From: Pectobacterium punjabense
GTDB lineage: Bacteria; Pseudomonadota; Gammaproteobacteria; Enterobacterales; Enterobacteriaceae
DNA length: 64,000 nucleotides
Assembly: GCF_012427845.1 (NCBI RefSeq)
Contig: NZ_CP038498.1
Coordinates: forward strand, 558,001 to 622,000
Reading direction: 5' to 3'
Shown one piece after another: positions 1-64,000 of this stretch (positions within the stretch are counted from its first letter, which is position 1; each line of letters starts with the position of its first letter). The notes under the pieces are model-generated. The model did no database searches. It was given only the letters and a program-made list of their open reading frames with translations, and was not told where the DNA came from. A program made the position numbers and the translations under genes.

Positions 1-2342
1 ATCGATGACGTCGGTCCAATACACAGCATGAAACGCCCGATGTTTTTAGCATCCCATTTGCGGGGTTTGCGCAGGAACTCTTTATCCATTTTGTCCCACG
101 GTAGCGACAACTGAGAGATGTCGTACATCAGGTTCTGAATTAGCAGATGAATCGCCAGCATCGGTAGGAAAGGAATAAAGGCGCTGGCGACCAGCACGGA
201 AAACACGTTGCCGAAGTTGGAACTGGCGGTCATGTTCAGGTATTTGATGATATTACCGAACGTTTCTCGCCCTTTGATGACGCCTTCTTCCAGCACCATC
301 AGGTTCTTTTCCAAGAGAATGATATCGGCTGATTCTTTGGCGATATCCGTGCCGGTATCGACGGAAATCCCGATATCGGCATCGCGCAGAGCGGGCGCAT
401 CGTTGATGCCGTCGCCCAAAAAGCCAACCGTATGATTATTGCCTTGCAGCGCCTTCAGCACGCGGGATTTTTGTAGCGGGGTCAGCCGGGCAAAAATGGT
501 GCGCTGTTCTACCAGTACGCCGAGCTGTTCATCGCTAAGCGCATCAATAGCATTCCCTTCCAGTACCTCACCCGGTTCCAGCCCGACATCGCGACAGATC
601 TTGCTGGTAATAATCGCGTTGTCGCCCGTCAGGACTTTAACGGCCACACCGTTTTCATGCAGGGCGCGAATCGCGGCAGAGGCGCTTTCTTTCGGCGGAT
701 CGAGGAACGTCAGCAGGCCGCAGAGGGTGAGATCGCGTTCATCCTCGGCGCTGAGCGGCAGGGTGCTGCCCACTGGGCTCAGTTCGCGTGTGCCGATCAT
801 CAGCACGCGGAACCCTTGCTGGTTGTAGCTTTCTGCCAGTTTTTTCAGCGTGTGGCGGCGCTCGTCGTCCAGTTCATGCCGCTGCCCGTTCTCACTGACA
901 TGCGTAGCAACGGCCAGCATTTCTTCTACCGCACCTTTGCAAATCAGGCGCTGTTGGTTGTGCTCATCGGCCACGATGATGGACAGGCGGCGGCGGATAA
1001 AATCAAACGGCAGCTCATCGATTTTGCGGTAGCGGCCCAGTGCGGCAATGGCAGGATTATGGCGACCAAATTGCATGATGGCCTGATCCATCAGGTTTTT
1101 CATACCGCTCTGATGCGCGCTGTTAAGCCAGGCGAGTTGCAGCACGCTCTCATCGACCTGGCCCTGCGTATTGAGGTGATGCTCAAGGATGATACGATCC
1201 TGCGTTAGCGTGCCGGTTTTATCGGTGCACAACACATCCATCGCACCAAAGTTCTGAATCGCGTTCAGCCGTTTGACCACCACTTTGCGTCGCGCCATGG
1301 CGATCGCGCCTTTTGCCAGATTGGAAGAAACAATCATCGGCAGCATTTCCGGCGTCAGGCCGACCGCGACCGCCAGTGCAAACAGGCTGGCCTCCATCCA
1401 GTCACCTTTGGTGAAGCCGTTAATCAGTAGTACGACAGGCACCATCACGATCATAAAGCGGATCAGCAGCCAGCTTACGCTATTGACGCCGCGATCGAAG
1501 GCGGTTTGGGAACGCGTGCCGACGATGGATTTTGCCAGCGAACCGAAATAGGTATGGCTGCCGGTTGCCACCACGATTGCCGTCGCCGTGCCGCTGGAGA
1601 TGTTGGTTCCCATTAGGCAAATGTTGGATAACGCCAGCAGGTCGCTTTCTCCGCCGCCAGTGGGCTGACAGCCTTTGGCACTGATATCGCTGAAGACATC
1701 GTATTTTTCGATCGGCAGCGATTCACCGGTCAGCACTGCCTGGCTGACGAACAGATCGCGTGATTCCACCAGCCGGATATCCGCAGGCACCATGTCGCCG
1801 GCTGAGAGGGTCAGGATATCGCCGGGAACCAGTTGTTGAAGAGGAATTTCCTGCATGACAGCAGTGGCGCTGGCGTGAGGGCGTCGTAGGACGGTGGCCG
1901 TTGTGCGCACCATGGATTTCAGCGCCTCTGCGGCTTTATTGGTACGAAACTCTTGCCAGAAGCGCAGCAGACCGCTCAGGCTAACCATCACCAGAATGAT
2001 GACAACACCAGTAAGCGACGTCTCTTCATGGTCACGCAGCGGTAGCCAGTAATCGGTGAAAAAGCTGATAGCGGCCAGCGCCATCAGCACGTAAATAAAC
2101 GGATTATTAAATGCGGCGGCTAGCTGCACCAGTGCGTGTGGCGCTTTTTCATGGGCGACGCGGTTTTCGCCATAGGTTTGCTGGCGCTCAATGACATCAT
2201 CATGGCTTAAGCCGTGCAGGTGGGTATTCAGGTTAGCCAGCGTTTGGTCGAGGCTGTTTTGCGCTTCACGGGCAATCGCAAAGGTGGCCGTGGGGGTCTT
2301 ACGGGCGTGATGATGCCCCGTTTGCGTGATCATATCGGTCAT
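1..2342 (-). CDS. mgtA: Mg2+-transporting P-type ATPase, MgtA type (3' end outside window)
   Basis: P3-type ATPase that imports Mg2+ across the inner membrane. About 780 of the family's roughly 900 residues are visible; the C-terminal membrane segments run off the left edge. The translation shows the N-terminal cation-ATPase domain, paired membrane segments near residues 80-130, the TGES actuator loop (QAVLTGESLPIEK), the phosphorylation site CTDKTGT with Asp at about 374, and the hinge motif GDGINDAP. Conserved blocks around the phosphorylation site match E. coli MgtA closely, but the N-terminus is shorter and different. I chose the ATG at 2342 because an AAGAGAG Shine-Dalgarno precedes it; a second ATG lies three codons downstream. 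The leader upstream (about 2343-2750) holds a short proline-rich ORF that probably controls expression in response to Mg2+. Family certain; mgtA versus mgtB paralogue not decided. Confidence 0.93.
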   Translation of the reverse strand, partial: MTDMITQTGHHHARKTPTATFAIAREAQNSLDQTLANLNTHLHGLSHDDVIERQQTYGENRVAHEKAPHALVQLAAAFNNPFIYVLMALAAISFFTDYWLPLRDHEETSLTGVVIILVMVSLSGLLRFWQEFRTNKAAEALKSMVRTTATVLRRPHASATAVMQEIPLQQLVPGDILTLSAGDMVPADIRLVESRDLFVSQAVLTGESLPIEKYDVFSDISAKGCQPTGGGESDLLALSNICLMGTNISSGTATAIVVATGSHTYFGSLAKSIVGTRSQTAFDRGVNSVSWLLIRFMIVMVPVVLLINGFTKGDWMEASLFALAVAVGLTPEMLPMIVSSNLAKGAIAMARRKVVVKRLNAIQNFGAMDVLCTDKTGTLTQDRIILEHHLNTQGQVDESVLQLAWLNSAHQSGMKNLMDQAIMQFGRHNPAIAALGRYRKIDELPFDFIRRRLSIIVADEHNQQRLICKGAVEEMLAVATHVSENGQRHELDDERRHTLKKLAESYNQQGFRVLMIGTRELSPVGSTLPLSAEDERDLTLCGLLTFLDPPKESASAAIRALHENGVAVKVLTGDNAIITSKICRDVGLEPGEVLEGNAIDALSDEQLGVLVEQRTIFARLTPLQKSRVLKALQGNNHTVGFLGDGINDAPALRDADIGISVDTGTDIAKESADIILLEKNLMVLEEGVIKGRETFGNIIKYLNMTASSNFGNVFSVLVASAFIPFLPMLAIHLLIQNLMYDISQLSLPWDKMDKEFLRKPRKWDAKNIGRFMLCIGPTSS

Positions 2343-2485
2343 GATACTGCTCTCTTAATGTTGCCTGTCCGCCGCGTACGGGCGCGCATCCCGGATAAAG
2401 GGACGTAAAGCGGAAAAAATGAAGGTATTAAGGGAGGTAAACGGCGCAGGCGAGAGAACAGAGAGGTCGGGGAAGAAGACGATCC

Positions 2486-2533
2486 TTATTCTAACGGATG
2501 CGGTTCACCGGGCCATCTAGGGTGCTCGTCCAT
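2486..2533 (-). CDS. Proline-rich leader peptide upstream of mgtA (mgtL-like)
   Basis: A 15-codon ORF, MDEHPRWPGEPHPLE, ends at TAA about 143 nt before the mgtA ATG on the same strand. A strong Shine-Dalgarno (AAGGAG, then five bases) precedes the ATG. It contains four prolines and acidic residues. In Salmonella and E. coli the mgtA leader encodes MgtL, a short acidic/proline-rich peptide whose translation senses Mg2+ and proline supply and controls Rho-dependent termination in the leader. Here the stretch after the stop (2343-2485, read on the minus strand) is pyrimidine-rich, as expected for a Rho loading region. The peptide sequence differs from E. coli MgtL, so the functional match is inferred from position, SD and composition. 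Confidence 0.6.
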   Translation of the reverse strand: MDEHPRWPGEPHPLE

Positions 2534-2575
2534 GTTGTCTCCTTATCGCCATGTAGCGAAATAGTTGTCGGTTTG

Positions 2576-2695
2576 CGAAACAAAGTACGTAAAAACAAAG
2601 TACGTAAAAACAAAGTACGTAAAAACAAAGTACGTAAAAACAAAGTACGTAAAAACAGAGTACGTAGAAACAGAGTACGTAGAAACAAAGTACAT
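2576..2695. repeat. 15-bp tandem repeat array, 8 units
   Basis: Eight contiguous 15-bp units with consensus AAAAACAAAGTACGT (plus strand); the first unit and the last three carry one or two substitutions. There are no spacers. Each unit contains TACGTA or a close relative across the junction. Because the period is a multiple of three, several frames stay open through it on both strands (repeats of TLFLR, VLCFY or NKVRK), which creates spurious ORFs. The array lies about 40 bp upstream of the leader peptide start and may be in the mgtA promoter or 5' UTR. Confidence 0.97.
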
Positions 2696-2869
2696 AGTTT
2701 AGTGGTGCAACCATAACTCAGTTTGCCTAAACCGCACGTCAACGTTTACTCATGAGTGACATCAGAGGGGCTTGTTGCCAATCAGCGGGTGTTACGGTGG
2801 CGTACTGCACGGCGGAGAGAGGTCGGAAAAGAAATGAATGAGAAACAAATGAGTTAGAAACAAATGGTC

Positions 2870-2893
2870 GCCCCGCCGGGTAGCCAGCGGGGC
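2870..2893 (-). terminator. Hairpin downstream of the chemoreceptor gene
   Basis: Read on the minus strand, GCCCCGC and GCGGGGC form a 7-bp GC stem around a 10-nt loop, 10 nt after the stop codon of the chemoreceptor gene. The following bases (GACCATTTGTTT) are only moderately U-rich, so it may be a weak intrinsic terminator. Confidence 0.5.
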
Positions 2894-2902
2894 TGCTGCG
2901 AA

Positions 2903-4480
2903 TTAATGAATTCTCAGCATGTGGTCCTGATTAACTTTGAAGAAACGAACGGCATCGCGCAGCTGTTCGCCCTGTTCTGTCATGGCATGTGCTGCCGTGG
3001 CGGATTCTTCCACCAGCGCGGCGTTCTGCTGGGTGACTCGATCCATTTGTTCTACCGCGACGCTGATCTCTTTGATGCCAATATGCTGCTCGTTGGATGC
3101 CTGAGAAATTTCCGCCACGATATCCGTCACTTTTTTCACCGACTGCACAATCTCCGACATCGCCTGACTGGCTTTATCTGCCCGTGCGGAACCGTCGGTG
3201 ATCTTCTCCACGGTACCTTCAATCAGCGTTTTGATCTCTTTGGCGGCGTTGGCACTCTTCTGTGCCAGCGTCCGAACTTCGCCAGCCACAACGGCAAAAC
3301 CTTTCCCTTCGCTTCCTGCTCTGGCCGCTTCTACTGCGGCATTCAATGCCAGGATATTCGTCTGGAAGGCAATACCTTCGATCACGGCGATAATATCGAC
3401 AATTTTCTGTGAACTGTCGGAGATCTCGTGCATACGTTTAAGCATATCATCCACGATGAGCCCACCTTGAGAGGCGGTTTCCGACGTTTGCTGCGCCAAC
3501 TGGCTGGCTTCTTTAGCGTTATCCGCATTCTGCCGCACGGTGTGTGTCAACTGCTGCATGTTGGCCGATGCCTGAATCAACGAAGCAGCCTGCTCTTCGG
3601 TACGCTGTGACAAGTCACTGTTACCTTGAGCAATTTCGCTGGATGCCAGCGAGATGGATTCACTGCCGTTCATGATGGTATGCACGATGTTCATCAACTG
3701 TTGGTTCATGTGGTTGATTGACGCGAGCAGACTCGAGTTGTCGCCCTGACGCAACTGGATTTTTGCTGTCAGGTTACCGGACGCGATCTCGGTCATGATT
3801 TCTTGTGCGTAATGAGGATCGCCGCCGAGCTGACGAGAAATATTACGTGAAATAATCGTCGCGATAGCAATGGTTGCCAGCAGAGCCAACACCAGCAGCC
3901 CCCACACGTAGTATTGTGAGGTACGGTATGTCGTTTCGGCGCTGTCTACGATAGTTTTTGTTGTGGCGATTTCCATCTCGACGAGTTTCGCCAGGTCTTT
4001 CATGAGCTGGCCGCGATATTTGCCAGAGCTTGCGCCGCTGATCTTGCTGGCTTCTTCCAAATCGCCCCGATTCACGATGTCAATCAGCGTGGCGTTGACT
4101 GAGTTGAAAGCAGAGAAGTTTTCGCCAATCACCTTGATCAGTGCTTTTTTATCCTCATTGCTGGCAACCGCTTGATAGTTCTTAAACGCAGTAAGGAAGG
4201 CATCGGCGTTTTGCAATAGTTCCTTACGGTGACCTTCACGCTCCTCAGGCGTTTTTGAGTCAATATACTGTACTTGCTGTAAACGTGTTTCAGACAGCAC
4301 ACCGCGCATTTCCAGGCTATATCGTACGCCGGGTAGGCTGCTGCTGCTTAATTCATCAATACGACTATTATTAACGCTAAGCTGGAGTAGTGAAACCACA
4401 CCTAATAGCAACATCATTGCTATCAGCACGGAAAAGCCGAGTAATAACTTGGAAAGCACTGTGAGTTGAGAAAATTTCAT
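2903..4480 (-). CDS. Methyl-accepting chemotaxis protein
   Basis: Transmembrane chemoreceptor of 525 residues that signals through CheW/CheA. The N-terminus has a membrane segment at about residues 10-32, then a four-helix-type periplasmic sensor region, a second membrane segment at about 190-212, a HAMP linker, and the cytoplasmic coiled-coil signalling domain. The highly conserved hairpin tip is present (EGIAFQTNILALNAAVEAAR followed by GKGFAVVAGEVRTLA). There is no NWETF-type C-terminal pentapeptide, so it probably depends on other receptors for methylation enzymes. The ligand cannot be read from the sequence. It is monocistronic, with about 400 bp of AT-rich DNA upstream. The ATG start gives a normal N-terminal anchor. 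Confidence 0.95.
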   Translation of the reverse strand: MKFSQLTVLSKLLLGFSVLIAMMLLLGVVSLLQLSVNNSRIDELSSSSLPGVRYSLEMRGVLSETRLQQVQYIDSKTPEEREGHRKELLQNADAFLTAFKNYQAVASNEDKKALIKVIGENFSAFNSVNATLIDIVNRGDLEEASKISGASSGKYRGQLMKDLAKLVEMEIATTKTIVDSAETTYRTSQYYVWGLLVLALLATIAIATIISRNISRQLGGDPHYAQEIMTEIASGNLTAKIQLRQGDNSSLLASINHMNQQLMNIVHTIMNGSESISLASSEIAQGNSDLSQRTEEQAASLIQASANMQQLTHTVRQNADNAKEASQLAQQTSETASQGGLIVDDMLKRMHEISDSSQKIVDIIAVIEGIAFQTNILALNAAVEAARAGSEGKGFAVVAGEVRTLAQKSANAAKEIKTLIEGTVEKITDGSARADKASQAMSEIVQSVKKVTDIVAEISQASNEQHIGIKEISVAVEQMDRVTQQNAALVEESATAAHAMTEQGEQLRDAVRFFKVNQDHMLRIH

Positions 4481-4881
4481 CGCTATTCTTATTGATTATA
4501 TAGAGAAGGTAGTAGTGATAACGGCAAAGAAAATAAGATCTTTATAATACGGAATTCGATAAATTGGCCTTAATGAATAAATGGAGTTTAATGTCACCCT
4601 GCATTAACATGTCAACACTAAATCCTGATAAATCAAAAATTGATAATATATTTACCCTGATAATGGAGGGTTAAAAATTATTTTAATAAATGTTTTTATT
4701 ATTGATATAAAGAGGGGTATTCACAAATAGGATAAATAAAATGTGACTATCGTCAACAATCTATAGTTATTTATATCTTTTAAAATAACAATTGTCTGTA
4801 ACAGAATTTATTCATCAAATTACGGAGGTAATATATTTATTATATTACCTCCGCAGGATTATTCTTAGTTCAAAGCATTAC
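4481..4881. other. AT-rich intergenic region between chemoreceptor and rhaM
   Basis: About 400 bp without a credible gene. It should contain the chemoreceptor promoter (minus strand) and the 3' end of the rha transcript. The only clear structure is the perfect inverted repeat at 4823-4853. Confidence 0.7.
4823..4853 (-). terminator. Perfect 13-bp inverted repeat after rhaM
   Basis: CGGAGGTAATATA and its exact complement flank a 5-nt loop. It lies 28 bp after the rhaM stop in the direction of transcription and is a likely 3' end for the rhaBADM transcript. The downstream minus-strand bases (TAATTTGATG) are not a classic U tract, so termination itself is inferred. Confidence 0.5.
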
Positions 4882-5196
4882 TCAGTCCAGATAAAACACA
4901 GGTTTCAGTGCAGCGCTGACCGGGCTGTTATCGGGGTTGGCGGGCATCACGTCGCTCATGTGTTTCCACCAGCGTTGGCAGACTTCCGTTTGCGCAATCG
5001 CCTCCCAGCGCGCTTCGGATTCGACTTCTACATAACCGAAGAGCAGGTTGCGTTGCTCGTCTAGAAAAATGCTGTAGTGGTGCGCCCCGTGGTTTTTCAG
5101 CACCTCGGCCAATTCCGGCCAGATCGGGTTATGACGACGCTGATATTCGTCGTGGCAGTCAGGAAAAACCGACATCACAAAAGCTTTACGCAACAT
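4882..5196 (-). CDS. rhaM: L-rhamnose mutarotase
   Basis: Interconverts the alpha and beta anomers of L-rhamnose and so feeds the isomerase. The 104-residue product from the ATG at 5196 ([20 protein letters not shown]) aligns end to end with E. coli RhaM, including [20 protein letters not shown] and the [13 protein letters not shown] tail. An in-frame start 39 bp further upstream exists but would add a tail absent from the family; the chosen ATG has a GAGGA Shine-Dalgarno. It is last in the rhaB-A-D-M series, separated from rhaD by about 140 bp that include an 18-bp tandem repeat. Confidence 0.95.
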
Positions 5197-5289
5197 GGCT
5201 GCGTCCTCATCATCGTTAGCAGAACAGAACGCCACGATGGTATGCCGTGGCGTTGTGAGATTGAAGGCAATGTTGTATGCGCCTATGCA

Positions 5290-5341
5290 TTATCTGAACT
5301 ACACGTATTATCTAAACTACACGTATTATCTAAACTACACG
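5290..5341. repeat. 18-bp tandem repeat, three units, overlapping the rhaD stop
   Basis: Three consecutive copies of TTATCTAAACTACACGTA; the first has one change (G for A) and the third loses its last two bases as it enters rhaD. The rhaD stop codon (5335-5337) lies inside the third copy, so the other two copies extend into the rhaD-rhaM gap. Confidence 0.93.
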
Positions 5342-6159
5342 CGCAGCGCGGCTTCCAGCGGAGTGACGCCGAAACGTTTACCCAGTGCGATCAGCTCTTC
5401 GGTAGAGATCGTTTGTTTCTTACCGCCCATCGAGATGACTTTCACCATAACTTCGGCGGATTTCTCGGCAGTATCGATCAGGCCGAAGGCGTCATCCAGC
5501 GTTGGGCCAGTACCGAAAATGCCGTGAAATGGCCACAGTACCAACGAATGACGCTTCATTTGCTCGGAGGTGGCATCGCCAATGGCATCGGTGCCCGGCA
5601 CCATCCACGGCACAATGCCTACGCCGTCAGGGAAGACGACCAGACACTCCGTGCTACCTTCCCATAGCTCACGGGTGAACTTGGCGGTATCCAGTTCTAG
5701 CACATAGCTCAGGGCGATCAGATTGGTCGCGTGGCAGTGCATGATGACGCGATCGTGTCCATGGGTCACACCCATGCGCACAATGTGCGACTGGAAATGC
5801 GAGGCCAGTTCAGAGGTTGGCAACCCGCCGTTGGTCAGCCCCCAGAAGATGCGGTAGCCTTTGCCGTCGCTATCGATCTGCAACACTACCAGTGAATCCG
5901 CCGGGTCCAGTTGAACGTTGCGGAAGAACTTGCCGGAGCCCGTAACGATAAACCAGCAGTCCGCCAGTTCTGGCATTGGCTGTGATAGCGCTTCATGACG
6001 CGGCTGCGGATAGAAATCGCTTTCATAAGGCGTCACATCCTCAGCCGTCAGGCGCAGGCTGACGTTACCGCCGTTACGTTCGTCCCAGCCTTTGAGCCAC
6101 ATGTCGCTGGTGGCTTTAACCATTCCCTGTACAAACCAGGAAGAGAGAATTGCTTGCAT
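5335..6159 (-). CDS. rhaD: Rhamnulose-1-phosphate aldolase
   Basis: Class II zinc aldolase that splits L-rhamnulose-1-phosphate into dihydroxyacetone phosphate and L-lactaldehyde, the last step of the cytoplasmic rhamnose pathway. It has 274 residues from the ATG at 6159 ([20 protein letters not shown]), the same length as E. coli RhaD. Shared blocks include [28 protein letters not shown], the zinc-binding HCHATNL and [16 protein letters not shown] longer reading frame starts further upstream but would overlap rhaA. The chosen ATG has AAGGGTAA upstream and lies 4 bp after the rhaA stop, consistent with translational coupling. Its last codons sit in the 18-bp repeat. Confidence 0.97.
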
Positions 6160-6163
6160 AGTC

Positions 6164-7426
6164 TTACCCTTGACGTTGAGTGAGGATAGTTTCTTCATAC
6201 TGACGTACCTGTTGCAGCCAGTCGCTGCCTGGGATGACGTCATGACGCTGGCAGTAGTGCTCCCACACGGCTTGCCACGGCAGCGATTTTTGCTCTTCCA
6301 GCAGCGCCAGACGTGCGGTGTAATCGCCGTTTTGCTCCAATGTGCGCAGCGTTTCCGTGGGTTCCAGCAGCGCGCGCAGCAGAGCTTTCTTCATATTGCG
6401 CGTGCCGATGACCCAGGCCGCGATGCGGTTGATTGAGGCATCAAAGAAATCGAGCCCGATATGGACGCGATTAAGCAATTTATGGCGCACGATCTCGTGA
6501 GCGATAGCCTGCGTTTCGTCATCCAGCAGCACGACATGATCGCTGTCCCAGCGCACCGGGCGGCTGACGTGCAGCAGCAGGCGCGGGACGTAAAGAATCG
6601 CGCTGGAGATCTTGTCGGAAATCACTTCCGTCGGATGGAAGTGTCCGGCATCCAGACAGAGTGCGGTGCCGCGGCTGGCTGCGTAGCCGAGACAAAATTC
6701 GCTGGAGCCGACGGTAAAACTTTCCGCGCCGATCCCGAACAGCTTGCTTTCCACGGCGTCGATATGGTGTGCCTGATCGAGCGGTTCGGCGATGACCTCA
6801 TCCAGTGCGCTGAGCAGCCGCTGGCGGAACGCCAGACGATCGATGGTTAAATCTTTCATGCCGTCCGGCACCCAGATGTTCATGACTGACGGTGTACCGA
6901 GTTCGCGACCGAAGTAAGCAGAAATCCGACGGCTTGCCTGACAGTGCTCAATCCAGAAGCGGCGCACTTTTTCGTCTGGGTGTGACAGCGTAAAGCCGTC
7001 TGCACTCAGCGGATGAGAAAAGCAGGTCGGGTTAAAGTCTAGCCCAAGCTGGTGGCGTTTAGCCCACGCAACCCAAGAGCTGAAATGTTCTGGGGCAATT
7101 TCGTTACGGGCGACAGGCTGTGCGGATTCCAGATAGATAGCGTGCAGGTTCAGCCGCTTGGGGCCGGGGATCAATGCAAATGCCTGCTCCAGATCGGCAC
7201 GCAGTTCATCCGGCGTACTTGCCTTACCGGGGTAGTTGCCGGTGGCCTGAATACCGCCCGTTAATGGCCCGCCAGTGTTTTCGAATCCGGCCACATCATC
7301 GCCCTGCCAGCAATGCATTGACACCGGAATCTGGTCGAGCTGTTCCAGCGCGGCCTCTACGTCAATATTCAGGCTGGCATAACGCGCTTTTGCCAACTGC
7401 CATGCGGTTTCAATTGGTGTGCTCAT
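6164..7426 (-). CDS. rhaA: L-rhamnose isomerase
   Basis: Metal-dependent cytoplasmic isomerase converting L-rhamnose to L-rhamnulose. The product has 420 residues (E. coli 419) and conserved blocks across its length, such as [39 protein letters not shown] and [19 protein letters not shown], which hold the metal and sugar ligands of the family. The start ATG overlaps the rhaB stop in an ATGA arrangement, so it is probably translationally coupled to rhaB. Confidence 0.98.
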
Positions 7427-8913
7427 TGCGTAGTCTCCTTTTTGCCCTGTGGGGCGGTTTCTGGCTGGCTGAGCGCCTGAAAGCGACGCCAGTGCCCGGC
7501 AAAATCACTCTCTGCACGCGGGGTATAGCGATGCAGAGGGAAGTTATGAGTCAGCATGTGACGGAATGCTGTAAGGTCGGTGACAGCACCTAGCGCCATC
7601 AATTGGCAGCCGATATTGCCGAGCGTAGAGGCTTCGACCGGCCCGGCGAGAACCGGGATCTGGCATACATCAGCACACAGTTGGTTCAGAAACGCGTTCT
7701 GGCTGCCGCCGCCGACAATATGCAACTGGCGGATTGGCGCATGACGCAATTCGCCCAACTCCAGCACGACCTGCCGGTAGAGCAAGGCGAGGCTGTCGAA
7801 AATGCAGCGTGCCAGCTCGGCATCGCTTTGGGGAATGGGTTGACCGTGCTCACGGCAATAGTCACGGATTGCCTGATGCATGGACGGTGGGTTGATAAAG
7901 CGTTCGTCATTAGGATTAACGAGGCTAACAAAAGTGGGCAGAGCGGCGGCGGACTGAATCAATGCGCCTAAATCCTTGATGCCACGCTCCTGACAAACGC
8001 GCTGTAGCAGCCACAGGCCCATGATATTTTTCAGCACCCGATAGGTGCCGTCTACGCCACCTTCATTGGTGATATTGGCTGCTAGCGCCTGCGGGCAGTT
8101 AAACGGGGTGTCGCTCTCGATGCCCATCAGCGACCACGTGCCAGAACTGAGGTAGGCGCTGTCGCGGCTCTGCAACGGTGCACCGACTACCGCGCTGGCG
8201 GTATCGTGCGTCGCGACGGCGGTAACGGGAATCTGCCGCCCGCTCGGCGCGGCCCAATTCCCGACGGCGTGCCCCGGCTGCACGGGATCGCTCAACCAGC
8301 GGCGCGGCACATCCAGATAGTCCAGTAGTTCGCCGTCCCAGGTTTTCTGTTCCAGATTGAGCAGTTGAGTCGTGCTGGCGTTGGTGTATTCGCAGACCCG
8401 TTGACCCGTGAGGCGATAGTGAAAATAGTCGGGGATCATCAGCAAATGCTCTACTCGATCCCGATCGTCGGGAGGCATGTCGCACAGCGCTTTGAGCTGG
8501 TACAGCGTATTGAACGGCAGAAACTGAATGCCGGTACGTTGATAGATGGCCTCACGGCCCAGCTCTGCGGTGACGGCAGCCATCACACCGTCGGTACGAT
8601 GGTCGCGATAAGAATACGGTAGGCCGACGCGCTGTCCGTTTTTATCGAGTAGCACATAGTCCACGCCCCAACTGTCTATCCCAATGCTATCGGGGGCGAG
8701 ACCCGTAGCATCAATTTGGTGTAATCCGGTAAGAATGTCGTGTTCCAGTGTGGCCAGATCCCACTGGTGATGACCGTCCTGAAAAATCAGCGTGTTGCTG
8801 AAACGGTGAATTTCTTTCAGCGTCAGATGCTGCGTTGCGGTATGGAACGTCGCCAGCATCACCCGACCGCTGGATGCGCCCAAATCCACCGCCACGATAT
8901 TCTTCACCGCCAT
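7423..8913 (-). CDS. rhaB: Rhamnulokinase
   Basis: FGGY-family kinase that phosphorylates L-rhamnulose at C1 with ATP. The N-terminal phosphate loop ([14 protein letters not shown]), [29 protein letters not shown] and the C-terminal [10 protein letters not shown] block match E. coli RhaB. An upstream in-frame GTG at 8922 is directly against the AAGGAG Shine-Dalgarno and cannot use it; the ATG at 8913 has an 8-nt spacer and is preferred, giving 496 residues. It is first in the minus-strand operon, and its upstream region contains two CRP-like sites shared with the divergent rhaSR operon. Confidence 0.97.
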
Positions 8914-9023
8914 AGCCGCCACTCCTTATCGTTGAATGTGTTGCAGTGTAAGGATCGGTAACAGAAGCCACCTTCCGGTGAGTGCCACCTGTAACAGGCG
9001 ATTGGCAAAATGACAAAGCTGAC

Positions 9024-9039
9024 CGTGAAAGGGCTCACA
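9024..9039. promoter_or_regulatory. CRP-like site 1 in the rhaB-rhaS intergenic region
   Basis: CGTGA-AAGGGC-TCACA matches TGTGA-N6-TCACA at 9 of 10 conserved positions. It lies about 110 bp upstream of rhaB. In E. coli, CRP co-activates the divergent rha promoters with RhaS and RhaR, so the location fits. Confidence 0.7.
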
Positions 9040-9090
9040 ATCTGGGAAATTACTCAGAGAATAACCATGAAAAAATCAGGGGAAACGCCG

Positions 9091-9106
9091 TGTGATCCTT
9101 GCCACA
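9091..9106. promoter_or_regulatory. CRP-like site 2 in the rhaB-rhaS intergenic region
   Basis: TGTGA-TCCTTG-CCACA matches the CRP consensus at 9 of 10 positions. It is 67 bp from site 1 and about 175 bp from the rhaS start, and probably serves the rhaSR promoter. RhaS and RhaR half-sites are too degenerate for me to place by eye. Confidence 0.7.
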
Positions 9107-9281
9107 CTTCAATCAATTAGGCGGAGCGATCTTAAAAAAAGTGCAGTCAGACGGCGCGTGGGTGACGGTATTTGAAGGCTGGTTTTGTGGCTTATGACTA
9201 CTCTTTTTCAAAGACTGCCTTTTTCAACGGCTGTATTTTTCAAAGGTCGCATTTTTGCCAAAGGCTGAATGGAGAGCTGAA

Positions 9282-10121
9282 ATGACGTTACTTCGTGGTG
9301 ATGATTTTTTTACTTCGCGTGCCGTGACGGTCGCGGTAGAGCCGCGTACCCCACAGACGGCCTTTCCTGAGCATTATCATGATTTCTGGGAAATTGTGCT
9401 GGTGGAGCAGGGCGCTGGCGTCCATGTATTTAACGACCAACCCTACGCACTGTGTAGCGGGACGGTGTTCTTTGTTCGCGATAACGATCGGCATCTGTTC
9501 GAAGATGTAGAAGGATTGTGCCTGACCAACATGTTGTACCGTTCGCCGCGCGGGTTTCGCTTCCTGTCTGATATCGCCGCATTTTTGCCGTATGGTCCAA
9601 ATGGCGAGTGGCAAGGGCAGTGGCAGGTGAATGTGGTGGGAATGCAACAGTTAAAGCAATCGCTGAACAGCCTGGCGGAACTGGCGCAGAGCGATGCGCC
9701 GGAAGCGATTGCTGCCAGCGAGAGCCTGTTTCTGCAAATTTTGGTGCAGCTGCGTCAGCACTGTTTCCAAACGCAGGGTAACGGTTCCGAGCGTCAGGGA
9801 GTGCAGGCGCTGTTGGGCTGGCTGCAAAATAATTACAGTGAAGAGGTTAACTGGGGCGGTCTGGCCGATCAGTTTTCGCTTCCGCTGCGTACATTGCACC
9901 GTCAGCTAAAACAACACACGGGTATGACACCACAACGCTATCTGAATCGGTTAAGATTGCTGGAGGCACGTCGGCGGTTGCAGCAGAGTGATGACTCGAT
10001 CACCACCATTGCGCACGCCTGTGGATTTAGCGACAGCAATCACTTCTCGACGCAATTCCGCAAGGCATTCTCGCAGGCGCCCAAATCACTACGCCATCAG
10101 GCGTTTTCTCGTGAAGAGTAG
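9282..10121 (+). CDS. rhaS: AraC-family activator of rhaBAD
   Basis: Rhamnose-responsive activator with an N-terminal cupin (FPEHYHDFWEIVLVEQGAGVHVFN) and a C-terminal double helix-turn-helix (LADQFSLPLRTLHRQLKQHTGMTPQRY and CGFSDSNHFSTQFRKAF, adjoining). 279 residues from the ATG at 9282, against 278 in E. coli. An upstream TTG in the same frame would add nine residues absent from RhaS; the ATG has GGAGAG in front. Followed by rhaR 24 bp downstream. Divergent from its target rhaB. Confidence 0.95.
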   Translation: MTLLRGDDFFTSRAVTVAVEPRTPQTAFPEHYHDFWEIVLVEQGAGVHVFNDQPYALCSGTVFFVRDNDRHLFEDVEGLCLTNMLYRSPRGFRFLSDIAAFLPYGPNGEWQGQWQVNVVGMQQLKQSLNSLAELAQSDAPEAIAASESLFLQILVQLRQHCFQTQGNGSERQGVQALLGWLQNNYSEEVNWGGLADQFSLPLRTLHRQLKQHTGMTPQRYLNRLRLLEARRRLQQSDDSITTIAHACGFSDSNHFSTQFRKAFSQAPKSLRHQAFSREE

Positions 10122-10145
10122 GCAATAGTCACTGCGGGTGAGGAA

Positions 10146-11000
10146 ATGGCGACAGCAATACGGGGTTTGAAATTACAGACTGAAGACTATTTCCTCACTG
10201 ACAAGAATGCCGTGATGGTTGCCGAACGGCACCCGCAGCCGGTGTTTCCGCTGCATCATCATGATTTTGACGAACTGGTTATTGTCTGGCGTGGCAATGG
10301 GCTACATCTCTGGAATGATGTGCCTTACCGTATTACCCGCGGCGATATGTTCTATATTTCCGCGCACGATCGTCACAGCTATGAATCCGTCCACGAGCTT
10401 GAATTGGACAACATTCTCTATATTCGCAATCGCCTGACGTTATCCGCCGACTGGCACACGTTACTGCCGGGCGGAGAGCATCCGCAAAGCCAGCGCCACT
10501 GGTGTTTGGGCTCAGAAGGTATGGATACCATTCGTGAGAAGGTGGATGCGCTGACGCAGGAGTGTATGAAATCGGATGCATTGTCGCTGCAACTGAGTGA
10601 GGCGCTGCTGTTGCAGATCGCTTTGCTGGCAGCGCGCTATCGCCACACGCCGGATAATCCGCAATTGGCGGATGCCCACCAGCTAGATATGTTGATGAAT
10701 GCCCTACGCGCCAGTATTGCCGCACCGTTCCGTTTTGAAGCCTTCTGCGAACAGCACCACTTTAGCGCCCGCAGTTTGCGTTCGCGCTTTAAAGAACAAA
10801 CGGGCATGAGCGTACCGCATTACCTGCGTCAGCTACGGCTATGCAAGGCGATGGAGTTGCTGCGTTATGATTTGCAAACGATTGGTGAAGTTGCGGCACT
10901 GTGCGGTTTTGAAGACAGCAATTACTTTTCTGTCGTGTTCCATCAGGCGTTCGGTGTTTCGCCCAGCGCCTACCGCCAGCGCTTTCTGGATGCGGAGTGA
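10146..11000 (+). CDS. rhaR: AraC-family activator of rhaSR
   Basis: Second rhamnose-responsive AraC-type activator; in E. coli it switches on rhaSR itself. The 284-residue product has the cupin block HHHDFDELVIVWRGNGLHLW, the conserved PYRITRGDMFYI, and the C-terminal DNA-binding region FKEQTGMSVPHYLRQLR and CGFEDSNYFSVVF. It aligns with E. coli RhaR throughout. A GTGAGGA Shine-Dalgarno precedes the ATG. In E. coli rhaT comes next; here an unrelated 11-kb block intervenes. Confidence 0.95.
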   Translation: MATAIRGLKLQTEDYFLTDKNAVMVAERHPQPVFPLHHHDFDELVIVWRGNGLHLWNDVPYRITRGDMFYISAHDRHSYESVHELELDNILYIRNRLTLSADWHTLLPGGEHPQSQRHWCLGSEGMDTIREKVDALTQECMKSDALSLQLSEALLLQIALLAARYRHTPDNPQLADAHQLDMLMNALRASIAAPFRFEAFCEQHHFSARSLRSRFKEQTGMSVPHYLRQLRLCKAMELLRYDLQTIGEVAALCGFEDSNYFSVVFHQAFGVSPSAYRQRFLDAE

Positions 11001-11060
11001 CTGTGCTTTTTGTCCTGTTCTAACGTTGTATAGCCATAGTGACACCTGCATCGTTCGGGG

Positions 11061-11091
11061 TTAATATCATTGGTGACACCAGTGATATTAA
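11061..11091. promoter_or_regulatory. 31-bp palindromic operator of the toxin-antitoxin operon
   Basis: Arms TTAATATCATTGGTG and CACCAGTGATATTAA surround a central A and are complementary at 14 of 15 positions. It ends 12 bp before the antitoxin start. Type II antitoxins of the ribbon-helix-helix class normally repress their own operon at such palindromes. Confidence 0.75.
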
Positions 11092-11103
11092 TCGGAGCAC
11101 ATC

Positions 11104-11394
11104 ATGGCTGACACGCCACGCCAAACCACGACGCTGCGCATCGATCAGGACATTAAAGAACGACTGAAAACGTTGGCCGATGACCGCCATAGCTCAGCCC
11201 ATGCGCTAATGCTGGAAGCCATCGCCGAATACGTGGAGCGTGAAGAAAAACGCAGTCAGTACCGTAAAGAGGCGCTGGCCGCGTGGGAGGAATACCAGAA
11301 CACCGGCGAACACATCACCGCTGATGAGACGGTCACCTGGTTAGAATCCTGGGGTTCTGGGCATGAACAGGATGCGCCTGCATGCCACAAGTGA
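11104..11394 (+). CDS. Ribbon-helix-helix antitoxin (ParD/RelB-like)
   Basis: A 96-residue protein. Its N-terminal part (QTTTLRIDQDIKERLKTLAD, then HSSAHALMLEAIAEYVERE) has the strand-helix-helix pattern of CopG/Arc-type DNA-binding antitoxins. The charged C-terminal part should wrap the toxin. It overlaps the toxin gene by 13 bp, the usual coupling of type II modules. The palindrome just upstream is the likely autorepression site. Exact subfamily uncertain. Confidence 0.85.
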   Translation: MADTPRQTTTLRIDQDIKERLKTLADDRHSSAHALMLEAIAEYVEREEKRSQYRKEALAAWEEYQNTGEHITADETVTWLESWGSGHEQDAPACHK

Positions 11395-11687
11395 TTGTTT
11401 CAGAACGCGCAAGACGTGATTTGCAGCGTCTGCAGGATTTTCTAAAAAACAAAAATGCGCTGGCTGCGAAAAAGGCCGCTGAAGTTTTGATTCGGGGCAT
11501 TCGTCAGTTAGAAGCGCTGCCGAATATCGGGCGACCCGTTGAACATCTCCCTCTTGAATATCAGGAACTGGTGATCGAATTCGGCAGCAGCGGGTACGTG
11601 ATGCTTTACCGCCATGATGAACTGACTGACAGAGTGGTGATCCTGACCGTCAAGCATCAAAAAGAAGCCGGTTACCAAAACCCTTAA
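11382..11687 (+). CDS. ParE/RelE-family toxin
   Basis: A 101-residue protein with the fold signature of the RelE/ParE superfamily: N-terminal VSERARRDLQRLQDFL helix, ALPNIGRPVEHLP turn, and C-terminal YVMLYRHDELTDRVVILTVKHQKEAGY strand region ending in the typical H-x-K-E-x-G. ParE members inhibit gyrase and RelE members cleave mRNA; the sequence alone does not decide. The start codon lies inside the antitoxin gene. Positioned between rhaR and an ABC transporter, next to one edge of the block that separates rhaSR from rhaT. Confidence 0.87.
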   Translation: MPQVIVSERARRDLQRLQDFLKNKNALAAKKAAEVLIRGIRQLEALPNIGRPVEHLPLEYQELVIEFGSSGYVMLYRHDELTDRVVILTVKHQKEAGYQNP

Positions 11688-11746
11688 TCCTGTCCTCTGA
11701 GATTACCCATTCGCCAAATTTAGCGTGCCACTACACGTCAACAGCG

Positions 11747-13435
11747 CTATTCCGCCACCGTCGAGAGCAATAAACGCGTGTAAGGATGCTGTGGCTGGTT
11801 GAAGATCTGCTCGACCGGTCCCGTTTCTACGATATCCCCGTCTTTCATTACCGCGATACGGTGGCTCATGTGCTGCACGACGCCCAGATCGTGGGAGATG
11901 AACAGCATTGTCAGCCCCAACTGGCGTTGCAACGCGACCAGCAAATCCAGCACCTGCGCCTGTGTGGTGACATCTAACGCTGATACTGGCTCATCGCAGA
12001 TCAGAATTTCTGGCTCTGAAGCCAACGCCTGTGCGATGGATACACGCTGACGTTGTCCGCCAGACAGTGCTCTAGGACGTCGGGCTAGCAGGTCGGGTGT
12101 CAGCCCGACATATTCCAGCAGTGTCAGAATACGACGCTGTTTCTCATCCTCGCTCAGATCGCGGCGCAAACGCAGCGGCTGGTTCAGAATCTGTGCGACG
12201 GTAAATTGCGGATCGAAAGAACTGAGTGGATCTTGCGTGATGGTTTGAATGCGCGCACGCAGCGGTCGGCGCTCGCGTTCTGTCAGTGTACTCCAGGCGC
12301 TGTCTGCTAATTGGACGTCGCCGCTGTCCGGCTTTTGCAGTGCCAGAATGACTTTCCCCAGCGTGGTTTTACCTGAACCGGACTCCCCGACGATACCCAG
12401 TGTTTCACCACGTTTGATCTCAAGAGAAACTTGATTCACCGCCTGCATCCGACTGCCGTCCGGGCGTTTGAATGATACGGCAATCCGATCCGCCGTCAGC
12501 GCTACCGTGTCGGTGTTGATGCGATCGGTTGTCAGCGATGGTGCAATACCGCCCTGTAATGGATCGGCTCCAGCCAGCCATTTGCCACGCGTGGAGGCTG
12601 TTGGGATTGCCGCCAGCAGTTTGCGGGTATAGGGATGCGTCGGCGCAGACAGGATCTGCCGTGCCTCGCCACCTTCAACCAGCGAACCTTGTTGCATGAC
12701 GATAACGCGATCCGCGACGTCTGCGACAACGGCAAGATCGTGGGTGATCAGTAGAACACCGTGACCCGCTTGTGCCAATGCGGTGAAGACTTTTAGCACC
12801 TGCTTCTGCACCGTAGCATCCAACGCGGTGGTCGGTTCATCGGCAATCAGCAACTGTGGACCCGCTGCCAACGCGGAAGCAATCAACGCGCGTTGACGCA
12901 GGCCGCCGGAAAGCTCATGGGGGTACTGTGCAGCTCGATTTTCTGGGTCAGGGATGCCCGCTTGTTTCAGGAGTTCGGCTACGCGTGCGGGAACCTGTTG
13001 GCGAGGCAATAAGCGATGGGTCAGAATCGGTTCGGCGACTTCCTGCCCGATCTTGCGCAGCGGGTCGAGAGACACCAGTGCATCCTGCAAAACAAAACCA
13101 ATTTCACGGCCGCGAATCGCACGCCAGTCGCGATCGGTCAGATAGCGTAAATCGCATAGGCTGCCATCATGGCGCGTGAGTTCAATCGCATTTGCCTGAA
13201 CATCGACGCCTTCGCCGGATAATCCCACCAGCGTACGTGCCGTGACGGATTTCCCTGAACCCGATTCGCCAACTAACGCCAGAATTTCTCCGGCATTGAC
13301 CTGAAAAGAGAGATTTTTAACCGAACGAATCGGACCGAAGGGACTGGGAAACGTCACGCTCAAGCTGTCCACGCGCAGCAGCGGCGTCTTCGCCGGTGTA
13401 TCTGAAGAGGGGTGAGAAGGTGTGTTCAGGCTCAT
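11747..13435 (-). CDS. Oligopeptide-type ABC transporter, two fused ATPase domains
   Basis: A 562-residue protein with two complete ABC ATPase halves of the peptide/nickel family (DppD-DppF fusion type, as in GsiA). Half 1 has Walker A GESGSGKS, signature LSGGLRQRALIASAL and Walker B LLIADEPTTALD; half 2 has GESGSGKTT, LSGGQRQRVSIAQAL and ILICDEPVSALD. The start at 13435 has AGGAGAG upstream and overlaps the permease stop as ATGA; a longer frame upstream lies inside the permease gene. Last gene of a four-gene operon. Confidence 0.93.
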   Translation of the reverse strand: MSLNTPSHPSSDTPAKTPLLRVDSLSVTFPSPFGPIRSVKNLSFQVNAGEILALVGESGSGKSVTARTLVGLSGEGVDVQANAIELTRHDGSLCDLRYLTDRDWRAIRGREIGFVLQDALVSLDPLRKIGQEVAEPILTHRLLPRQQVPARVAELLKQAGIPDPENRAAQYPHELSGGLRQRALIASALAAGPQLLIADEPTTALDATVQKQVLKVFTALAQAGHGVLLITHDLAVVADVADRVIVMQQGSLVEGGEARQILSAPTHPYTRKLLAAIPTASTRGKWLAGADPLQGGIAPSLTTDRINTDTVALTADRIAVSFKRPDGSRMQAVNQVSLEIKRGETLGIVGESGSGKTTLGKVILALQKPDSGDVQLADSAWSTLTERERRPLRARIQTITQDPLSSFDPQFTVAQILNQPLRLRRDLSEDEKQRRILTLLEYVGLTPDLLARRPRALSGGQRQRVSIAQALASEPEILICDEPVSALDVTTQAQVLDLLVALQRQLGLTMLFISHDLGVVQHMSHRIAVMKDGDIVETGPVEQIFNQPQHPYTRLLLSTVAE

Positions 13436-14298
13436 CGGGCCTCTCCTTTTGCCAAAATAGCCTGTAAACGGCGACCGAGCACGGTAATGGAAATCACCGA
13501 CAGCGCGACGACGCTGGCGGGTAGCAGGCTGACCCACGGTGCGATATCAAGGAAATTACGCCCGTCGGCGAGTAGTGCGCCCCATTCTGCGGTCGGTGGG
13601 ACGACGCCCAGCCCCAGAAAGCTCAGCGCTGAGGCTGACAGTACGGCGTGCCCGACGCCAATGGTGGCGACAATCAGCAGCGGGCGCAGCGTATTGGGAA
13701 TGATATGGCGGAAGACGATATATAACGGGTGTTCACCCAGCGCAATCGCATGCTCGACATAGCCAGATAACCTGACCTGTAGCACCTGAGAACGAATCAG
13801 ACGGGCATAGCCAGCAATGCCTGCCAAGCCGACGGCCAGCATGGTGTTTTCCGGCCCACGTCCCAGCACGGCGATCACCAAGAGCGCCAGCAGCAGATCG
13901 GGAAACGCCAGCATGATGTCCAGTAGGCGCACCAAAACCTGACGAATACGCAGCGGGGCGAGCACCGACAGCGTACCAAACAGCACGCCGCCGAAGCAGG
14001 CGATGAGCATCGCACCGACGCCAATACCTAACGACAGTGACGTGCCGTGCACGATGCGGGCAAAAATGTCGCGCCCCAACTGATCGGTGCCAAACCAATA
14101 AGTGGCATTCGGTGACTGAAATACCGCGCCCATATCCATTTCATCTGCGGCGCGACTGGTAAACAGTGACGGAAAAAAGACCGCCAGCGCCAGCAGGAAA
14201 ACAATAGCGGCGGGCAGCAGCGTCGCGGTGCTCAGCCACGGGCTGCGATAGGTTTTTCTTGAGGGTGTCTGCGTGTAGGGCATGGGTTCACTACTCAT
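13432..14298 (-). CDS. ABC transporter permease, DppC type
   Basis: Inner-membrane permease with about six membrane segments and the family EAA-like loop (YVEHAIALGEHPLYIVFRHIIPN). The conserved FGTDQLGRDIFARI motif after the first membrane segment is typical of DppC/OppC. The ATG at 14298 has GAAGGCGA upstream and overlaps the end of the preceding permease gene by 8 bp; MPYTQ at 14283 is an alternative. 288 residues, normal for the family. Confidence 0.92.
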   Translation of the reverse strand: MSSEPMPYTQTPSRKTYRSPWLSTATLLPAAIVFLLALAVFFPSLFTSRAADEMDMGAVFQSPNATYWFGTDQLGRDIFARIVHGTSLSLGIGVGAMLIACFGGVLFGTLSVLAPLRIRQVLVRLLDIMLAFPDLLLALLVIAVLGRGPENTMLAVGLAGIAGYARLIRSQVLQVRLSGYVEHAIALGEHPLYIVFRHIIPNTLRPLLIVATIGVGHAVLSASALSFLGLGVVPPTAEWGALLADGRNFLDIAPWVSLLPASVVALSVISITVLGRRLQAILAKGEAR

Positions 14299-15250
14299 GG
14301 GCGCTCGCCTTCTTGCGTAAGCGGGGATCGATGATGAGGTACAGCGCATCCACCAGCAAATTTATGACGACGAAAAGGAACGCGGACAGCATAACGACAC
14401 CCAGCACCAGCGGCATGTCACGGTTTTCAATCGCGCTCAGCGTGACCTGTCCGATACCGGCGCGGCCAAACACGGTTTCAGTCAGTACGGACCCCCCCAG
14501 CACGCTTGCTAATAACGTACCGGTCAGCGTTGAAGCGGCCAGTGACGCATGGCGTAAACCGTGGCGGAAACGCAGTCGGATTTCGCTGACACCGCGAGTA
14601 CGAACGGTTAACGAGAACGGCTGGGATAACGCATCTTCCAGACCATCACGCAGTACCTGACTCAGAATAGCGGCAATCGGCAGGCTTAACGTGATCACCG
14701 GTAATACCAACGACATAAAACCGTCGTTGCCGGTGACAGGGAACCATTGCAGGCGAAAACTGAACAGGCTGAGTAGCACGATACCGATCCAGTAGACTGG
14801 CGTGCTAAGCAGCGTCAGTTCCAGCCACGATACGGCGCTGCGTAACACGCCATAGCGACCTGCGGTGAGTAGCGCACTGACGATAGCGAGGAACAGGGCC
14901 AATACCAAACCACCAAATGCCAGCGGCAGGGTTTGATGCATGGCATCTGCGATGACGGAGCCGACAGGTTGGCGATAGAGATAGCTGACGCCAAAATCAC
15001 CCTGTAGCGCCTGCCCGCAGTAGCGCAGATATTGCACCCACAGCGGTTGATCCAAGCCAAACTGTTTGATGAGCACGGCGCGATAGGCTGCATCCACCAC
15101 GTTTTCGCCGCCGCTGAGAATGGCAACGGGATCGCCGGGGATCAGTTTGACGGCAATAAACGTCAATGTGGCTGCGCCCCAGAGCACAGCCAGAATGGTG
15201 AAGAGACGTTTGCCTAACGCGAGCAGGTTAACGTTTAATCCAGACATCAT
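14291..15250 (-). CDS. ABC transporter permease, DppB type
   Basis: 319-residue inner-membrane permease of the DppB/OppB class. It has an N-terminal membrane segment with FIAVKLIPGDPVAIL, the long periplasmic segment, the cytoplasmic loop VRTRGVSEIRLRFRHGLRH and the C-terminal LLVDALYLIIDPRLR ending, all typical. It starts within the last 23 bp of the binding-protein gene, so all four genes are tightly packed and probably co-translated. ATG at 15247 is an equally possible start. Confidence 0.92.
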   Translation of the reverse strand: MMSGLNVNLLALGKRLFTILAVLWGAATLTFIAVKLIPGDPVAILSGGENVVDAAYRAVLIKQFGLDQPLWVQYLRYCGQALQGDFGVSYLYRQPVGSVIADAMHQTLPLAFGGLVLALFLAIVSALLTAGRYGVLRSAVSWLELTLLSTPVYWIGIVLLSLFSFRLQWFPVTGNDGFMSLVLPVITLSLPIAAILSQVLRDGLEDALSQPFSLTVRTRGVSEIRLRFRHGLRHASLAASTLTGTLLASVLGGSVLTETVFGRAGIGQVTLSAIENRDMPLVLGVVMLSAFLFVVINLLVDALYLIIDPRLRKKASAHE

Positions 15251-16841
15251 AGAAATTCGGTTTTGCGTTGGTGGCCCAGCTTATGCCCTGTACCTGTTTG
15301 GACAAGCCGAGCTGATAAGCAGGAACGTACAAAGGAACGACATACGCCTGATCGATGACTTCGCGCTGTATTTCGGTATAGAGCTGTTTACGTTCCGCTT
15401 CGCCTGCGCCGATGGCTTTTCTCAGCTTATCATCCAGCACGCTGATACGAGTAAAACCGTTGCCGTTCGGTGGCGCATAGGCCGAATCAAAGACGGTACG
15501 CAGAATATCGGGCTCTGCACGTACGAAGAAGTTAGACGCGATGTCGTATTCGTTAGCGTTAGTGCGCGTGGTGAATTCACCTGCGTCGACTGGCGTCAAT
15601 TGGACGTCAAAGCCTGCTTGTTTCACCTGGAATTGCACGGCCTGGAACAGAGCGACATCCGCTGCTTCAACGTTGGTTGATGCATAGACAAAGCTGACGC
15701 TCAGGCGCTTGCCGTCTTTGGTACGGAACCCTGCGCTGTCTTTCTGTTTCCAGCCTGCGTTATCCAGCAGGTCGTTGGCCTTTTTCACATCAAAGCCCCA
15801 GCGTGACGCGACGCTCGGATCGTAGTACAGCGTGGCTGGACCGAGCACGTTATCGGCCGCTTTTAGCGTACCGAAGAAGGCGACTTTTACCGCTGCGTTG
15901 CTGTCTACTGCGCTCTGGAATGCTTTACGCACCGCGACGTCCTGGAAAGGACCTTTGGAGGTGTTGAGATAGAGCACGCGGTTAACGCCTGGATTTTCAT
16001 AGGTGATGACTTCCAGTTTCGGATTACGCTTCACCGTTGGGAAATTGGCAGGCGGTACGGCATCAATTGCCTGAATCTGTCCACTGCTTAGTGCGCCAAG
16101 GCGAACTGATGCTTCCGGCAGATATTTGAATACCAGACCATCCAGATAAGCAGGGCCTGTATGTTTTGCATAGCCCGGTCCCCAGTTGTAATCAGGGCGT
16201 TTCGTCAGTTTGCTGCCGCTGCCTTTTACAAAGGAATCGAGAATAAATGGCCCAGATCCCACCACGGTATTACTGGTGTTTGGCGTGTTCTTCAGGTAAG
16301 TCGGCGATTGAATGCCCAGATACGGTAGACTCAACCCCTGTAACAGCGCCGCAAACGGTGAGCTGTAGTGGAGCACAATGGTATAGTCATCCGGCGTTGA
16401 TATTTTGTCGATCGGGCCTAACAGCGATTTGGCGTAGCTGGAGGTGGTTTTTGGATCGAGAATGCGTTCGATATTATATTTCACGGCTTCTGCATCGAGC
16501 TTGGTGCCGTCGCTGAACGTGACATCTTTGCGCAGATGGAAGGTGTATTCGGTATTGTTATCGTTGATCTTCCAACTTTCTGCCAACCAAGGCGTAAAGC
16601 GGTTGTCCTCTGCTTGCCCAACCAGTGAATCAACAACGTTACGGGAAATCAGTGCGGCCACGCCGTAGGCGGTAATGTGCGGATCGATAACGGGAGTATC
16701 GCTGCCCAAACCGACATTCAGAATGCCGCCGGCTACTGGTTTTTCAGCACCTTGCGCCGCGTAAGCGCCGGGGTTGAGTGCGAAGAGTAATGAGAGTAAT
16801 CCTGCGGCGAGAGTCGTAACCTGCGGATGATTTTTTTCCAT
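15228..16841 (-). CDS. Extracellular solute-binding protein, family 5 (peptide/nickel)
   Basis: 537-residue periplasmic binding protein. A signal peptide occupies about the first 29 residues (LLSLLFALNPGAYAAQGA) with no lipobox. It carries the family-5 landmarks: FTPWLAESWKINDNNTEYTFHLRKDV after the N-terminus, TFSDGTKLDAEAVKYN, GSGPF and the late DVQLTPVD region. It delivers the ligand to the downstream permeases; peptides, opines, glutathione and nickel are all possible and the sequence does not settle it. First gene of the operon; its promoter must lie in 16842-17386. AGGGA precedes the ATG. Confidence 0.92.
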   Translation of the reverse strand: MEKNHPQVTTLAAGLLSLLFALNPGAYAAQGAEKPVAGGILNVGLGSDTPVIDPHITAYGVAALISRNVVDSLVGQAEDNRFTPWLAESWKINDNNTEYTFHLRKDVTFSDGTKLDAEAVKYNIERILDPKTTSSYAKSLLGPIDKISTPDDYTIVLHYSSPFAALLQGLSLPYLGIQSPTYLKNTPNTSNTVVGSGPFILDSFVKGSGSKLTKRPDYNWGPGYAKHTGPAYLDGLVFKYLPEASVRLGALSSGQIQAIDAVPPANFPTVKRNPKLEVITYENPGVNRVLYLNTSKGPFQDVAVRKAFQSAVDSNAAVKVAFFGTLKAADNVLGPATLYYDPSVASRWGFDVKKANDLLDNAGWKQKDSAGFRTKDGKRLSVSFVYASTNVEAADVALFQAVQFQVKQAGFDVQLTPVDAGEFTTRTNANEYDIASNFFVRAEPDILRTVFDSAYAPPNGNGFTRISVLDDKLRKAIGAGEAERKQLYTEIQREVIDQAYVVPLYVPAYQLGLSKQVQGISWATNAKPNFYDVWIKR

Positions 16842-17386
16842 TCCCTGTGTCCTTTACGAATGTCATGAGGCCATACACGGCGGTCTTTTCGCTACTCTAA
16901 AGGGCTGTCTTATGCATGTAAAAGAATAAAAATTGATTTTCAATTCCATAAAAATATATATGCGGAAGGGGATTGGCAGGAACGCTTTACTTCGCTGATG
17001 TCGTTTTACTGGCTACGTGCCGGGACGTTCTTTGTCACGGGGTCATGTGTGATGCAAGGTGAGAGTATGAGTTACGGAACTGTTATTATTTCACAAATAA
17101 ATAACCAGGCTATTTATTATTGACACTTTATTGCTGAGTTATTATTCATTTCTCTCTCTGTAAATATACATTTCGTCTACGTTATAGAATCTGGTTTTTC
17201 AATTATTGAATAAAAATTTCACAAAAAATCAACTCGTGATTTCTTATTGTCATTTTATAAAAATTAAAACCGCATTCCTAATAACAAAATAACCTAGAGA
17301 TATTGTTGGATATATCAATTAACCTCTTTATAAGTACATAATACCTATGTAAGAATATAACCTTTAATGGTTAGATTGGTAAAAAA
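16842..17386. other. Intergenic region between binding-protein gene and yagU
   Basis: About 545 bp with no credible gene, very AT-rich in its right half. It must hold the divergent promoters of the ABC operon (minus) and yagU (plus). I could not place a regulator site with confidence. Confidence 0.6.
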
Positions 17387-18001
17387 ATGAACTTTTTTGA
17401 ACAAACATCTCCATCTCGGAGACGCTATGGATTAGCTGCTTTTATTGGTTTGATTGCAGGTATTGTTTCATCTTTCGTAAAGTGGGGTGCAGAAAATCCA
17501 CTTCCACCGCGTAGCCCTACTGATATGTTTAGTGGCGCTTGTGCACCCGAATCATTGATTAGAGCTGCTGAGCAAATTGATTGTTCTCGTAACTTTCTTA
17601 ACCCTCCCTACATTTTTTTACGCGATTGGCTTGGCGTCGTTGATCCTAATGCGGCTGTTTATACCTTTGCCGGCCACGTATTCAATTGGGTTGGTGTAAC
17701 GCATATTATTTTCTCTATTGTTTTTGCCGTAGGTTACTGCGTTGTTGCCGAAGTATTTCCTAAAATAAAATTATGGCAGGGTTTGTTGGCTGGTGCGCTG
17801 GCTCAATTATTTGTCCATATGATTTCATTCCCATTGATGGGTCTGACGCCTTCGCTATTTGTTCTTCCTTGGTATGAACATGTATCAGAAATCGTGGGCC
17901 ATCTCATTTGGTTCTGGTCTATTGAAATTATTCGCCGTGATTTGCGTAATCGTATGACTCACGAACCTGACCCGGAAATTCCTTTGGGCGCTTCACGATA
18001 A
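17387..18001 (+). CDS. yagU: Inner-membrane protein YagU (DUF1440)
   Basis: 204-residue membrane protein nearly identical in its core to E. coli Yag[41 protein letters not shown] and the C-terminal [10 protein letters not shown]. It has three to four membrane segments. YagU has been linked to acid resistance in E. coli; the mechanism is unknown. Only weak SD precedes the ATG. Single gene, ended by the hairpin at 18100-18128. Confidence 0.95.
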
Positions 18002-18099
18002 ATCGTGATTTTATTTTAGTGATATAAAATATTACGAGGCTTATTCTTTCTGTTTCACAGTAAAAATAAGCTTGCAATAAAAATTGAAGCTATTCCAGA

Positions 18100-18128
18100 A
18101 CGCCTTGAGACTCTCTCAGGGCGTTTTT
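18100..18128 (+). terminator. Intrinsic terminator after yagU
   Basis: An 11-bp stem (ACGCCTTGAGA with TCTCAGGGCGT, one G-U pair) with a 3-nt loop is followed directly by TTTT. About 100 bp after the yagU stop. The remainder to 18291 shows nothing else. Confidence 0.85.
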
Positions 18129-18291
18129 ACTTTCTTGGTTATCAAAGCGATTGCCACTCGGACGGTCAGGTTTCCCTCACGGGAGGGCGATCGAACGAGC
18201 ATAAAGCAACGACGTTTATTTAAGTTTGTGAGCACTTACATCTTTATTGGTTTTACTGGGAGCAAGGGAACCAAACAGTAAACGCTACCTG

Positions 18292-18636
18292 CTATGCTTC
18301 ATCTTGCCAAACGTCCTCATATCCGGCCCGATCGATGATGAATTTTGTTCCTTCGGGTAAAAATAGATACGGTATGACTTCAGGCAACATTTCCTCCAGA
18401 TGACTCGTGTGAAGTGCCTGATAAAAACCACTCTCAGCGGAATAGTCGCCACAATGAATAAACCAGCTTATCGTGCCATTTTCCGGTAATACGATCCGGG
18501 TTCCGTAAATGGGGGAATGTTGCAAGGTGTCTAAGGCAATGGCGATCATTTCCTCTGGGGGATGCAGCGGTAATTGATACTTATCGCAGGTCTGCTTTTG
18601 TTGCGCGCTGGGGTGTGCTCGATCCGCTTTTTGCAT
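18292..18636 (-). CDS. Small cytoplasmic protein, possible immunity protein
   Basis: 114 residues with no signal peptide or membrane segment. The C-terminal half (WFIHCGDYSAESGFYQALHT, then HLEEMLPEVIPYLFLPEGTKFIID and YEDVW) resembles proteins annotated as Imm33/DUF2185-like immunity proteins. That similarity is from memory and unverified. No good Shine-Dalgarno is visible. First of a row of small genes, most on the minus strand, with no toxin gene in the window. Confidence 0.6.
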   Translation of the reverse strand: MQKADRAHPSAQQKQTCDKYQLPLHPPEEMIAIALDTLQHSPIYGTRIVLPENGTISWFIHCGDYSAESGFYQALHTSHLEEMLPEVIPYLFLPEGTKFIIDRAGYEDVWQDEA

Positions 18637-18722
18637 GGTTAAATTCGCTGTGGTTTTTTATGCCTTCCGAGATTGAGAAACTCAGTATTTTAATTGAGTG
18701 GTCAGCCTGTGCCTATGTGACC

Positions 18723-19187
18723 TCAGCTATCCAGCCACCAATTTAGAAGCGTCTCGTCTTCATCGTCGTCAATGTTCTTATAAATATTTGAAAAGTACCA
18801 TTCGATGCCTGTTTTTTCGCGAAAGGCGTCGAAAACATCGGCAATCTTATCCATCCCATTCCTTGCAGGAACGGCCAATGTCAAATTTCCCTCAAATATA
18901 CCGTCTAAGGTTCCATTCAGTTGGTTTAGCACCTCATTTTCTAAACGGGTGATATCTTCAGGGGGAAGTTCATCGGCATAAATATGAATGCAAAAATTAC
19001 CGCCTCTTCTCAGTACTTCTGGATGTGCGTGCTTGTCTTTAATTCGGAAGGTATCTCCGCGTGCCAAATTTAGTGCCAGGCCAGGAGAAGACAACAGTTC
19101 GTAAGTATTTTTCTCGATTTCTCGGACGGGGAGTTCTTCAAACACCGGACCATCATCATTATTTGCTACATAAATATGAACTAACAT
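18723..19187 (-). CDS. DUF4265-like small protein
   Basis: 154 residues, acidic, soluble. The N-terminal half (GPVFEELPVREIEKNTYELLSSPGLALNLARGDTFRI, in two stretches, then RRGGNFCIHIYA) has the pattern of DUF4265 proteins, which often occur beside polymorphic toxin and contact-dependent inhibition systems. The C-terminus (IEWYFSNIYKNIDDDEDETLLNWWLDS region) is highly acidic. Function unknown; immunity is a guess from context. Confidence 0.65.
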   Translation of the reverse strand: MLVHIYVANNDDGPVFEELPVREIEKNTYELLSSPGLALNLARGDTFRIKDKHAHPEVLRRGGNFCIHIYADELPPEDITRLENEVLNQLNGTLDGIFEGNLTLAVPARNGMDKIADVFDAFREKTGIEWYFSNIYKNIDDDEDETLLNWWLDS

Positions 19188-19301
19188 AGGTGGGTATTAC
19201 CAATATTTGAGTGCGTAGCGTAAAATTATGCCCCGATGTTAGCCTAAAAATACACTTTCGTATCTTGTTTTCCATAAGGCTGTTGTTTGTACGGCGAATC
19301 G

Positions 19302-19691
19302 TTACGATGATCGAGAGAACTTTGTTGGTGTATCGATAAATATCTGCCGAAGCGAGGCGTCAATGTCGTCAATGGTTCCCAACTTAGGTGTGAGTCCTAT
19401 CTCAACCGTTTTTATCGTTTTGCACCAGTTTGTCGCGCTTGAGCACGTAAAAATGATTTTGTCTGTCGTGACTAAAACATCATCAATTCCGCCATACCCA
19501 GCCATGCCCGGATTACCGATCTCAACATAATAAGTATCTTGACCCAGCTCTTTATCCTGCTCGTCAGGCTCCTCCGCCCGCTGCAAAATCAGAAAATGCT
19601 GTGGATTATCGGCATTGTCGGCAAACCCAACCGTTAAAACCGCCTCTTCAGCCGACGCATCATAGTAGGCTGCCGAAAATTTAACGCTCAT
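19302..19691 (-). CDS. Imm10-like immunity family protein
   Basis: 129 residues. Segments such as LTVGFAD, HFLILQRAEEPDEQDKELG, DTYYVEI and YGGIDDV follow the pattern I associate with the Imm10 family of polymorphic-toxin immunity proteins (Q-R-x5-D-x-Q-D-x2-L-G-x-D-x-Y-Y-x-E). No signal peptide. No partner nuclease or toxin is present in the window, so it would be an orphan. Family assignment from memory. Confidence 0.62.
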   Translation of the reverse strand: MSVKFSAAYYDASAEEAVLTVGFADNADNPQHFLILQRAEEPDEQDKELGQDTYYVEIGNPGMAGYGGIDDVLVTTDKIIFTCSSATNWCKTIKTVEIGLTPKLGTIDDIDASLRQIFIDTPTKFSRSS

Positions 19692-19860
19692 GACTTTCTC
19701 CAGGACTGATCTATCTATAACAGCGGCAGCAGGAACTTATCACGCAGGACGGTATGTTTACAGTCGCTGACGTGATGAAAACCTCTTTTTGCAAAATCTG
19801 TGGCAATATCGGATTCAGAACGGAACATGTTTGATAGAAAAAGGGTGAATAAGGTTGCTC

Positions 19861-20535
19861 ATGACAGAGACTACAATGTTGCTCGATATGCCAATCGTGA
19901 CGTCGACGCTTGACGATCTCAGAAAACAATTTCAGGTATTTGATACGACCCATTCATATTCTGATTACCTGGCGTGTTGTGATTTGGTCGATGAATGGAA
20001 ATTTTCTGACGGCGATTATTTTGGACATTTACCGTACAGCGATGAGCGTATGGGATTTTCGTCACCCCGACTGATGAAAAGGAAATATGCCAATGTAGAT
20101 GAAGCGCGTTGGCTGGGGAAATATTGCGCCGGTTTCTCTGGTGGCCGTCATGCTATTACCGTTTCTCCTGGGCAGAAGGGCATTCACGCCATTCAGGCAA
20201 CCCAATATAACCGCACGGGCGATGTTTTAGAGATTGCTACTCTCGGTTTTAAGGGAATAGATCGTCCAGAACGTGTTGAATCAAAATTGCTTGGCTCGGG
20301 GAGAATGTTGCAAGTAGAAGATCGCGCGGTGGTTTATGTGGGCGTTGGTATTCGAGAGGCTTTTTCCGTATTTCTTTACCAGTATTCCTCTGCTGGTCAG
20401 GTGCTGTCTGGCCGAGCGTTTTCCAAAGGGTGGCCCAGTGAAGATGAATGGTTCTATCACTACGATAATGACGGGCAACTTGCTGAGATAACGTCAGGTA
20501 ATACATCCGTTTGGCACAAGAAATCAGTCAGTTAA
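19861..20535 (+). CDS. Uncharacterised protein
   Basis: 224 residues from the ATG at 19861, which has AAGG six bases upstream; an upstream in-frame TTG is less likely. Soluble, no signal peptide, no recognised motif. Repeated beta-like stretches (VYVGVGIREAFSVFLYQYSS, EWFYHYDNDGQLAEITS) suggest a mainly beta fold. It is the only plus-strand gene in the row of small genes. Function unknown. Confidence 0.6.
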   Translation: MTETTMLLDMPIVTSTLDDLRKQFQVFDTTHSYSDYLACCDLVDEWKFSDGDYFGHLPYSDERMGFSSPRLMKRKYANVDEARWLGKYCAGFSGGRHAITVSPGQKGIHAIQATQYNRTGDVLEIATLGFKGIDRPERVESKLLGSGRMLQVEDRAVVYVGVGIREAFSVFLYQYSSAGQVLSGRAFSKGWPSEDEWFYHYDNDGQLAEITSGNTSVWHKKSVS

Positions 20536-20596
20536 ACGGTCTGCCGCTATCGATCATTGATACGAGGAATATCTGGGTACGATGAACAGACGTCGT

Positions 20597-20926
20597 TCAC
20601 TGACCGTTCTTCAGCCGAAAGGCCTCGTTCAATTCGACTTCACTTTCTGCATCCCCATCTTCAAAGCACTTAAAGGCGCTATCGCTGAGTGTATTTAGCA
20701 CCAGCGCATACAAGTTCGCCGATTTTACATTGACCTGAAGCCACAGCGAATTTTCATTCCCATAGATCAAACGGGCGTCATAGGGCGTATTATTGTTTAG
20801 GGTACGGTCTTTCAGATAGATATCGCCATGTTCGGCATGAACACAGGCGTCATTGTTCTTAATCGCATTCATAACACGTTGGGTAATCGAGGTGTCATCA
20901 AAGACGAGTTTGTACTCATAGCTCAT
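20597..20926 (-). CDS. Uncharacterised small acidic protein
   Basis: 109 residues, soluble, acidic near the C-terminus (FEDGDAESEVELNEAF). No recognised domain. It lies 61 bp from the plus-strand neighbour, tail to tail, and 48 bp below the next minus-strand gene, so the two may be co-transcribed. Size, charge and neighbourhood fit an immunity protein, but nothing more specific supports it. Confidence 0.55.
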   Translation of the reverse strand: MSYEYKLVFDDTSITQRVMNAIKNNDACVHAEHGDIYLKDRTLNNNTPYDARLIYGNENSLWLQVNVKSANLYALVLNTLSDSAFKCFEDGDAESEVELNEAFRLKNGQ

Positions 20927-20974
20927 ATTGTTGGGGGCTTATTTATGCTGAACGCTGTTCAACGTCATTAATCA

Positions 20975-21394
20975 TTATTTCGATCGCCATATTAGAGGCA
21001 AGTCGATATTGTTTTTGGATAGAATAAAGGCGATCTTTCCTGCAAGCTCAGCCGGAAGCGTCGTCGGTGCGCCATACATATCAACTATTCCGACCTCAAC
21101 GGCACTATCAACAAGAAAGGAGAATGCTTCACTATCTTGCGGTGCAATTGATAGGACGAGATCTTGCGGTATCTCATCTCCGCGACCATTTAACGGCAGC
21201 ATTGCCCCTTTTCTTTCCCACTCAATCAGGCTGCCACTTTCAGGATAGTCGTTAAGATGAGCTATCAGCGCCGCGATCGAGGGATGGCGAATCAATTTTG
21301 CGTCGCAGTAAGCCTGTAAACAGGCAGAGGCATAGCGTTGTAAATCCCTTGGGGAAAGCTCGGCTATTTCACTCAATGTCACTGAGACCTTCAT
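20975..21394 (-). CDS. Uncharacterised small protein
   Basis: 139 residues, soluble. An N-terminal helical segment (SPRDLQRYASACLQAYCDAK) is followed by mixed alpha/beta sequence; no catalytic motif is apparent. Probably shares a transcript with the 109-residue gene downstream. Function unknown; part of the row of possible immunity genes. Confidence 0.55.
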   Translation of the reverse strand: MKVSVTLSEIAELSPRDLQRYASACLQAYCDAKLIRHPSIAALIAHLNDYPESGSLIEWERKGAMLPLNGRGDEIPQDLVLSIAPQDSEAFSFLVDSAVEVGIVDMYGAPTTLPAELAGKIAFILSKNNIDLPLIWRSK

Positions 21395-21566
21395 GTTGTT
21401 GTTTCCACAAAATTAAAATTTGCGAATGTTGGATATTCATCCAACAAGTTCATCGCTGCGGATGAAATCGTCGAGTGGCTTATTCTTTTTTCCTATAGCA
21501 ATAGCATTCGATTAATCCAATCACGACAAACTCATCATTATGTGTTTTATCATTTGAGCCGTACTC

Positions 21567-22082
21567 TCATCGGAATGTTGCCACTGTGTTCCACTGAATC
21601 ATATTCTCAGCGAAAGTCCTGTCTGCTTGCAGGGCGCTAAGCTCTCCCGCATACAGTGGATCGCTTTTTATTGTTCTCTCGTCATCATCACTCAAGATTG
21701 CCGCTTTTCCTTCCTTCTCGTTGAGTAAAAAGCGCTGAGCCGCCAGGTAGCCATGAGCATCAATAAGAGAAGACTCTGCTGCCTCTAAGCTCGCTTTACC
21801 TTCAGAGAAAAACATCAGGAAGTCTGAAAATGCGTAGAGATACAGATTTTTTAAAATCTCTTCGTTATTAGCATCTTGTTCATCCACCATGGCTGCATCT
21901 ATCGCCTCAAGAGCCCGAACGACATTGAGGTATTGCGTCTCTGATGCAAGATAGTTCCAAAGATCGTCCGTAAGTGAGGTAACCTCCTGCGGTAACTTAA
22001 TACTCATCGAGTGAAGTACATCACTGAACCGATCAAACGCTTTTAATAGCACGAAGAAAGCGATTTTTTCTGGGTTACCCAT
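21567..22082 (-). CDS. Uncharacterised helical protein
   Basis: 171 residues, acidic and predicted almost wholly helical (LLKAFDRFSDVLHSM, LASETQYLNVVRALEAIDAA, ENMIQWNTVATF). No signal peptide or recognised motif. It is the outermost member of the row, about 200 bp from rhaT. Function unknown. Confidence 0.55.
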   Translation of the reverse strand: MGNPEKIAFFVLLKAFDRFSDVLHSMSIKLPQEVTSLTDDLWNYLASETQYLNVVRALEAIDAAMVDEQDANNEEILKNLYLYAFSDFLMFFSEGKASLEAAESSLIDAHGYLAAQRFLLNEKEGKAAILSDDDERTIKSDPLYAGELSALQADRTFAENMIQWNTVATFR

Positions 22083-22279
22083 TACTCATCCTTCTGATGT
22101 TGGGTGTTTAATCGATGAGGCAGAATTCACATCATGATGAATAATGACGTTTTCAGAGAGGCAGCATATAGGGCGGGATGCGGTAATATCAATGCGTTAA
22201 CGCACTTTTCGTCTGTGTTGATGTTATTGCCATCGCGTTCGACAATAGTCTGGTGGCACCGAACGCGATGATGAAACGG

Positions 22280-23314
22280 TTACACGGCCATGCCTAACCC
22301 AACAATATTCGCCGCCAGAATTATCACCACGCAGCCCAGAACCAGCATACGTACGGGCTTCTGACCCACGGCTTTCCACTCCTTAAATAGCAAGCCGACG
22401 ATGCCGCCACACAGCACGTAGAAACTCATGTGCAGCATCCAACTGATATAGGTGTAATCAGCTGGAATATTGGCGTGGCCCCAGGCATAGAAGAAGAATT
22501 GCAAATACCACATGACGCCGCCCAGAATGGCGAAGAGCGCATTGGCAATCAGTAAAGGTTTAGCCTGCGCCAGGTCGGCTTTTAGTGAGATTCCCTTACA
22601 CGTCGCTAAACGAATGAAACAGAACCCCAGATTGACGACGGCTCCGCCCCCCATGATCACCACATAGCTGGGGAGCGCGATATACAGCGCGTTGATCCCC
22701 AACTCTTGTGCTGCGGTATGCATCGGCTTGGCGGCATCCATCGCAAAGGACATGCCAGCGGAGAAGATCCCGCACAGGACAGCCAGAATCAGCCCTTTTT
22801 TCAGGTTGAATTCTTCGGCGCGAATACCGAGTGCACGTTCTTTCAACAAGCCCGCGTAGCTGACAATCGCGACGCCGATGACCGCGACCAGCACGCCCAG
22901 CAGCGTCATTTGGCCACCTGCTGAACCAAACAGAATCGAGAATTTACCTTGTAGGACGGGCGTCATCAGCGTGCCAATAATCAACGTCACGCCAATAGCG
23001 ATACCGATGCCCATCGACATGCCAAGATAGCGCATCGTCAGCCCGTAGTTGATATTGCCGATCCCCCACATAGCACCGAAGAGGAAGATCGGCAGCAGGG
23101 TGGCGATATCGAACGAACCGTAATAACGCCAAAAATCAGGCAGTAGCCACCAACTGATACTCCAGGGCAGGATAATCCACGAGAAAAATCCGCCGAGTGA
23201 CCACATCGTTTCCCACGACCAATTTTTGACCTGCTTAAACGGTGCGTAGAAGCAGGCTGCGCTGGCCGCGCCGATGAAGTGCCAGAAAATACCAAGAAGA
23301 ATAGGATTGCTCAT
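22280..23314 (-). CDS. rhaT: L-rhamnose-proton symporter
   Basis: 344-residue permease with ten predicted membrane segments that imports L-rhamnose with H+. The N-terminus ([22 protein letters not shown]) and segments such as [20 protein letters not shown] and [18 protein letters not shown] match E. coli RhaT. AAGGGG precedes the ATG. In E. coli rhaT adjoins rhaR; here it is 11 kb away, on the opposite strand. It should still be under RhaS/CRP control; I could not locate the sites in 23315-23641. Confidence 0.96.
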
Positions 23315-23641
23315 GCGTAACCCCTTGTTTTTACTTTGTAGTAAGCCTGTAGTCGGCTTTGTATGTAGAGTACGGTGTATGATTGTTGCCAGACCGGCTG
23401 GCGTTAAACAGTGTAGAAAGGTGAAAAAATGCGCACCTTCAGATGCGTGCCATCAGGGGGAAAAGAGCGGCATCGGTTTGAAGGTGGATGCAGGCAGGAT
23501 CACAAAACGTGGAAATCATCGTTGAAGGCGTGATAGGGCAGAACATTCCTCAAATGGCGTATTCGGTTCAAGAATTGATTACCACCGCAGCAGAATTTTT
23601 CGCTATTATTTCCCTCTTTTTTCACCTGCATATAGTGAGTT
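23315..23641. other. Divergent intergenic region rhaT / yqhA
   Basis: About 327 bp without a credible gene. It carries the promoters for rhaT (minus) and yqhA (plus). I see no clear CRP dyad here, unlike the rhaB-rhaS region. Confidence 0.6.
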
Positions 23642-24148
23642 ATGGAACGTTTTATTGAGAATCTGATGTACTCATCGCGCTGGTTGCTTGCCCCTGTTTA
23701 TCTTGGGCTATCGTTGGGGCTGCTGGCGTTGGCGATCAAGTTTTTCCAGGAGGTGTTCCACGTCCTGCCCAATATCTTAGATATTGCGGAAGCGGATCTG
23801 GTATTGGTTCTGCTGTCGCTGATCGACATGACGCTGGTCGGCGGATTGCTGGTGATGGTGATGTTGTCCGGTTACGAAAATTTTGTGTCGGCATTGGATA
23901 TCACTGAAGGCCGAGAAAAGCTGAGCTGGCTGGGGAAAATGGACTCTGGCTCGCTGAAAAACAAAGTGGCTGCCTCGATTGTCGCTATCTCGTCTATCCA
24001 TCTGCTGCGCGTGTTCATGGACGCGCGTAATATCCCAGACAACAAGCTGATGTGGTATGTGATTATCCATTTGACGTTTGTGCTGTCTGCGCTCGTCATG
24101 GGGTATCTGGATCGCATGTCGCGTTACGAAAAAAGCAAAACGGCATAA
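23642..24148 (+). CDS. yqhA: UPF0114 inner-membrane protein
   Basis: 168 residues, four predicted membrane segments. The [20 protein letters not shown] start and [24 protein letters not shown] and [16 protein letters not shown] are typical of the YqhA family. Molecular function unknown. Monocistronic, with an ordinary ATG start. Confidence 0.92.
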
Positions 24149-24242
24149 TCAACGCCGCACGGTTTGCGTAGCCAGAAGAAAGAACAGATCCTATTGTTAA
24201 CGAAGTGATTTTATCAACGCGCTTTGTCTAATGGAGGATATT

Positions 24243-25280
24243 ATGCCGCAAACCGATCGCATTAACCGTCGTGTGGTTCTGGCTCAACGCCCGCACGGCG
24301 CGCCGACACCAGAGAATTTTCGTCTGGAACAGCAGGCTGTCCCGTCAGTAGAAACGGGGCAGGTGTTGTTGCGCACCGTATTTCTTTCCCTCGACCCTTA
24401 CATGCGTGGCCGCATGAGCGACGCGCCCTCTTATGCTAAACCCGTCGAACTGAATGACGTGATGGTCGGTGGAACCATCAGTCGCGTGGCTGAGTCAAAA
24501 CACCCAGATTATCAGGCGGGCGACTGGGTACTGTCCTACAGTGGTTGGCAGGATTATGTGCTTTCCGATGGTAAAGGATTAACCAATCTGGGGCAGTCAC
24601 CCACCAATCCTTCCTATGCGCTGGGTGTGCTCGGTATGCCGGGCTTTACGGCGTATATGGGGCTGACGGATATCGGTCAGCCGAAAGCGGGCGAAACGCT
24701 GGTGGTTGCCGCTGCGACCGGGCCGGTCGGCGCGACGGTCGGTCAGATCGGGAAACTGAAAGGCTGCCGGGTCGTTGGCATAGCGGGAGGCGCGGAGAAG
24801 TGTCGCTACGCGGTTGAGGTGTTGGGATTTGATGTGTGTCTCGACCACCGAGCGGATGATTTTGCCGAACAGCTGAAACAGGCTTGCCCACAGGGTATCG
24901 ATATCTACTTTGAAAATGTCGGCGGGAAAGTTTTTGACGCGGTGCTACCGCTGCTGAACACCTCGGCGCGTATTCCGGTATGCGGATTAGTCTCTGGCTA
25001 CAATGCCACAGGGCTGCCTGATGGGCCCGATCGCCTAGCGCTGCTGGCAGGGACTATCTTGAAAAAACGCATTCGCATGCAGGGCTTCATTATCTTTGAT
25101 GATTATGGACATCGCTTTGACGAATTCTGGAAAGCGGTGTCGCCGTGGGTCGCGCAAGGCAAGATCAAATATCGGGAAGAAATTGTCGATGGTCTGGAAA
25201 ACGCCCCAGAGGCCTTTATCGGCCTGCTACACGGCCGCAACTTTGGCAAGTTAGTGGTCAGAGTCGGGCCGGATGCGTAG
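24243..25280 (+). CDS. curA: NADPH-dependent curcumin/alkenal reductase-type oxidoreductase
   Basis: 345-residue zinc-independent medium-chain dehydrogenase/reductase of the CurA (YncB) / leukotriene B4 12-hydroxydehydrogenase family, which reduces alpha,beta-unsaturated ketones and aldehydes with NADPH. Substrate-side block SLDPYMRGRMSD, nucleotide-binding AAATGPVGATVGQIGK, and ENVGGKVFDAVLPLLN are present. The ATG at 24243 has GGAGG five bases upstream; an in-frame ATG twelve bases earlier overlaps that SD. Confidence 0.92.
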   Translation: MPQTDRINRRVVLAQRPHGAPTPENFRLEQQAVPSVETGQVLLRTVFLSLDPYMRGRMSDAPSYAKPVELNDVMVGGTISRVAESKHPDYQAGDWVLSYSGWQDYVLSDGKGLTNLGQSPTNPSYALGVLGMPGFTAYMGLTDIGQPKAGETLVVAAATGPVGATVGQIGKLKGCRVVGIAGGAEKCRYAVEVLGFDVCLDHRADDFAEQLKQACPQGIDIYFENVGGKVFDAVLPLLNTSARIPVCGLVSGYNATGLPDGPDRLALLAGTILKKRIRMQGFIIFDDYGHRFDEFWKAVSPWVAQGKIKYREEIVDGLENAPEAFIGLLHGRNFGKLVVRVGPDA

Positions 25281-25367
25281 CGACAAGCGCGAGCTAGCGT
25301 TGACGAAAAACGAGTTGGCGTAAAAATTGCCTGATCCCCTGCGTCATCGTTGCGGGGGAGAAGGCCA

Positions 25368-26192
25368 ATGCATCCTGATTCTGCGTCGTTTCGCGTGCGG
25401 CCGTTGCAGCCGTGGTTTGTCATCAACGCGGCGGAAGATTACCTGAAGAAAAATGTCAGCCAGTCGCCTATTGCCCATTTTTACAGTTTCACGGTCGATC
25501 GTGCCGAATCGATGACGTTGGCTGTGCCGGATGGCAGCGTCGATCTGTTGCTGCACTGCTGTCCTGATGCTCCAAGTGGGCGCGTTTGCGGCAGTACCGC
25601 ATCGGCACAGATTACCCGACTGATGCCGGGAGAGCGCTATTTTGGCGTGCGCTTTATGCCGGGGATCATGCCCGCTTTTCTCGACCTGTCGCCGGGGGAA
25701 CTGGCAGGGCAGGAGATCCCTTTTGATGAGGTTGCACCTGACACGCCACGTTTGCTGAGACGGCTGGTAAACAGCCATGACTTTAACGAACAGGTCAGCT
25801 TGTTTCTGCACTATTTTTCCTACTGGACGAATCGTTCGGCACCGCCGCTATTGCTGCAAATCATCGATCTGATTATGGCCCATGACGGCAAAATCAGAGT
25901 CGATGAACTGGAGCGGAAAACGCTCTATTCCGCCCGCTACATTCACCGTTTATTTCATGATAACTGCGGTATGTCGCCCAAAACGTTCTGCCGCACGATT
26001 CGTTTCCAGCGGGCGCTTGCGTTGCTCAATCAGGGCAATATCGACAACCTAACCACGCTGGCACAGCGCCTGGAATACGCCGATCAATCGCATTTTTTCC
26101 GTGAATTCAAAGCGTTTACCTCCTGTTCGCCGCAGCACTATCTGGCACGGTTACAGGCTGTGCGCTACCAGTACCGTATCCGCCAGTGCTGA
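25368..26192 (+). CDS. AraC-family transcriptional regulator
   Basis: 274 residues from the ATG at 25368 (GGGGGAGAAGG upstream). The N-terminal sensor domain (LAVPDGSVDLLLHC, RYFGVRFMPGIMPAFLD) resembles DUF6597-type AraC regulators. The C-terminal HTH pair (YSARYIHRLFHDNCGMSP and YADQSHFFREFKAFTSCSP) is typical. It sits in front of an aminotransferase-dehydrogenase-permease group on the same strand and is probably its regulator; the inducer is unknown. Confidence 0.88.
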   Translation: MHPDSASFRVRPLQPWFVINAAEDYLKKNVSQSPIAHFYSFTVDRAESMTLAVPDGSVDLLLHCCPDAPSGRVCGSTASAQITRLMPGERYFGVRFMPGIMPAFLDLSPGELAGQEIPFDEVAPDTPRLLRRLVNSHDFNEQVSLFLHYFSYWTNRSAPPLLLQIIDLIMAHDGKIRVDELERKTLYSARYIHRLFHDNCGMSPKTFCRTIRFQRALALLNQGNIDNLTTLAQRLEYADQSHFFREFKAFTSCSPQHYLARLQAVRYQYRIRQC

Positions 26193-26390
26193 ATCCGCCA
26201 TGATGACGCCAGTGCGAAGGCACCTCTCATCCTATGCCGCTTTTTTTGGGGCAATCTGCACCAAAAAGAGGCTATTACTGCACCGTGGTGTGTGCCGATT
26301 TATTCTATTTTCCCCGCTTTACCCCTTGCTATAAACGTTTCACACCGTGCGCTATCGCACATTTCTCTTGTGAACGTTGTGAGGTTTTTT

Positions 26391-27761
26391 ATGGCACAGG
26401 CAAAAGACATCGTACCGGGTTTTTACACCATTGATGACGCGATCGCACTGGATGGCGAGACCACCCGCGCGCTGCAATTAACCCACCTGAACCGCATGCG
26501 CTCTCTGGATGGCCATGCCAAATACTTTGTTCGAGCGGAAGGTAGCACCTTCATTGATGACAAAGGTGAAAAGCATCTGGACATGATTGGTGCGGTCGGA
26601 GTGGTGACGGTCGGCAACAACAATGAATTCGTGTGGTCCTGTTTGCAGAAGTGTTTCGATAACCGTCTCTTCATGATGGGCGCGATTTCCTATCACAATG
26701 TGGCGGCAGCGCTGGCGCACAACATGGCGCTGCTCTCGCCACAGGGAAAACTGACCAAAATGGGTACGGCGACCGGAGGAGCAGAAGCGATTGAGGGAAT
26801 GATCAAACTGGTCAAGCTCGGCACTCGACATAAAGCACACAAGACTCACCTGCTGGCGACGCTGGGCGCGTTTCACGGTAAGACGTCTGGTGCGGTGTCG
26901 CTCGGCGGCAAGGATAAGTGGCGGGCGGGGCAGCAGCCGACATTAGGCAATATCGATCATGTTGCCTACGGCTCGGTCACGGAGCTGGAAAATGCGTTGG
27001 CGACAGGAAAATACAAGGCGTTCGTGGTGGAACCGATCCAAGGCGAAGGCGGGATTATCGTGCCGCCAGCGGGTTACCTGAAAGCCGCACGCGAGCTGTG
27101 CGATCGCTATGACACCCTGCTGGTGCTGGATGAGATTCAGTGTGGGGCGGCACGTACGGGCAAATTCTGGTGCTGCGAACACGATGATGTGGTACCGGAC
27201 TGTATCGTGTTCGCCAAAGGTTTGTCCGGCGGGCTGGTGCCGTTTGGCGGCTATCTCTGTACGGAAAGCTTGTATGAAGCCGCTTATGGCACCATCGAAA
27301 CCTGCTACCACCACACTGCTACCTATCAGGAAAATACCCTGAGTGCGGCGGCCGCACTGGGTTCCTTACAGTTCATCATCGAACACGATCTTTGCGGTAT
27401 GGCGGAGCGTAAAGGCGCGTTAATGATGCAGCGGCTGCGTGAAATTCAGGCTCGCCACCCGCAGGTGATCAAAGAGGTGCGCGGTAAAGGGCTGATGATT
27501 GGTATTGAGTTTGGTCGTTTGCCGGAGGCACTGCAAGCCAGTATGGGCGAATTCTATTCTATGGCGATAGCGGGCCTGCTGGTAGAGAAATGGCGTATTC
27601 AGGTGAATTTCACCATCAATAATCTGGCGGTGTTCCGTTTCCTACCGGCGCTGACGATTAGCGAAGAAGAACTCGACTATGCGTTGAACGCGTTTGAAGC
27701 TGCGCTAATCAGCGTGGTTGAACAGGCTGAGCAGGCCAGTAACTCTGTCATGACGGCGTGA
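26391..27761 (+). CDS. Class III pyridoxal-phosphate aminotransferase
   Basis: 456 residues from the ATG at 26391 (GAGG six bases upstream); the frame is open 99 bp further but without family similarity. The PLP-binding region includes GTATGGAEAIEGMIK, the VLDEIQCGAARTGKFW block with the cofactor Asp, and the Schiff-base lysine in FAKGLSGGLVPFGGY. EPIQGEGGI is present. It belongs to the ornithine/GABA/putrescine aminotransferase branch. Together with the adjacent alcohol dehydrogenase and APC permease it probably removes the terminal amino group from an imported amine or omega-amino acid. Confidence 0.9.
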   Translation: MAQAKDIVPGFYTIDDAIALDGETTRALQLTHLNRMRSLDGHAKYFVRAEGSTFIDDKGEKHLDMIGAVGVVTVGNNNEFVWSCLQKCFDNRLFMMGAISYHNVAAALAHNMALLSPQGKLTKMGTATGGAEAIEGMIKLVKLGTRHKAHKTHLLATLGAFHGKTSGAVSLGGKDKWRAGQQPTLGNIDHVAYGSVTELENALATGKYKAFVVEPIQGEGGIIVPPAGYLKAARELCDRYDTLLVLDEIQCGAARTGKFWCCEHDDVVPDCIVFAKGLSGGLVPFGGYLCTESLYEAAYGTIETCYHHTATYQENTLSAAAALGSLQFIIEHDLCGMAERKGALMMQRLREIQARHPQVIKEVRGKGLMIGIEFGRLPEALQASMGEFYSMAIAGLLVEKWRIQVNFTINNLAVFRFLPALTISEEELDYALNAFEAALISVVEQAEQASNSVMTA

Positions 27762-27771
27762 GGTGGCTACG

Positions 27772-28926
27772 ATGACATTTACATATTCACAGCCGGTGAA
27801 ACTGTGTATCGGCAGAGGTGAGGTTGACCGAGTAGGCGAAGAAGTGGCGCTGTTGGGGAAGCGCGTGCTGCTGGTGACGGGAAAAACCAGCTGTCGCCAA
27901 ACCGGGTTGCTGACGCGTCTGACCGACCTATTAACGCAGAGCGGTGTGCGTTGGGTGCTATTCGACAGCATTGAAGCCAACCCGCTCACCACGACGGTGG
28001 ATGACGGTGCAACGCTGGCGCGTGAACAGCAGTGTGATGTGGTGCTTGGCGTGGGAGGTGGCAGCGTGATGGACGCCGCCAAGGGCATCGCCTTTATGGC
28101 ATGCCATTCGGGGAAACTGCTGGATTATCTGTCTCAACCACCGACGCCAGCCACGACGCTGCCTCTGGTGTTAGTGACCACGACGGCGGGAACGGGGAGC
28201 GAGGGCAACTGTGTCGCTGTTTTCACCAATCCTGAAACCCACGATAAACCGGCATTTTTCTCACTGGCACTGTACGCACGGACAGCCATTGTCGATCCGA
28301 CGCTGATGGTTACGCAGTCACCACGTATGGTGGCGGCAACGGGGTTTGACGCACTCAGCCATAACATCGAGGCGCGGGTGGGTAAATTCTGCAATCCGAT
28401 GACGGAAATCATGACTGAACGCGCCATTCGGCTGCTGACCACATTTTTGCCACGCGTTTGCCGGGATGTGACCGATCTGGATGCCTGGGATCGCGTGTGC
28501 TGGGCGAATACGCTCGGTGGTATGGCCATTGGAATGTCTGCCTGCGGTCTGCCGCATGCGATGGAGCACCCGCTGAGCGGGCTGTACAACATCACGCATG
28601 GCGAAGGGCTTGCGGCGCTGTATCCCGAACTGATGCGTTTTTCCTGTGCTGAAAATGTCGCGGGTTTCGCCGCGGTTACCTGTGCGATGAGCGATAGCGT
28701 AACGCATCTTAATGACACGGAACGGGCGAGACACAGCGTCTATCTGGTGCAGCGTTTTCTGGAAAACCTTGGATTGACGTTTACGCTGCGCGATCTGGGC
28801 GTGCGTGAGCAGGATATTCCCTGGCTGGCGGACAACTGTGTGCAGACGATGGGCGTGAGTCTGGAACAGAACCCGCGCTGGGCCTCACGTCAGGACATTG
28901 AAGCGCTGTATCGCACCTGCCTGTAA
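27772..28926 (+). CDS. Iron-containing alcohol dehydrogenase
   Basis: 384 residues, family III metal-dependent alcohol dehydrogenase. NAD binding GVGGGSVMDAAKGIAF and metal-ligand motifs GFDALSHNIEA and GLPHAMEHPLSGLYNITHGE are clear. The ATG at 27772 has AGGTGG upstream and is 10 bp after the aminotransferase stop, so they are probably co-translated. The expected role is reduction of the aldehyde left by the aminotransferase (or oxidation of an alcohol). 4-Hydroxybutyrate dehydrogenases belong to this family, but so do many others. Confidence 0.9.
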   Translation: MTFTYSQPVKLCIGRGEVDRVGEEVALLGKRVLLVTGKTSCRQTGLLTRLTDLLTQSGVRWVLFDSIEANPLTTTVDDGATLAREQQCDVVLGVGGGSVMDAAKGIAFMACHSGKLLDYLSQPPTPATTLPLVLVTTTAGTGSEGNCVAVFTNPETHDKPAFFSLALYARTAIVDPTLMVTQSPRMVAATGFDALSHNIEARVGKFCNPMTEIMTERAIRLLTTFLPRVCRDVTDLDAWDRVCWANTLGGMAIGMSACGLPHAMEHPLSGLYNITHGEGLAALYPELMRFSCAENVAGFAAVTCAMSDSVTHLNDTERARHSVYLVQRFLENLGLTFTLRDLGVREQDIPWLADNCVQTMGVSLEQNPRWASRQDIEALYRTCL

Positions 28927-29011
28927 GGTGGCGCGGCAGCAAGGGATTTACCATCGGCCCGATTGCGCGACATCACGCTATTGGGGGCGTTTTGTGTATC
29001 CGGGGGCAAAG

Positions 29012-30415
29012 ATGAATACTCATCAATTGAAAAAGAACAGTCTGGGACTGTGGTCGTTGGTCTTCTTTGTTGTCGCTGCCGCCTCACCGCTAACTGGCGT
29101 GGTTGGCGGTTTGCCTGTTGCGATCTCCGCTGGCAACGGGGCTGGTATTCCTGCGGTGTACCTGATGGCGGGCGGCATACTGTTGATTTTCTCTTTTGGT
29201 TATATCGCCATGAGCCGCTATGTGACCAATGCTGGCGCATTTTACAGCTATATCACTTTAGGTATGGGGCGTCGTGCGGGGTTTAGTGCCTTATCCGTCG
29301 CGCTGCTGGCCTATTTTGCCATTCAGATCGCGGTGGTCGCGATGTTTGGTTTTTTCAGCAGCATGTATCTACAGGAACACCTTGGTATTGATCTGCCGTG
29401 GTGGCTCTATAGCGTAGTGATGCTGTTGCTGATGTGCCTGTTAGGTATTGAAAGCGTGGAAGTTGGTGGGCGTGTGCTTGGCGTACTGATGTTGATGGAA
29501 GTGGGCATCATGCTGGTGGTGGATAGTGCGGTATTGCTGTCCCACGATACGCCACCGCTCACGCTAGAGGCGTTTTCACCCAGTGTGATTAATCAGGGCA
29601 GCATGGGTATTGCGTTGATTTTTAGTATCGCTGCGTTTATCGGGTTTGAATCCACGGCGATCTACGGTGAAGAGTGCCGCAATCCTGAGAAAACCATTCC
29701 CCGTGCGACGCTGGCTGCTGTGATATTGATTATGCTGTTCTTTGCCTTCACCAGTTGGATGATGGTGCAAGCTTACGGAGTGGATCAGGTTCGGCAGCAG
29801 GCGATTAACGATCCCGGACGCTTTATTTTTAACGTATCGAACGTGCTGGTTGGGAAATGGTCTGAGCAGATGATATCGCTGTTATTGATCACCAGCCTGT
29901 TTGCTGCGGCTCAGGCGTTTCATAATAATATCTCACGCTATCTGTTTAGTATTGGGCGAGATGGCGTTCTGTCCCCCAGATTGGCTCTGGTGAGTAAAAA
30001 TAAAGGTACGCCTTACGTGGCGAGCATTGTGCAGACGATCGTTGTGTTGGGCGTATTGTGTATGATGGTGGTGGCGGATCTCGATCCGATGATGCAGATC
30101 TTCGCGTTAGGATCGGCGATCGCGACGATGGCGATCCTGCTGCTTCAGGTCGGTGTGTCGCTGGCCGTTATTCGCTTCTTCCAACGCGAAACGCAGCATC
30201 CGGTTTCGGCATGGAGTCGTCTGTGGGCACCGATTATCTCAACGGTAGCGATGCTCTCGGCGCTGATTATGGTCGTCAGAAACGTTGATGTCCTGAGTGG
30301 CTCATCATCCCAGATCGTTTCGCTGTTGCCCTGGGGCGTGTTCGGTATTGCCGTATTGGGCTATCTGTCTGCCAGTCGTATACGCATCCCATCGCCGCAG
30401 GAAAATATGCCGTAG
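29012..30415 (+). CDS. APC-family amino acid/amine permease
   Basis: 467-residue inner-membrane transporter with about 12 membrane segments. The N-terminal KKNSLGLWSLVFFVVAAASP and AISAGNGAGIPAVYLMAG pattern and the FIGFESTAIYGEECRNPEKT block are typical of APC-superfamily transporters. The ATG at 29012 follows GGGGGCAAAG; a longer frame upstream overlaps the dehydrogenase and has no family similarity. Last gene of the catabolic group; it presumably imports the substrate. Confidence 0.9.
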   Translation: MNTHQLKKNSLGLWSLVFFVVAAASPLTGVVGGLPVAISAGNGAGIPAVYLMAGGILLIFSFGYIAMSRYVTNAGAFYSYITLGMGRRAGFSALSVALLAYFAIQIAVVAMFGFFSSMYLQEHLGIDLPWWLYSVVMLLLMCLLGIESVEVGGRVLGVLMLMEVGIMLVVDSAVLLSHDTPPLTLEAFSPSVINQGSMGIALIFSIAAFIGFESTAIYGEECRNPEKTIPRATLAAVILIMLFFAFTSWMMVQAYGVDQVRQQAINDPGRFIFNVSNVLVGKWSEQMISLLLITSLFAAAQAFHNNISRYLFSIGRDGVLSPRLALVSKNKGTPYVASIVQTIVVLGVLCMMVVADLDPMMQIFALGSAIATMAILLLQVGVSLAVIRFFQRETQHPVSAWSRLWAPIISTVAMLSALIMVVRNVDVLSGSSSQIVSLLPWGVFGIAVLGYLSASRIRIPSPQENMP

Positions 30416-30428
30416 CTGTGTCACGCTA

Positions 30429-30469
30429 AACGAACCGGACTTATGAGGGTGAGATGAGTCCGGTTCGTT
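30429..30469. repeat. Perfect 13-bp inverted repeat between convergent genes
   Basis: AACGAACCGGACT and its exact complement AGTCCGGTTCGTT flank a 15-nt loop, 14 bp after the permease stop. It lies between the convergent permease and ubiI genes. No U tract follows on either strand, so it may stabilise 3' ends rather than terminate. Confidence 0.75.
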
Positions 30470-30553
30470 GGTGAGTCGCCTTTATTAAAAATGAATAAGG
30501 ATTTAAAAGTCAGTAAAATGTTAAAATTCAATCTATTATAGATTTTAGCTCTA

Positions 30554-31765
30554 TTATTTCCCGGCACTGAGCCAGTCTGGCAGATCGTGTAATCCCATTG
30601 CCTGACGTACCAGCGTGGGTTTAATTCCGGGCAGTTTGTCCGCTAGCACCAGCCCGACGTCACGCAGCAGCTTTTTCGCCGGATTGTCACCGTTAAACAA
30701 TTCGCGGAACCCCTGCATGCTCGCGAGCATCACGGCGGCGCTGTGTTTGCGGCGGCGTTCATAGCGCCGCAGATAAAGATGCTGGCCGATATCTTTGCCC
30801 TGAGCCTGTAAACGCTTAAGCTCTGCAATCAGTTCTGCGACATCCATCAAGCCCAGATTGACGCCTTGCCCTGCCAGCGGGTGAATGGTGTGTGCCGCAT
30901 CGCCGACCAGCACTAACCGGTGTGCCGCGAAGCTGCGAGCGTAGCGCCCCATCAGTGGGAAAGTCTGGCGCTCGCTTTCCAGTTCACACAATCCCAATCG
31001 CATATCAAACGCCATGGCGACTTGACGGTTGAATTCCTCCACTGGCAAGCTCTGCATCACCTGCGCCTGCTCTGGTGAAAGCGACCAGACAATCGAACAA
31101 AGGTGCGGATCGTCCAGCGGCAGGAATGCCAGAATGCCGTCACCGTGGAACGCCTGACGCGCGACGGATTGATGAGGCTGTTCGGTGCGAATGTTGGCGA
31201 CCAGCGCATGGTGGCCGTAATCCCAAAAAGTCAGCGGAATATCCGCATGTTGACGCAGCCATGAATGGGCGCCGTCCGCGCCGACCACCAGCCGGGCGGT
31301 CAGCATGCTGTCGTCCTGCAACGTAATAAAGGCTTCGTTCTCCCCCCAGGCGACCTGTTTTAATGACGCAGGGGAGAGCAGGGTGATGTCGCTTAACTGT
31401 GAAGCGCGTTGCCACAATGCCTGCTGAATCACGGGGTTTTCAATGATATGCCCAAGGTGGGAAAAGCCGAATTCTTCACCGCTGAAGCTGATTTTACCGA
31501 AGCTGTCTTTATCCCAGACCTGCATATCGTTGTAAGGGCTGACGCGCTGTGCCACAAGATTTTCCCACACGCCGATATGGCGTAGAAGGCACTCGCTGGC
31601 GGCATTGATAGCGGAGACGCGCAGGGCATGGCCTTTCCCAAGCGGCTGAGGTTCTGCCGTCTGTTTTTCCAGTACAGCGATGCGTAGGCCGCTCCCCTGT
31701 AAACCACAGGCGAGTGCCAGACCGACCATACCGCCACCGGCAATAACCACGTCGAATGATTGCAT
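30554..31765 (-). CDS. ubiI: 2-octaprenylphenol C5-hydroxylase of ubiquinone synthesis
   Basis: 403-residue FAD monooxygenase (E. coli VisC/UbiI, 400 aa) that hydroxylates the ubiquinone ring precursor at C5. FAD-binding GxGxxG (DVVIAGGGMVGLALACGL) and the late GD motif (LVLVGDAAHTIHPLAGQGVN) are intact. Distal gene of ygfB-pepP-ubiH-ubiI, 28 bp after ubiH, the same order as in E. coli. Confidence 0.96.
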   Translation of the reverse strand: MQSFDVVIAGGGMVGLALACGLQGSGLRIAVLEKQTAEPQPLGKGHALRVSAINAASECLLRHIGVWENLVAQRVSPYNDMQVWDKDSFGKISFSGEEFGFSHLGHIIENPVIQQALWQRASQLSDITLLSPASLKQVAWGENEAFITLQDDSMLTARLVVGADGAHSWLRQHADIPLTFWDYGHHALVANIRTEQPHQSVARQAFHGDGILAFLPLDDPHLCSIVWSLSPEQAQVMQSLPVEEFNRQVAMAFDMRLGLCELESERQTFPLMGRYARSFAAHRLVLVGDAAHTIHPLAGQGVNLGLMDVAELIAELKRLQAQGKDIGQHLYLRRYERRRKHSAAVMLASMQGFRELFNGDNPAKKLLRDVGLVLADKLPGIKPTLVRQAMGLHDLPDWLSAGK

Positions 31766-31793
31766 TTCCGTATTTTCCTGTTGGCGAGCTTAA

Positions 31794-32972
31794 TTAACGT
31801 TTTACCCAACCCAGCGTGCGACGGGCAAAGGCATCGCGCATCATCGGCAGGTTATTCATGGCGATCAGACCCAAATTACGACTGACGGTCAGCGCGGTAT
31901 AGCGGTTAGCGAACAGTCTGACCAGACCATCGGTAATCGCCACGGTGGCGTGTTGGTCGGGTTCACGCCGTTGTTGATAGCGGCTGAGCACCGTGTACTG
32001 GCCGATATCCTGCTGATTCTTCGCCGCATCGACGATAGTCTCCGCCAGCGACATCACATCGCGAATCCCCAGATTAAAGCCTTGTCCGGCAATGGGGTGC
32101 AGCGTTTGTGCTGCATTACCTACCAGCGCCAGCCGATGACTGATGTGCTGGTTGGCCGTTAGCAAGCGCAGCGGGTAGCTGTGACGTCCGCCGATGTGGG
32201 TAAACTGTCCCAGACGCCAGCCAAAAGCCTGCTGTAACTGCTGGCGAAATTCGGTTTCGCTCCACCCATCGATCTCAGCTTGACGATGTTTATCATGACA
32301 CCAGACGAGCGAACAGCGGCCGTTATTCATCGGTAAGAGCGCCAGCGGGCCATGCGGGGTAAACCGCTCAAATGCACGCCCGCGATGGGGTTCGGTGGTG
32401 GTCACGTTGGCAATAACCGCGACCTGATTATACTCATGCTGTTGCCAGTGAATCCCGCAGGATTGTGACAACATGGAGTGCGATCCATCGGCAGCCACCA
32501 GTAACTGACCCGTTAGCTCTGTGCCATTGTCCAGCGTTAGCGTCGCATTCTCTTGCGTCCGCGTGACGGCAACGACTTTGGCTGGACAGTGCAGGCGTAC
32601 GCCGGGGGCTTGTTGCAGCAGAGAAAACAGGCGTTGGCCGACGTCGTGCAGTTCAACCACATGGCCTAATGCCTGAACGTGGTAGTCCGATGCGTGCAGA
32701 TCCACTGCGCTGGCATGTCCGCGTTCGCTGACATGAATGTCGGTAATCGCGGTCGCATGACCCGACAATGCTTGCCAGATACCCAGCGTCGCCAACTGCT
32801 GGCGTGTGCCATCGGACAGCGCAATCGCGCGTGCGTCAAAGCCAGGATGTGCCCTATCGAGCGGAGAATAGGCTTCAACCAGCTCGACCGGGATCGTACC
32901 TTGCGAGAGCCGCGATAGTGCCAGCGCTAGCGTTGCGCCTGCCATTCCGCCACCGACAATCATGACCGCCAT
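31794..32972 (-). CDS. ubiH: 2-octaprenyl-6-methoxyphenol hydroxylase
   Basis: 392 residues, same length as E. coli UbiH; FAD monooxygenase acting at C1 of the ubiquinone ring precursor. Motifs MIVGGGMAGATLALAL, QLLVAADGSHS and LALVGNAAQTLHPIAGQGFN are present; note GNA in place of the more common GDA in the FAD-ribityl motif, which is also usual in UbiH. AGGA precedes the ATG. 25 bp after pepP. Confidence 0.96.
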   Translation of the reverse strand: MAVMIVGGGMAGATLALALSRLSQGTIPVELVEAYSPLDRAHPGFDARAIALSDGTRQQLATLGIWQALSGHATAITDIHVSERGHASAVDLHASDYHVQALGHVVELHDVGQRLFSLLQQAPGVRLHCPAKVVAVTRTQENATLTLDNGTELTGQLLVAADGSHSMLSQSCGIHWQQHEYNQVAVIANVTTTEPHRGRAFERFTPHGPLALLPMNNGRCSLVWCHDKHRQAEIDGWSETEFRQQLQQAFGWRLGQFTHIGGRHSYPLRLLTANQHISHRLALVGNAAQTLHPIAGQGFNLGIRDVMSLAETIVDAAKNQQDIGQYTVLSRYQQRREPDQHATVAITDGLVRLFANRYTALTVSRNLGLIAMNNLPMMRDAFARRTLGWVKR

Positions 32973-32997
32973 GTTTTAGTCCTGTTGAAAAAGCGAT

Positions 32998-34323
32998 TTA
33001 TGCGTGTTTGCCATGCTGCTGTGCCATCAGCGCCTCGATGGCATCGGCGTCTTTGACCACGCTAGCCGTCAGGTTTTCATTACCGTTTTCGGTGATGACG
33101 ATGTTGTCTTCGATACGCACGCCGATTCCTCGGTACTGCTGTGGCACTTTGGCATCGGGCGCGATGTAAATACCTGGCTCGATGGTCAGTACCATTCCGG
33201 GTTCAAGCGGGCGGCCTCGGTCTGTCGTACCGTAGTTGCCGACGTCGTGCACGTCCAGACCCAGCCAATGGCTGAGGCCGTGCATAAAGAATTGGCGGTG
33301 TGCCTGTTCGGCAATCAGCGCTTCAACCTCACCCTTCATCACGCCGAGTTTGATGAGCCCGTTAACCATGATGCGTACCACTTCTTCGTTTACATCGCGG
33401 ATGCTGCGACCCGGCCCGAACAGCTCCAGCGCGCGCAGCTGTGAGCGCAGTACGATGTCGTAAATAGCCCGCTGCGGCGCGGTAAATTTACCGTTGACGG
33501 GGAAGGTACGGGTAATATCGCCAGCATAGCTTTTGTATTCACAGCCTGCGTCAATCAGCACGAGATCGCCGTCGCGCATTTGCGTTTCGTTTTCGGTGTA
33601 ATGCAGGATACAGGCGTTGTCACCGCTGCCAACAATGGTGTTGTAAGACGGGTAGCGCGCGCCGTGACGAGTAAATTCGTGGTGAATCTCGCCTTCAAGC
33701 TGATATTCATACATGCCGGGACGGCATTTTTGCATAGCGCGCGTGTGAGCCAGCGCGGTAATTTCGCAAGCGCGGCGCATGACGCTGATTTCTTCAGGTG
33801 ATTTGAACAGACGCATCTCATGCACCCACGGACGCCAGTCGGTCAGCGTAGCGGGGGCGGCAAATCCCTGACGGGAGCCGTTGCGCAGGGTCTCCAGCGC
33901 GGTGAAGACCAGTTTGTCGGCGTAATCGTACTGCCCCTGCGCGTGGTACACCACGTCCAATCCATTCAATAACAGATGCAGCTGCGCGCTGATTTCGCCA
34001 AACGGTAGTGCACGGTCAACGCCGAGTTTGGCGGGGGCGGCTTCCTGACCAAGACGACGGCCAAACCAGATTTCAGCCGTCAGATCGCGCACGCGATTGA
34101 AGATAACGCTGTGATGGTGTTTGGCGTCGCTTTTTACCAGCAGTAGAACGGCTTCTGGTTCGTTGAACCCCGTGAAATACCAGAAATCGCTGTTTTGACG
34201 ATAAGGATAGTCACTGTCGGCATTGCGCTGCGCTTCCGGCGCGGCAAAAATAATCGCCGCGCTGCCCGGTGCCATTTTTTCTAACAGACCCTGACGACGA
34301 CGAAGAAATTCTTGTGGATTCAT
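32998..34323 (-). CDS. pepP: Xaa-Pro aminopeptidase P
   Basis: 441-residue cytoplasmic metallopeptidase that releases an N-terminal residue preceding proline. The pita-bread domain motifs LIDAGCEYKSYAGDITRTF, MHGLSHWLGLDVHDVG and TIEPGIYIAP hold the two-metal ligands. E. coli PepP is also 441 residues. A GTG one codon upstream (34326) is possible; the ATG at 34323 has AGGAG with a 6-nt spacer. Confidence 0.97.
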   Translation of the reverse strand: MNPQEFLRRRQGLLEKMAPGSAAIIFAAPEAQRNADSDYPYRQNSDFWYFTGFNEPEAVLLLVKSDAKHHHSVIFNRVRDLTAEIWFGRRLGQEAAPAKLGVDRALPFGEISAQLHLLLNGLDVVYHAQGQYDYADKLVFTALETLRNGSRQGFAAPATLTDWRPWVHEMRLFKSPEEISVMRRACEITALAHTRAMQKCRPGMYEYQLEGEIHHEFTRHGARYPSYNTIVGSGDNACILHYTENETQMRDGDLVLIDAGCEYKSYAGDITRTFPVNGKFTAPQRAIYDIVLRSQLRALELFGPGRSIRDVNEEVVRIMVNGLIKLGVMKGEVEALIAEQAHRQFFMHGLSHWLGLDVHDVGNYGTTDRGRPLEPGMVLTIEPGIYIAPDAKVPQQYRGIGVRIEDNIVITENGNENLTASVVKDADAIEALMAQQHGKHA

Positions 34324-34384
34324 CACCTGCTCCTGAAACTAGTCCGTGCGGTTGCTGTTCCCTTCCGCCCTGCGTAATACGGTA

Positions 34385-34972
34385 TTAGTGCAACGTTGGT
34401 TTTTGCTGTTCTGGCGCCGTCACAACGTTCTGGTTGGTAAATTCGGTATGGCACAAAATGGCAGAAACACGAACATACTCAATCACTTCTTCCAGTGATT
34501 GTTCCAATTCTTCCTGATCTTCATCTTCGTCGTAGCCAAGCTGTGCGATGTTGCGCAAATCGTCGATGGCTTCTTTCAACTCGCCCTTAACCTTGTTCAA
34601 CTTCGGTTGAGCGACGCCCAAACCAAGCAGGAAGTGGTTGACCCAACCTGCCAGTGCATCGGCGCGATCGAAAACGCTTACCTCGTCCTGCGAATCATCT
34701 GGCAGGAAAAGCTGAAACAGGAAACCATCATCTTCCAGCGCTTCACGCGTAGCCTGATATAGATCCTGAAGCGGTTGCGACAGCGTTTGAGTAAACGCCA
34801 TACCTTCATTAGTCAGTTCAAAAACCAGCGTTCTCCAACTGTCGTCATGGTTTCCACCACACAGCATTCCGCTGATCAAGCCGTGCATTTCTGCTGCGGT
34901 CAGCGCGACTTGCTGTTGGTGAAGCAGTTGGTCAAGGCCTTCATAGGCAGGAAACGTATTCTCTATGGACAT
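34385..34972 (-). CDS. ygfB: UPF0149 family protein YgfB
   Basis: 195 residues (E. coli 192), acidic and helical. Blocks [28 protein letters not shown] and [20 protein letters not shown] (the signature of the family) are present. Function is not firmly known. First gene of the pepP-ubi operon and divergent from zapA. Confidence 0.95.
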
Positions 34973-35164
34973 GCGGATTCGTCATCGTTGGCTGGATTGG
35001 TTCGTGCTATGCTACCACCAAGCTCCCTTTGGATTCCAGAAAGGGCTTGTATCTTAGATCTCGGCTATATATAGTGGCGCCCGCTTTAACGAACCCGATG
35101 TAACGGGTAATGCTCATGCTATGCGACACGCGGGCGCAAGAACGACAAAAGGCAGGAAGGTGGT

Positions 35165-35494
35165 ATGTCTGCACAACCAGTAGATATTCAAATTTTTGGC
35201 CGTTCGTTAAGAGTGAATTGTCCGCCAGAACAACAGGAAGCGTTGAATCAGGCAGCGGAAGATCTTAACCAGCGGTTGCAAGATCTTAAAGTTCGCACTA
35301 GAGTCACCAACACCGAGCAACTGGTGTTTATTGCCGCGCTGAATGTGTGTCATGAACTGGCGCAGGAACGGGGCAAAACACGTGATTATGCGTCGAATAT
35401 GGAACAGCGTATTCGTATGTTGCAGCAGACTATTGAGCAGGCATTGCTGGAACAGGGCAAGATCACGGAGCGTCAGGGTACACAATTTGAATAA
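35165..35494 (+). CDS. zapA: Cell division protein ZapA
   Basis: 109-residue FtsZ-ring-associated protein, same length as E. coli ZapA. N-terminal [22 protein letters not shown] region, then a C-terminal coiled coil ([19 protein letters not shown]). AGGAAGG precedes the ATG. Followed by ssrS and ygfA as in other Enterobacterales. Confidence 0.97.
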
Positions 35495-35568
35495 CGTCGT
35501 ATTTTGACAAAAGTACGGTGTTTTTACGCGATAAGACGTGCTAAGGTTTATCGCGAGTAACGAATAAA

Positions 35569-35752
35569 ATTTCTCTGAGATGTTTGTCAGCGGGTCAGTC
35601 CCCTGAGCCGATATTTCATACCAAACAGAATGTAATGCTCTGCGGTTGGTGAGCACGCTCGGTTCGTCCGAGAAGCCTTAAGACTGCGACGTTATGTTCA
35701 CCTTGAACCAAGGGTTCAAGGGTTACAGCCTGCGGCGGCATCTCGGAGATTC
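35569..35752 (+). ncRNA. ssrS: 6S RNA
   Basis: About 184 nt matching E. coli 6S RNA nearly end to end. It begins ATTTCTCTGAGATGTT, has the central bulge flanks AGTCCCCTGAGCCGATATTT and GAGAAGCCTTAA, and closes with GGCATCTCGGAGATTC complementary to the 5' end. It binds sigma-70 RNA polymerase in stationary phase. Located between zapA and ygfA, the conserved position. Confidence 0.97.
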
Positions 35753-35792
35753 CCTTTCTTTTATCACTCTTGACCCGTGGCGAATACAGCCC

Positions 35793-36434
35793 ATGTCATC
35801 TTCTGATTCGTCAATTCTTCCCGATACCTCATTTTCTTCTACAGCAGCATCACGCCAGCAGATTCGTCAGGCTGTACGCCAGCGTCGACGTTTATTGACA
35901 CCAGAACAGCAGGCGCGCTTTGCGCAACAGGTGTGCGAATGCGTCGTTGCGCACCCGAAAGTCATACAAGCAGATAGCGTCGCGGTCTTTCTGTCGTTTG
36001 ACGGCGAACTGGATACGATTCCGCTGATTCAACAGCTATGGCAGCAGGGGAAGCGCGTGTATTTGCCGGTTCTTCATCCGTTTCGTGCCGGACATCTGCT
36101 GTTCCTGCGCTATGCGCCAGATACTGAATTGGTGCGCAATCGTCTGAAGATCATGGAACCGCGTCTGGACGTGCGGCAGGTGTTGCCATTACCCCAGTTG
36201 GATATTCTGCTGACGCCGCTGGTGGCGTTTGATCATCAGGGACAGCGCTTGGGTATGGGCGGCGGTTTTTACGACCGTACGTTGCAGTATCGTCGTCATA
36301 CGGACAGCGGGCCTTATCCGATGGGGCTGGCTCATGATTGTCAGCAGGTTGATGAACTGCCAGTGGAAAGTTGGGACATTCCGCTGCCGGAAATTATTAC
36401 CCCCTCCCGCCATTGGCAGTGGAACACGCGCTAG
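35793..36434 (+). CDS. ygfA: 5-formyltetrahydrofolate cyclo-ligase
   Basis: Converts 5-formyl-THF to 5,10-methenyl-THF with ATP. The core from RQAVRQRRRLLTPEQQ onward matches E. coli YgfA: VAVFLSFDGELDT, LVAFDHQGQRLGMGGGFYDRTL and DIPLPEIITPS. The start is uncertain. The frame is open back into 6S RNA; the ATG at 35793 is the first beyond it but lacks a Shine-Dalgarno and adds about 30 residues compared with E. coli. The stop codon overlaps that of the convergent nadR in the shared CTAG at 36431-36434. Confidence 0.9.
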   Translation: MSSSDSSILPDTSFSSTAASRQQIRQAVRQRRRLLTPEQQARFAQQVCECVVAHPKVIQADSVAVFLSFDGELDTIPLIQQLWQQGKRVYLPVLHPFRAGHLLFLRYAPDTELVRNRLKIMEPRLDVRQVLPLPQLDILLTPLVAFDHQGQRLGMGGGFYDRTLQYRRHTDSGPYPMGLAHDCQQVDELPVESWDIPLPEIITPSRHWQWNTR

Positions 36435-37684
36435 TTTTTTATCTGTTCAGGTGACCGATCGTGACCCAGCATTTGCTGTACCAGTTCTACACAGTGCAGG
36501 AAACGCGAATCGTAGTCCGATTCTTTGATGTAAACGTACGGGATATTATTTTTAGCCAGCATCGTTTTCAGCAGATTCTGGAATTCCGAACGTGCGGTGG
36601 TACTGCCTAAACTGCGCAGCCCATCGGCTACCCACGGCGTGTTGTTTTCCAGCAAAATCACCAGATCGAAGCGGTATTCGTCGACCAGTGCCTGAACGAA
36701 CGGGTGTTCACGCCCTTCATATTTTTTGCAGAATGCCTGCGTGGTGACAAAATCGGTGTCGATAAAGGCCACTTTATTGGCATATTTGACCGCAAAATCA
36801 ATGTACTGTGCCTGACCCAGCGCGATCTTGTCGTAGTCGGAATATTGCAACGCCATTTCATCGCCACCCAGATGGGAAAACACGTAATCGCGGCCATATT
36901 CCCAGGCGCTGGTGGTATTGAAGATATTAGCCAGCTTGTTCACCAGCGTGGATTTGCCACTGGATTCCCCGCCAAGAATGGCAACGGTACGCACAAAGAA
37001 CGGTTTCACTTCGGTCGGGATATAGTCCCAGTAACGGAAAGGATCGTGGCGAATCTGCGAGCCACTGATGTTCATGAACGATCGCTGTGGGTCGATCAAG
37101 ACGGCCTCAATCCCCAGATGCTCGCGATATTGCGCGGCATCCTGTTCTTCGCTGGTGTAGACGAAATTAGGCGTGATGCTTTTTTCCTGCATGAACGCCT
37201 GAACCCCTTTACTCCACACATCCCAGCCGTGCGGATAGGGCTCCATTCCCTGCTCATTAAAAGCGTGAATATGAATGTTTTTCTGATATTTAAAGGTTTG
37301 CAACAGCCAACGCAGGCGGTCGCTGACGGTGGGCTGCTGTGACATCGAACTGTTCTCAAACAGCAGACGGTCGCGCGGCTCGTCGTAGCCTAAAATCACA
37401 TGCAGTTCATCGACCTGACTACAGGCGCGCTGAATCAGATAAATATGGCCGGTGTGTAGCGGATAGAACTTACCGAAGACAATACCAATATTCTTTTCGT
37501 AGCGGGGGAATTCCAGCTCGAGAAAACGATGCAGCGCTTCCAGCTTCTGTGCGCTAGGGCTTTTGATTTTGGCATTAAGTAATTGACTGAGATAGCCTTT
37601 GGTCATATCGGTTGCGTCGGCAACCTGCTGTAGGGTGCAACCCTTCTGGCGGATAGCGGATTTCAGGTAATCAAATGATGACAT
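36431..37684 (-). CDS. nadR: Trifunctional NAD regulator / NMN adenylyltransferase / ribosylnicotinamide kinase
   Basis: 417 residues with three parts: an N-terminal helix-turn-helix (GCTLQQVADATDMTKGYLSQ) that represses NAD genes; a nucleotidyltransferase domain beginning FGKFYPLHTGHIYLI with its HxGH motif; and a C-terminal kinase with Walker A GGESSGKST. E. coli NadR has 410-417 residues. A consensus NadR operator lies 14 bp upstream of the ATG, so autorepression is likely. Last gene of serB-radA-nadR. Confidence 0.96.
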   Translation of the reverse strand: MSSFDYLKSAIRQKGCTLQQVADATDMTKGYLSQLLNAKIKSPSAQKLEALHRFLELEFPRYEKNIGIVFGKFYPLHTGHIYLIQRACSQVDELHVILGYDEPRDRLLFENSSMSQQPTVSDRLRWLLQTFKYQKNIHIHAFNEQGMEPYPHGWDVWSKGVQAFMQEKSITPNFVYTSEEQDAAQYREHLGIEAVLIDPQRSFMNISGSQIRHDPFRYWDYIPTEVKPFFVRTVAILGGESSGKSTLVNKLANIFNTTSAWEYGRDYVFSHLGGDEMALQYSDYDKIALGQAQYIDFAVKYANKVAFIDTDFVTTQAFCKKYEGREHPFVQALVDEYRFDLVILLENNTPWVADGLRSLGSTTARSEFQNLLKTMLAKNNIPYVYIKESDYDSRFLHCVELVQQMLGHDRSPEQIKN

Positions 37685-37697
37685 GGTGCAACACTCT

Positions 37698-37715
37698 TGT
37701 TTAGCTTACTAAACA
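37698..37715. promoter_or_regulatory. NadR operator (TGTTTA-N6-TAAACA)
   Basis: TGTTTAGCTTACTAAACA has both arms of the enterobacterial NadR consensus without mismatch. It is in the 64-bp radA-nadR gap, 14 bp before the nadR ATG. Confidence 0.75.
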
Positions 37716-37748
37716 ACATACCACAGAATACCGCTTTTTGTGGCTTGT

Positions 37749-39131
37749 TTAGAGATCGTCGAGGATCGCCAGCGCGTCGGCCAGCTTTTTCACGCCGAAC
37801 ACCTGCATGCTGGCAGGCGCTTTCTTCGGCATATTGGCATGAGGAACGATGGCGCGTTTGAAGCCATGCTTGGCGGCTTCGGTAATCCGCTCTTGGCCGC
37901 TCGGAACCGGGCGGATTTCGCCCGCCAGACCGACTTCACCGAAGATGACAAGATCCTGCGGCAGTGGGCGGTCGCGGAAGCTGGAGACCAGGGATAATAG
38001 CAGCGCCAGGTCGGCGCTGGTTTCGGTGACTTTAACGCCGCCGACGACATTCACGAACACATCCTGATCGGACATCTGCAAGCCGCCGTGGCGATGTAAT
38101 ACCGCCAGCAGGATCGCTAATCGGTTTTGCTCCAGCCCGACTGCCACGCGGCGTGGGTTAGCCATCATCGATTGATCCACCAGCGCCTGAATTTCGACCA
38201 GCAGCGGACGGGTACCTTCCCACACCACCATGACCGAACTGCCGGACGTGATTTCGTCACCGCGACTGAGGAAAATTGCCGACGGATTGCTGATCTCGCG
38301 TAGACCCTGTTCCGTCATCGCGAACACGCCCAGCTCGTTAACGGCACCGAAGCGGTTTTTATGGCTGCGCAGGGTGCGGAAGCGCGAATCGGCATCGCCA
38401 TCCAACAGCACGGAGCAGTCGATGCAGTGTTCTAACACTTTCGGCCCGGCCAGCGAACCGTCTTTGGTGACATGGCCGACCATCACGATAGCAACACCAC
38501 GTGTTTTGGCGAAGCGCGTCAGGTAGGCGGCGGTTTCGCGCACCTGCGCTACGCTGCCGGGGGACGATTGAATATCGGCGAGATGCATGACCTGAATGGA
38601 GTCGATCACCATCAGCTTCGGCTGTTCCTGCTCGGCAATCAGGCAAATCTGTTCGATGCTGGTTTCTGACAGCATGTTGAGATTCTGGGTCGGCAAATTA
38701 AGACGGTGTGCCCGCATCGCGACCTGCTGCAAGGATTCTTCCCCGGTAACGTACAGGGTTTTCATATTTTCTGACAGCTTGCAGAGCGTTTGCAGTAGCA
38801 GCGTACTTTTACCTGCGCCGGGGTTGCCGCCAATCAGGATCGCACTGCCCGGAACGACACCGCCGCCCAGAACGCGGTCAAATTCCTGAAAGCCAGTGGA
38901 AAAGCGGGGTAGCGCTTCAAGGCTGATTTCTGAGAGCTTTTGCACCCGGCTGACGCCAGCACTCTCACCGGCATAGCCAGTGAGACGGTCGGAGCGTGAT
39001 ACGGATGCCGACGCCAGGCGCACTTCAGTAATGGTATTCCAAGCGTGGCAGGCGCTGCACTGCCCTTGCCAGCGCGGGTAATCAGCCCCGCATTCATTAC
39101 ATACAAACGCCCGCTTGACGGCTTTTGCCAC
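37749..39131 (-). CDS. radA: DNA recombination/repair protein RadA (Sms)
   Basis: 460 residues, same as E. coli. N-terminal zinc finger CNECGADYPRWQGQCSAC, RecA-like ATPase with Walker A GGNPGAGKST, the RadA-specific KNRFG motif, and a C-terminal Lon-protease-like domain. It drives branch migration of recombination intermediates. It starts with GTG at 39131, preceded by an ideal AGGAGG with a 6-nt spacer. 17 bp after serB. Confidence 0.97.
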   Translation of the reverse strand: MAKAVKRAFVCNECGADYPRWQGQCSACHAWNTITEVRLASASVSRSDRLTGYAGESAGVSRVQKLSEISLEALPRFSTGFQEFDRVLGGGVVPGSAILIGGNPGAGKSTLLLQTLCKLSENMKTLYVTGEESLQQVAMRAHRLNLPTQNLNMLSETSIEQICLIAEQEQPKLMVIDSIQVMHLADIQSSPGSVAQVRETAAYLTRFAKTRGVAIVMVGHVTKDGSLAGPKVLEHCIDCSVLLDGDADSRFRTLRSHKNRFGAVNELGVFAMTEQGLREISNPSAIFLSRGDEITSGSSVMVVWEGTRPLLVEIQALVDQSMMANPRRVAVGLEQNRLAILLAVLHRHGGLQMSDQDVFVNVVGGVKVTETSADLALLLSLVSSFRDRPLPQDLVIFGEVGLAGEIRPVPSGQERITEAAKHGFKRAIVPHANMPKKAPASMQVFGVKKLADALAILDDL

Positions 39132-39148
39132 GTATCACCTCCTGCTAA

Positions 39149-40126
39149 TTAACGCTTTTCGTGTCTCATGCTGCCGCTGAGAATACAGAGTACGCCAGTG
39201 AGATCGGCATGACGGATCGTTACCGCAGACTGCTCATTAACCTTGGGTTTGGCGTGATAGGCAATGCCTAAGCTGGCGGTTTTGATCATCGGAAGATCGT
39301 TCGCGCCGTCGCCGATGGCAACGGTTTGGTGCATGGGAATTTCCAGCTTTTCCGCCAACTGTTGCAGCGTAGTGGCTTTATATTTTGCATCGACAATTTG
39401 ACCTATGACTTCACCCGTCAGTTTGCCGTCTTGCATGCCTAATTCGTTGGCAACGGCGGCAACCAGACCTAGCTCGTCACGCAGATAATCGGCAAAGTAG
39501 GTAAACCCGCCCGACGCAATCGCAACGTGCCAACCCGCTTCCTGAAGCTGGCTAACCATATGGGTTAGGCCTGGCATCAGCGGTAGGGTTTTGCGTACCG
39601 TCTGTAAAATAGTAGCGTCGGCACCTTTTAATGTCCCTACGCGCTGACGTAGGCTGGCGGCGAAATCTAGCTCGCCCCGCATCGCACGTTCGGTGACTTC
39701 CGCCACCAACTCGCCTGTGCCTGCCAGCTTGGCGATTTCATCAATGCATTCGATCTGAATTGCGGTGGAATCCATGTCCATCACCAGTAAACCCGGTGAG
39801 CGTAGCGTCGGTGCGTTACGCATGGCCGCAACATCGATACCCAGCTCGTGAGCCAGCTTGGTGGCGCGTGGCGTCAGCGTACCCGCCAAACGGACGACTT
39901 GATAATCACCCACGTTCCAGGCGCTCACGATGACCATCGCGCTGCCTAGCTTACGCTGGTAGCGGGAAATCAGGTTTTTATCGAGAACGTCGCTATAAAT
40001 CAGCCAGCCTGTGTCGCCAGCGCGGTAGTCAAGCGGCATCACTTCGTCACCGCTCAGTGATAATGGCAGTCCCGGCCAACAGTTGATCTCATCTGGGAGA
40101 TCACAATAGGTCAGACTATTCGACAT
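39149..40126 (-). CDS. serB: Phosphoserine phosphatase
   Basis: 325-residue HAD phosphatase performing the last step of serine synthesis. HAD motif I VMDMDSTAIQIECIDE, motif II IASGGFTYFADYL and motif III GDGANDLPMI are intact. The ATG at 40126 aligns with the E. coli N-terminus (LTYCDLPDEINCWPGLPLSL) and has AGAGGA upstream; a longer frame exists but lacks similarity. First gene of serB-radA-nadR, divergent from smp. Confidence 0.97.
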   Translation of the reverse strand: MSNSLTYCDLPDEINCWPGLPLSLSGDEVMPLDYRAGDTGWLIYSDVLDKNLISRYQRKLGSAMVIVSAWNVGDYQVVRLAGTLTPRATKLAHELGIDVAAMRNAPTLRSPGLLVMDMDSTAIQIECIDEIAKLAGTGELVAEVTERAMRGELDFAASLRQRVGTLKGADATILQTVRKTLPLMPGLTHMVSQLQEAGWHVAIASGGFTYFADYLRDELGLVAAVANELGMQDGKLTGEVIGQIVDAKYKATTLQQLAEKLEIPMHQTVAIGDGANDLPMIKTASLGIAYHAKPKVNEQSAVTIRHADLTGVLCILSGSMRHEKR

Positions 40127-40282
40127 GGGGTAAATCCTCTGCTGGCAGTAGTGCGATAAAGTCGTGCGATAAAAAGGGATGTGGCGTCGACCAAACATAT
40201 CCCTTCAAAAACTGGGCAACAAGCTATCCTATCGCTGGCGCTTCTGGCAACATGAAAGTATCCAAATCGTGTAAGGATTATC

Positions 40283-40981
40283 ATGGTTCGCGCCCGGGTG
40301 AAATTTCGTCTACATCGCACGGCAATTGTGCTGATTTGTCTCGCCCTGCTGGTGGTATTAATGCAAGGTGCGTCCTATTTCAGTTTAAGCCACCAGATGG
40401 CGCGTTCTGAGCAGGTCGAAGATCTGTCGCGCACGCTCTCCAGACAGGTGGCTTACAGCCTGTCGCCGTTGATGGGCAGCGTGGATGATAATGGTCAAAA
40501 GATTACGACCATCCTCAAACAACTCACCGATCATAGCCGTATTCTGGATGCTGGCGTATATCAGCAGGACGGTTCGCTGGTGGCGCATGTGGGTGAACAG
40601 GTACAGTTGCGAGACAGGCTGGCGCTGGACGGTAACCGTGTCGGTAGCTACTTTAACCATCAACTGGTGCAGCCCATTGAAGGAAAAGAAGGGCCTATCG
40701 GCTTCCTGCGCATCACGCTGGATACGCACGTATTGGCGACCGAAGCCAGACAGGTGGATAACACGACCAATATTCTGCGTCTGATGATCTTACTTTCACT
40801 GGCTATCGGCATCATTCTGACTCGAACGCTGTTGCAAAATCGCCGCACTCGCTGGCAACAGTCACCTTATCTTCTTACTGCGAGTACGCCCGTGAAAGAA
40901 GAAGAGGATGAGGCAGAGAACGGCACGCAGACGGCTGGCAGCGTGGTAGTAAAAAAAGACGGAGAAGAGAAACGCCTCTGA
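40283..40981 (+). CDS. smp: SMP family membrane protein (YtjB)
   Basis: 232 residues with a membrane segment at about 12-33, a periplasmic domain (DAGVYQQDGSLVAHVGEQVQ), a second membrane segment at about 163-181 and a highly charged tail (KEEEDEAENG). It matches E. coli YtjB/Smp in the serB-divergent position. Function not established. Confidence 0.92.
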   Translation: MVRARVKFRLHRTAIVLICLALLVVLMQGASYFSLSHQMARSEQVEDLSRTLSRQVAYSLSPLMGSVDDNGQKITTILKQLTDHSRILDAGVYQQDGSLVAHVGEQVQLRDRLALDGNRVGSYFNHQLVQPIEGKEGPIGFLRITLDTHVLATEARQVDNTTNILRLMILLSLAIGIILTRTLLQNRRTRWQQSPYLLTASTPVKEEEDEAENGTQTAGSVVVKKDGEEKRL

Positions 40982-41032
40982 TGCGCTAACGGCACCCCGT
41001 AAAAATGGTCTGCTTCTACGGGGTCTACGCGG

Positions 41033-41959
41033 TTACTTCAATGCCAACTGAAACGCCATCCAGTGGCTATGGAATTGATTGAGTATCGAGGTGTACTCGC
41101 TTTTGGTATAGCGATCGAAATTTGAAGAGGCAATGTAGTCGCGAAAGCGACCAAACCCGGTAGAAACGTCTGTTGAGGCGGCTAGCGAGAAAATTTGCTG
41201 GCGCTGAAGTTGGGTGGTAGAGGTGCCTTCTGCGTTTTTTTGCAGTTGCAGAAATGTAGTATTCGCTTTATCGGCGTCTCCTGCGTCAACGCTGCGCTGG
41301 TATTCGTCTTGCAGGAGGTTTTTTTCCAGATTACTCAGCGCATCAGATTTGAATTGTATAATGCCCTGAATATCCCGATCTGCCTGATGCTGGTAATCGT
41401 TGTCGACATAGCGATTTTTCAATGTCTCTAGCTTACTGGCCGTAATCGCAATTTCCATACTATCGGTAGTGTAGCTCCATAGACTGACTTCAGGAGGGGA
41501 GGATAAGGCGGTTTTAACGAGGCCGAGAAACGCCTCTTTACTGATGCCGCTGTCCTCTTTGAGGTGGTTTGACCAAAGCCCGATGGTCATTTCGTGCGTG
41601 CCGATGTTATCAGGAGAGACATTGATATTGCCGAGAGGAAGGCTGGCGGCATTGTTTTGTCGTTCAAACTCACGAGCTCTCGCCGCGCTCATCGCTTCTA
41701 GCGCTTTTTCTTCTTTGTGGTCCAAAATCGGTGCATCAGCAAACTCTTTCCTTATGCGTGCGATGGCTTCCTCAGAGATCTCTACACTTTTAGGTAAGAT
41801 GAAGGTTTTACCGGTAATGGGGTCGAAGACTTTTGCAGAGTCTGTTGGGGGACTTGTCGTTGTTGAAGGAGCGGCAGCAGACGGTGTGGTATTTGATGGT
41901 CGTGCGGTGCTTTGGGCCTGAGAATTGCTATAACCCGTATTATTTACAGACAAGCTCAT
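41033..41959 (-). CDS. Unrecognised 308-residue protein with Ser/Thr/Pro-rich N-terminus
   Basis: Strong Shine-Dalgarno (GGAGAG) before the ATG and a full-length open frame support a real gene. The first 40 residues are rich in Ser, Thr, Pro, Ala and Asn, with no hydrophobic signal peptide. The rest is soluble and mostly helical (EEAIARIRKEFADAP, DHKEEKALEAMSAARAREFE, then a late Gln-rich part). No catalytic motif or known domain is evident. It lies between smp and prfC, which are core genes, so it is an accessory insertion. The N-terminal composition resembles type III secretion substrates, which is only suggestive. Confidence 0.7.
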   Translation of the reverse strand: MSLSVNNTGYSNSQAQSTARPSNTTPSAAAPSTTTSPPTDSAKVFDPITGKTFILPKSVEISEEAIARIRKEFADAPILDHKEEKALEAMSAARAREFERQNNAASLPLGNINVSPDNIGTHEMTIGLWSNHLKEDSGISKEAFLGLVKTALSSPPEVSLWSYTTDSMEIAITASKLETLKNRYVDNDYQHQADRDIQGIIQFKSDALSNLEKNLLQDEYQRSVDAGDADKANTTFLQLQKNAEGTSTTQLQRQQIFSLAASTDVSTGFGRFRDYIASSNFDRYTKSEYTSILNQFHSHWMAFQLALK

Positions 41960-42250
41960 ACTCTCTCCTTAAGTGCGATCAAATGGTTAAATATTGACCC
42001 AAACATTATCGGCAAAGATAAATGATAACTTTATAAATGATTTATGGCGTAATTGTTGGTCGCGGTATCAGAACGGTGACTCAAGGCATGATTCATCCGC
42101 GCTGTTTATGCCATCACCGATTGTGTCTGCACGTTAAATCAGGGAAAATGCTTGGCTACAGTTTATTTCCGCTTTGCCTGACGATCTGACATCGGTGTGT
42201 TGTTGACTTGATGCTGGCGCCGGGTGGCTAACAAAAGAAACCTGAAAATC

Positions 42251-43840
42251 ATGTCTCCAAGTGAATACGCCCGCGAAGTCTCTAAAAGAAGAACGTTCGC
42301 TATCATTTCTCACCCCGATGCCGGTAAAACGACGATTACCGAAAAGGTCCTGCTATTCGGACAGGCGATTCAGACTGCCGGTACGGTAAAAGGGCGTGGT
42401 TCCAACCAGCATGCGAAATCCGACTGGATGGAGATGGAAAAGCAGCGTGGTATTTCCATCACCACGTCCGTGATGCAGTTCCCCTATCGTGAATGTCTGG
42501 TTAACCTGCTGGATACCCCTGGGCACGAAGACTTCTCCGAAGATACCTACCGTACATTGACGGCGGTGGACTGCTGTCTGATGGTGATCGACGCTGCAAA
42601 AGGGGTCGAAGATCGTACGCGTAAACTGATGGAAGTCACTCGTCTGCGTGATACACCTATTCTGACGTTTATGAACAAACTCGACCGTGACATCCGCGAT
42701 CCGATGGAAGTGCTGGATGAAGTCGAGAGTGAGCTTAAAATTGCCTGCGCGCCGATCACCTGGCCGATTGGCTGCGGTAAATTGTTCAAAGGCGTATACC
42801 ACCTTTATAAAGACGAAACCTATCTGTATCAGACCGGTAAAGGCCATACGATTCAGGAAGTGCGCATCGTTAAAGGGCTGGACAACCCGGATCTGGATAC
42901 CGCTGTTGGTGAAGAACTGGCTGCGCAACTGCGTGAAGAGCTGGAGCTGGTTAAAGGGGCATCGCACGAATTTGAGCTGGATGCGTTTCTTGCCGGTGAG
43001 CTGACGCCAGTCTTCTTTGGTACCGCGCTGGGTAACTTTGGCGTTGACCATATGCTGGACGGATTAGTCGCCTGGGCACCTGCGCCGATGCCGCGTAAAA
43101 CGGATACCCGCGAAGTGACGGCAGCGGAAGAGAAATTCACCGGTTTTGTGTTCAAGATTCAGGCCAATATGGACCCGAAACACCGTGACCGCGTAGCGTT
43201 TATGCGCGTTGTGTCCGGAAGATATGAAAAAAGCATGAAGCTGCGTCAGGTTCGTACGGGCAAAGACGTGGTGATTTCAGATGCGTTGACCTTTATGGCA
43301 GGCGACCGTTCCCACATTGAAGAAGCCTACCCCGGCGATATCATTGGGTTACACAACCACGGCACGATTCAGATTGGTGATACGTTTACACAGGGTGAAG
43401 ACATGAAATTCACCGGTATCCCCAACTTTGCGCCGGAACTGTTCCGTCGTATCCGCCTGCGTGACCCGCTCAAGCAGAAGCAACTGCTGAAAGGGCTGGT
43501 ACAGCTGTCCGAGGAAGGCGCGGTGCAGGTATTCCGTCCATTGACCAACAACGACCTTATTGTTGGTGCTGTTGGGGTACTGCAGTTTGATGTGGTGGTT
43601 GCCCGTCTGAAAACGGAATACAACGTTGAGGCGATTTACGAGTCCGTTAACGTTTCAACCGCGCGCTGGGTTGAGTGCAGTGATGTGAAGAAATTCGAAG
43701 AGTTTAAGCGTAAGAACGAACTGCATCTGGCACTGGATGGCGGCGATAATCTGGCCTATATCGCACCGACGATGGTGAACCTGAACCTGACGCGGGAACG
43801 TTATCCTGAAGTCACGTTCCACCAAACGCGTGAACATTAA
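42251..43840 (+). CDS. prfC: Peptide chain release factor 3
   Basis: 529-residue translational GTPase that recycles RF1/RF2, same length as E. coli RF3 from this ATG. G1 [10 protein letters not shown]3 [15 protein letters not shown] and G4 [11 protein letters not shown] are intact, followed by the RF3-specific C-terminal domain. An in-frame GTG at 42224 would add nine residues that E. coli lacks. Neither start has a strong Shine-Dalgarno, so the choice rests on length. Confidence 0.96.
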
Positions 43841-44360
43841 TCTTATAACGACATTAATTTCGCTGAATTGTGCCACGATTTCACGAAAAATCCGTGATCA
43901 TGGCGTTTAAATAGTAACCATTTTGTTAAACTAATTATCACCCGGTTATATTTGGTTTTAGGCCAAAAATGCCGGGTGTTTTTATTTTTAAATGATTTAA
44001 AAATCAATGTGTTATTTTTTTATTTCTCTCTGCTTCCTTTCTCGCCTCGGTGCAACAGACAAATCTGAATTGCTGTGCATTTCCCCTTGCTCCCCTGTGA
44101 TTTCTCATTCTGTAGGCTATAGTTAACAGCGTGTTAACTGATTTGGCTCGTTCAACTGTTAATGCAATTTAAGTTGGTTCATTATTTTTATTTGTTTCGC
44201 TTTTGCAATTCAATACTCTGATTTTTTATGTAGGAAGAGAGAATCATCGGAGTATTGGCAACGTCATTATCACCTTGATTTGCTGATGACTGTGCAGGCG
44301 TAAACGTGACCCGGGTCAGTTATTTCGGGTTTACAGAAAAGCATAAGAAGGAAGACATCG
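43841..44360. other. prfC-osmY intergenic region
   Basis: About 520 bp. It contains the prfC terminator at 43939-43987 and then AT-rich DNA that should include the osmY promoter. No gene is visible in it. Confidence 0.65.
43939..43987 (+). terminator. Intrinsic terminator after prfC
   Basis: CACCCGG pairs with CCGGGTG around a 26-nt loop that has further internal complementarity (TTTGG with CCAAA). It is followed directly by TTTTTATTTTT. Confidence 0.85.
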
Positions 44361-44969
44361 ATGAAAAAGACCAAATTGACACAATCGCTGATCGTAGTTG
44401 CCCTGAGTTCGATTCTGGCTGGTGGTGCAATGGCTGAAGAAACGTTAGGGCAGAAGGTAGAGCGTATCGCGGATACAACTGGTGCAAAAATCGATAGCTC
44501 CGCTAATAAAGCGTCTGGCTACATGAGCGACAGTGCTGTCACGGCAAAAGTGAAGAGCGCGTTGTTGGAAGATAAATCAATTACCAGCAGCGACATTTCA
44601 GTCGAAACATCAAATGGCGTCGTTACGGTGAGTGGCTTTGTCGGCAGTCAGGCACTCAGCACCCGAGCAGTGGAAATAGCCACGCAGGTTGAGGGCGTCC
44701 AATCTGTTAGCGACAAACTTCAGGTTAAAGATAATCAATCACAATCGGTTGGCGCTTACGCCGATGATGCCGTAGTAACGAGCACGATTAAGGCCAAACT
44801 GTTGGCGGATGATATTGTTCCGTCTCGTAAAGTGAAAGTCGAAACGCAAGAAGGCGTTGTGCTATTGAGTGGCACAGTGGATAACAAAGCGCAGTCCGAC
44901 CGGGCAGAGAGTATTGCGAAGGCTGTTGACGGTGTGAAAAGCGTCAAAAACGACCTGACAGTTAAATAA
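44361..44969 (+). CDS. osmY: Periplasmic osmotic-shock protein OsmY
   Basis: 202 residues (E. coli 201). A signal peptide occupies about residues 1-26 (SLIVVALSSILAGGAMA, cut before EETLG). Two BON domains follow: about 56-122 (VTAKVKSALLEDKSI) and about 135-202 (VTSTIKAKLLADDIV). Induced by osmotic stress and stationary phase in E. coli. AGGAAG precedes the ATG. Confidence 0.96.
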   Translation: MKKTKLTQSLIVVALSSILAGGAMAEETLGQKVERIADTTGAKIDSSANKASGYMSDSAVTAKVKSALLEDKSITSSDISVETSNGVVTVSGFVGSQALSTRAVEIATQVEGVQSVSDKLQVKDNQSQSVGAYADDAVVTSTIKAKLLADDIVPSRKVKVETQEGVVLLSGTVDNKAQSDRAESIAKAVDGVKSVKNDLTVK

Positions 44970-45117
44970 TAGCTATTTCACTCGGGGTTATCCGTTATCG
45001 CGGGTAACCCTACTTAATCCGCACAATAAAACACCACCTGTGGATACGCAATCAGGACGCACGACGCGCGTCAGGATGACCACCATGATTCTTCATTTTG
45101 TCTGGTAAGGAGAGCGT

Positions 45118-45279
45118 ATGTTTCGTTGGGGCATTATATTCTTAGTTATCGCACTGATCGCGGCAGCACTGGGTTTCGGCGGGTTGGCCGGTACGGCAGC
45201 TGGCGCGGCGAAAATCGTCTTTGTGGTCGGTATTATTCTGTTTCTGCTTAGCTTGTTCACCGGTCGGAAACGACCGTAG
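45118..45279 (+). CDS. ytjA: Small membrane protein YtjA (UPF0391/DUF1328)
   Basis: 53 residues, [20 protein letters not shown] and a second hydrophobic segment ([15 protein letters not shown]). The family has two membrane helices around a Gly/Ala-rich turn. AAGGAG with a 5-nt spacer precedes the ATG. Located after osmY, as in E. coli. Function unknown, stress-associated. Confidence 0.92.
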
Positions 45280-45321
45280 CACAGCGCATTATTTTATCTA
45301 AATAATTGTCATGCAGAGCAC

Positions 45322-45350
45322 ACAGCCGCGCCACGCGGCTGTCACATTTT
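45322..45350 (+). terminator. Hairpin after ytjA
   Basis: ACAGCCGC pairs with GCGGCTGT around the loop GCCAC; CACATTTTA follows. Probable intrinsic terminator. Confidence 0.6.
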
Positions 45351-45423
45351 ACCGGCACACTAATCCTTTACCGATACTACTCGTGTATTTGCTGCATTTC
45401 GACAGTTTATCAGGAGGTTTATG

Positions 45424-45612
45424 ATGAATAGCGATATCGTTGTTGGCAAATGGAAACAGTGGAAAGGGAACTTTTTGGCGCTGTGGGCCGATTGGTTTGA
45501 CAGCGACTGTGCCTGGCTGGAAGGAAGTAATGATTACTTGTCCGGCGTCTTACAAGAGGGTTACGGAAAAGCCCACGAAGAGGTATCCTCAGAGAAAACC
45601 ACGTTACACTGA
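45424..45612 (+). CDS. CsbD-like stress protein
   Basis: 62 residues: MNSDIVVGKWKQWKGNFLAL continuing to LEGSNDYLSGVLQEGYGKAHEEV. The G-x-W-K-Q-x-K-G and E-G-x-x-D-x-L-x-G-x-x-Q-x-x-Y-G spacing matches CsbD/YjbJ-family general stress proteins. AGGAGG is optimally placed for the ATG at 45424; the ATG one codon earlier is also possible. It occupies the place of yjjU in the E. coli order osmY-ytjA-yjjU-yjjV. Confidence 0.82.
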   Translation: MNSDIVVGKWKQWKGNFLALWADWFDSDCAWLEGSNDYLSGVLQEGYGKAHEEVSSEKTTLH

Positions 45613-45725
45613 GGCTTCACCGCAACGACAAGTCCGATTCTGCCATGATGCTTTGGCAGGATATGACTTGTGTGTCGATTAGGTTGCCTCATCTGACGGG
45701 CTTAATCTTAGCGGAGAGAAGCGAC

Positions 45726-46523
45726 GTGCCTTCTGAACGACATCGTTTTATCGATACCCACTGCCATTTCGATTTTCCCCTATTCTACGATGATGCACCG
45801 GAAAGCTTGCGTCTGGCGCAAGACGCTGGGGTTGAACGCATCATTATTCCTGCGGTGGCTTCTCAGCATTTTGAGCGCGTATTGACGCTTGCTCGCACCT
45901 ATTCTTCGCTTTACGCCGCACTTGGCCTTCATCCACTTTATATTGCTGAACATCAGGAAAGCGATCTGCTTCGGCTAGAGGATGAACTAAGCCAATTGCC
46001 CGCAACGCTGGTGGCGATCGGTGAGATTGGCTTGGATCTCTATATGCCGGAACCGCAGTTCGAGCGACAGCTTGCTTTCCTTGAGGCGCAGCTTAGATTG
46101 GCGAAAAAATACGATCTCCCAGTGATTCTGCATTCGCGGCGCAGCCATGACCGACTGGCACAATTACTCCGGCGTATTGATGTGCCGCGTACTGGTGTGG
46201 TTCACGGCTTTGCGGGCAGCCTGGCGCAGGCGGAGGCCTTTATCCGGCTGGGTTACTACATTGGTGTAGGGGGAACCATTACCTATGACCGAGCGAATAA
46301 AACACGTCAGGCAATCGCGCAACTGCCGTTAGAACGGCTTTTGCTGGAAACGGATGCCCCCGATATGCCGATGAGCGGTTATCAGGGGCAGCCAAACCGG
46401 CCTGAACGTATTCCCTGTGCGTTTCAAGCGCTGTGTGCGCTGCGCGCAGAACCGCCTGAGGAGATAGCGGAGGCGCTCTGGCAGAATTCGCTTAGGCTGT
46501 TTGAGCGGCTCACTCCGGCGTAG
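45726..46523 (+). CDS. yjjV: TatD-family metal-dependent hydrolase YjjV
   Basis: 265 residues from the GTG at 45726, which has GGAGAG with a 7-nt spacer and starts just before the conserved FIDTHCHFDFP. TatD DNase motifs are present: HCH near the N-terminus, GEIGLDL, PVILHSRRSHD and LLLETDAPDMP. The frame is open 81 bp upstream, but that part has no similarity. Probably a nuclease or deacylase; the substrate is not known. Confidence 0.9.
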   Translation: MPSERHRFIDTHCHFDFPLFYDDAPESLRLAQDAGVERIIIPAVASQHFERVLTLARTYSSLYAALGLHPLYIAEHQESDLLRLEDELSQLPATLVAIGEIGLDLYMPEPQFERQLAFLEAQLRLAKKYDLPVILHSRRSHDRLAQLLRRIDVPRTGVVHGFAGSLAQAEAFIRLGYYIGVGGTITYDRANKTRQAIAQLPLERLLLETDAPDMPMSGYQGQPNRPERIPCAFQALCALRAEPPEEIAEALWQNSLRLFERLTPA

Positions 46524-46647
46524 CACGGCTACTGTTACGCCACGATATTCCCCAAAGCGGAACGACGCTCTGCTTCCGCTTTTTCTGTTATTTCTGTGCG
46601 ACAATAGGCAAAACAGTCATTTTGATTTCATATGCCGACCATTAAAT

Positions 46648-46663
46648 TGTGACGTAGATCACT
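46648..46663. promoter_or_regulatory. CRP site upstream of the nucleoside transporter
   Basis: TGTGA-CGTAGA-TCACT matches CRP at 9 of 10 positions. A second half-site TGTGA begins at 46700, 52 bp downstream. Such spacing is typical of CytR-CRP regulated promoters (for example deoP2), which suits a nucleoside transporter. Confidence 0.75.
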
Positions 46664-46825
46664 ATTATGTGTTTTGGGCTGTTCGATGTTGTATGTATTT
46701 GTGACATAAATTAGCGACCTTCACGGGCCACTCTTTATAATCGGCTCACCAGCGCGTGCTTACCGTTCTGGCGAAACGATTTTTATTATGCTTTCACTTT
46801 TTTCACGCGTTATAGGGAACTTCAC

Positions 46826-48103
46826 ATGCAACTCGTTATGAGTCTCATCGGCATGCTTGTTCTGATTTTTTTCGCGGTTATGTTGTCCAGTAACCGTAAA
46901 GCGATCAGATTGCGTACCGTAGCCGGTGCTTTCATTCTTCAGATCGGTATCGGTGCCTTGGTGCTATATGTACCCGTCGGGCGCAAGATTCTGGAGGGCA
47001 TGACGGGCGGTGTAGCAAACGTTATCGCCTACGGAAATCAAGGCGTGTCATTCATTTTTGGCGGTCTGGTTTCCGACAAAATGTTCGAGGTATTTGGCGG
47101 TGGCGGGTTCGTTTTCGCATTCCGTGTATTGCCAATTATCGTCTTTTTCTCTTCCCTTGTGGCGGTACTGTATTACATGGGCGTGATGCAGTGGGTCATC
47201 CGCTTATTAGGCGGCGGATTGCAAAAACTGCTGGGAACGTCCCGTACTGAATCGCTCTCTGCAACCGCTAACATTTTTGTTGGACAGACAGAAGCACCGC
47301 TGGTGGTGCGACCATACATCGCCAATATGACGCGCTCAGAATTGTTTGCGGTGATGTGTGGTGGGTTGGCATCGATTGCAGGCTCTGTGATGGCAGGTTA
47401 TGCCCAAATGGGCGTGCCGTTGGACTATCTAATAGCCGCGTCCTTCATGGCGGCACCGGGTGGGTTACTGTTTGCCAAACTGATGGTGCCGGAAACGGAA
47501 AAAACGCACGATCATGATGAAATGGGGGGCTTTGTCGATGGCGACGATCGCCCTGCTAACGTCATTGATGCGGCGGCAAGCGGTGCGGCTTCTGGGATGC
47601 AGTTGGCGCTGAATGTGGGGGCGATGCTGCTGGCTTTTGTCGCTTTGATTGCACTGCTTAACGGTATTTTGGGGGGGATCGGTGGCTGGTTTGATTACCC
47701 GCAACTGTCAATGGAACTGGTTTTGGGATGGATATTCTCACCTGTTGCTTTCTTAATCGGTGTTCCATGGCATGAAGCGACCGTTGCGGGTTCGTTCATT
47801 GGGCAAAAACTGATCGTCAACGAGTTCGTCGCTTACATGAATTTCAGTGAATATCTGAAAGCAGATGACGTGGTGCAGGCCGCTGGCTTGCAGGTTCTGT
47901 CGGATCATACCAAGGCTGTGATTTCGTTCGCGCTGTGCGGCTTTGCTAACCTTTCGTCTATTGCTATTCTTATTGGAGGTTTGGGCAGTATGGCACCGAC
48001 TCGGCGTCAGGATATTGCCCGCTTTGGTTTGAAAGCGGTTGCGGCAGGTACGCTTTCTAACCTGATGAGCGCCTGCATCGCAGGGTTCTTTTTGGCTCTG
48101 TAA
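46826..48103 (+). CDS. Concentrative (CNT/NupC-type) nucleoside transporter
   Basis: 425 residues, about ten membrane segments. CNT landmarks: [25 protein letters not shown] split across two lines, [21 protein letters not shown] (Q-T-E-A-P binding motif), [17 protein letters not shown] and [17 protein letters not shown]. It imports nucleosides with H+ or Na+. Whether it is nupC or a nupX/psuT paralogue cannot be decided. Ended by the hairpin at 48136-48167. Confidence 0.93.
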
Positions 48104-48135
48104 ATGTAACCAGGCATTCTTGCAGTAGCGAGATG

Positions 48136-48167
48136 ATGGGCGGCGAAAGTCGCCCATTGTTCGTTTT
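48136..48167 (+). terminator. Intrinsic terminator after the nucleoside transporter
   Basis: ATGGGCG pairs with CGCCCAT around an 8-nt loop; TGTTCGTTTT follows. Confidence 0.75.
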
Positions 48168-48251
48168 AAACCCTACGTTTTTCAGGGTTTAAGCGTGATC
48201 TACGCGATGTTTACTGAATGTGGGCGCGATTGCTTGCCTGAGTGGAGTGAC

Positions 48252-48968
48252 ATGCTTTCTGCTTTTATTGATGATGTTGAATGGATTACTTTTCCACGGG
48301 CAACGGACGGTGCCGCCTACCCAGGTATTACTGCTCGCTGCCATTTCCATTCTTCTGCCTATGATGATGCACTTTTCGCTGAGGCGAATATTCCTTTTTC
48401 TGATGCGCTAGAGCGTGCTGTACCGAAACGGCGGGCTGAATTTTTGGCTGGACGTTATCTTGCCAGACATGTGTTGAATAAGTTGGGTCACCCCGATTTT
48501 GTTCTGCATAGTGGGGAGGATCGTTCGCCGCAATGGCCGGAAAACATCGCTGGTTCGCTGAGTCATAATAAAGACAGCGTTCTTTGCGCTGCACATGTGC
48601 GTAATGACGAGCTGTCGTGCGTGGGGGTTGATATCGAAGGGTTTATATCCGACGAGCGTGCGCAGTCGCTGTGGCCCGGAATCATTGGTGACGAAGAGTT
48701 CCAGTGGTTTCTGGAGCGGGAGGAGTCGTTCTGCTGCCTGCTGACGGTAAGTTTCTCGGCAAAAGAGAGCCTGTTCAAGGCGCTTTATCCGCAGGTTCGG
48801 CACTACTTCGATTTTCTGGATGCCAGACTGGTGGCGCTGGATATCACTAAACGCGAGTTTGAGCTGGAGCTGTTGACCGATCTGACCCCCGTTTTTTACG
48901 CCGGACGCCGCTTTAAAGGTGCGTATCTGCTGAGAGAGTACGACGTCACTACCTTTCTCTGCTGCTAA
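48252..48968 (+). CDS. 4'-phosphopantetheinyl transferase, EntD type
   Basis: 238 residues. It transfers phosphopantetheine from CoA to the carrier-domain serines of EntB and the NRPSs in this cluster. The family motifs GSLSHNKDSVLCA, VGVDIEG (Mg2+ ligands D and E) and FSAKESLFKALYP are present; KRRAEFLAGRYLAR is the conserved N-terminal block. ATG at 48252 has GGAG upstream; earlier in-frame starts exist. It converges on the TonB receptor and sits at one edge of the siderophore locus. Confidence 0.92.
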   Translation: MLSAFIDDVEWITFPRATDGAAYPGITARCHFHSSAYDDALFAEANIPFSDALERAVPKRRAEFLAGRYLARHVLNKLGHPDFVLHSGEDRSPQWPENIAGSLSHNKDSVLCAAHVRNDELSCVGVDIEGFISDERAQSLWPGIIGDEEFQWFLEREESFCCLLTVSFSAKESLFKALYPQVRHYFDFLDARLVALDITKREFELELLTDLTPVFYAGRRFKGAYLLREYDVTTFLCC

Positions 48969-48988
48969 AAAAGCCCGCGTTAGCGGGC
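48965..48988 (-). terminator. Intrinsic terminator after the TonB receptor gene
   Basis: On the minus strand AGCCCGC pairs with GCGGGCT around a 4-nt loop and is followed by TTTTTT. 30 bp after the receptor stop; it could also act for the convergent transferase gene on the plus strand, but without a U tract there. Confidence 0.85.
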
Positions 48989-49017
48989 TCCGAGTCATTC
49001 ATTAGAACGTATTGGTA

Positions 49018-50979
49018 TCAGAACTTGTAGCTCACGCCGCCGTATATCGTCCGCCCAGACAGGAAGTAGTCGTTGTTGGTTGCGACGTAATCCCGTTTTT
49101 CGTTGGTCAGGTTAGTGAGTCCTAATTTCAGGTCCACATTTTTAACTGGCGTATAGGTGGCACCGATATCCACGGTGTTGAAGCCACGTGTTTTGCTGAC
49201 CTCTTTATCAAACAGATATTGATTGCCGGTGTATTGGTAAGCAATATAAGTCGATAGATTATCTAACGCCTGCCAGTTCAACTGCGTGTTAACCGTATTT
49301 TTTGGCGTTTGCTTCAGGCGCATTCTGGTGGTGCGATCTTCCGCGTCGACAATAGTCCAGTTAGTGGTCCAGTTCAGGTCATCTGTCACATCGACCCAGA
49401 ATGAAGTTTCAATCCCTTGAATTCGCGCTTTATTCACATTTTCATAGGTGAGGCGCGTCGCGACTCTGTCCCAGGTCTGAACCTGAATCATGTCTTTAAT
49501 ATCGTTATTAAATAAAGTAACACCCGCGCCAAAGCGCTCGGCTTCATAAGCGGTGCCGACTTCATAGCTGATTGACGTTTCAGGCTTCAAATCCGGGTTA
49601 CCTACCGTCTGGCAGCGGCCACGGCAGGCGGCAATCGCGTACGATTCCGATGATTGTGCAATTGAGGGGGCTTTAAACGCTTTGCTGACGCCGCCTTTTA
49701 CCACCCAGTTGTCGGTGAGGCTATAGGTGGCGTAAGCGCGCGGGCTGAACTCTGTACCGTAAGTCTCATGCTTATCGACACGTCCGCCGAAGGTTAATGC
49801 CAGATCGGATAACTTGAATTCATCTTGCAGGAAGAGTGCACCCTGACTCACGTCAATGGTGCCGTTGGGCAAGTTCATACTGTGTTTCAAGGAAGTGAGG
49901 CGATATTCTCCGCCACCAGTCAGTAGATGATCGCCTAGATAGCCAGAGACCTGTCCGTCAATCGTATGGTTATCCTGCGTAATGTCGGCTTTGCCATTAT
50001 TGAGTTGGGAATTATCCATCAACTCCACATTTTCATAGAAATAGCGCAGACGCGTATCGACGTTATCCCAACTACCGTTGTGCGTTAATCCCAGTCCCAG
50101 ACGCTCCATTTTTTGAATGTTACGCACAGCTGCACCATAGTTGTTCCAACGTACGTCACGGTCGTCTTTGGCATATGTGGCGTCGAAATCCAAGCTCTGT
50201 TGATCATCAATCAACCACGTTAAATTTCCCATCACGCTGTAATTATCACGTTTTTCCAGTGCATCAGTATTCCGATTTACCGACTGTTCAGTTTTCCATG
50301 CATCGCGCTCTCCGCCATCGGCCAGCAGGCTCCCCAGCAGCGTGTTTTCTATGAGTGGTCCGCTGATATAACCATTCAGACGGTTATGGTCACCACCCGA
50401 TCCTTCCATTGGCGATGTAATGTTATAGCCAATTTCGCCTTTTAGTTCGTTGCTCGGTTGGTTCAGAATGACGTTAATGACACCGCCCAGTGCATCGGCA
50501 CCGTACAGAGAGGACATCGGCCCACGGATCACTTCAACACGCTCGATTGCTGAGATGGGAATTGCGCTCAGATCGAAATCATTACCCATATTTCCAGCAA
50601 GCGCATCACGGGAATTAACCCGACGGCCATTGATGAGTAACAACGTATAGTCCGCTTTCATACCGCGGATCTTGATTTCGTTACGACCATAACTCGTCGA
50701 CGGATTGATGTTAATGCCCGGTAGCTTTTTCACCGCGTCGGAAATGTTATTCACCGACATCTTTTCCAGCTCGGCACGCGTGATGACAGAGACACTCGCG
50801 GGCGCGCTCAGCGTGGTGTGCTTCGTCTGTGTTGCTGTCACGACGATTTTTTCATCTGCCGCGTTTTCTGCCTGCGCAAGTGCAGGCAGTGCCAGTAATC
50901 CCGTCATCAGCAGGGCGTGATACACCTTGCTGTGTGGGAAATGATGATGTGAAAAACGACTTTCCGGTTTTAGCTGCAT
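49018..50979 (-). CDS. TonB-dependent catecholate siderophore receptor, CirA type
   Basis: 653-residue outer-membrane receptor. Signal peptide in the first about 36 residues (HALLMTGLLALPALAQAE), TonB box EKIVVTAT, plug domain with GMKADYTLLLINGRRVNSRDA, RGPMSSLYGADALGGVINV, then a beta-barrel ending in the C-terminal Phe (YGGVSYKF). The loop motif CRGRCQTVGNPDLKPETS closely parallels E. coli CirA (CRGACKIVGSPDLKPETS). It probably imports the ferric form of the siderophore made here. Transcribed after the MFS exporter from a Fur-box-containing promoter. Confidence 0.92.
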   Translation of the reverse strand: MQLKPESRFSHHHFPHSKVYHALLMTGLLALPALAQAENAADEKIVVTATQTKHTTLSAPASVSVITRAELEKMSVNNISDAVKKLPGININPSTSYGRNEIKIRGMKADYTLLLINGRRVNSRDALAGNMGNDFDLSAIPISAIERVEVIRGPMSSLYGADALGGVINVILNQPSNELKGEIGYNITSPMEGSGGDHNRLNGYISGPLIENTLLGSLLADGGERDAWKTEQSVNRNTDALEKRDNYSVMGNLTWLIDDQQSLDFDATYAKDDRDVRWNNYGAAVRNIQKMERLGLGLTHNGSWDNVDTRLRYFYENVELMDNSQLNNGKADITQDNHTIDGQVSGYLGDHLLTGGGEYRLTSLKHSMNLPNGTIDVSQGALFLQDEFKLSDLALTFGGRVDKHETYGTEFSPRAYATYSLTDNWVVKGGVSKAFKAPSIAQSSESYAIAACRGRCQTVGNPDLKPETSISYEVGTAYEAERFGAGVTLFNNDIKDMIQVQTWDRVATRLTYENVNKARIQGIETSFWVDVTDDLNWTTNWTIVDAEDRTTRMRLKQTPKNTVNTQLNWQALDNLSTYIAYQYTGNQYLFDKEVSKTRGFNTVDIGATYTPVKNVDLKLGLTNLTNEKRDYVATNNDYFLSGRTIYGGVSYKF

Positions 50980-51076
50980 GTCAAAGACCCCATCAAATAG
51001 TAGAAAAAAACATCCCCGTAAGTAACTCACAGTGTTGTGAGTATTGCCGACCCACTCGTTGCGTGAGTCGATCGGT

Positions 51077-52339
51077 TTATTGCCCAGTCACCTGTGCTGA
51101 CTGGCGTGCTGCCGTTCTCCGGCCGCGTTCAGCCAATTGCGGAATCAAGCGCATGGTCAGCAGCATGGCGACCAGCGCAAATACGGTGCTGGCCACGGCA
51201 AGCTGTGAGAACCCGTCAATTTTCCCCTCGGCGGAGGTGCTCAGATAAGCGGCTGAGGCAACGCTAGCAAGCCCTGATGCAATGTTGGCCGCTGTTCCCT
51301 GATAGGACATAAACGCGGCGCGCTGATGCGGTAGCGGAATACCTGCGGTAATCGCCAGCGTGCTACTAGAACGAGCCGCACTCAGCGCCATGAACAAGGG
51401 GAACATCAGATACAGAGAGAGCGATAAGGGCAACGCAAAGCCACAGAGAATGACAACCGCCAGCAGCAGTGTCGTTACTATGATTGTCTGGCTGGCATAC
51501 CCACGATCCAACAGGTTGCCACACAGCTGCATGGTCACCATGCTTGCCAGCCCGCCACAGAGATAGAGCAGGGAAATATCATCCCGAGGGAAAGCGAGGT
51601 TGAACTGAAAATAGTTGGAGAAATGGGGGATCAGCAGGAAATGTCCGAACATTTGTAGCGAAATCACCGTCAGCCCCAATAGGAAAATGGGCGATGCCAG
51701 CAGGTCTTTTAATACCGAAGCGGGCGCTGTCGTGGGTGACGAACCTTGCTGAACCCGGTGCATCGGCGGCATTGAAGGAAAAAACCACAGCACTAACAGC
51801 GCCAGTAGCAGGCCGCCCAGGCCGAAGGTATAAAACGGTGCTTGCCAGTTAATTCGGTGGGCCAACTCCAGTGACAGCGGCATGATGACAATGGCTGCGA
51901 GTGAGAAGCTCATTCCGACGTAGGCCAACTGCTTTCCGCGTTCGTTGGTTGGCACGATATCAACAACCGCCGCCATCAAGACGCCCGATGCCGGGCCAGC
52001 AACACAGCCCGCCAAAATAAACAGCAGCAAAAGATGGGTTTGACTGGTGGCAAACATGCAGGCTGCCGTCAGACCAAAGCGCAACGTCAGTAGAACAAGT
52101 AGGGCGTGTTTACGGTTAAATCTATCCAGATAAGGCGCGGCGAGGAAGCCGACGATGGCTGAGGCAAACGTTGCGCCGCCGCTAATATAGCCGATGTTTT
52201 TGGCATCCATGGAGAGTGCGCTGATGAAGTCGGGGCCTAGCGGCATCACCATCATTAGGCTACCGAGAGAAAGCATATTGATTAGCAACGCCAGATGCAC
52301 AACAGATCGGGTGTGCTGGCGGTACATGCTTTCATCCAT
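51077..52339 (-). CDS. MFS transporter, probable siderophore exporter
   Basis: 420 residues, 12 predicted membrane segments, with the AraJ/EntS-like motif PYLDRFNRKHALL between segments 2 and 3. Upstream in-frame GTG at 52360 lacks a Shine-Dalgarno; the ATG at 52339 is preferred. First gene of the exporter-receptor unit and divergent from entC, with two Fur-box-like sites between. Export of the siderophore or a precursor is inferred from position. Confidence 0.87.
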   Translation of the reverse strand: MDESMYRQHTRSVVHLALLINMLSLGSLMMVMPLGPDFISALSMDAKNIGYISGGATFASAIVGFLAAPYLDRFNRKHALLVLLTLRFGLTAACMFATSQTHLLLLFILAGCVAGPASGVLMAAVVDIVPTNERGKQLAYVGMSFSLAAIVIMPLSLELAHRINWQAPFYTFGLGGLLLALLVLWFFPSMPPMHRVQQGSSPTTAPASVLKDLLASPIFLLGLTVISLQMFGHFLLIPHFSNYFQFNLAFPRDDISLLYLCGGLASMVTMQLCGNLLDRGYASQTIIVTTLLLAVVILCGFALPLSLSLYLMFPLFMALSAARSSSTLAITAGIPLPHQRAAFMSYQGTAANIASGLASVASAAYLSTSAEGKIDGFSQLAVASTVFALVAMLLTMRLIPQLAERGRRTAARQSAQVTGQ

Positions 52340-52414
52340 GACAGGCTCACATTTAGACACAGTTAGTAAAATATTGGCGCAGTCTAGCGCAGCTTAATTC
52401 CGCTGACAATGAAT

Positions 52415-52433
52415 GATAACTATTTTCATTATC
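52415..52433. promoter_or_regulatory. Fur-box-like site proximal to the exporter gene
   Basis: GATAACTATTTTCATTATC matches the 19-bp Fur consensus GATAATGATAATCATTATC at 15 of 19 positions. It lies 76 bp upstream of the exporter start. Confidence 0.75.
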
Positions 52434-52616
52434 ATCTGTGATGTGGGTTTTATAATCAATACATTCCTATTGCTAATCATTAACGGTTATGAAAGATGAA
52501 CAATAAAATTGATTAACATCAATATAACCCGCAGTTTTTGGGAGGAAATAACCATTTTGAGGAAGGATTGACCGAACACGTTACTTCAGTGTAATTTAAC
52601 TTCGCTTAATATAAAT

Positions 52617-52635
52617 GATAATGATTTTAATAATC
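52617..52635. promoter_or_regulatory. Fur-box-like site proximal to entC
   Basis: GATAATGATTTTAATAATC matches the Fur consensus at 15 of 19 positions, with the first nine bases perfect. It lies 36 bp before the entC start and would repress the biosynthetic operon under iron sufficiency. Confidence 0.78.
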
Positions 52636-52670
52636 ATTGGTATTTAATTTGCGAGCGCAGGAGCTGTCTT

Positions 52671-53867
52671 GTGGATACACTGATTACAGAAACTGAAACA
52701 TTTAGCGGGCTAACTTATTCAGAACAGACCGCTTTTTTATATGCATCGGAACACCGAAGCCTTTCTACTTCCGGCTTATTTGAACGTATTTCGTCCCCTG
52801 TTTGTACTCCGGGCTCGCACGATGACAGGCTTAGCTCAGCAATCGCGCAGGCGTTTCAGCGCGCGCGTCAAGCAGGGCAGTCGCTGCCTATTGTTGTAGG
52901 GGCAATCCCCTTTGATACCACACAACCTTCTTGTCTCTATGTGCCTGATAGTTACACCGTTACGACGAAATCGGAACTCGTTAGCCGCGCCCGTAAATAC
53001 ACGACTGCGGCACCTAAAGCATCAACGCTAAACAGTGTTCCTGATGAATCTCAGTTCAAATCCATTGTGGCAGAGGCCGTTGAGCGCTTCCGACGCGGTG
53101 AACTAAGCAAAGCGGTGCTGTCGCGCATTCTGGACATTGAGCTGACGGAACCCGTTAAGGCTCAGACGATCCTCAACAACCTGATGGTACAGAATGCGGG
53201 TGGCTATCACTTCTCGCTGCCGCTGCCGGACGGTTCGGTATTACTGGGTGCCAGCCCGGAACTGCTGCTGCGTAAGCAGGGGAGTGTGATTGTCTCTAAT
53301 CCGCTGGCGGGCTCGGCACGACGGATGAGCGATGAACATCTGGACTACCTGAACAGCCAGCGTTTACTGAATTCTGGCAAAGATAAGCACGAGCATAAGC
53401 TGGTGGTGGACGACATTCGCCAACGCCTGATGCCGCTGTGCGTGTCGTTAACTATTCCATCGGTCCCCTCGCTGATGAACACCGCTTCAATGTGGCATTT
53501 GTCCACGGCGATTAGAGGCGAACTGGTGAACCCTGAGATGACAGCGCTTCAGGTCGCCTGTCAGCTACACCCCACCCCCGCACTCTGCGGTTTCCCCACG
53601 CAGGAAGCGCGCCAGCTGATCGCAGAATTGGAACCGCATGACCGTGGCGTATTCAGCGGCATTGTCGGCTGGTGTGATGCCAACGGTGATGGCGAATGGG
53701 CGATCGCGATTCGCTGCGGCACCATCAAACACAATAAAGTCTGCCTGTTTGCTGGCGCGGGCATTGTTGAGGCATCCGTCCCCGAGGATGAATGGGCTGA
53801 AACCGCTGCCAAATTAAACACGATGCTGAATGCATTTGGGCTTAACTCAGGTGTGGATGGACTATGA
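52671..53867 (+). CDS. entC: Isochorismate synthase
   Basis: 398 residues; converts chorismate to isochorismate, the first step of 2,3-dihydroxybenzoate synthesis. Conserved blocks: [63 protein letters not shown] and [10 protein letters not shown]. It starts with GTG, preceded by AGGAG and a 7-nt spacer. The stop overlaps the entE start (ATGA). Confidence 0.96.
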
Positions 53868-55489
53868 GCATTGAATTTACGCCCTGGCCAGAGGCGCTGG
53901 CACAGCGCTACCGTGAGAAAGGCTATTGGGTCGGCTTGCCGTTAACGGACGCCTGGGAGCGCCACTTGGCGACGCAGCCGGATGCCGTTGCGGTCGTGTG
54001 CGGTGAGCGTCAGTGGAGCTATCGGGAACTGGACCAACAGTCTTCCGCGCTGGCATCTCGCTTGACGGAACATGGCTTGCGCAGTGGCGATACCGCGCTG
54101 GTGCAACTGCCAAACGTAGCCGAATTTTACCTGACCTTTTTTGCATTGCTGAAAATGGGGGTCGCGCCAGTTAACGCGCTGTTCAGTCATAACAAGCTGG
54201 AGCTGCTGTCGTATGCCACGCAGATCGAACCACGCTTATTGATTGCATCAGCAGAGCATCCGCTGTTTGGCAACGGTGAGTTTCTGGATCGGCTACAGAC
54301 GCAGGTTCCTCGCCTGCAAACGGTGGTGATGCTCGGCGACAGCCCGCTAGGGCACAGTCTGACTGACTGGCTGCAACCGAATGCTTCGGCCAGTCAGTAT
54401 CAGCCTTCCGCGTCGGCGCAGGTCGCCTTCTTCCAGCTTTCTGGCGGCAGTACCGGTACGCCGAAGCTGATTCCTCGCACCCATGACGATTACTACTACA
54501 GCGTGCGTCGTAGCGTAGAAATTTGCGAGCTGACGCCACAAACCCGCTACCTGTGTGCGTTGCCCGCACCGCATAACTTCCCGTTAAGTTCGCCCGGTTC
54601 GCTCGGCGTATTTTACGCTGGTGGACGCGTCGTGCTGGCGTCCGATCCGGGAGCGATGACCTGTTTCCCGTTAATTGAGCGCCATCAGATCGATATTACG
54701 TCGCTGGTGCCGCCCGCTGCCGCGCTGTGGGTTCAGGCGGCAGAGCAGTTTGGTGCGGCGTTGCGTAGCCTGAAGGTTTTGCAGGTGGGGGGCGCGAAGT
54801 TAAGTGAAGCCGTTGCCCGGCGCATCCCGGCAGTCTTGGGCTGCCAGCTGCAGCAGGTGCTGGGGATGGCGGAAGGGCTGGTGAATTACACCCGACTGGA
54901 TGATAGCGATGAACATATCTTCACCACGCAAGGCTACCCGATGAGCCCGGACGATGAGGTGAAAGTGCTGGATATTGATGGTAATCCGGTGCCGAGAGGC
55001 GAGGCAGGGCTGTTGGCGACGAGAGGTCCGTACACCTTCCGTGGCTATTACCGCAGCCCGGAACACAATGCCCGAGCTTTCGACGGAGAAGGTTTCTATC
55101 ACTCGGGTGATGTGGTGCAAATGACCGAAGAGGGCTATTTGCGCGTGGTCGGGCGGGAGAAAGATCAGATCAACCGCGGTGGAGAAAAGATTGCCGCCGA
55201 AGAAATCGAAAACCTGCTGCTCAAGCATGACGGCATTCTCCATGCCGCGCTGGTGTCCATGCCTGACCCGGTTATGGGCGAAAAGAGCTGTGCTTTTCTG
55301 GTGGTCAGCGATCCTTCGCTGAAAGCCATCACATTAAGGAAATATCTGCGTAATCAGGGTATTGCTGAATTCAAACTGCCAGACCGCTTCGAGATGATCG
55401 ACACCTTGCCCGTCACACCCGTCGGCAAGATTGATAAGAAATCACTCCGTCAGCGCATTCAGACCCAACTTAGCATTCAAAATAAATAA
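53864..55489 (+). CDS. entE: 2,3-Dihydroxybenzoate-AMP ligase
   Basis: 541-residue stand-alone adenylation enzyme (E. coli EntE 536). It activates 2,3-DHB and loads it on the EntB carrier domain. Motifs: [18 protein letters not shown] (P loop), the aryl-acid pocket [39 protein letters not shown] and C-terminal [11 protein letters not shown]. Coupled to entC by overlap. Confidence 0.97.
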
Positions 55490-55499
55490 GGATTTTGTG

Positions 55500-56375
55500 A
55501 TGGCAATCCCTTCTATTGCTTCGTATCCCCTGCCGTGCGCACAGGATTTCCCAGACAACAAGGTGTCCTGGGCGTTTGAACCTGGACGTGCGGTACTGCT
55601 GATTCACGACATGCAGGACTATTTCGTGAATTTCTATGGCGCGGACAGTCCGCTGATGCAACAGCTGATTGAAAACATTGCGGCATTGCGAGCCTACTGC
55701 AAAGCGCAGGGCGTTCCGGTGGTGTATACCGCGCAACCTAATGCGCAGAGCGCGGCCGACCGCGCGCTGCTGAACGATATGTGGGGCGCAGGGCTGAATA
55801 ATCACCCTGAAAAACAGCGTGTTGTGAGCGCACTGGCACCCGATGAACATGACACCGTGCTGGTGAAATGGCGCTACAGCGCATTCCATCGTTCCCCGCT
55901 GGAACCGATGATGAAAGAGATGGGCAAAGATCAACTGATTATCTGCGGTGTTTATGGGCATATCGGCTGCATGATTACCGCGACGGATGCCTTCATGCGC
56001 GATATCAAGCCCTTCATGGTCGGCGATGCGATTGCGGATTTCTCACTTCAGGAACACCAGATGGCGCTGAAATATGTGGCGACGCGCGCCGGACGGGTGG
56101 TTAGCACAGCAGAACTCACAGGAGTAAAAATGGCACAGGCACTCACGAAACAAGGGCTGAGAGCGCATCTGCTGAGTTTGATCGACGAAGAAGACGATCA
56201 GTTCGATGAAGATGAAAATCTGATCGACTATGGCCTGGACTCGGTGCGTATGATGGCGCTGTTGACCGAATGGCGCAATCAGGGCGTGACGCTGAGCTTT
56301 GTCGATCTGGCGCGTAACCCCAGCCTGAATGCCTGGTGGGCGCTGATCGAAAAACAGCAGGGAGCCGTATTATGA
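55500..56375 (+). CDS. entB: Isochorismatase fused to aryl carrier protein
   Basis: 291 residues. The N-terminal hydrolase domain (about 1-210; LLIHDMQDYFVNFYG, catalytic-loop region LVKWRYSAFHRSPLE, GVYGHIGCM) makes 2,3-dihydro-2,3-DHB. The C-terminal carrier domain has the phosphopantetheine site LIDYGLDSVRMM. The ATG at 55500 has AAGGA with a 7-nt spacer. Its stop overlaps the NRPS1 start as ATGA. Confidence 0.96.
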   Translation: MAIPSIASYPLPCAQDFPDNKVSWAFEPGRAVLLIHDMQDYFVNFYGADSPLMQQLIENIAALRAYCKAQGVPVVYTAQPNAQSAADRALLNDMWGAGLNNHPEKQRVVSALAPDEHDTVLVKWRYSAFHRSPLEPMMKEMGKDQLIICGVYGHIGCMITATDAFMRDIKPFMVGDAIADFSLQEHQMALKYVATRAGRVVSTAELTGVKMAQALTKQGLRAHLLSLIDEEDDQFDEDENLIDYGLDSVRMMALLTEWRNQGVTLSFVDLARNPSLNAWWALIEKQQGAVL

Positions 56376-59300
56376 AGCCGTTGAGCGTGGCGCAGTGCGG
56401 GCTGTGGTTAGGCCATGCCTTGAACGAGGATAAGGCGACGTTCAACACGGCGGAGTGCATCGCATTTGATGGCAAAATCGATATTGAAGCCATGTTAAGC
56501 GTAATCCGTCAGGCGGTGATGGAATGCGAATGCCTGTACTGCCAGTTTGTTGAGGTTGCGGGTGAACATGCAGAACAACCAGAGATCGGTTTTGTCGCTT
56601 CGCAACTACCCGTTCCGATTGGCGTGCTGCCGATTGTCGAACTGTTGCCTGTGCCGATGGCGGATGAAGAGCAGACGATACGCCAGTGGGCGCGTGATGA
56701 AATCTCCCAGCCGCTGGATTTGCTAAACGGATTACCTTGCCGCTTTGCGCTGCTGTGCGGTGAAAAGCGTGATTTTCTCTACAGCTGCGTTCACCACATT
56801 GCCTTGGACGGTTTCGGCACCACGATGCTGTTTCAACGTATCGCCCAGATCTACAGCGCGCTGACGGCAGGACAATCTGCACCGATGGCCGAGTTTGGCC
56901 CGTTCAGCGAAGTACTGGAAGAGGAGCGGCAGCGCGATGCCAGCGGGCAGACAGCACAGGCGCGTGATTTCTGGTTGGAAACGCTGAACGCGATGCCGGA
57001 ACCGGTCAGTTTCAGCGAGAAGAAAGCACCGATAGCGGCGCGTTTTTTGCGTCAAAGCTGTGATATGCCTGCGGATCTCTGGCAGCCGCTAACGGCGCTG
57101 TGTGAAGGCAATAAAATCAGCTGGCCGGATCTATTTTTAGCGATGTTGGCGACACACCTGAAACTGGTATCCGGCAGCGACCGACTGACGTTCGGCATGA
57201 TGGTGATGAACCGAATCGGTTCCGCCTCGCTGACGGTGCCGAGCATGCAGATGAATATCGTGCCGCTGTGCATTCAGGTGGATGAGCAGGCGGATTTTGT
57301 GGCGCTGGCGCAGCAGGTTGCCCGCACCAAACGCACGTTGCGTCGTCATCAGCATTATCGCTATGAGCATTTACGGCGCGATCTGAACCGCGTCGGCGGT
57401 GAACAGCGCCTGTTCGGGCCGCTGATCAATATCATGCCATTCGATCATCCGCTCAAGTACGGATCGCTGTCGTCCAGCACGCTGAATCTCAGCGCTGGGC
57501 CAGTAGAAGATCTGACGATCGAGATCCATTTTAAACCGGATGGCACCCCGGTGTTGGACTTTGATGCCAATCCTGCCTGTTACAGCGCGGAAGCGCTTGC
57601 CAGCCTGCAAGAAACCCTGTTCACGCTGCTTCAGCGTTGGCTGGCGCAGCCGCAGCAAACCAGCGGCGAGCTGCTAGAACGCTGGCTGCGTGAAGAACGT
57701 GAACTGGCGCTGCTCACCAGCCGTGAGCCTGAGCCGTTTGTTGAACCCGTTCTGACGGCGATTGCCAAGGCTGCGCGTAAAAACCCGCATCATATCGCGT
57801 TAGTGCAGCGCGATCGGCAATACAGCTATCAGCAACTGCTGGATCTGAGCGGTCAGGCCGCCGCGGCGTTGCATGAGCGTGGCGTACAGTCCGGCGAACG
57901 TATCGGCATTATGCTGAACCGTAGCCCGGAAACCATTATCAGTTTGCTGGCCGTGATGCAGTGCGGCGCGGTTTATGTGCCACTCGACCCTGAACAGCCA
58001 CGCGAACGGCAGCAGCACATTATCCAGATTGCTGAGCTGCGTACGATTGTGACGCAGGCGGACTACCAGCATCGGCTAGCCTCCGTTTTTTCTGGTGAGA
58101 TCGTTCTGGCAGGGCATCTTTTATCATCCCACGCGCAGGCCGTGGCTCTGCCGACTGTGGAGTCGAAAGCAGGGCAGATTGCCTATGTCATGTTTACTTC
58201 TGGATCGACGGGATTGCCGAAAGGCGTGGAGATCGGCGCTAGCGCGTTGGATCACTTCACGGCGGCGGCACGCCAACGCTATGGCCTGCGTGCAACGGAT
58301 CGCGTGCTGCAATTTGCCCCGTTTAACTTTGATGCCAGCATTGAAGAGATTTTTGCCACGCTGACCAGCGGTGCGACGCTGGTGCTGCGCACCGATGAGA
58401 TGCTGGAATCGATTCCGACCTTTGTTGAGCAGGTAGAAGCACAGGCGATTACGTTGCTCGATCTGCCGACCGCATTCTGGAACGAATGGGTGATCGGGCT
58501 GAAAACCGGCACGCTGGCGATGCCCTCCGCTCTGCGTGCCATCATCATTGGCGGTGAAGCCGTGTATCCCGAACAACTGGTGCAGTGGCAACGCTATGCG
58601 CCGGATACGCTGCGCTTAATCAACACCTATGGTCCAACGGAAACCACGGTGGTGGCGACCACTTGCGATCTGCAAACGCAGTCTGCCGATGTGGCACGGC
58701 TTCCTATCGGTCTGCCACTGGCAGGCGTCAACGCGCTGATTTTGGCGGTGGGCGATCGCCCTGCGGCAGAAGGGGAACTGGTGCTGCTGGGACCAACGTT
58801 AGCAGCAGGTTACATCGGTACGGAGCACTCGGCGTTTGCGCCGTTGGCGGTGGGCGATCGGCAACGGCCTGCCTACCGCACGGGCGACAGAGTACGGCTG
58901 GAAAAAGGGCGGCTGCTGTACCTCGGGCGGATGGATAACGAATTTAAAATCAGCGGCTATCGGATTCAGCCAGGGGAAGTCGAAGCTCATCTGCTGGCAC
59001 AGCCTGATATCGACGAAGCCTGCGTGCAGGGCATGGTTTATCCCAACGGCGTGCGGCGTCTGGTGGCGTTTGTCGCGACCCAAGAGGGAGAAATCGATGC
59101 ACGTGCGCTGAAGCAGCGCCTGAGCAGTGTGCTACCGCCTGCGATGATCCCGACCGATTACCGAGCCTTCCACCAGTTGCCGAAAACCGGCTCCAACAAG
59201 GTCGATCGCAAACGTCTGCTGGCGGAATACCGCGATGAAGCTCCTACGCAGGCGTTGGCCAACGAAACCGAGAACCGGGTCAGCGCTATCTGGCAGCAGA

Positions 59301-59515
59301 TCCTTGGTGTATCGGGGATTCAATCGCGGGATAACTTCTTCGAGCTGGGCGGGCAGTCATTGCAGACCATTCAGATTGTTAATCGTCTGGCTGCTGAATT
59401 TTCCGTCAGCATCAAAGTGTCTGATGTATTCGATCACCCACAGCTCAGCGACTTCTGCCGTTATCTGGATGACAGGCTGTCGCAGGATGAAAACAGCGTG
59501 GAAATGGTGTGGTAG
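56372..59515 (+). CDS. NRPS module 1 (C-A-T), predicted to activate a basic amino acid
   Basis: 1047 residues. Condensation domain about 1-440 with HHIALDG at 141-147; its N-terminus resembles the first domain of EntF, as expected for an acceptor of DHB from EntB. Adenylation domain about 460-960 with YVMFTSGSTGLPKGVEIG, YGPTETTV and GRMDNEFKISGYRIQPGE. Thiolation domain with FFELGGQSL (Ser at about 996). No thioesterase. The specificity residues read by eye against GrsA are D-A-E-D-I-G-T-V-V-K; the acidic pair suggests Lys, Orn or Arg. Final motif is SNK rather than NGK. Overlaps entB. Confidence 0.93.
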   Translation: MKPLSVAQCGLWLGHALNEDKATFNTAECIAFDGKIDIEAMLSVIRQAVMECECLYCQFVEVAGEHAEQPEIGFVASQLPVPIGVLPIVELLPVPMADEEQTIRQWARDEISQPLDLLNGLPCRFALLCGEKRDFLYSCVHHIALDGFGTTMLFQRIAQIYSALTAGQSAPMAEFGPFSEVLEEERQRDASGQTAQARDFWLETLNAMPEPVSFSEKKAPIAARFLRQSCDMPADLWQPLTALCEGNKISWPDLFLAMLATHLKLVSGSDRLTFGMMVMNRIGSASLTVPSMQMNIVPLCIQVDEQADFVALAQQVARTKRTLRRHQHYRYEHLRRDLNRVGGEQRLFGPLINIMPFDHPLKYGSLSSSTLNLSAGPVEDLTIEIHFKPDGTPVLDFDANPACYSAEALASLQETLFTLLQRWLAQPQQTSGELLERWLREERELALLTSREPEPFVEPVLTAIAKAARKNPHHIALVQRDRQYSYQQLLDLSGQAAAALHERGVQSGERIGIMLNRSPETIISLLAVMQCGAVYVPLDPEQPRERQQHIIQIAELRTIVTQADYQHRLASVFSGEIVLAGHLLSSHAQAVALPTVESKAGQIAYVMFTSGSTGLPKGVEIGASALDHFTAAARQRYGLRATDRVLQFAPFNFDASIEEIFATLTSGATLVLRTDEMLESIPTFVEQVEAQAITLLDLPTAFWNEWVIGLKTGTLAMPSALRAIIIGGEAVYPEQLVQWQRYAPDTLRLINTYGPTETTVVATTCDLQTQSADVARLPIGLPLAGVNALILAVGDRPAAEGELVLLGPTLAAGYIGTEHSAFAPLAVGDRQRPAYRTGDRVRLEKGRLLYLGRMDNEFKISGYRIQPGEVEAHLLAQPDIDEACVQGMVYPNGVRRLVAFVATQEGEIDARALKQRLSSVLPPAMIPTDYRAFHQLPKTGSNKVDRKRLLAEYRDEAPTQALANETENRVSAIWQQILGVSGIQSRDNFFELGGQSLQTIQIVNRLAAEFSVSIKVSDVFDHPQLSDFCRYLDDRLSQDENSVEMVW

Positions 59516-59520
59516 GGAAA

Positions 59521-60294
59521 ATGATGAACAAGGCACAACCTCTTCAGTTTGATTTCCGTGGGAAAACGGTGTGGGTAACCGGTGCGGCGAGCGGCATTGG
59601 AGAAAGTATTGCCCGCCAGTTTGTCGCGCTGGGCGCGAACGTGATCGGCTTCGACCGTGCATTTCAACCGTATAACGATCGCCCGTTTACCAGCGTGACG
59701 CTGGATATTAGCGAGCCGAATCGCGTGGCGGCGGTGTGCCGTCAGCAGCTGGCGGAAACGGGGCTTGATGTTCTGGTTAACGCCGCCGGGATTCTGCGTT
59801 TAGGTGACATTGATACGCTGAGTGCGGACGACTGGCACCAGTGCATTAACGTCAATGCCTCCGGCGTATTTTATCTGCTGAACGCACTGGTTCCGCACTT
59901 TAAGCAGCAGCGTCGCGGTGCGATTGTTTGCGTCGGCTCTAATGCCGCCCATGTCCCCCGTCTACAGATGGCGGCGTACTGCGCCTCGAAAGCGGCGCTT
60001 ACCAGTCTGTCTCACTGTGCTGGATTGGAGCTGGCGCCTTACGGTGTGCGCTGCAATCTGGTATCGCCTGGTTCGACGGATACGCCGATGCAGCGCGGCA
60101 TGTGGCACAGCGCTGATGCCGAGCAGCGCACTATCGCGGGCTTTCCTGACCAGTACAAGCTGGGAATTCCGCTGGGTAAGATTGCTCAGCCGGATGAGAT
60201 CGGCAATACCGTGGTTTTTCTGGCTTCCGATCTGGCCAGCCACATCACCATGCAGGACGTAGTGGTGGACGGCGGGGCAACGCTGACGGCCTGA
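59521..60294 (+). CDS. entA: 2,3-Dihydro-2,3-dihydroxybenzoate dehydrogenase
   Basis: 257-residue short-chain dehydrogenase that oxidises dihydro-DHB to 2,3-DHB with NAD+. Cofactor motif VTGAASGIGESIA, NAAG, and catalytic YCASKAAL following the Ser region VCVGSNAAH. The first of two consecutive ATGs is used (59521). It is placed between the two NRPS genes, six bases after the NRPS1 stop. Confidence 0.95.
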   Translation: MMNKAQPLQFDFRGKTVWVTGAASGIGESIARQFVALGANVIGFDRAFQPYNDRPFTSVTLDISEPNRVAAVCRQQLAETGLDVLVNAAGILRLGDIDTLSADDWHQCINVNASGVFYLLNALVPHFKQQRRGAIVCVGSNAAHVPRLQMAAYCASKAALTSLSHCAGLELAPYGVRCNLVSPGSTDTPMQRGMWHSADAEQRTIAGFPDQYKLGIPLGKIAQPDEIGNTVVFLASDLASHITMQDVVVDGGATLTA

Positions 60295-60316
60295 TTTGCG
60301 AAGAGAGTGACAAGTC

Positions 60317-63300
60317 ATGAAAGATATCGTAACGCTGTTAAAGCAGTTGGAACGGCAGGGTGTTCGTCTGGCGTTAAATGCACAAGGGCAGTTGGTTTCT
60401 CAGTCCAATAAAGACGCGATCACGGCAGAGATTGGGAGCACGATTAAGGAAAACAAGGACGCCATCGTGCGTTGCCTGACGGCGCAACAGGCGTTTGAAC
60501 GCCCCATCGCGCCGCAGAATGCGACGTCTGGCCCGCTGTCATCATCGCAAAGTGGGCTGTGGTTTATCGAGCAATACGAAGAGCAATCGCACCTCTACAA
60601 CATGCCGGTCTATTTTCGTCTGACCGGCACGCTGGATGTGGCCGCACTGGAGTTTGCCTTTGACGCGTTGGCACAGCGCCATGCCAGCCTGCGCACCCGT
60701 TTTGTGGTCAATGAACAGGGCAAGGGTGAGCAGCGTATCGATGCCTATCAGCCGTTTGTGATACAGCATGATGACTTCTCACTGTTACCGGAAGCCGAAC
60801 GGGAGGCGCGTTTACAACAGCAGGTGAAAGCGGAAATCAGCCGTCCGTTCGATCTCACGGCAGGCGATCTCACCCGTGTGCGGCTGGTAACGATGAACGA
60901 ACGGGTGCACGTTCTGATGATCACCCAGCATCACATTATTTCCGATGGTTGGTCGGTGAAGAATATGTTTGCGGACTTCAAGCCGGCCTTTTTGGCCTGT
61001 CAGAACCGCCAACCCTATCCCGTCGAGACCACGCAGCTTAACTATATCGACTACGCACACTGGTTTAACTCTGCGTCGTTTCTCGATTACCACAATGAAT
61101 TCAAACCGTTCTGGGTTGAGCGGTTGACGGGTATTCCTGAAGTACATAGCCTGCCGCTGGATAAACCGCGTCCGGCACACCAGAACAGTGGCGGTGAGGT
61201 GATCTTCTCCGCGATTAACAACGATTTGTGGGATAAATTTAAGCGTCAGTGTCAGCGCTACAACACGTCTAATTTCATTGGCCTGCATGCGGTGTTTTCC
61301 CTGATGCTGGCGCGCATCAGCGGTGAGAAAGATATCGTCATTGGTTCACCGCTGGCCTACCGCGAGCGGCCGGATATCGAAGATGTCGTCGGCTTCTTCG
61401 TTAACACCATCGTGCTGCGCACCCAGTTGCAGGATCAACAGAGTTTTGTCGATTACCTGCAATACTGCCGTGAGCAAGATCTCTCCGCTTTCGATCATCA
61501 GCTTTACCGTTTTGAAGCGCTGAGCGAGGCGATCGGCTCCGATCGCACCACGGCGATCAACCCGATCTTTCAGGTGATGCTGGTTTATCAGGCTAAAGTG
61601 GATTTTAACGATCTGATCCCCGGCTGTGATGCGGCGGAGGAAACCTCGCCGGTGCTGCCGGCGAAGACGGATATCTCGGTCAAAGTGACGGAGCTGATGG
61701 GCGAGGTGCGGCTGGACTGGCTGTTTGCCACTGCGCTGTTTGAGCGTCAGACGATCCAGTACTACGCCGACCGCTTTATCCGGCTGATCGAAGCCGTGGT
61801 GGAGAGCCCGGAAACCGATGTCTGGCATCTGCCGCTGATGGAAGCGGATCGATTTGCCGCCGTGTTGGCGGAAACACAGCAGTTGCCGCGTAGCTATCCG
61901 CAGCCGCAACTGACGGTAACCGACGTGATTGAAGCGGTGGCTCAGCGCGATCCACAGCAACTGGCCGTTGCCTTTGATGGCGAGAGTCTCGCTGACTCGC
62001 TGACTTATGCTGAGCTGAATAGGCAGGCTAACCAGCTAGCACATTGGTTATACCGCTTGGGGCTGGGTGAGCAGTCGCTGGTCGGCGTGTTGGCGAAGCG
62101 CGATCGCTATTTTGTCATTGCGCTGCTGGCCGTCTGGAAAGCAGGCGCAGCCTATGTACCATTGGACCCTGATTACCCGCCAGAGCGGCTACGCCACATC
62201 ATTACCGATGCCAATCTTTCCGTCATTCTCGGTGGTGATGGGCAACAACTGGCGCAGTGGTCAGCCGAGCAGTGTATCGATCTGACCGATCCTACGGTTG
62301 CCGCGCAGTGGCACGATCTGCCGGGCGATGAACCGCCAGCCATTCTGCGCCATGCACAGCAGCTGGCACAGGTGATCTACACCTCGGGATCGACCGGTCT
62401 GCCGAAGGGCGTCATGATCGAACACGGTTCGCTGATCAATCTGCTGGACGATCATCGCGATCGCATTGCGTTCACGCCGCAAAGTACCATGTTCAACTGC
62501 ATGTCGCTGTCGTTTGACGCCGGTAACATGACGACGCTGCTGCCGCTGAGCAGCGGTGGCACGCTGGTGTTTGGCGAACCCAACGATCGTGCGATTGTGC
62601 AGGCGGAACAGGCAGGGGCGACGCACCTGATCCTACCAACAGCGCTGATGTCGATTCTCGATCCCAAACAGGTTAACGGCATTCAGGCCATTGGCATGGG
62701 CGGTGAAGCGTGCCCGAATGCCGTGGTGGAAAACTGGGCCGATAAGGTTGCGCTGTACAACATGTACGGGCCGACGGAGTGTACCGTTACGGCGTTGAGC
62801 ACCCGCCTGCGTAAAGGTCAGCCTGTCACCATCGGTAAGCCCATCGCTCATATTCAGGCGCTGATTCTGGATGCGGCTGGACAGCTGTGTCCGGTGGGCG
62901 TGCCGGGAGAGCTATGCCTTGCGGGACTTGGTCTGGCGCGTGGCTACCTTAATCAACCGCAGATGACCGCCAGCCGCTTCGAGCACATCACGCTACACGA
63001 CGTGAACAATACGGGGCTGGGTACGGTGACCGTGCGCATTTATCGCACAGGCGATAAAGCCAGACTGCTGAACAACGGTGACTATGAATACTGTGGCCGT
63101 ATTGATGAGCAGATCAAACTGCGTGGCTATCGCATAGAACCGGGTGAAATCGAGGCACAGCTGGCGGCGGTCTGCCCGTCTCTGAAGCAGGTTAAAGTCA
63201 TTGTGGCGCCGGTGGGGAGTCGTCCGGCGCTGGTCGCTTATGGCACGGTGAAAGTAGGTAGCAGCACGCCTGAACCTGCTGCCGTGCTGATTGATGTCGC

Positions 63301-64000
63301 GAAGCACCTGCCGGAATACATGGTGCCTTTCCGGTTGATTGTGCTGGAAGAGATGCCGCTGACGCCAAACGGCAAGCTGGATACGAAACAGCTGCCGCCG
63401 GTGCTGGAAGCGAACGACGGCGACGGTGAAGCCGATAACCCGTTGGAAGCGGACGTGCTAGCGATTTGGCGCAGCGTGCTGAATACGCCGCTGGGCGTTG
63501 AGGATGATTTTTTCCGCTTAGGCGGTGATTCCATCCTCAGTATCCAACTGACGACGCGACTGCGCAGCGCAGGCTATGTCTGCACGGTGAAAGACGTTTT
63601 TGAAGCGAAGAGCGTGCGGCGTCTGTGTCGCGTGCTGGCGCAGAATAATCGTGATGTCGGTATCGTTGCAGAGCAGGGCACGCTGGAAGGCGAATTCGCG
63701 CTGCTGCCGATTCAGCGCTGGTTTATGGATCAAGCGCTGGTATGTCCTGAACACTGGAATCAGGCGGCGATGATCCAATTACCAGAGGTGGATGCCAGAC
63801 GGTTTACCACCATGTTGCAGGCGCTGATGGCGCAACATGACGCGCTGCGTCTGGCCTGTGATGCCCAAGGGCAACGCTATCTGGCAGATGTGCCTTGTCC
63901 TGTTGTGTCGACGCTGGATTATCGCCAGCTTGGCGACGATGGCCTACAGCAGGCGTTTACCGCGTTGCAGAGTGAATTCGATCCCGCGCAGGGAAGAACG
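60317..64000 (+). CDS. NRPS module 2 with docking segment (TubC-C-A-T-E..., 3' end outside window)
   Basis: The frame is open from the ATG at 60317 to the window end (1228 codons, no stop). Residues about 1-55 (IVTLLKQLERQGVRLALNAQ, then KENKDAIVRCL) fit a TubC-type N-terminal docking domain. Condensation about 72-510 with HHIISDG at 205-211. Adenylation about 535-1030 with VIYTSGSTGLPKGVMIEH, MYGPTECTV, YRTGDKARLL and NGKLD. Thiolation with FFRLGGDSI (Ser about 1072); the D before S is typical of carriers before epimerases. An epimerisation-domain start follows (LLPIQRWFMDQ, then HWNQA). Hand-read specificity code D-A-M-I-G-G-M-V-T-K; substrate not recognised. 22 bp after entA. Confidence 0.92.
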   Translation, partial: MKDIVTLLKQLERQGVRLALNAQGQLVSQSNKDAITAEIGSTIKENKDAIVRCLTAQQAFERPIAPQNATSGPLSSSQSGLWFIEQYEEQSHLYNMPVYFRLTGTLDVAALEFAFDALAQRHASLRTRFVVNEQGKGEQRIDAYQPFVIQHDDFSLLPEAEREARLQQQVKAEISRPFDLTAGDLTRVRLVTMNERVHVLMITQHHIISDGWSVKNMFADFKPAFLACQNRQPYPVETTQLNYIDYAHWFNSASFLDYHNEFKPFWVERLTGIPEVHSLPLDKPRPAHQNSGGEVIFSAINNDLWDKFKRQCQRYNTSNFIGLHAVFSLMLARISGEKDIVIGSPLAYRERPDIEDVVGFFVNTIVLRTQLQDQQSFVDYLQYCREQDLSAFDHQLYRFEALSEAIGSDRTTAINPIFQVMLVYQAKVDFNDLIPGCDAAEETSPVLPAKTDISVKVTELMGEVRLDWLFATALFERQTIQYYADRFIRLIEAVVESPETDVWHLPLMEADRFAAVLAETQQLPRSYPQPQLTVTDVIEAVAQRDPQQLAVAFDGESLADSLTYAELNRQANQLAHWLYRLGLGEQSLVGVLAKRDRYFVIALLAVWKAGAAYVPLDPDYPPERLRHIITDANLSVILGGDGQQLAQWSAEQCIDLTDPTVAAQWHDLPGDEPPAILRHAQQLAQVIYTSGSTGLPKGVMIEHGSLINLLDDHRDRIAFTPQSTMFNCMSLSFDAGNMTTLLPLSSGGTLVFGEPNDRAIVQAEQAGATHLILPTALMSILDPKQVNGIQAIGMGGEACPNAVVENWADKVALYNMYGPTECTVTALSTRLRKGQPVTIGKPIAHIQALILDAAGQLCPVGVPGELCLAGLGLARGYLNQPQMTASRFEHITLHDVNNTGLGTVTVRIYRTGDKARLLNNGDYEYCGRIDEQIKLRGYRIEPGEIEAQLAAVCPSLKQVKVIVAPVGSRPALVAYGTVKVGSSTPEPAAVLIDVAKHLPEYMVPFRLIVLEEMPLTPNGKLDTKQLPPVLEANDGDGEADNPLEADVLAIWRSVLNTPLGVEDDFFRLGGDSILSIQLTTRLRSAGYVCTVKDVFEAKSVRRLCRVLAQNNRDVGIVAEQGTLEGEFALLPIQRWFMDQALVCPEHWNQAAMIQLPEVDARRFTTMLQALMAQHDALRLACDAQGQRYLADVPCPVVSTLDYRQLGDDGLQQAFTALQSEFDPAQGRT

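What the first reader, a model, noticed from the sequence alone, without database searches (positions are those of the whole stretch)
48252..64000. Two-NRPS catechol siderophore locus unlike enterobactin
The order C-E-B-NRPS1-A-NRPS2, with an EntD-type transferase, a CirA-like receptor and an exporter, matches my memory of the amonabactin operon (amoCEBFAG) and, in part, chrysobactin. NRPS1 should add a basic amino acid to DHB; NRPS2 has an epimerase. No thioesterase is seen so far. The product is probably a linear DHB-(Lys/Orn/Arg)-(D-amino acid) peptide, possibly with more modules outside the window.
Basis: partly seen in the sequence, partly recalled or inferred. Interest (0 to 1): 0.78.

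Follow-up and report, generated by a model that had tools for sequence, protein, structure and literature searches.

The report
Amonabactin-type siderophore operon in Pectobacterium
This stretch of a soft-rot plant bacterium's chromosome encodes a complete assembly line for amonabactin, an iron-scavenging molecule known from Aeromonas; it is a known kind of system, but papers on this plant pathogen call what seem to be the same genes "enterobactin", which the sequence does not support.

Summary
The genome is a Pectobacterium. The locus is a complete amoCEBFAGH operon: NRPS2 ends as a C-A-T-E-C-T protein 2.65 kb past the window edge and is followed by a third NRPS protein, AmoH, a lone glycine-type adenylation domain. 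All seven genes are colinear with the Aeromonas salmonicida operon (48-67% identity), and the adenylation pockets match it at nine of nine positions in AmoF and eight of nine in AmoG and AmoH. The likely products are therefore the known amonabactins. Two Fur-box-like sites lie between the operon and its divergent exporter/receptor genes. AmoF is in 23 of 25 Pectobacterium genomes; none of the 25 has an EntF over the curated cut-off. Papers call what is probably this operon "enterobactin"; one antiSMASH-based paper lists "amonabactin P 750" for P. betavasculorum. Newer details: AmoH here carries a probable half-condensation domain that Aeromonas AmoH lacks, and Stutzerimonas AmoG lacks the last C-T. 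A new member of a known kind; moderate interest, mainly for correcting a name.

The parts
48252..48968 (+). EntD-type 4'-phosphopantetheinyl transferase (ORF open from GTG 48195; ATG at 48252)
   Evidence: Pfam 4PPT_N and ACPS over cut-off; best NCBIfam model EntD, 89 bits, below its cut-off of 169; a relative in 3 of 5 compared stretches
49018..51030 (-). CirA-like TonB-dependent receptor, likely ferric-amonabactin receptor
   Evidence: NCBIfam CirA 395 bits, below its cut-off of 745; 55% identical to a receptor near the amo operon of A. salmonicida; found in 4 of 5 compared stretches, not on that of A. dhakensis
51077..52360 (-). MFS exporter, MxcK-like
   Evidence: 182 bits to MxcK, below its cut-off of 525; 56% identical to an MFS gene near the A. 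salmonicida amo operon; found in 4 of 5 compared stretches, not on that of A. dhakensis
52361..52670 (.). Divergent intergenic region with two Fur-box-like sites (52415-52433 and 52617-52635)
   Evidence: Recalled 19-base Fur consensus, up to 3 mismatches: 2 matches in the window, both here, both with 3 mismatches; 0.02 expected, 0 of 100 shuffles with 2. A looser pattern gives the same two sites, 0.08 expected, 1 of 100 shuffles with 2
52671..53867 (+). amoC, isochorismate synthase
   Evidence: TIGR00543 over cut-off; 48% to A. salmonicida
53864..55489 (+). amoE, 2,3-DHB-AMP ligase
   Evidence: NF008192 951 bits vs cut-off 783; 66% to A. salmonicida
55500..56375 (+). amoB, isochorismatase fused to aryl carrier domain
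   Evidence: Pfam Isochorismatase and PP-binding; 61% to A. salmonicida
56372..59515 (+). amoF, NRPS C-A-T, Lys-type pocket DAELIGTVV
   Evidence: Domains; best NCBIfam model MxcG, 970 bits, below its cut-off of 2300; same nine pocket residues in 28 of 34 named loci. The ATG start is supported by a TGA just upstream of it in three relatives
59509..60294 (+). amoA, 2,3-dihydro-DHB dehydrogenase
   Evidence: NF006074 403 bits vs cut-off 312; 67% to A. salmonicida
60317..64000 (+). amoG, NRPS TubC_N-C-A-T-E-C-T, pocket DAMLGGMVT; runs on to virtual position 66652. amoH follows at virtual 66649-68751, outside the window
   Evidence: L006:2318-8653 and L006:8650-10752

Best explanation
The locus is a complete amonabactin biosynthesis operon (amoCEBFAGH) with its own receptor, exporter and carrier-protein activator, probably repressed by iron through Fur. 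AmoC, AmoB and AmoA make 2,3-dihydroxybenzoate (DHB), AmoE loads it on the carrier domain of AmoB, and AmoF joins it to lysine. AmoG adds an aromatic residue (Phe or Trp) and epimerises it. A second DHB-Lys is added by reusing AmoF, with AmoG's extra C-T pair as the likely acceptor. AmoH, a lone A domain acting in trans, optionally supplies glycine. The products should be the linear bis-catechol amonabactins. Shown here: gene content, order, domains, pocket residues, Fur-like sites, no thioesterase domain in the NRPS proteins. Inferred from the Aeromonas work: iterative use of AmoF, optional Gly, Phe/Trp alternation. Inferred by me: the role of the last C-T. Unresolved: how the chain is released.
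For: Seven-gene order identical to the published operon. All seven proteins colinear with A. salmonicida at 48-67% identity, AmoH over residues 233-697 only. Pocket residues over 34 named loci: AmoF DAELIGTVV in 28; AmoG DAM[LM][GA]GMVT in 34; AmoH DILQLGC[IV]W in 33. AmoF is best matched by MxcG. Active-site motifs intact in the C, E and T domains of AmoF and AmoG. No Ser pocket, no NRPS thioesterase; the four condensation-type hits in the genome all lie in this locus. Receptor and exporter lie near amo in 4 of 5 compared stretches. Two Fur-like sites in the divergent promoter region.
Against: No product has been measured. AmoG's pocket differs from A. salmonicida at one position (L for M at the site equivalent to GrsA 278) and AmoH's at one (I for V). 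AmoH has an N-terminal extension of about 200 residues that Aeromonas AmoH lacks. No periplasmic binding protein, FecCD permease or ABC ATPase is among the 19 neighbouring proteins scanned, whereas such genes lie near amo in Motilimonas and Stutzerimonas, and FecCD genes in A. salmonicida; 17 FecCD-family hits lie elsewhere in the genome and were not assigned. The meaning of the pocket codes is recalled.
Confidence: 0.9

Rival explanations
1. It is an enterobactin operon, as the Pectobacterium literature says (entAFBECD; ECA0481 = entA). EntF-type serine loading and cyclisation would give the tri-DHB-serine ring.
For: The DHB genes are of the kind shared with enterobactin, and two papers use that name (passages).
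Against: AmoF has no thioesterase and no Ser pocket; 0 of 25 Pectobacterium genomes have an EntF over the curated cut-off of 2400 bits, the best being 1156; 1 of 14 control genomes passes it, the two that match at all being E. coli and B. subtilis. An NRPS gene directly after entA is the amo order; that E. coli lacks one there is recalled.
Confidence: 0.03
2. Same machinery but a new congener: the changed AmoG pocket or the AmoH half-C extension alters the aromatic residue or the glycine step.
For: One AmoG pocket residue differs; the AmoH extension is constrained (median dN/dS 0.18 over 22 comparisons) and has no room in 14 of 15 Aeromonas and 5 of 5 Stutzerimonas loci.
Against: Eight of nine AmoG and eight of nine AmoH pocket residues equal those of A. 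salmonicida; L/M and I/V are similar side chains.
Confidence: 0.12
3. A chrysobactin- or vanchrobactin-type product (DHB, basic amino acid, Ser), made by a two-module NRPS with thioesterase.
For: 3 of 25 Pectobacterium genomes carry such an NRPS at another locus.
Against: The window's genome has no condensation domain outside this locus, no Ser pocket here and no NRPS thioesterase.
Confidence: 0.02

Closest known systems
Amonabactin operon amoCEBFAGH of Aeromonas (A. hydrophila, A. salmonicida)
   Same: Gene order, domain layout of AmoF and AmoG, lone Gly-type AmoH, pocket residues (9, 8 and 8 of 9); in A. salmonicida also a related receptor, exporter and EntD nearby
   Different: 48-67% identity; AmoH here has an extra stretch of about 200 residues; no adjacent FecCD permease genes; receptor and exporter sit upstream and divergent instead of downstream
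'Enterobactin' operon entAFBECD of P. atrosepticum (around ECA0476-ECA0482) in the literature
   Same: Same genus; the gene letters read backwards give the order here; an NRPS gene follows entA (passages); probably the orthologous locus
   Different: The name; the SCRI1043 sequence was not read here
Myxochelin synthetase MxcG and exporter MxcK
   Same: Best NCBIfam models for NRPS1 and the exporter, both below their cut-offs
   Different: MxcG matches only positions 4-1050 of 1442 and NRPS1 ends after its T domain; that MxcG ends in a reductase is recalled
Chrysobactin synthetase CbsF
   Same: DHB-Lys catechol siderophore NRPS of the same bacterial family (product recalled)
   Different: The CbsF-like proteins of G015 and G010 end in a Ser module with thioesterase; this locus does not

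Membership tests
Amonabactin (amoCEBFAGH) | Gene order C-E-B-F-A-G-H | tested here: met
   published order from passages of PMC8949500 and PMC11861348
Amonabactin (amoCEBFAGH) | AmoF C-A-T with Lys pocket | tested here: met
   nine of nine pocket residues as in A. salmonicida; that they mean Lys rests on recalled codes and the MxcG match
Amonabactin (amoCEBFAGH) | AmoG C-A-T-E-C-T with Phe/Trp pocket, no thioesterase | tested here: met
   eight of nine pocket residues as in A. salmonicida; substrate not testable here
Amonabactin (amoCEBFAGH) | AmoH lone A domain with Gly pocket | tested here: met
   DILQLGCIW here, DILQLGCVW in A. salmonicida; no carrier domain found; an extra N-terminal stretch is present here
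Amonabactin (amoCEBFAGH) | Production of the four amonabactins | not testable with these tools
   needs LC-MS
Enterobactin | EntF with Ser A domain and thioesterase | tested here: not met
Chrysobactin / vanchrobactin | Terminal Ser module with thioesterase | tested here: not met
Myxochelin | MxcG with C-terminal reductase domain (recalled) | tested here: not met
   NRPS1 ends after its T domain and matches MxcG 4-1050 of 1442

The most novel reading that the evidence does not exclude
In Pectobacterium, Samsonia and Motilimonas, AmoH is not a bare A domain but a half-condensation-domain/A fusion. The catalytically empty C-lobe may serve as a docking platform that delivers glycine in trans to a carrier domain AmoH does not own, so the optional-glycine step may be controlled differently here and the congener mix may differ from Aeromonas.
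Probability: 0.2. Interest if true: 0.5.

Novelty: new member of a known kind. Interest (0 to 1): 0.4.

Why it matters
Published virulence and stress work on Pectobacterium attributes phenotypes to enterobactin (passages of PMC8431002). If the product is amonabactin, the molecule, its receptor and its chemistry must be reinterpreted, and LC-MS can decide. The comparison also suggests which parts of the unusual amonabactin assembly line can vary: the AmoH half-C stretch, and AmoG's last C-T in Stutzerimonas.

Tried and rejected
Enterobactin, chrysobactin, vanchrobactin and myxochelin were considered and rejected on domain content. Horizontal transfer was considered because GC in amoC-amoH is 0.572 against 0.521 in window 1-48000; it was not pursued and no tree was built, the operon being in 23 of 25 genomes of the genus. 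For the AmoH N-terminus, hhalign against condensation domains was weak (probability 9%, E 0.0036) and a Pfam scan of six sequences gave only weak, unrelated-looking matches (best TubC_N, E 0.019); the profile search of PDB sequences gave the better evidence. Alignment A2 held one row taken on the wrong strand (L029) and was discarded. Three AmoF rows with a TGA in the matched span looked like broken genes; the TGA lies upstream of the likely ATG start in all three.

Full report
What is there. The window is C1:558001-622000 of a 4,793,778-base single-contig genome. The genus is Pectobacterium: genomes that the tool places in the same genus have contigs of the same length as named Pectobacterium records (for example 4,995,896 bases, P. 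aroidearum L6), and the 12 best named AmoH relatives, at 85-90% identity, are 11 Pectobacterium and Samsonia erythrinae. The finding's genes are present in the stated order: EntD-type transferase, CirA-like receptor, MxcK-like exporter, then on the + strand EntC, EntE, EntB with a carrier domain, NRPS1 (C-A-T), EntA and NRPS2. Upstream lie release factor 3, BON-domain, TatD-type and nucleoside-transporter genes.

Beyond the window. Reading on (L006) shows that NRPS2 is 2111 aa, ending at virtual window position 66652, and that a 700-aa protein at 66649-68751 overlaps its end by four bases. Pfam finds in NRPS2 a TubC_N docking domain, three condensation-type domains, one A domain and two carrier domains, and no thioesterase. 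Motifs identify the middle condensation-type domain as an epimerase (HHLVIDAVS) and the outer two as condensation domains (HHIISDGWS, HHSVIDGWS), giving C-A-T-E-C-T. In the 700-aa protein Pfam finds only an A domain, residues 218-691. The next gene is a convergent outer-membrane efflux protein. The order is therefore C-E-B-F-A-G-H, the published amonabactin operon (passages of PMC8949500, and PMC11861348).

Comparison with Aeromonas. All seven proteins match the A. salmonicida operon colinearly: AmoC 48%, AmoE 66%, AmoB 61%, AmoF 58%, AmoA 67%, AmoG 56%, AmoH 54% (residues 233-697 only). Pocket residues were read at nine positions; their equivalence to GrsA numbering is recalled. Over the 34 named loci, read: AmoF is DAELIGTVV in 28, DAEVIGTVV in 3 and DAEAIGTVV in 1 (all four Stutzerimonas), and not readable in 2 (in L085 only a paralogue was matched; L087 had no match). 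AmoG is DAMLGGMVT in 12, DAMMGGMVT in 21 and DAMMAGMVT in 1. AmoH is DILQLGCIW in 13 and DILQLGCVW in 20, with no match in 1 (L087). That these mean Lys, Phe/Trp and Gly rests on recalled codes, on the MxcG match of AmoF (970 bits, below that model's cut-off) and on the review's account of the Aeromonas operon.

How it most likely works. The review describes AmoE-AmoF acting twice to attach DHB-Lys, AmoG taking Phe or Trp, and Gly being optional. The locus here has each synthetase part of that scheme. Chain release has no visible enzyme: the genome-wide Thioesterase scan gave two weak hits over the cut-off, in open frames of 256 and 259 aa, and two below it, all far from this locus. Two Fur-like sites lie in the 310-base gap between exporter and amoC. 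They are the only two matches in the window at up to three mismatches, each with three; 0.02 expected and 0 of 100 shuffles with two. A looser pattern finds the same two sites with 0.08 expected and 1 of 100 shuffles with two. A fur deletion in P. carotovorum subsp. brasiliense is reported to raise siderophore output (passages of PMC5435245).

Neighbours. Relatives of the receptor and exporter lie near amo in 4 of 5 compared stretches (Samsonia, Motilimonas, A. salmonicida, Stutzerimonas; not on the A. dhakensis stretch), and an EntD relative in 3 of 5. A periplasmic binding protein, FecCD permease and ABC ATPase genes lie near amo in Motilimonas and Stutzerimonas, and two FecCD genes in A. 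salmonicida (10 neighbours scanned). None is among the 19 proteins scanned around the locus here; the 17 FecCD-family hits of the genome lie elsewhere.

Spread. AmoF is found in 23 of 25 held Pectobacterium genomes; in three rows the match holds one TGA, which lies at residue 5, before the likely ATG start. None of the 25 has an EntF over the curated cut-off of 2400 bits. One of the 14 control genomes passes it; the two that match at all are E. coli and B. subtilis, and the output does not say which passes. Other NRPSs of about 1300 aa occur in many of the 25 at up to 551 bits. The two genomes without AmoF (G001, G015), and G010 which has AmoF, hold the three best matches (1117-1156 bits): an NRPS with a Ser-type pocket and a thioesterase motif. 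The full domain scan was done for G015 alone: three condensation-type domains, two A, two T and a thioesterase, beside a Fes-like esterase, a receptor and an EntB-like gene. In G001 the protein runs over the contig ends and was read in two pieces, not joined. This is a chrysobactin-type layout (the comparison with CbsF is recalled). G015's contig length, 5,043,228, appears in the genome-length row of PMC6963963, where by my reading of the column order it is P. wasabiae. Outside the genus, related operons are in Samsonia, Motilimonas, Aeromonas and Stutzerimonas.

The literature name. PMC8431002 (passages) calls ECA0481 of P. atrosepticum entA, says an NRPS gene ECA0482 lies downstream, names the product enterobactin, and says pectobacteria do not make chrysobactin. 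PMC6963963 (passages) writes the operon entAFBECD and finds entF and entB missing from P. wasabiae and P. parmentieri. This order and this gap fit the amo locus. I did not read the SCRI1043 sequence, so the identity of the two loci is inferred. PMC10991766 (passages) lists amonabactin P 750 among antiSMASH predictions for P. betavasculorum, whose locus is L061 here. A search of the held library for amonabactin with Pectobacterium returned 3 papers; of that one I saw passages, of the other two only the listing. So the assignment is partly in print as a prediction; I saw no discussion of it in those passages, and most subscription papers are not in the library.

The AmoH extension. Residues 1 to about 205 of AmoH are shared by 11 Pectobacterium loci and Samsonia (one of them, L065, from residue 20) and by Motilimonas (from residue 38). 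In 14 of 15 Aeromonas loci only 9-74 residues fit between the end of amoG and the start of the AmoH match, and in 5 of 5 Stutzerimonas loci 15-28; A. lusitana is unclear, its match beginning at residue 149 inside the amoG frame. A profile of six extension sequences matches the C-terminal lobe of a condensation domain in microcystin synthetase B (8hlk, E 0.00012); the two other PDB hits are also NRPS proteins but weak (E 0.15 and 1.1). hhalign against condensation domains of AmoG and AmoF was weak and Pfam did not recognise it, so this is probable, not proven. The stretch shows constraint: median dN/dS 0.18 against 0.07 for the A domain over 22 comparisons, which all share the window's copy and are not independent. 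The review says that an N-terminal extension is needed for trans-complementation by a stand-alone module in ramoplanin synthesis; that is the model for the docking idea.

Verdict. Its interest is the likely correction of a published name and a few comparative details.

Noticed in passing
L074, L077, L082, L085, L086 (Stutzerimonas): AmoG in 5 of 5 Stutzerimonas loci stops right after the epimerase region (match ends at 1515-1531 of the window protein) and abuts AmoH, so it lacks the last C-T, yet a Gly-type AmoH is kept; the product may be shorter or differently loaded. In L085 the start of AmoG was not matched. Whether a C-T lies elsewhere in these genomes was not searched.
   Followed up: partly
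L145 (G015), L146 (G010), L147 and L148 (G001): Three of 25 Pectobacterium genomes carry a chrysobactin-type NRPS with Ser pocket and thioesterase motif; two of them lack amoF.
   Followed up: partly
L006:10832-20000, minus strand: Next to the operon lie an outer-membrane efflux protein and a very large ORF (over 2000 aa) of repeated Ig/cadherin-like domains, apparently a secreted adhesin.
   Followed up: no
G002, G018, G023: Some sister genomes carry very large NRPS frames (4163, 7433 and 8584 aa the longest listed) with no counterpart in the window's genome.
   Followed up: no
G000:C1:4324880-4325605: One IucA/IucC-type siderophore synthetase gene lies elsewhere in the genome, a likely second, NRPS-independent siderophore route.
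   Followed up: no
window 52671-64000: The operon's GC (0.572 through amoH) is well above that of window 1-48000 (0.521).
   Followed up: no
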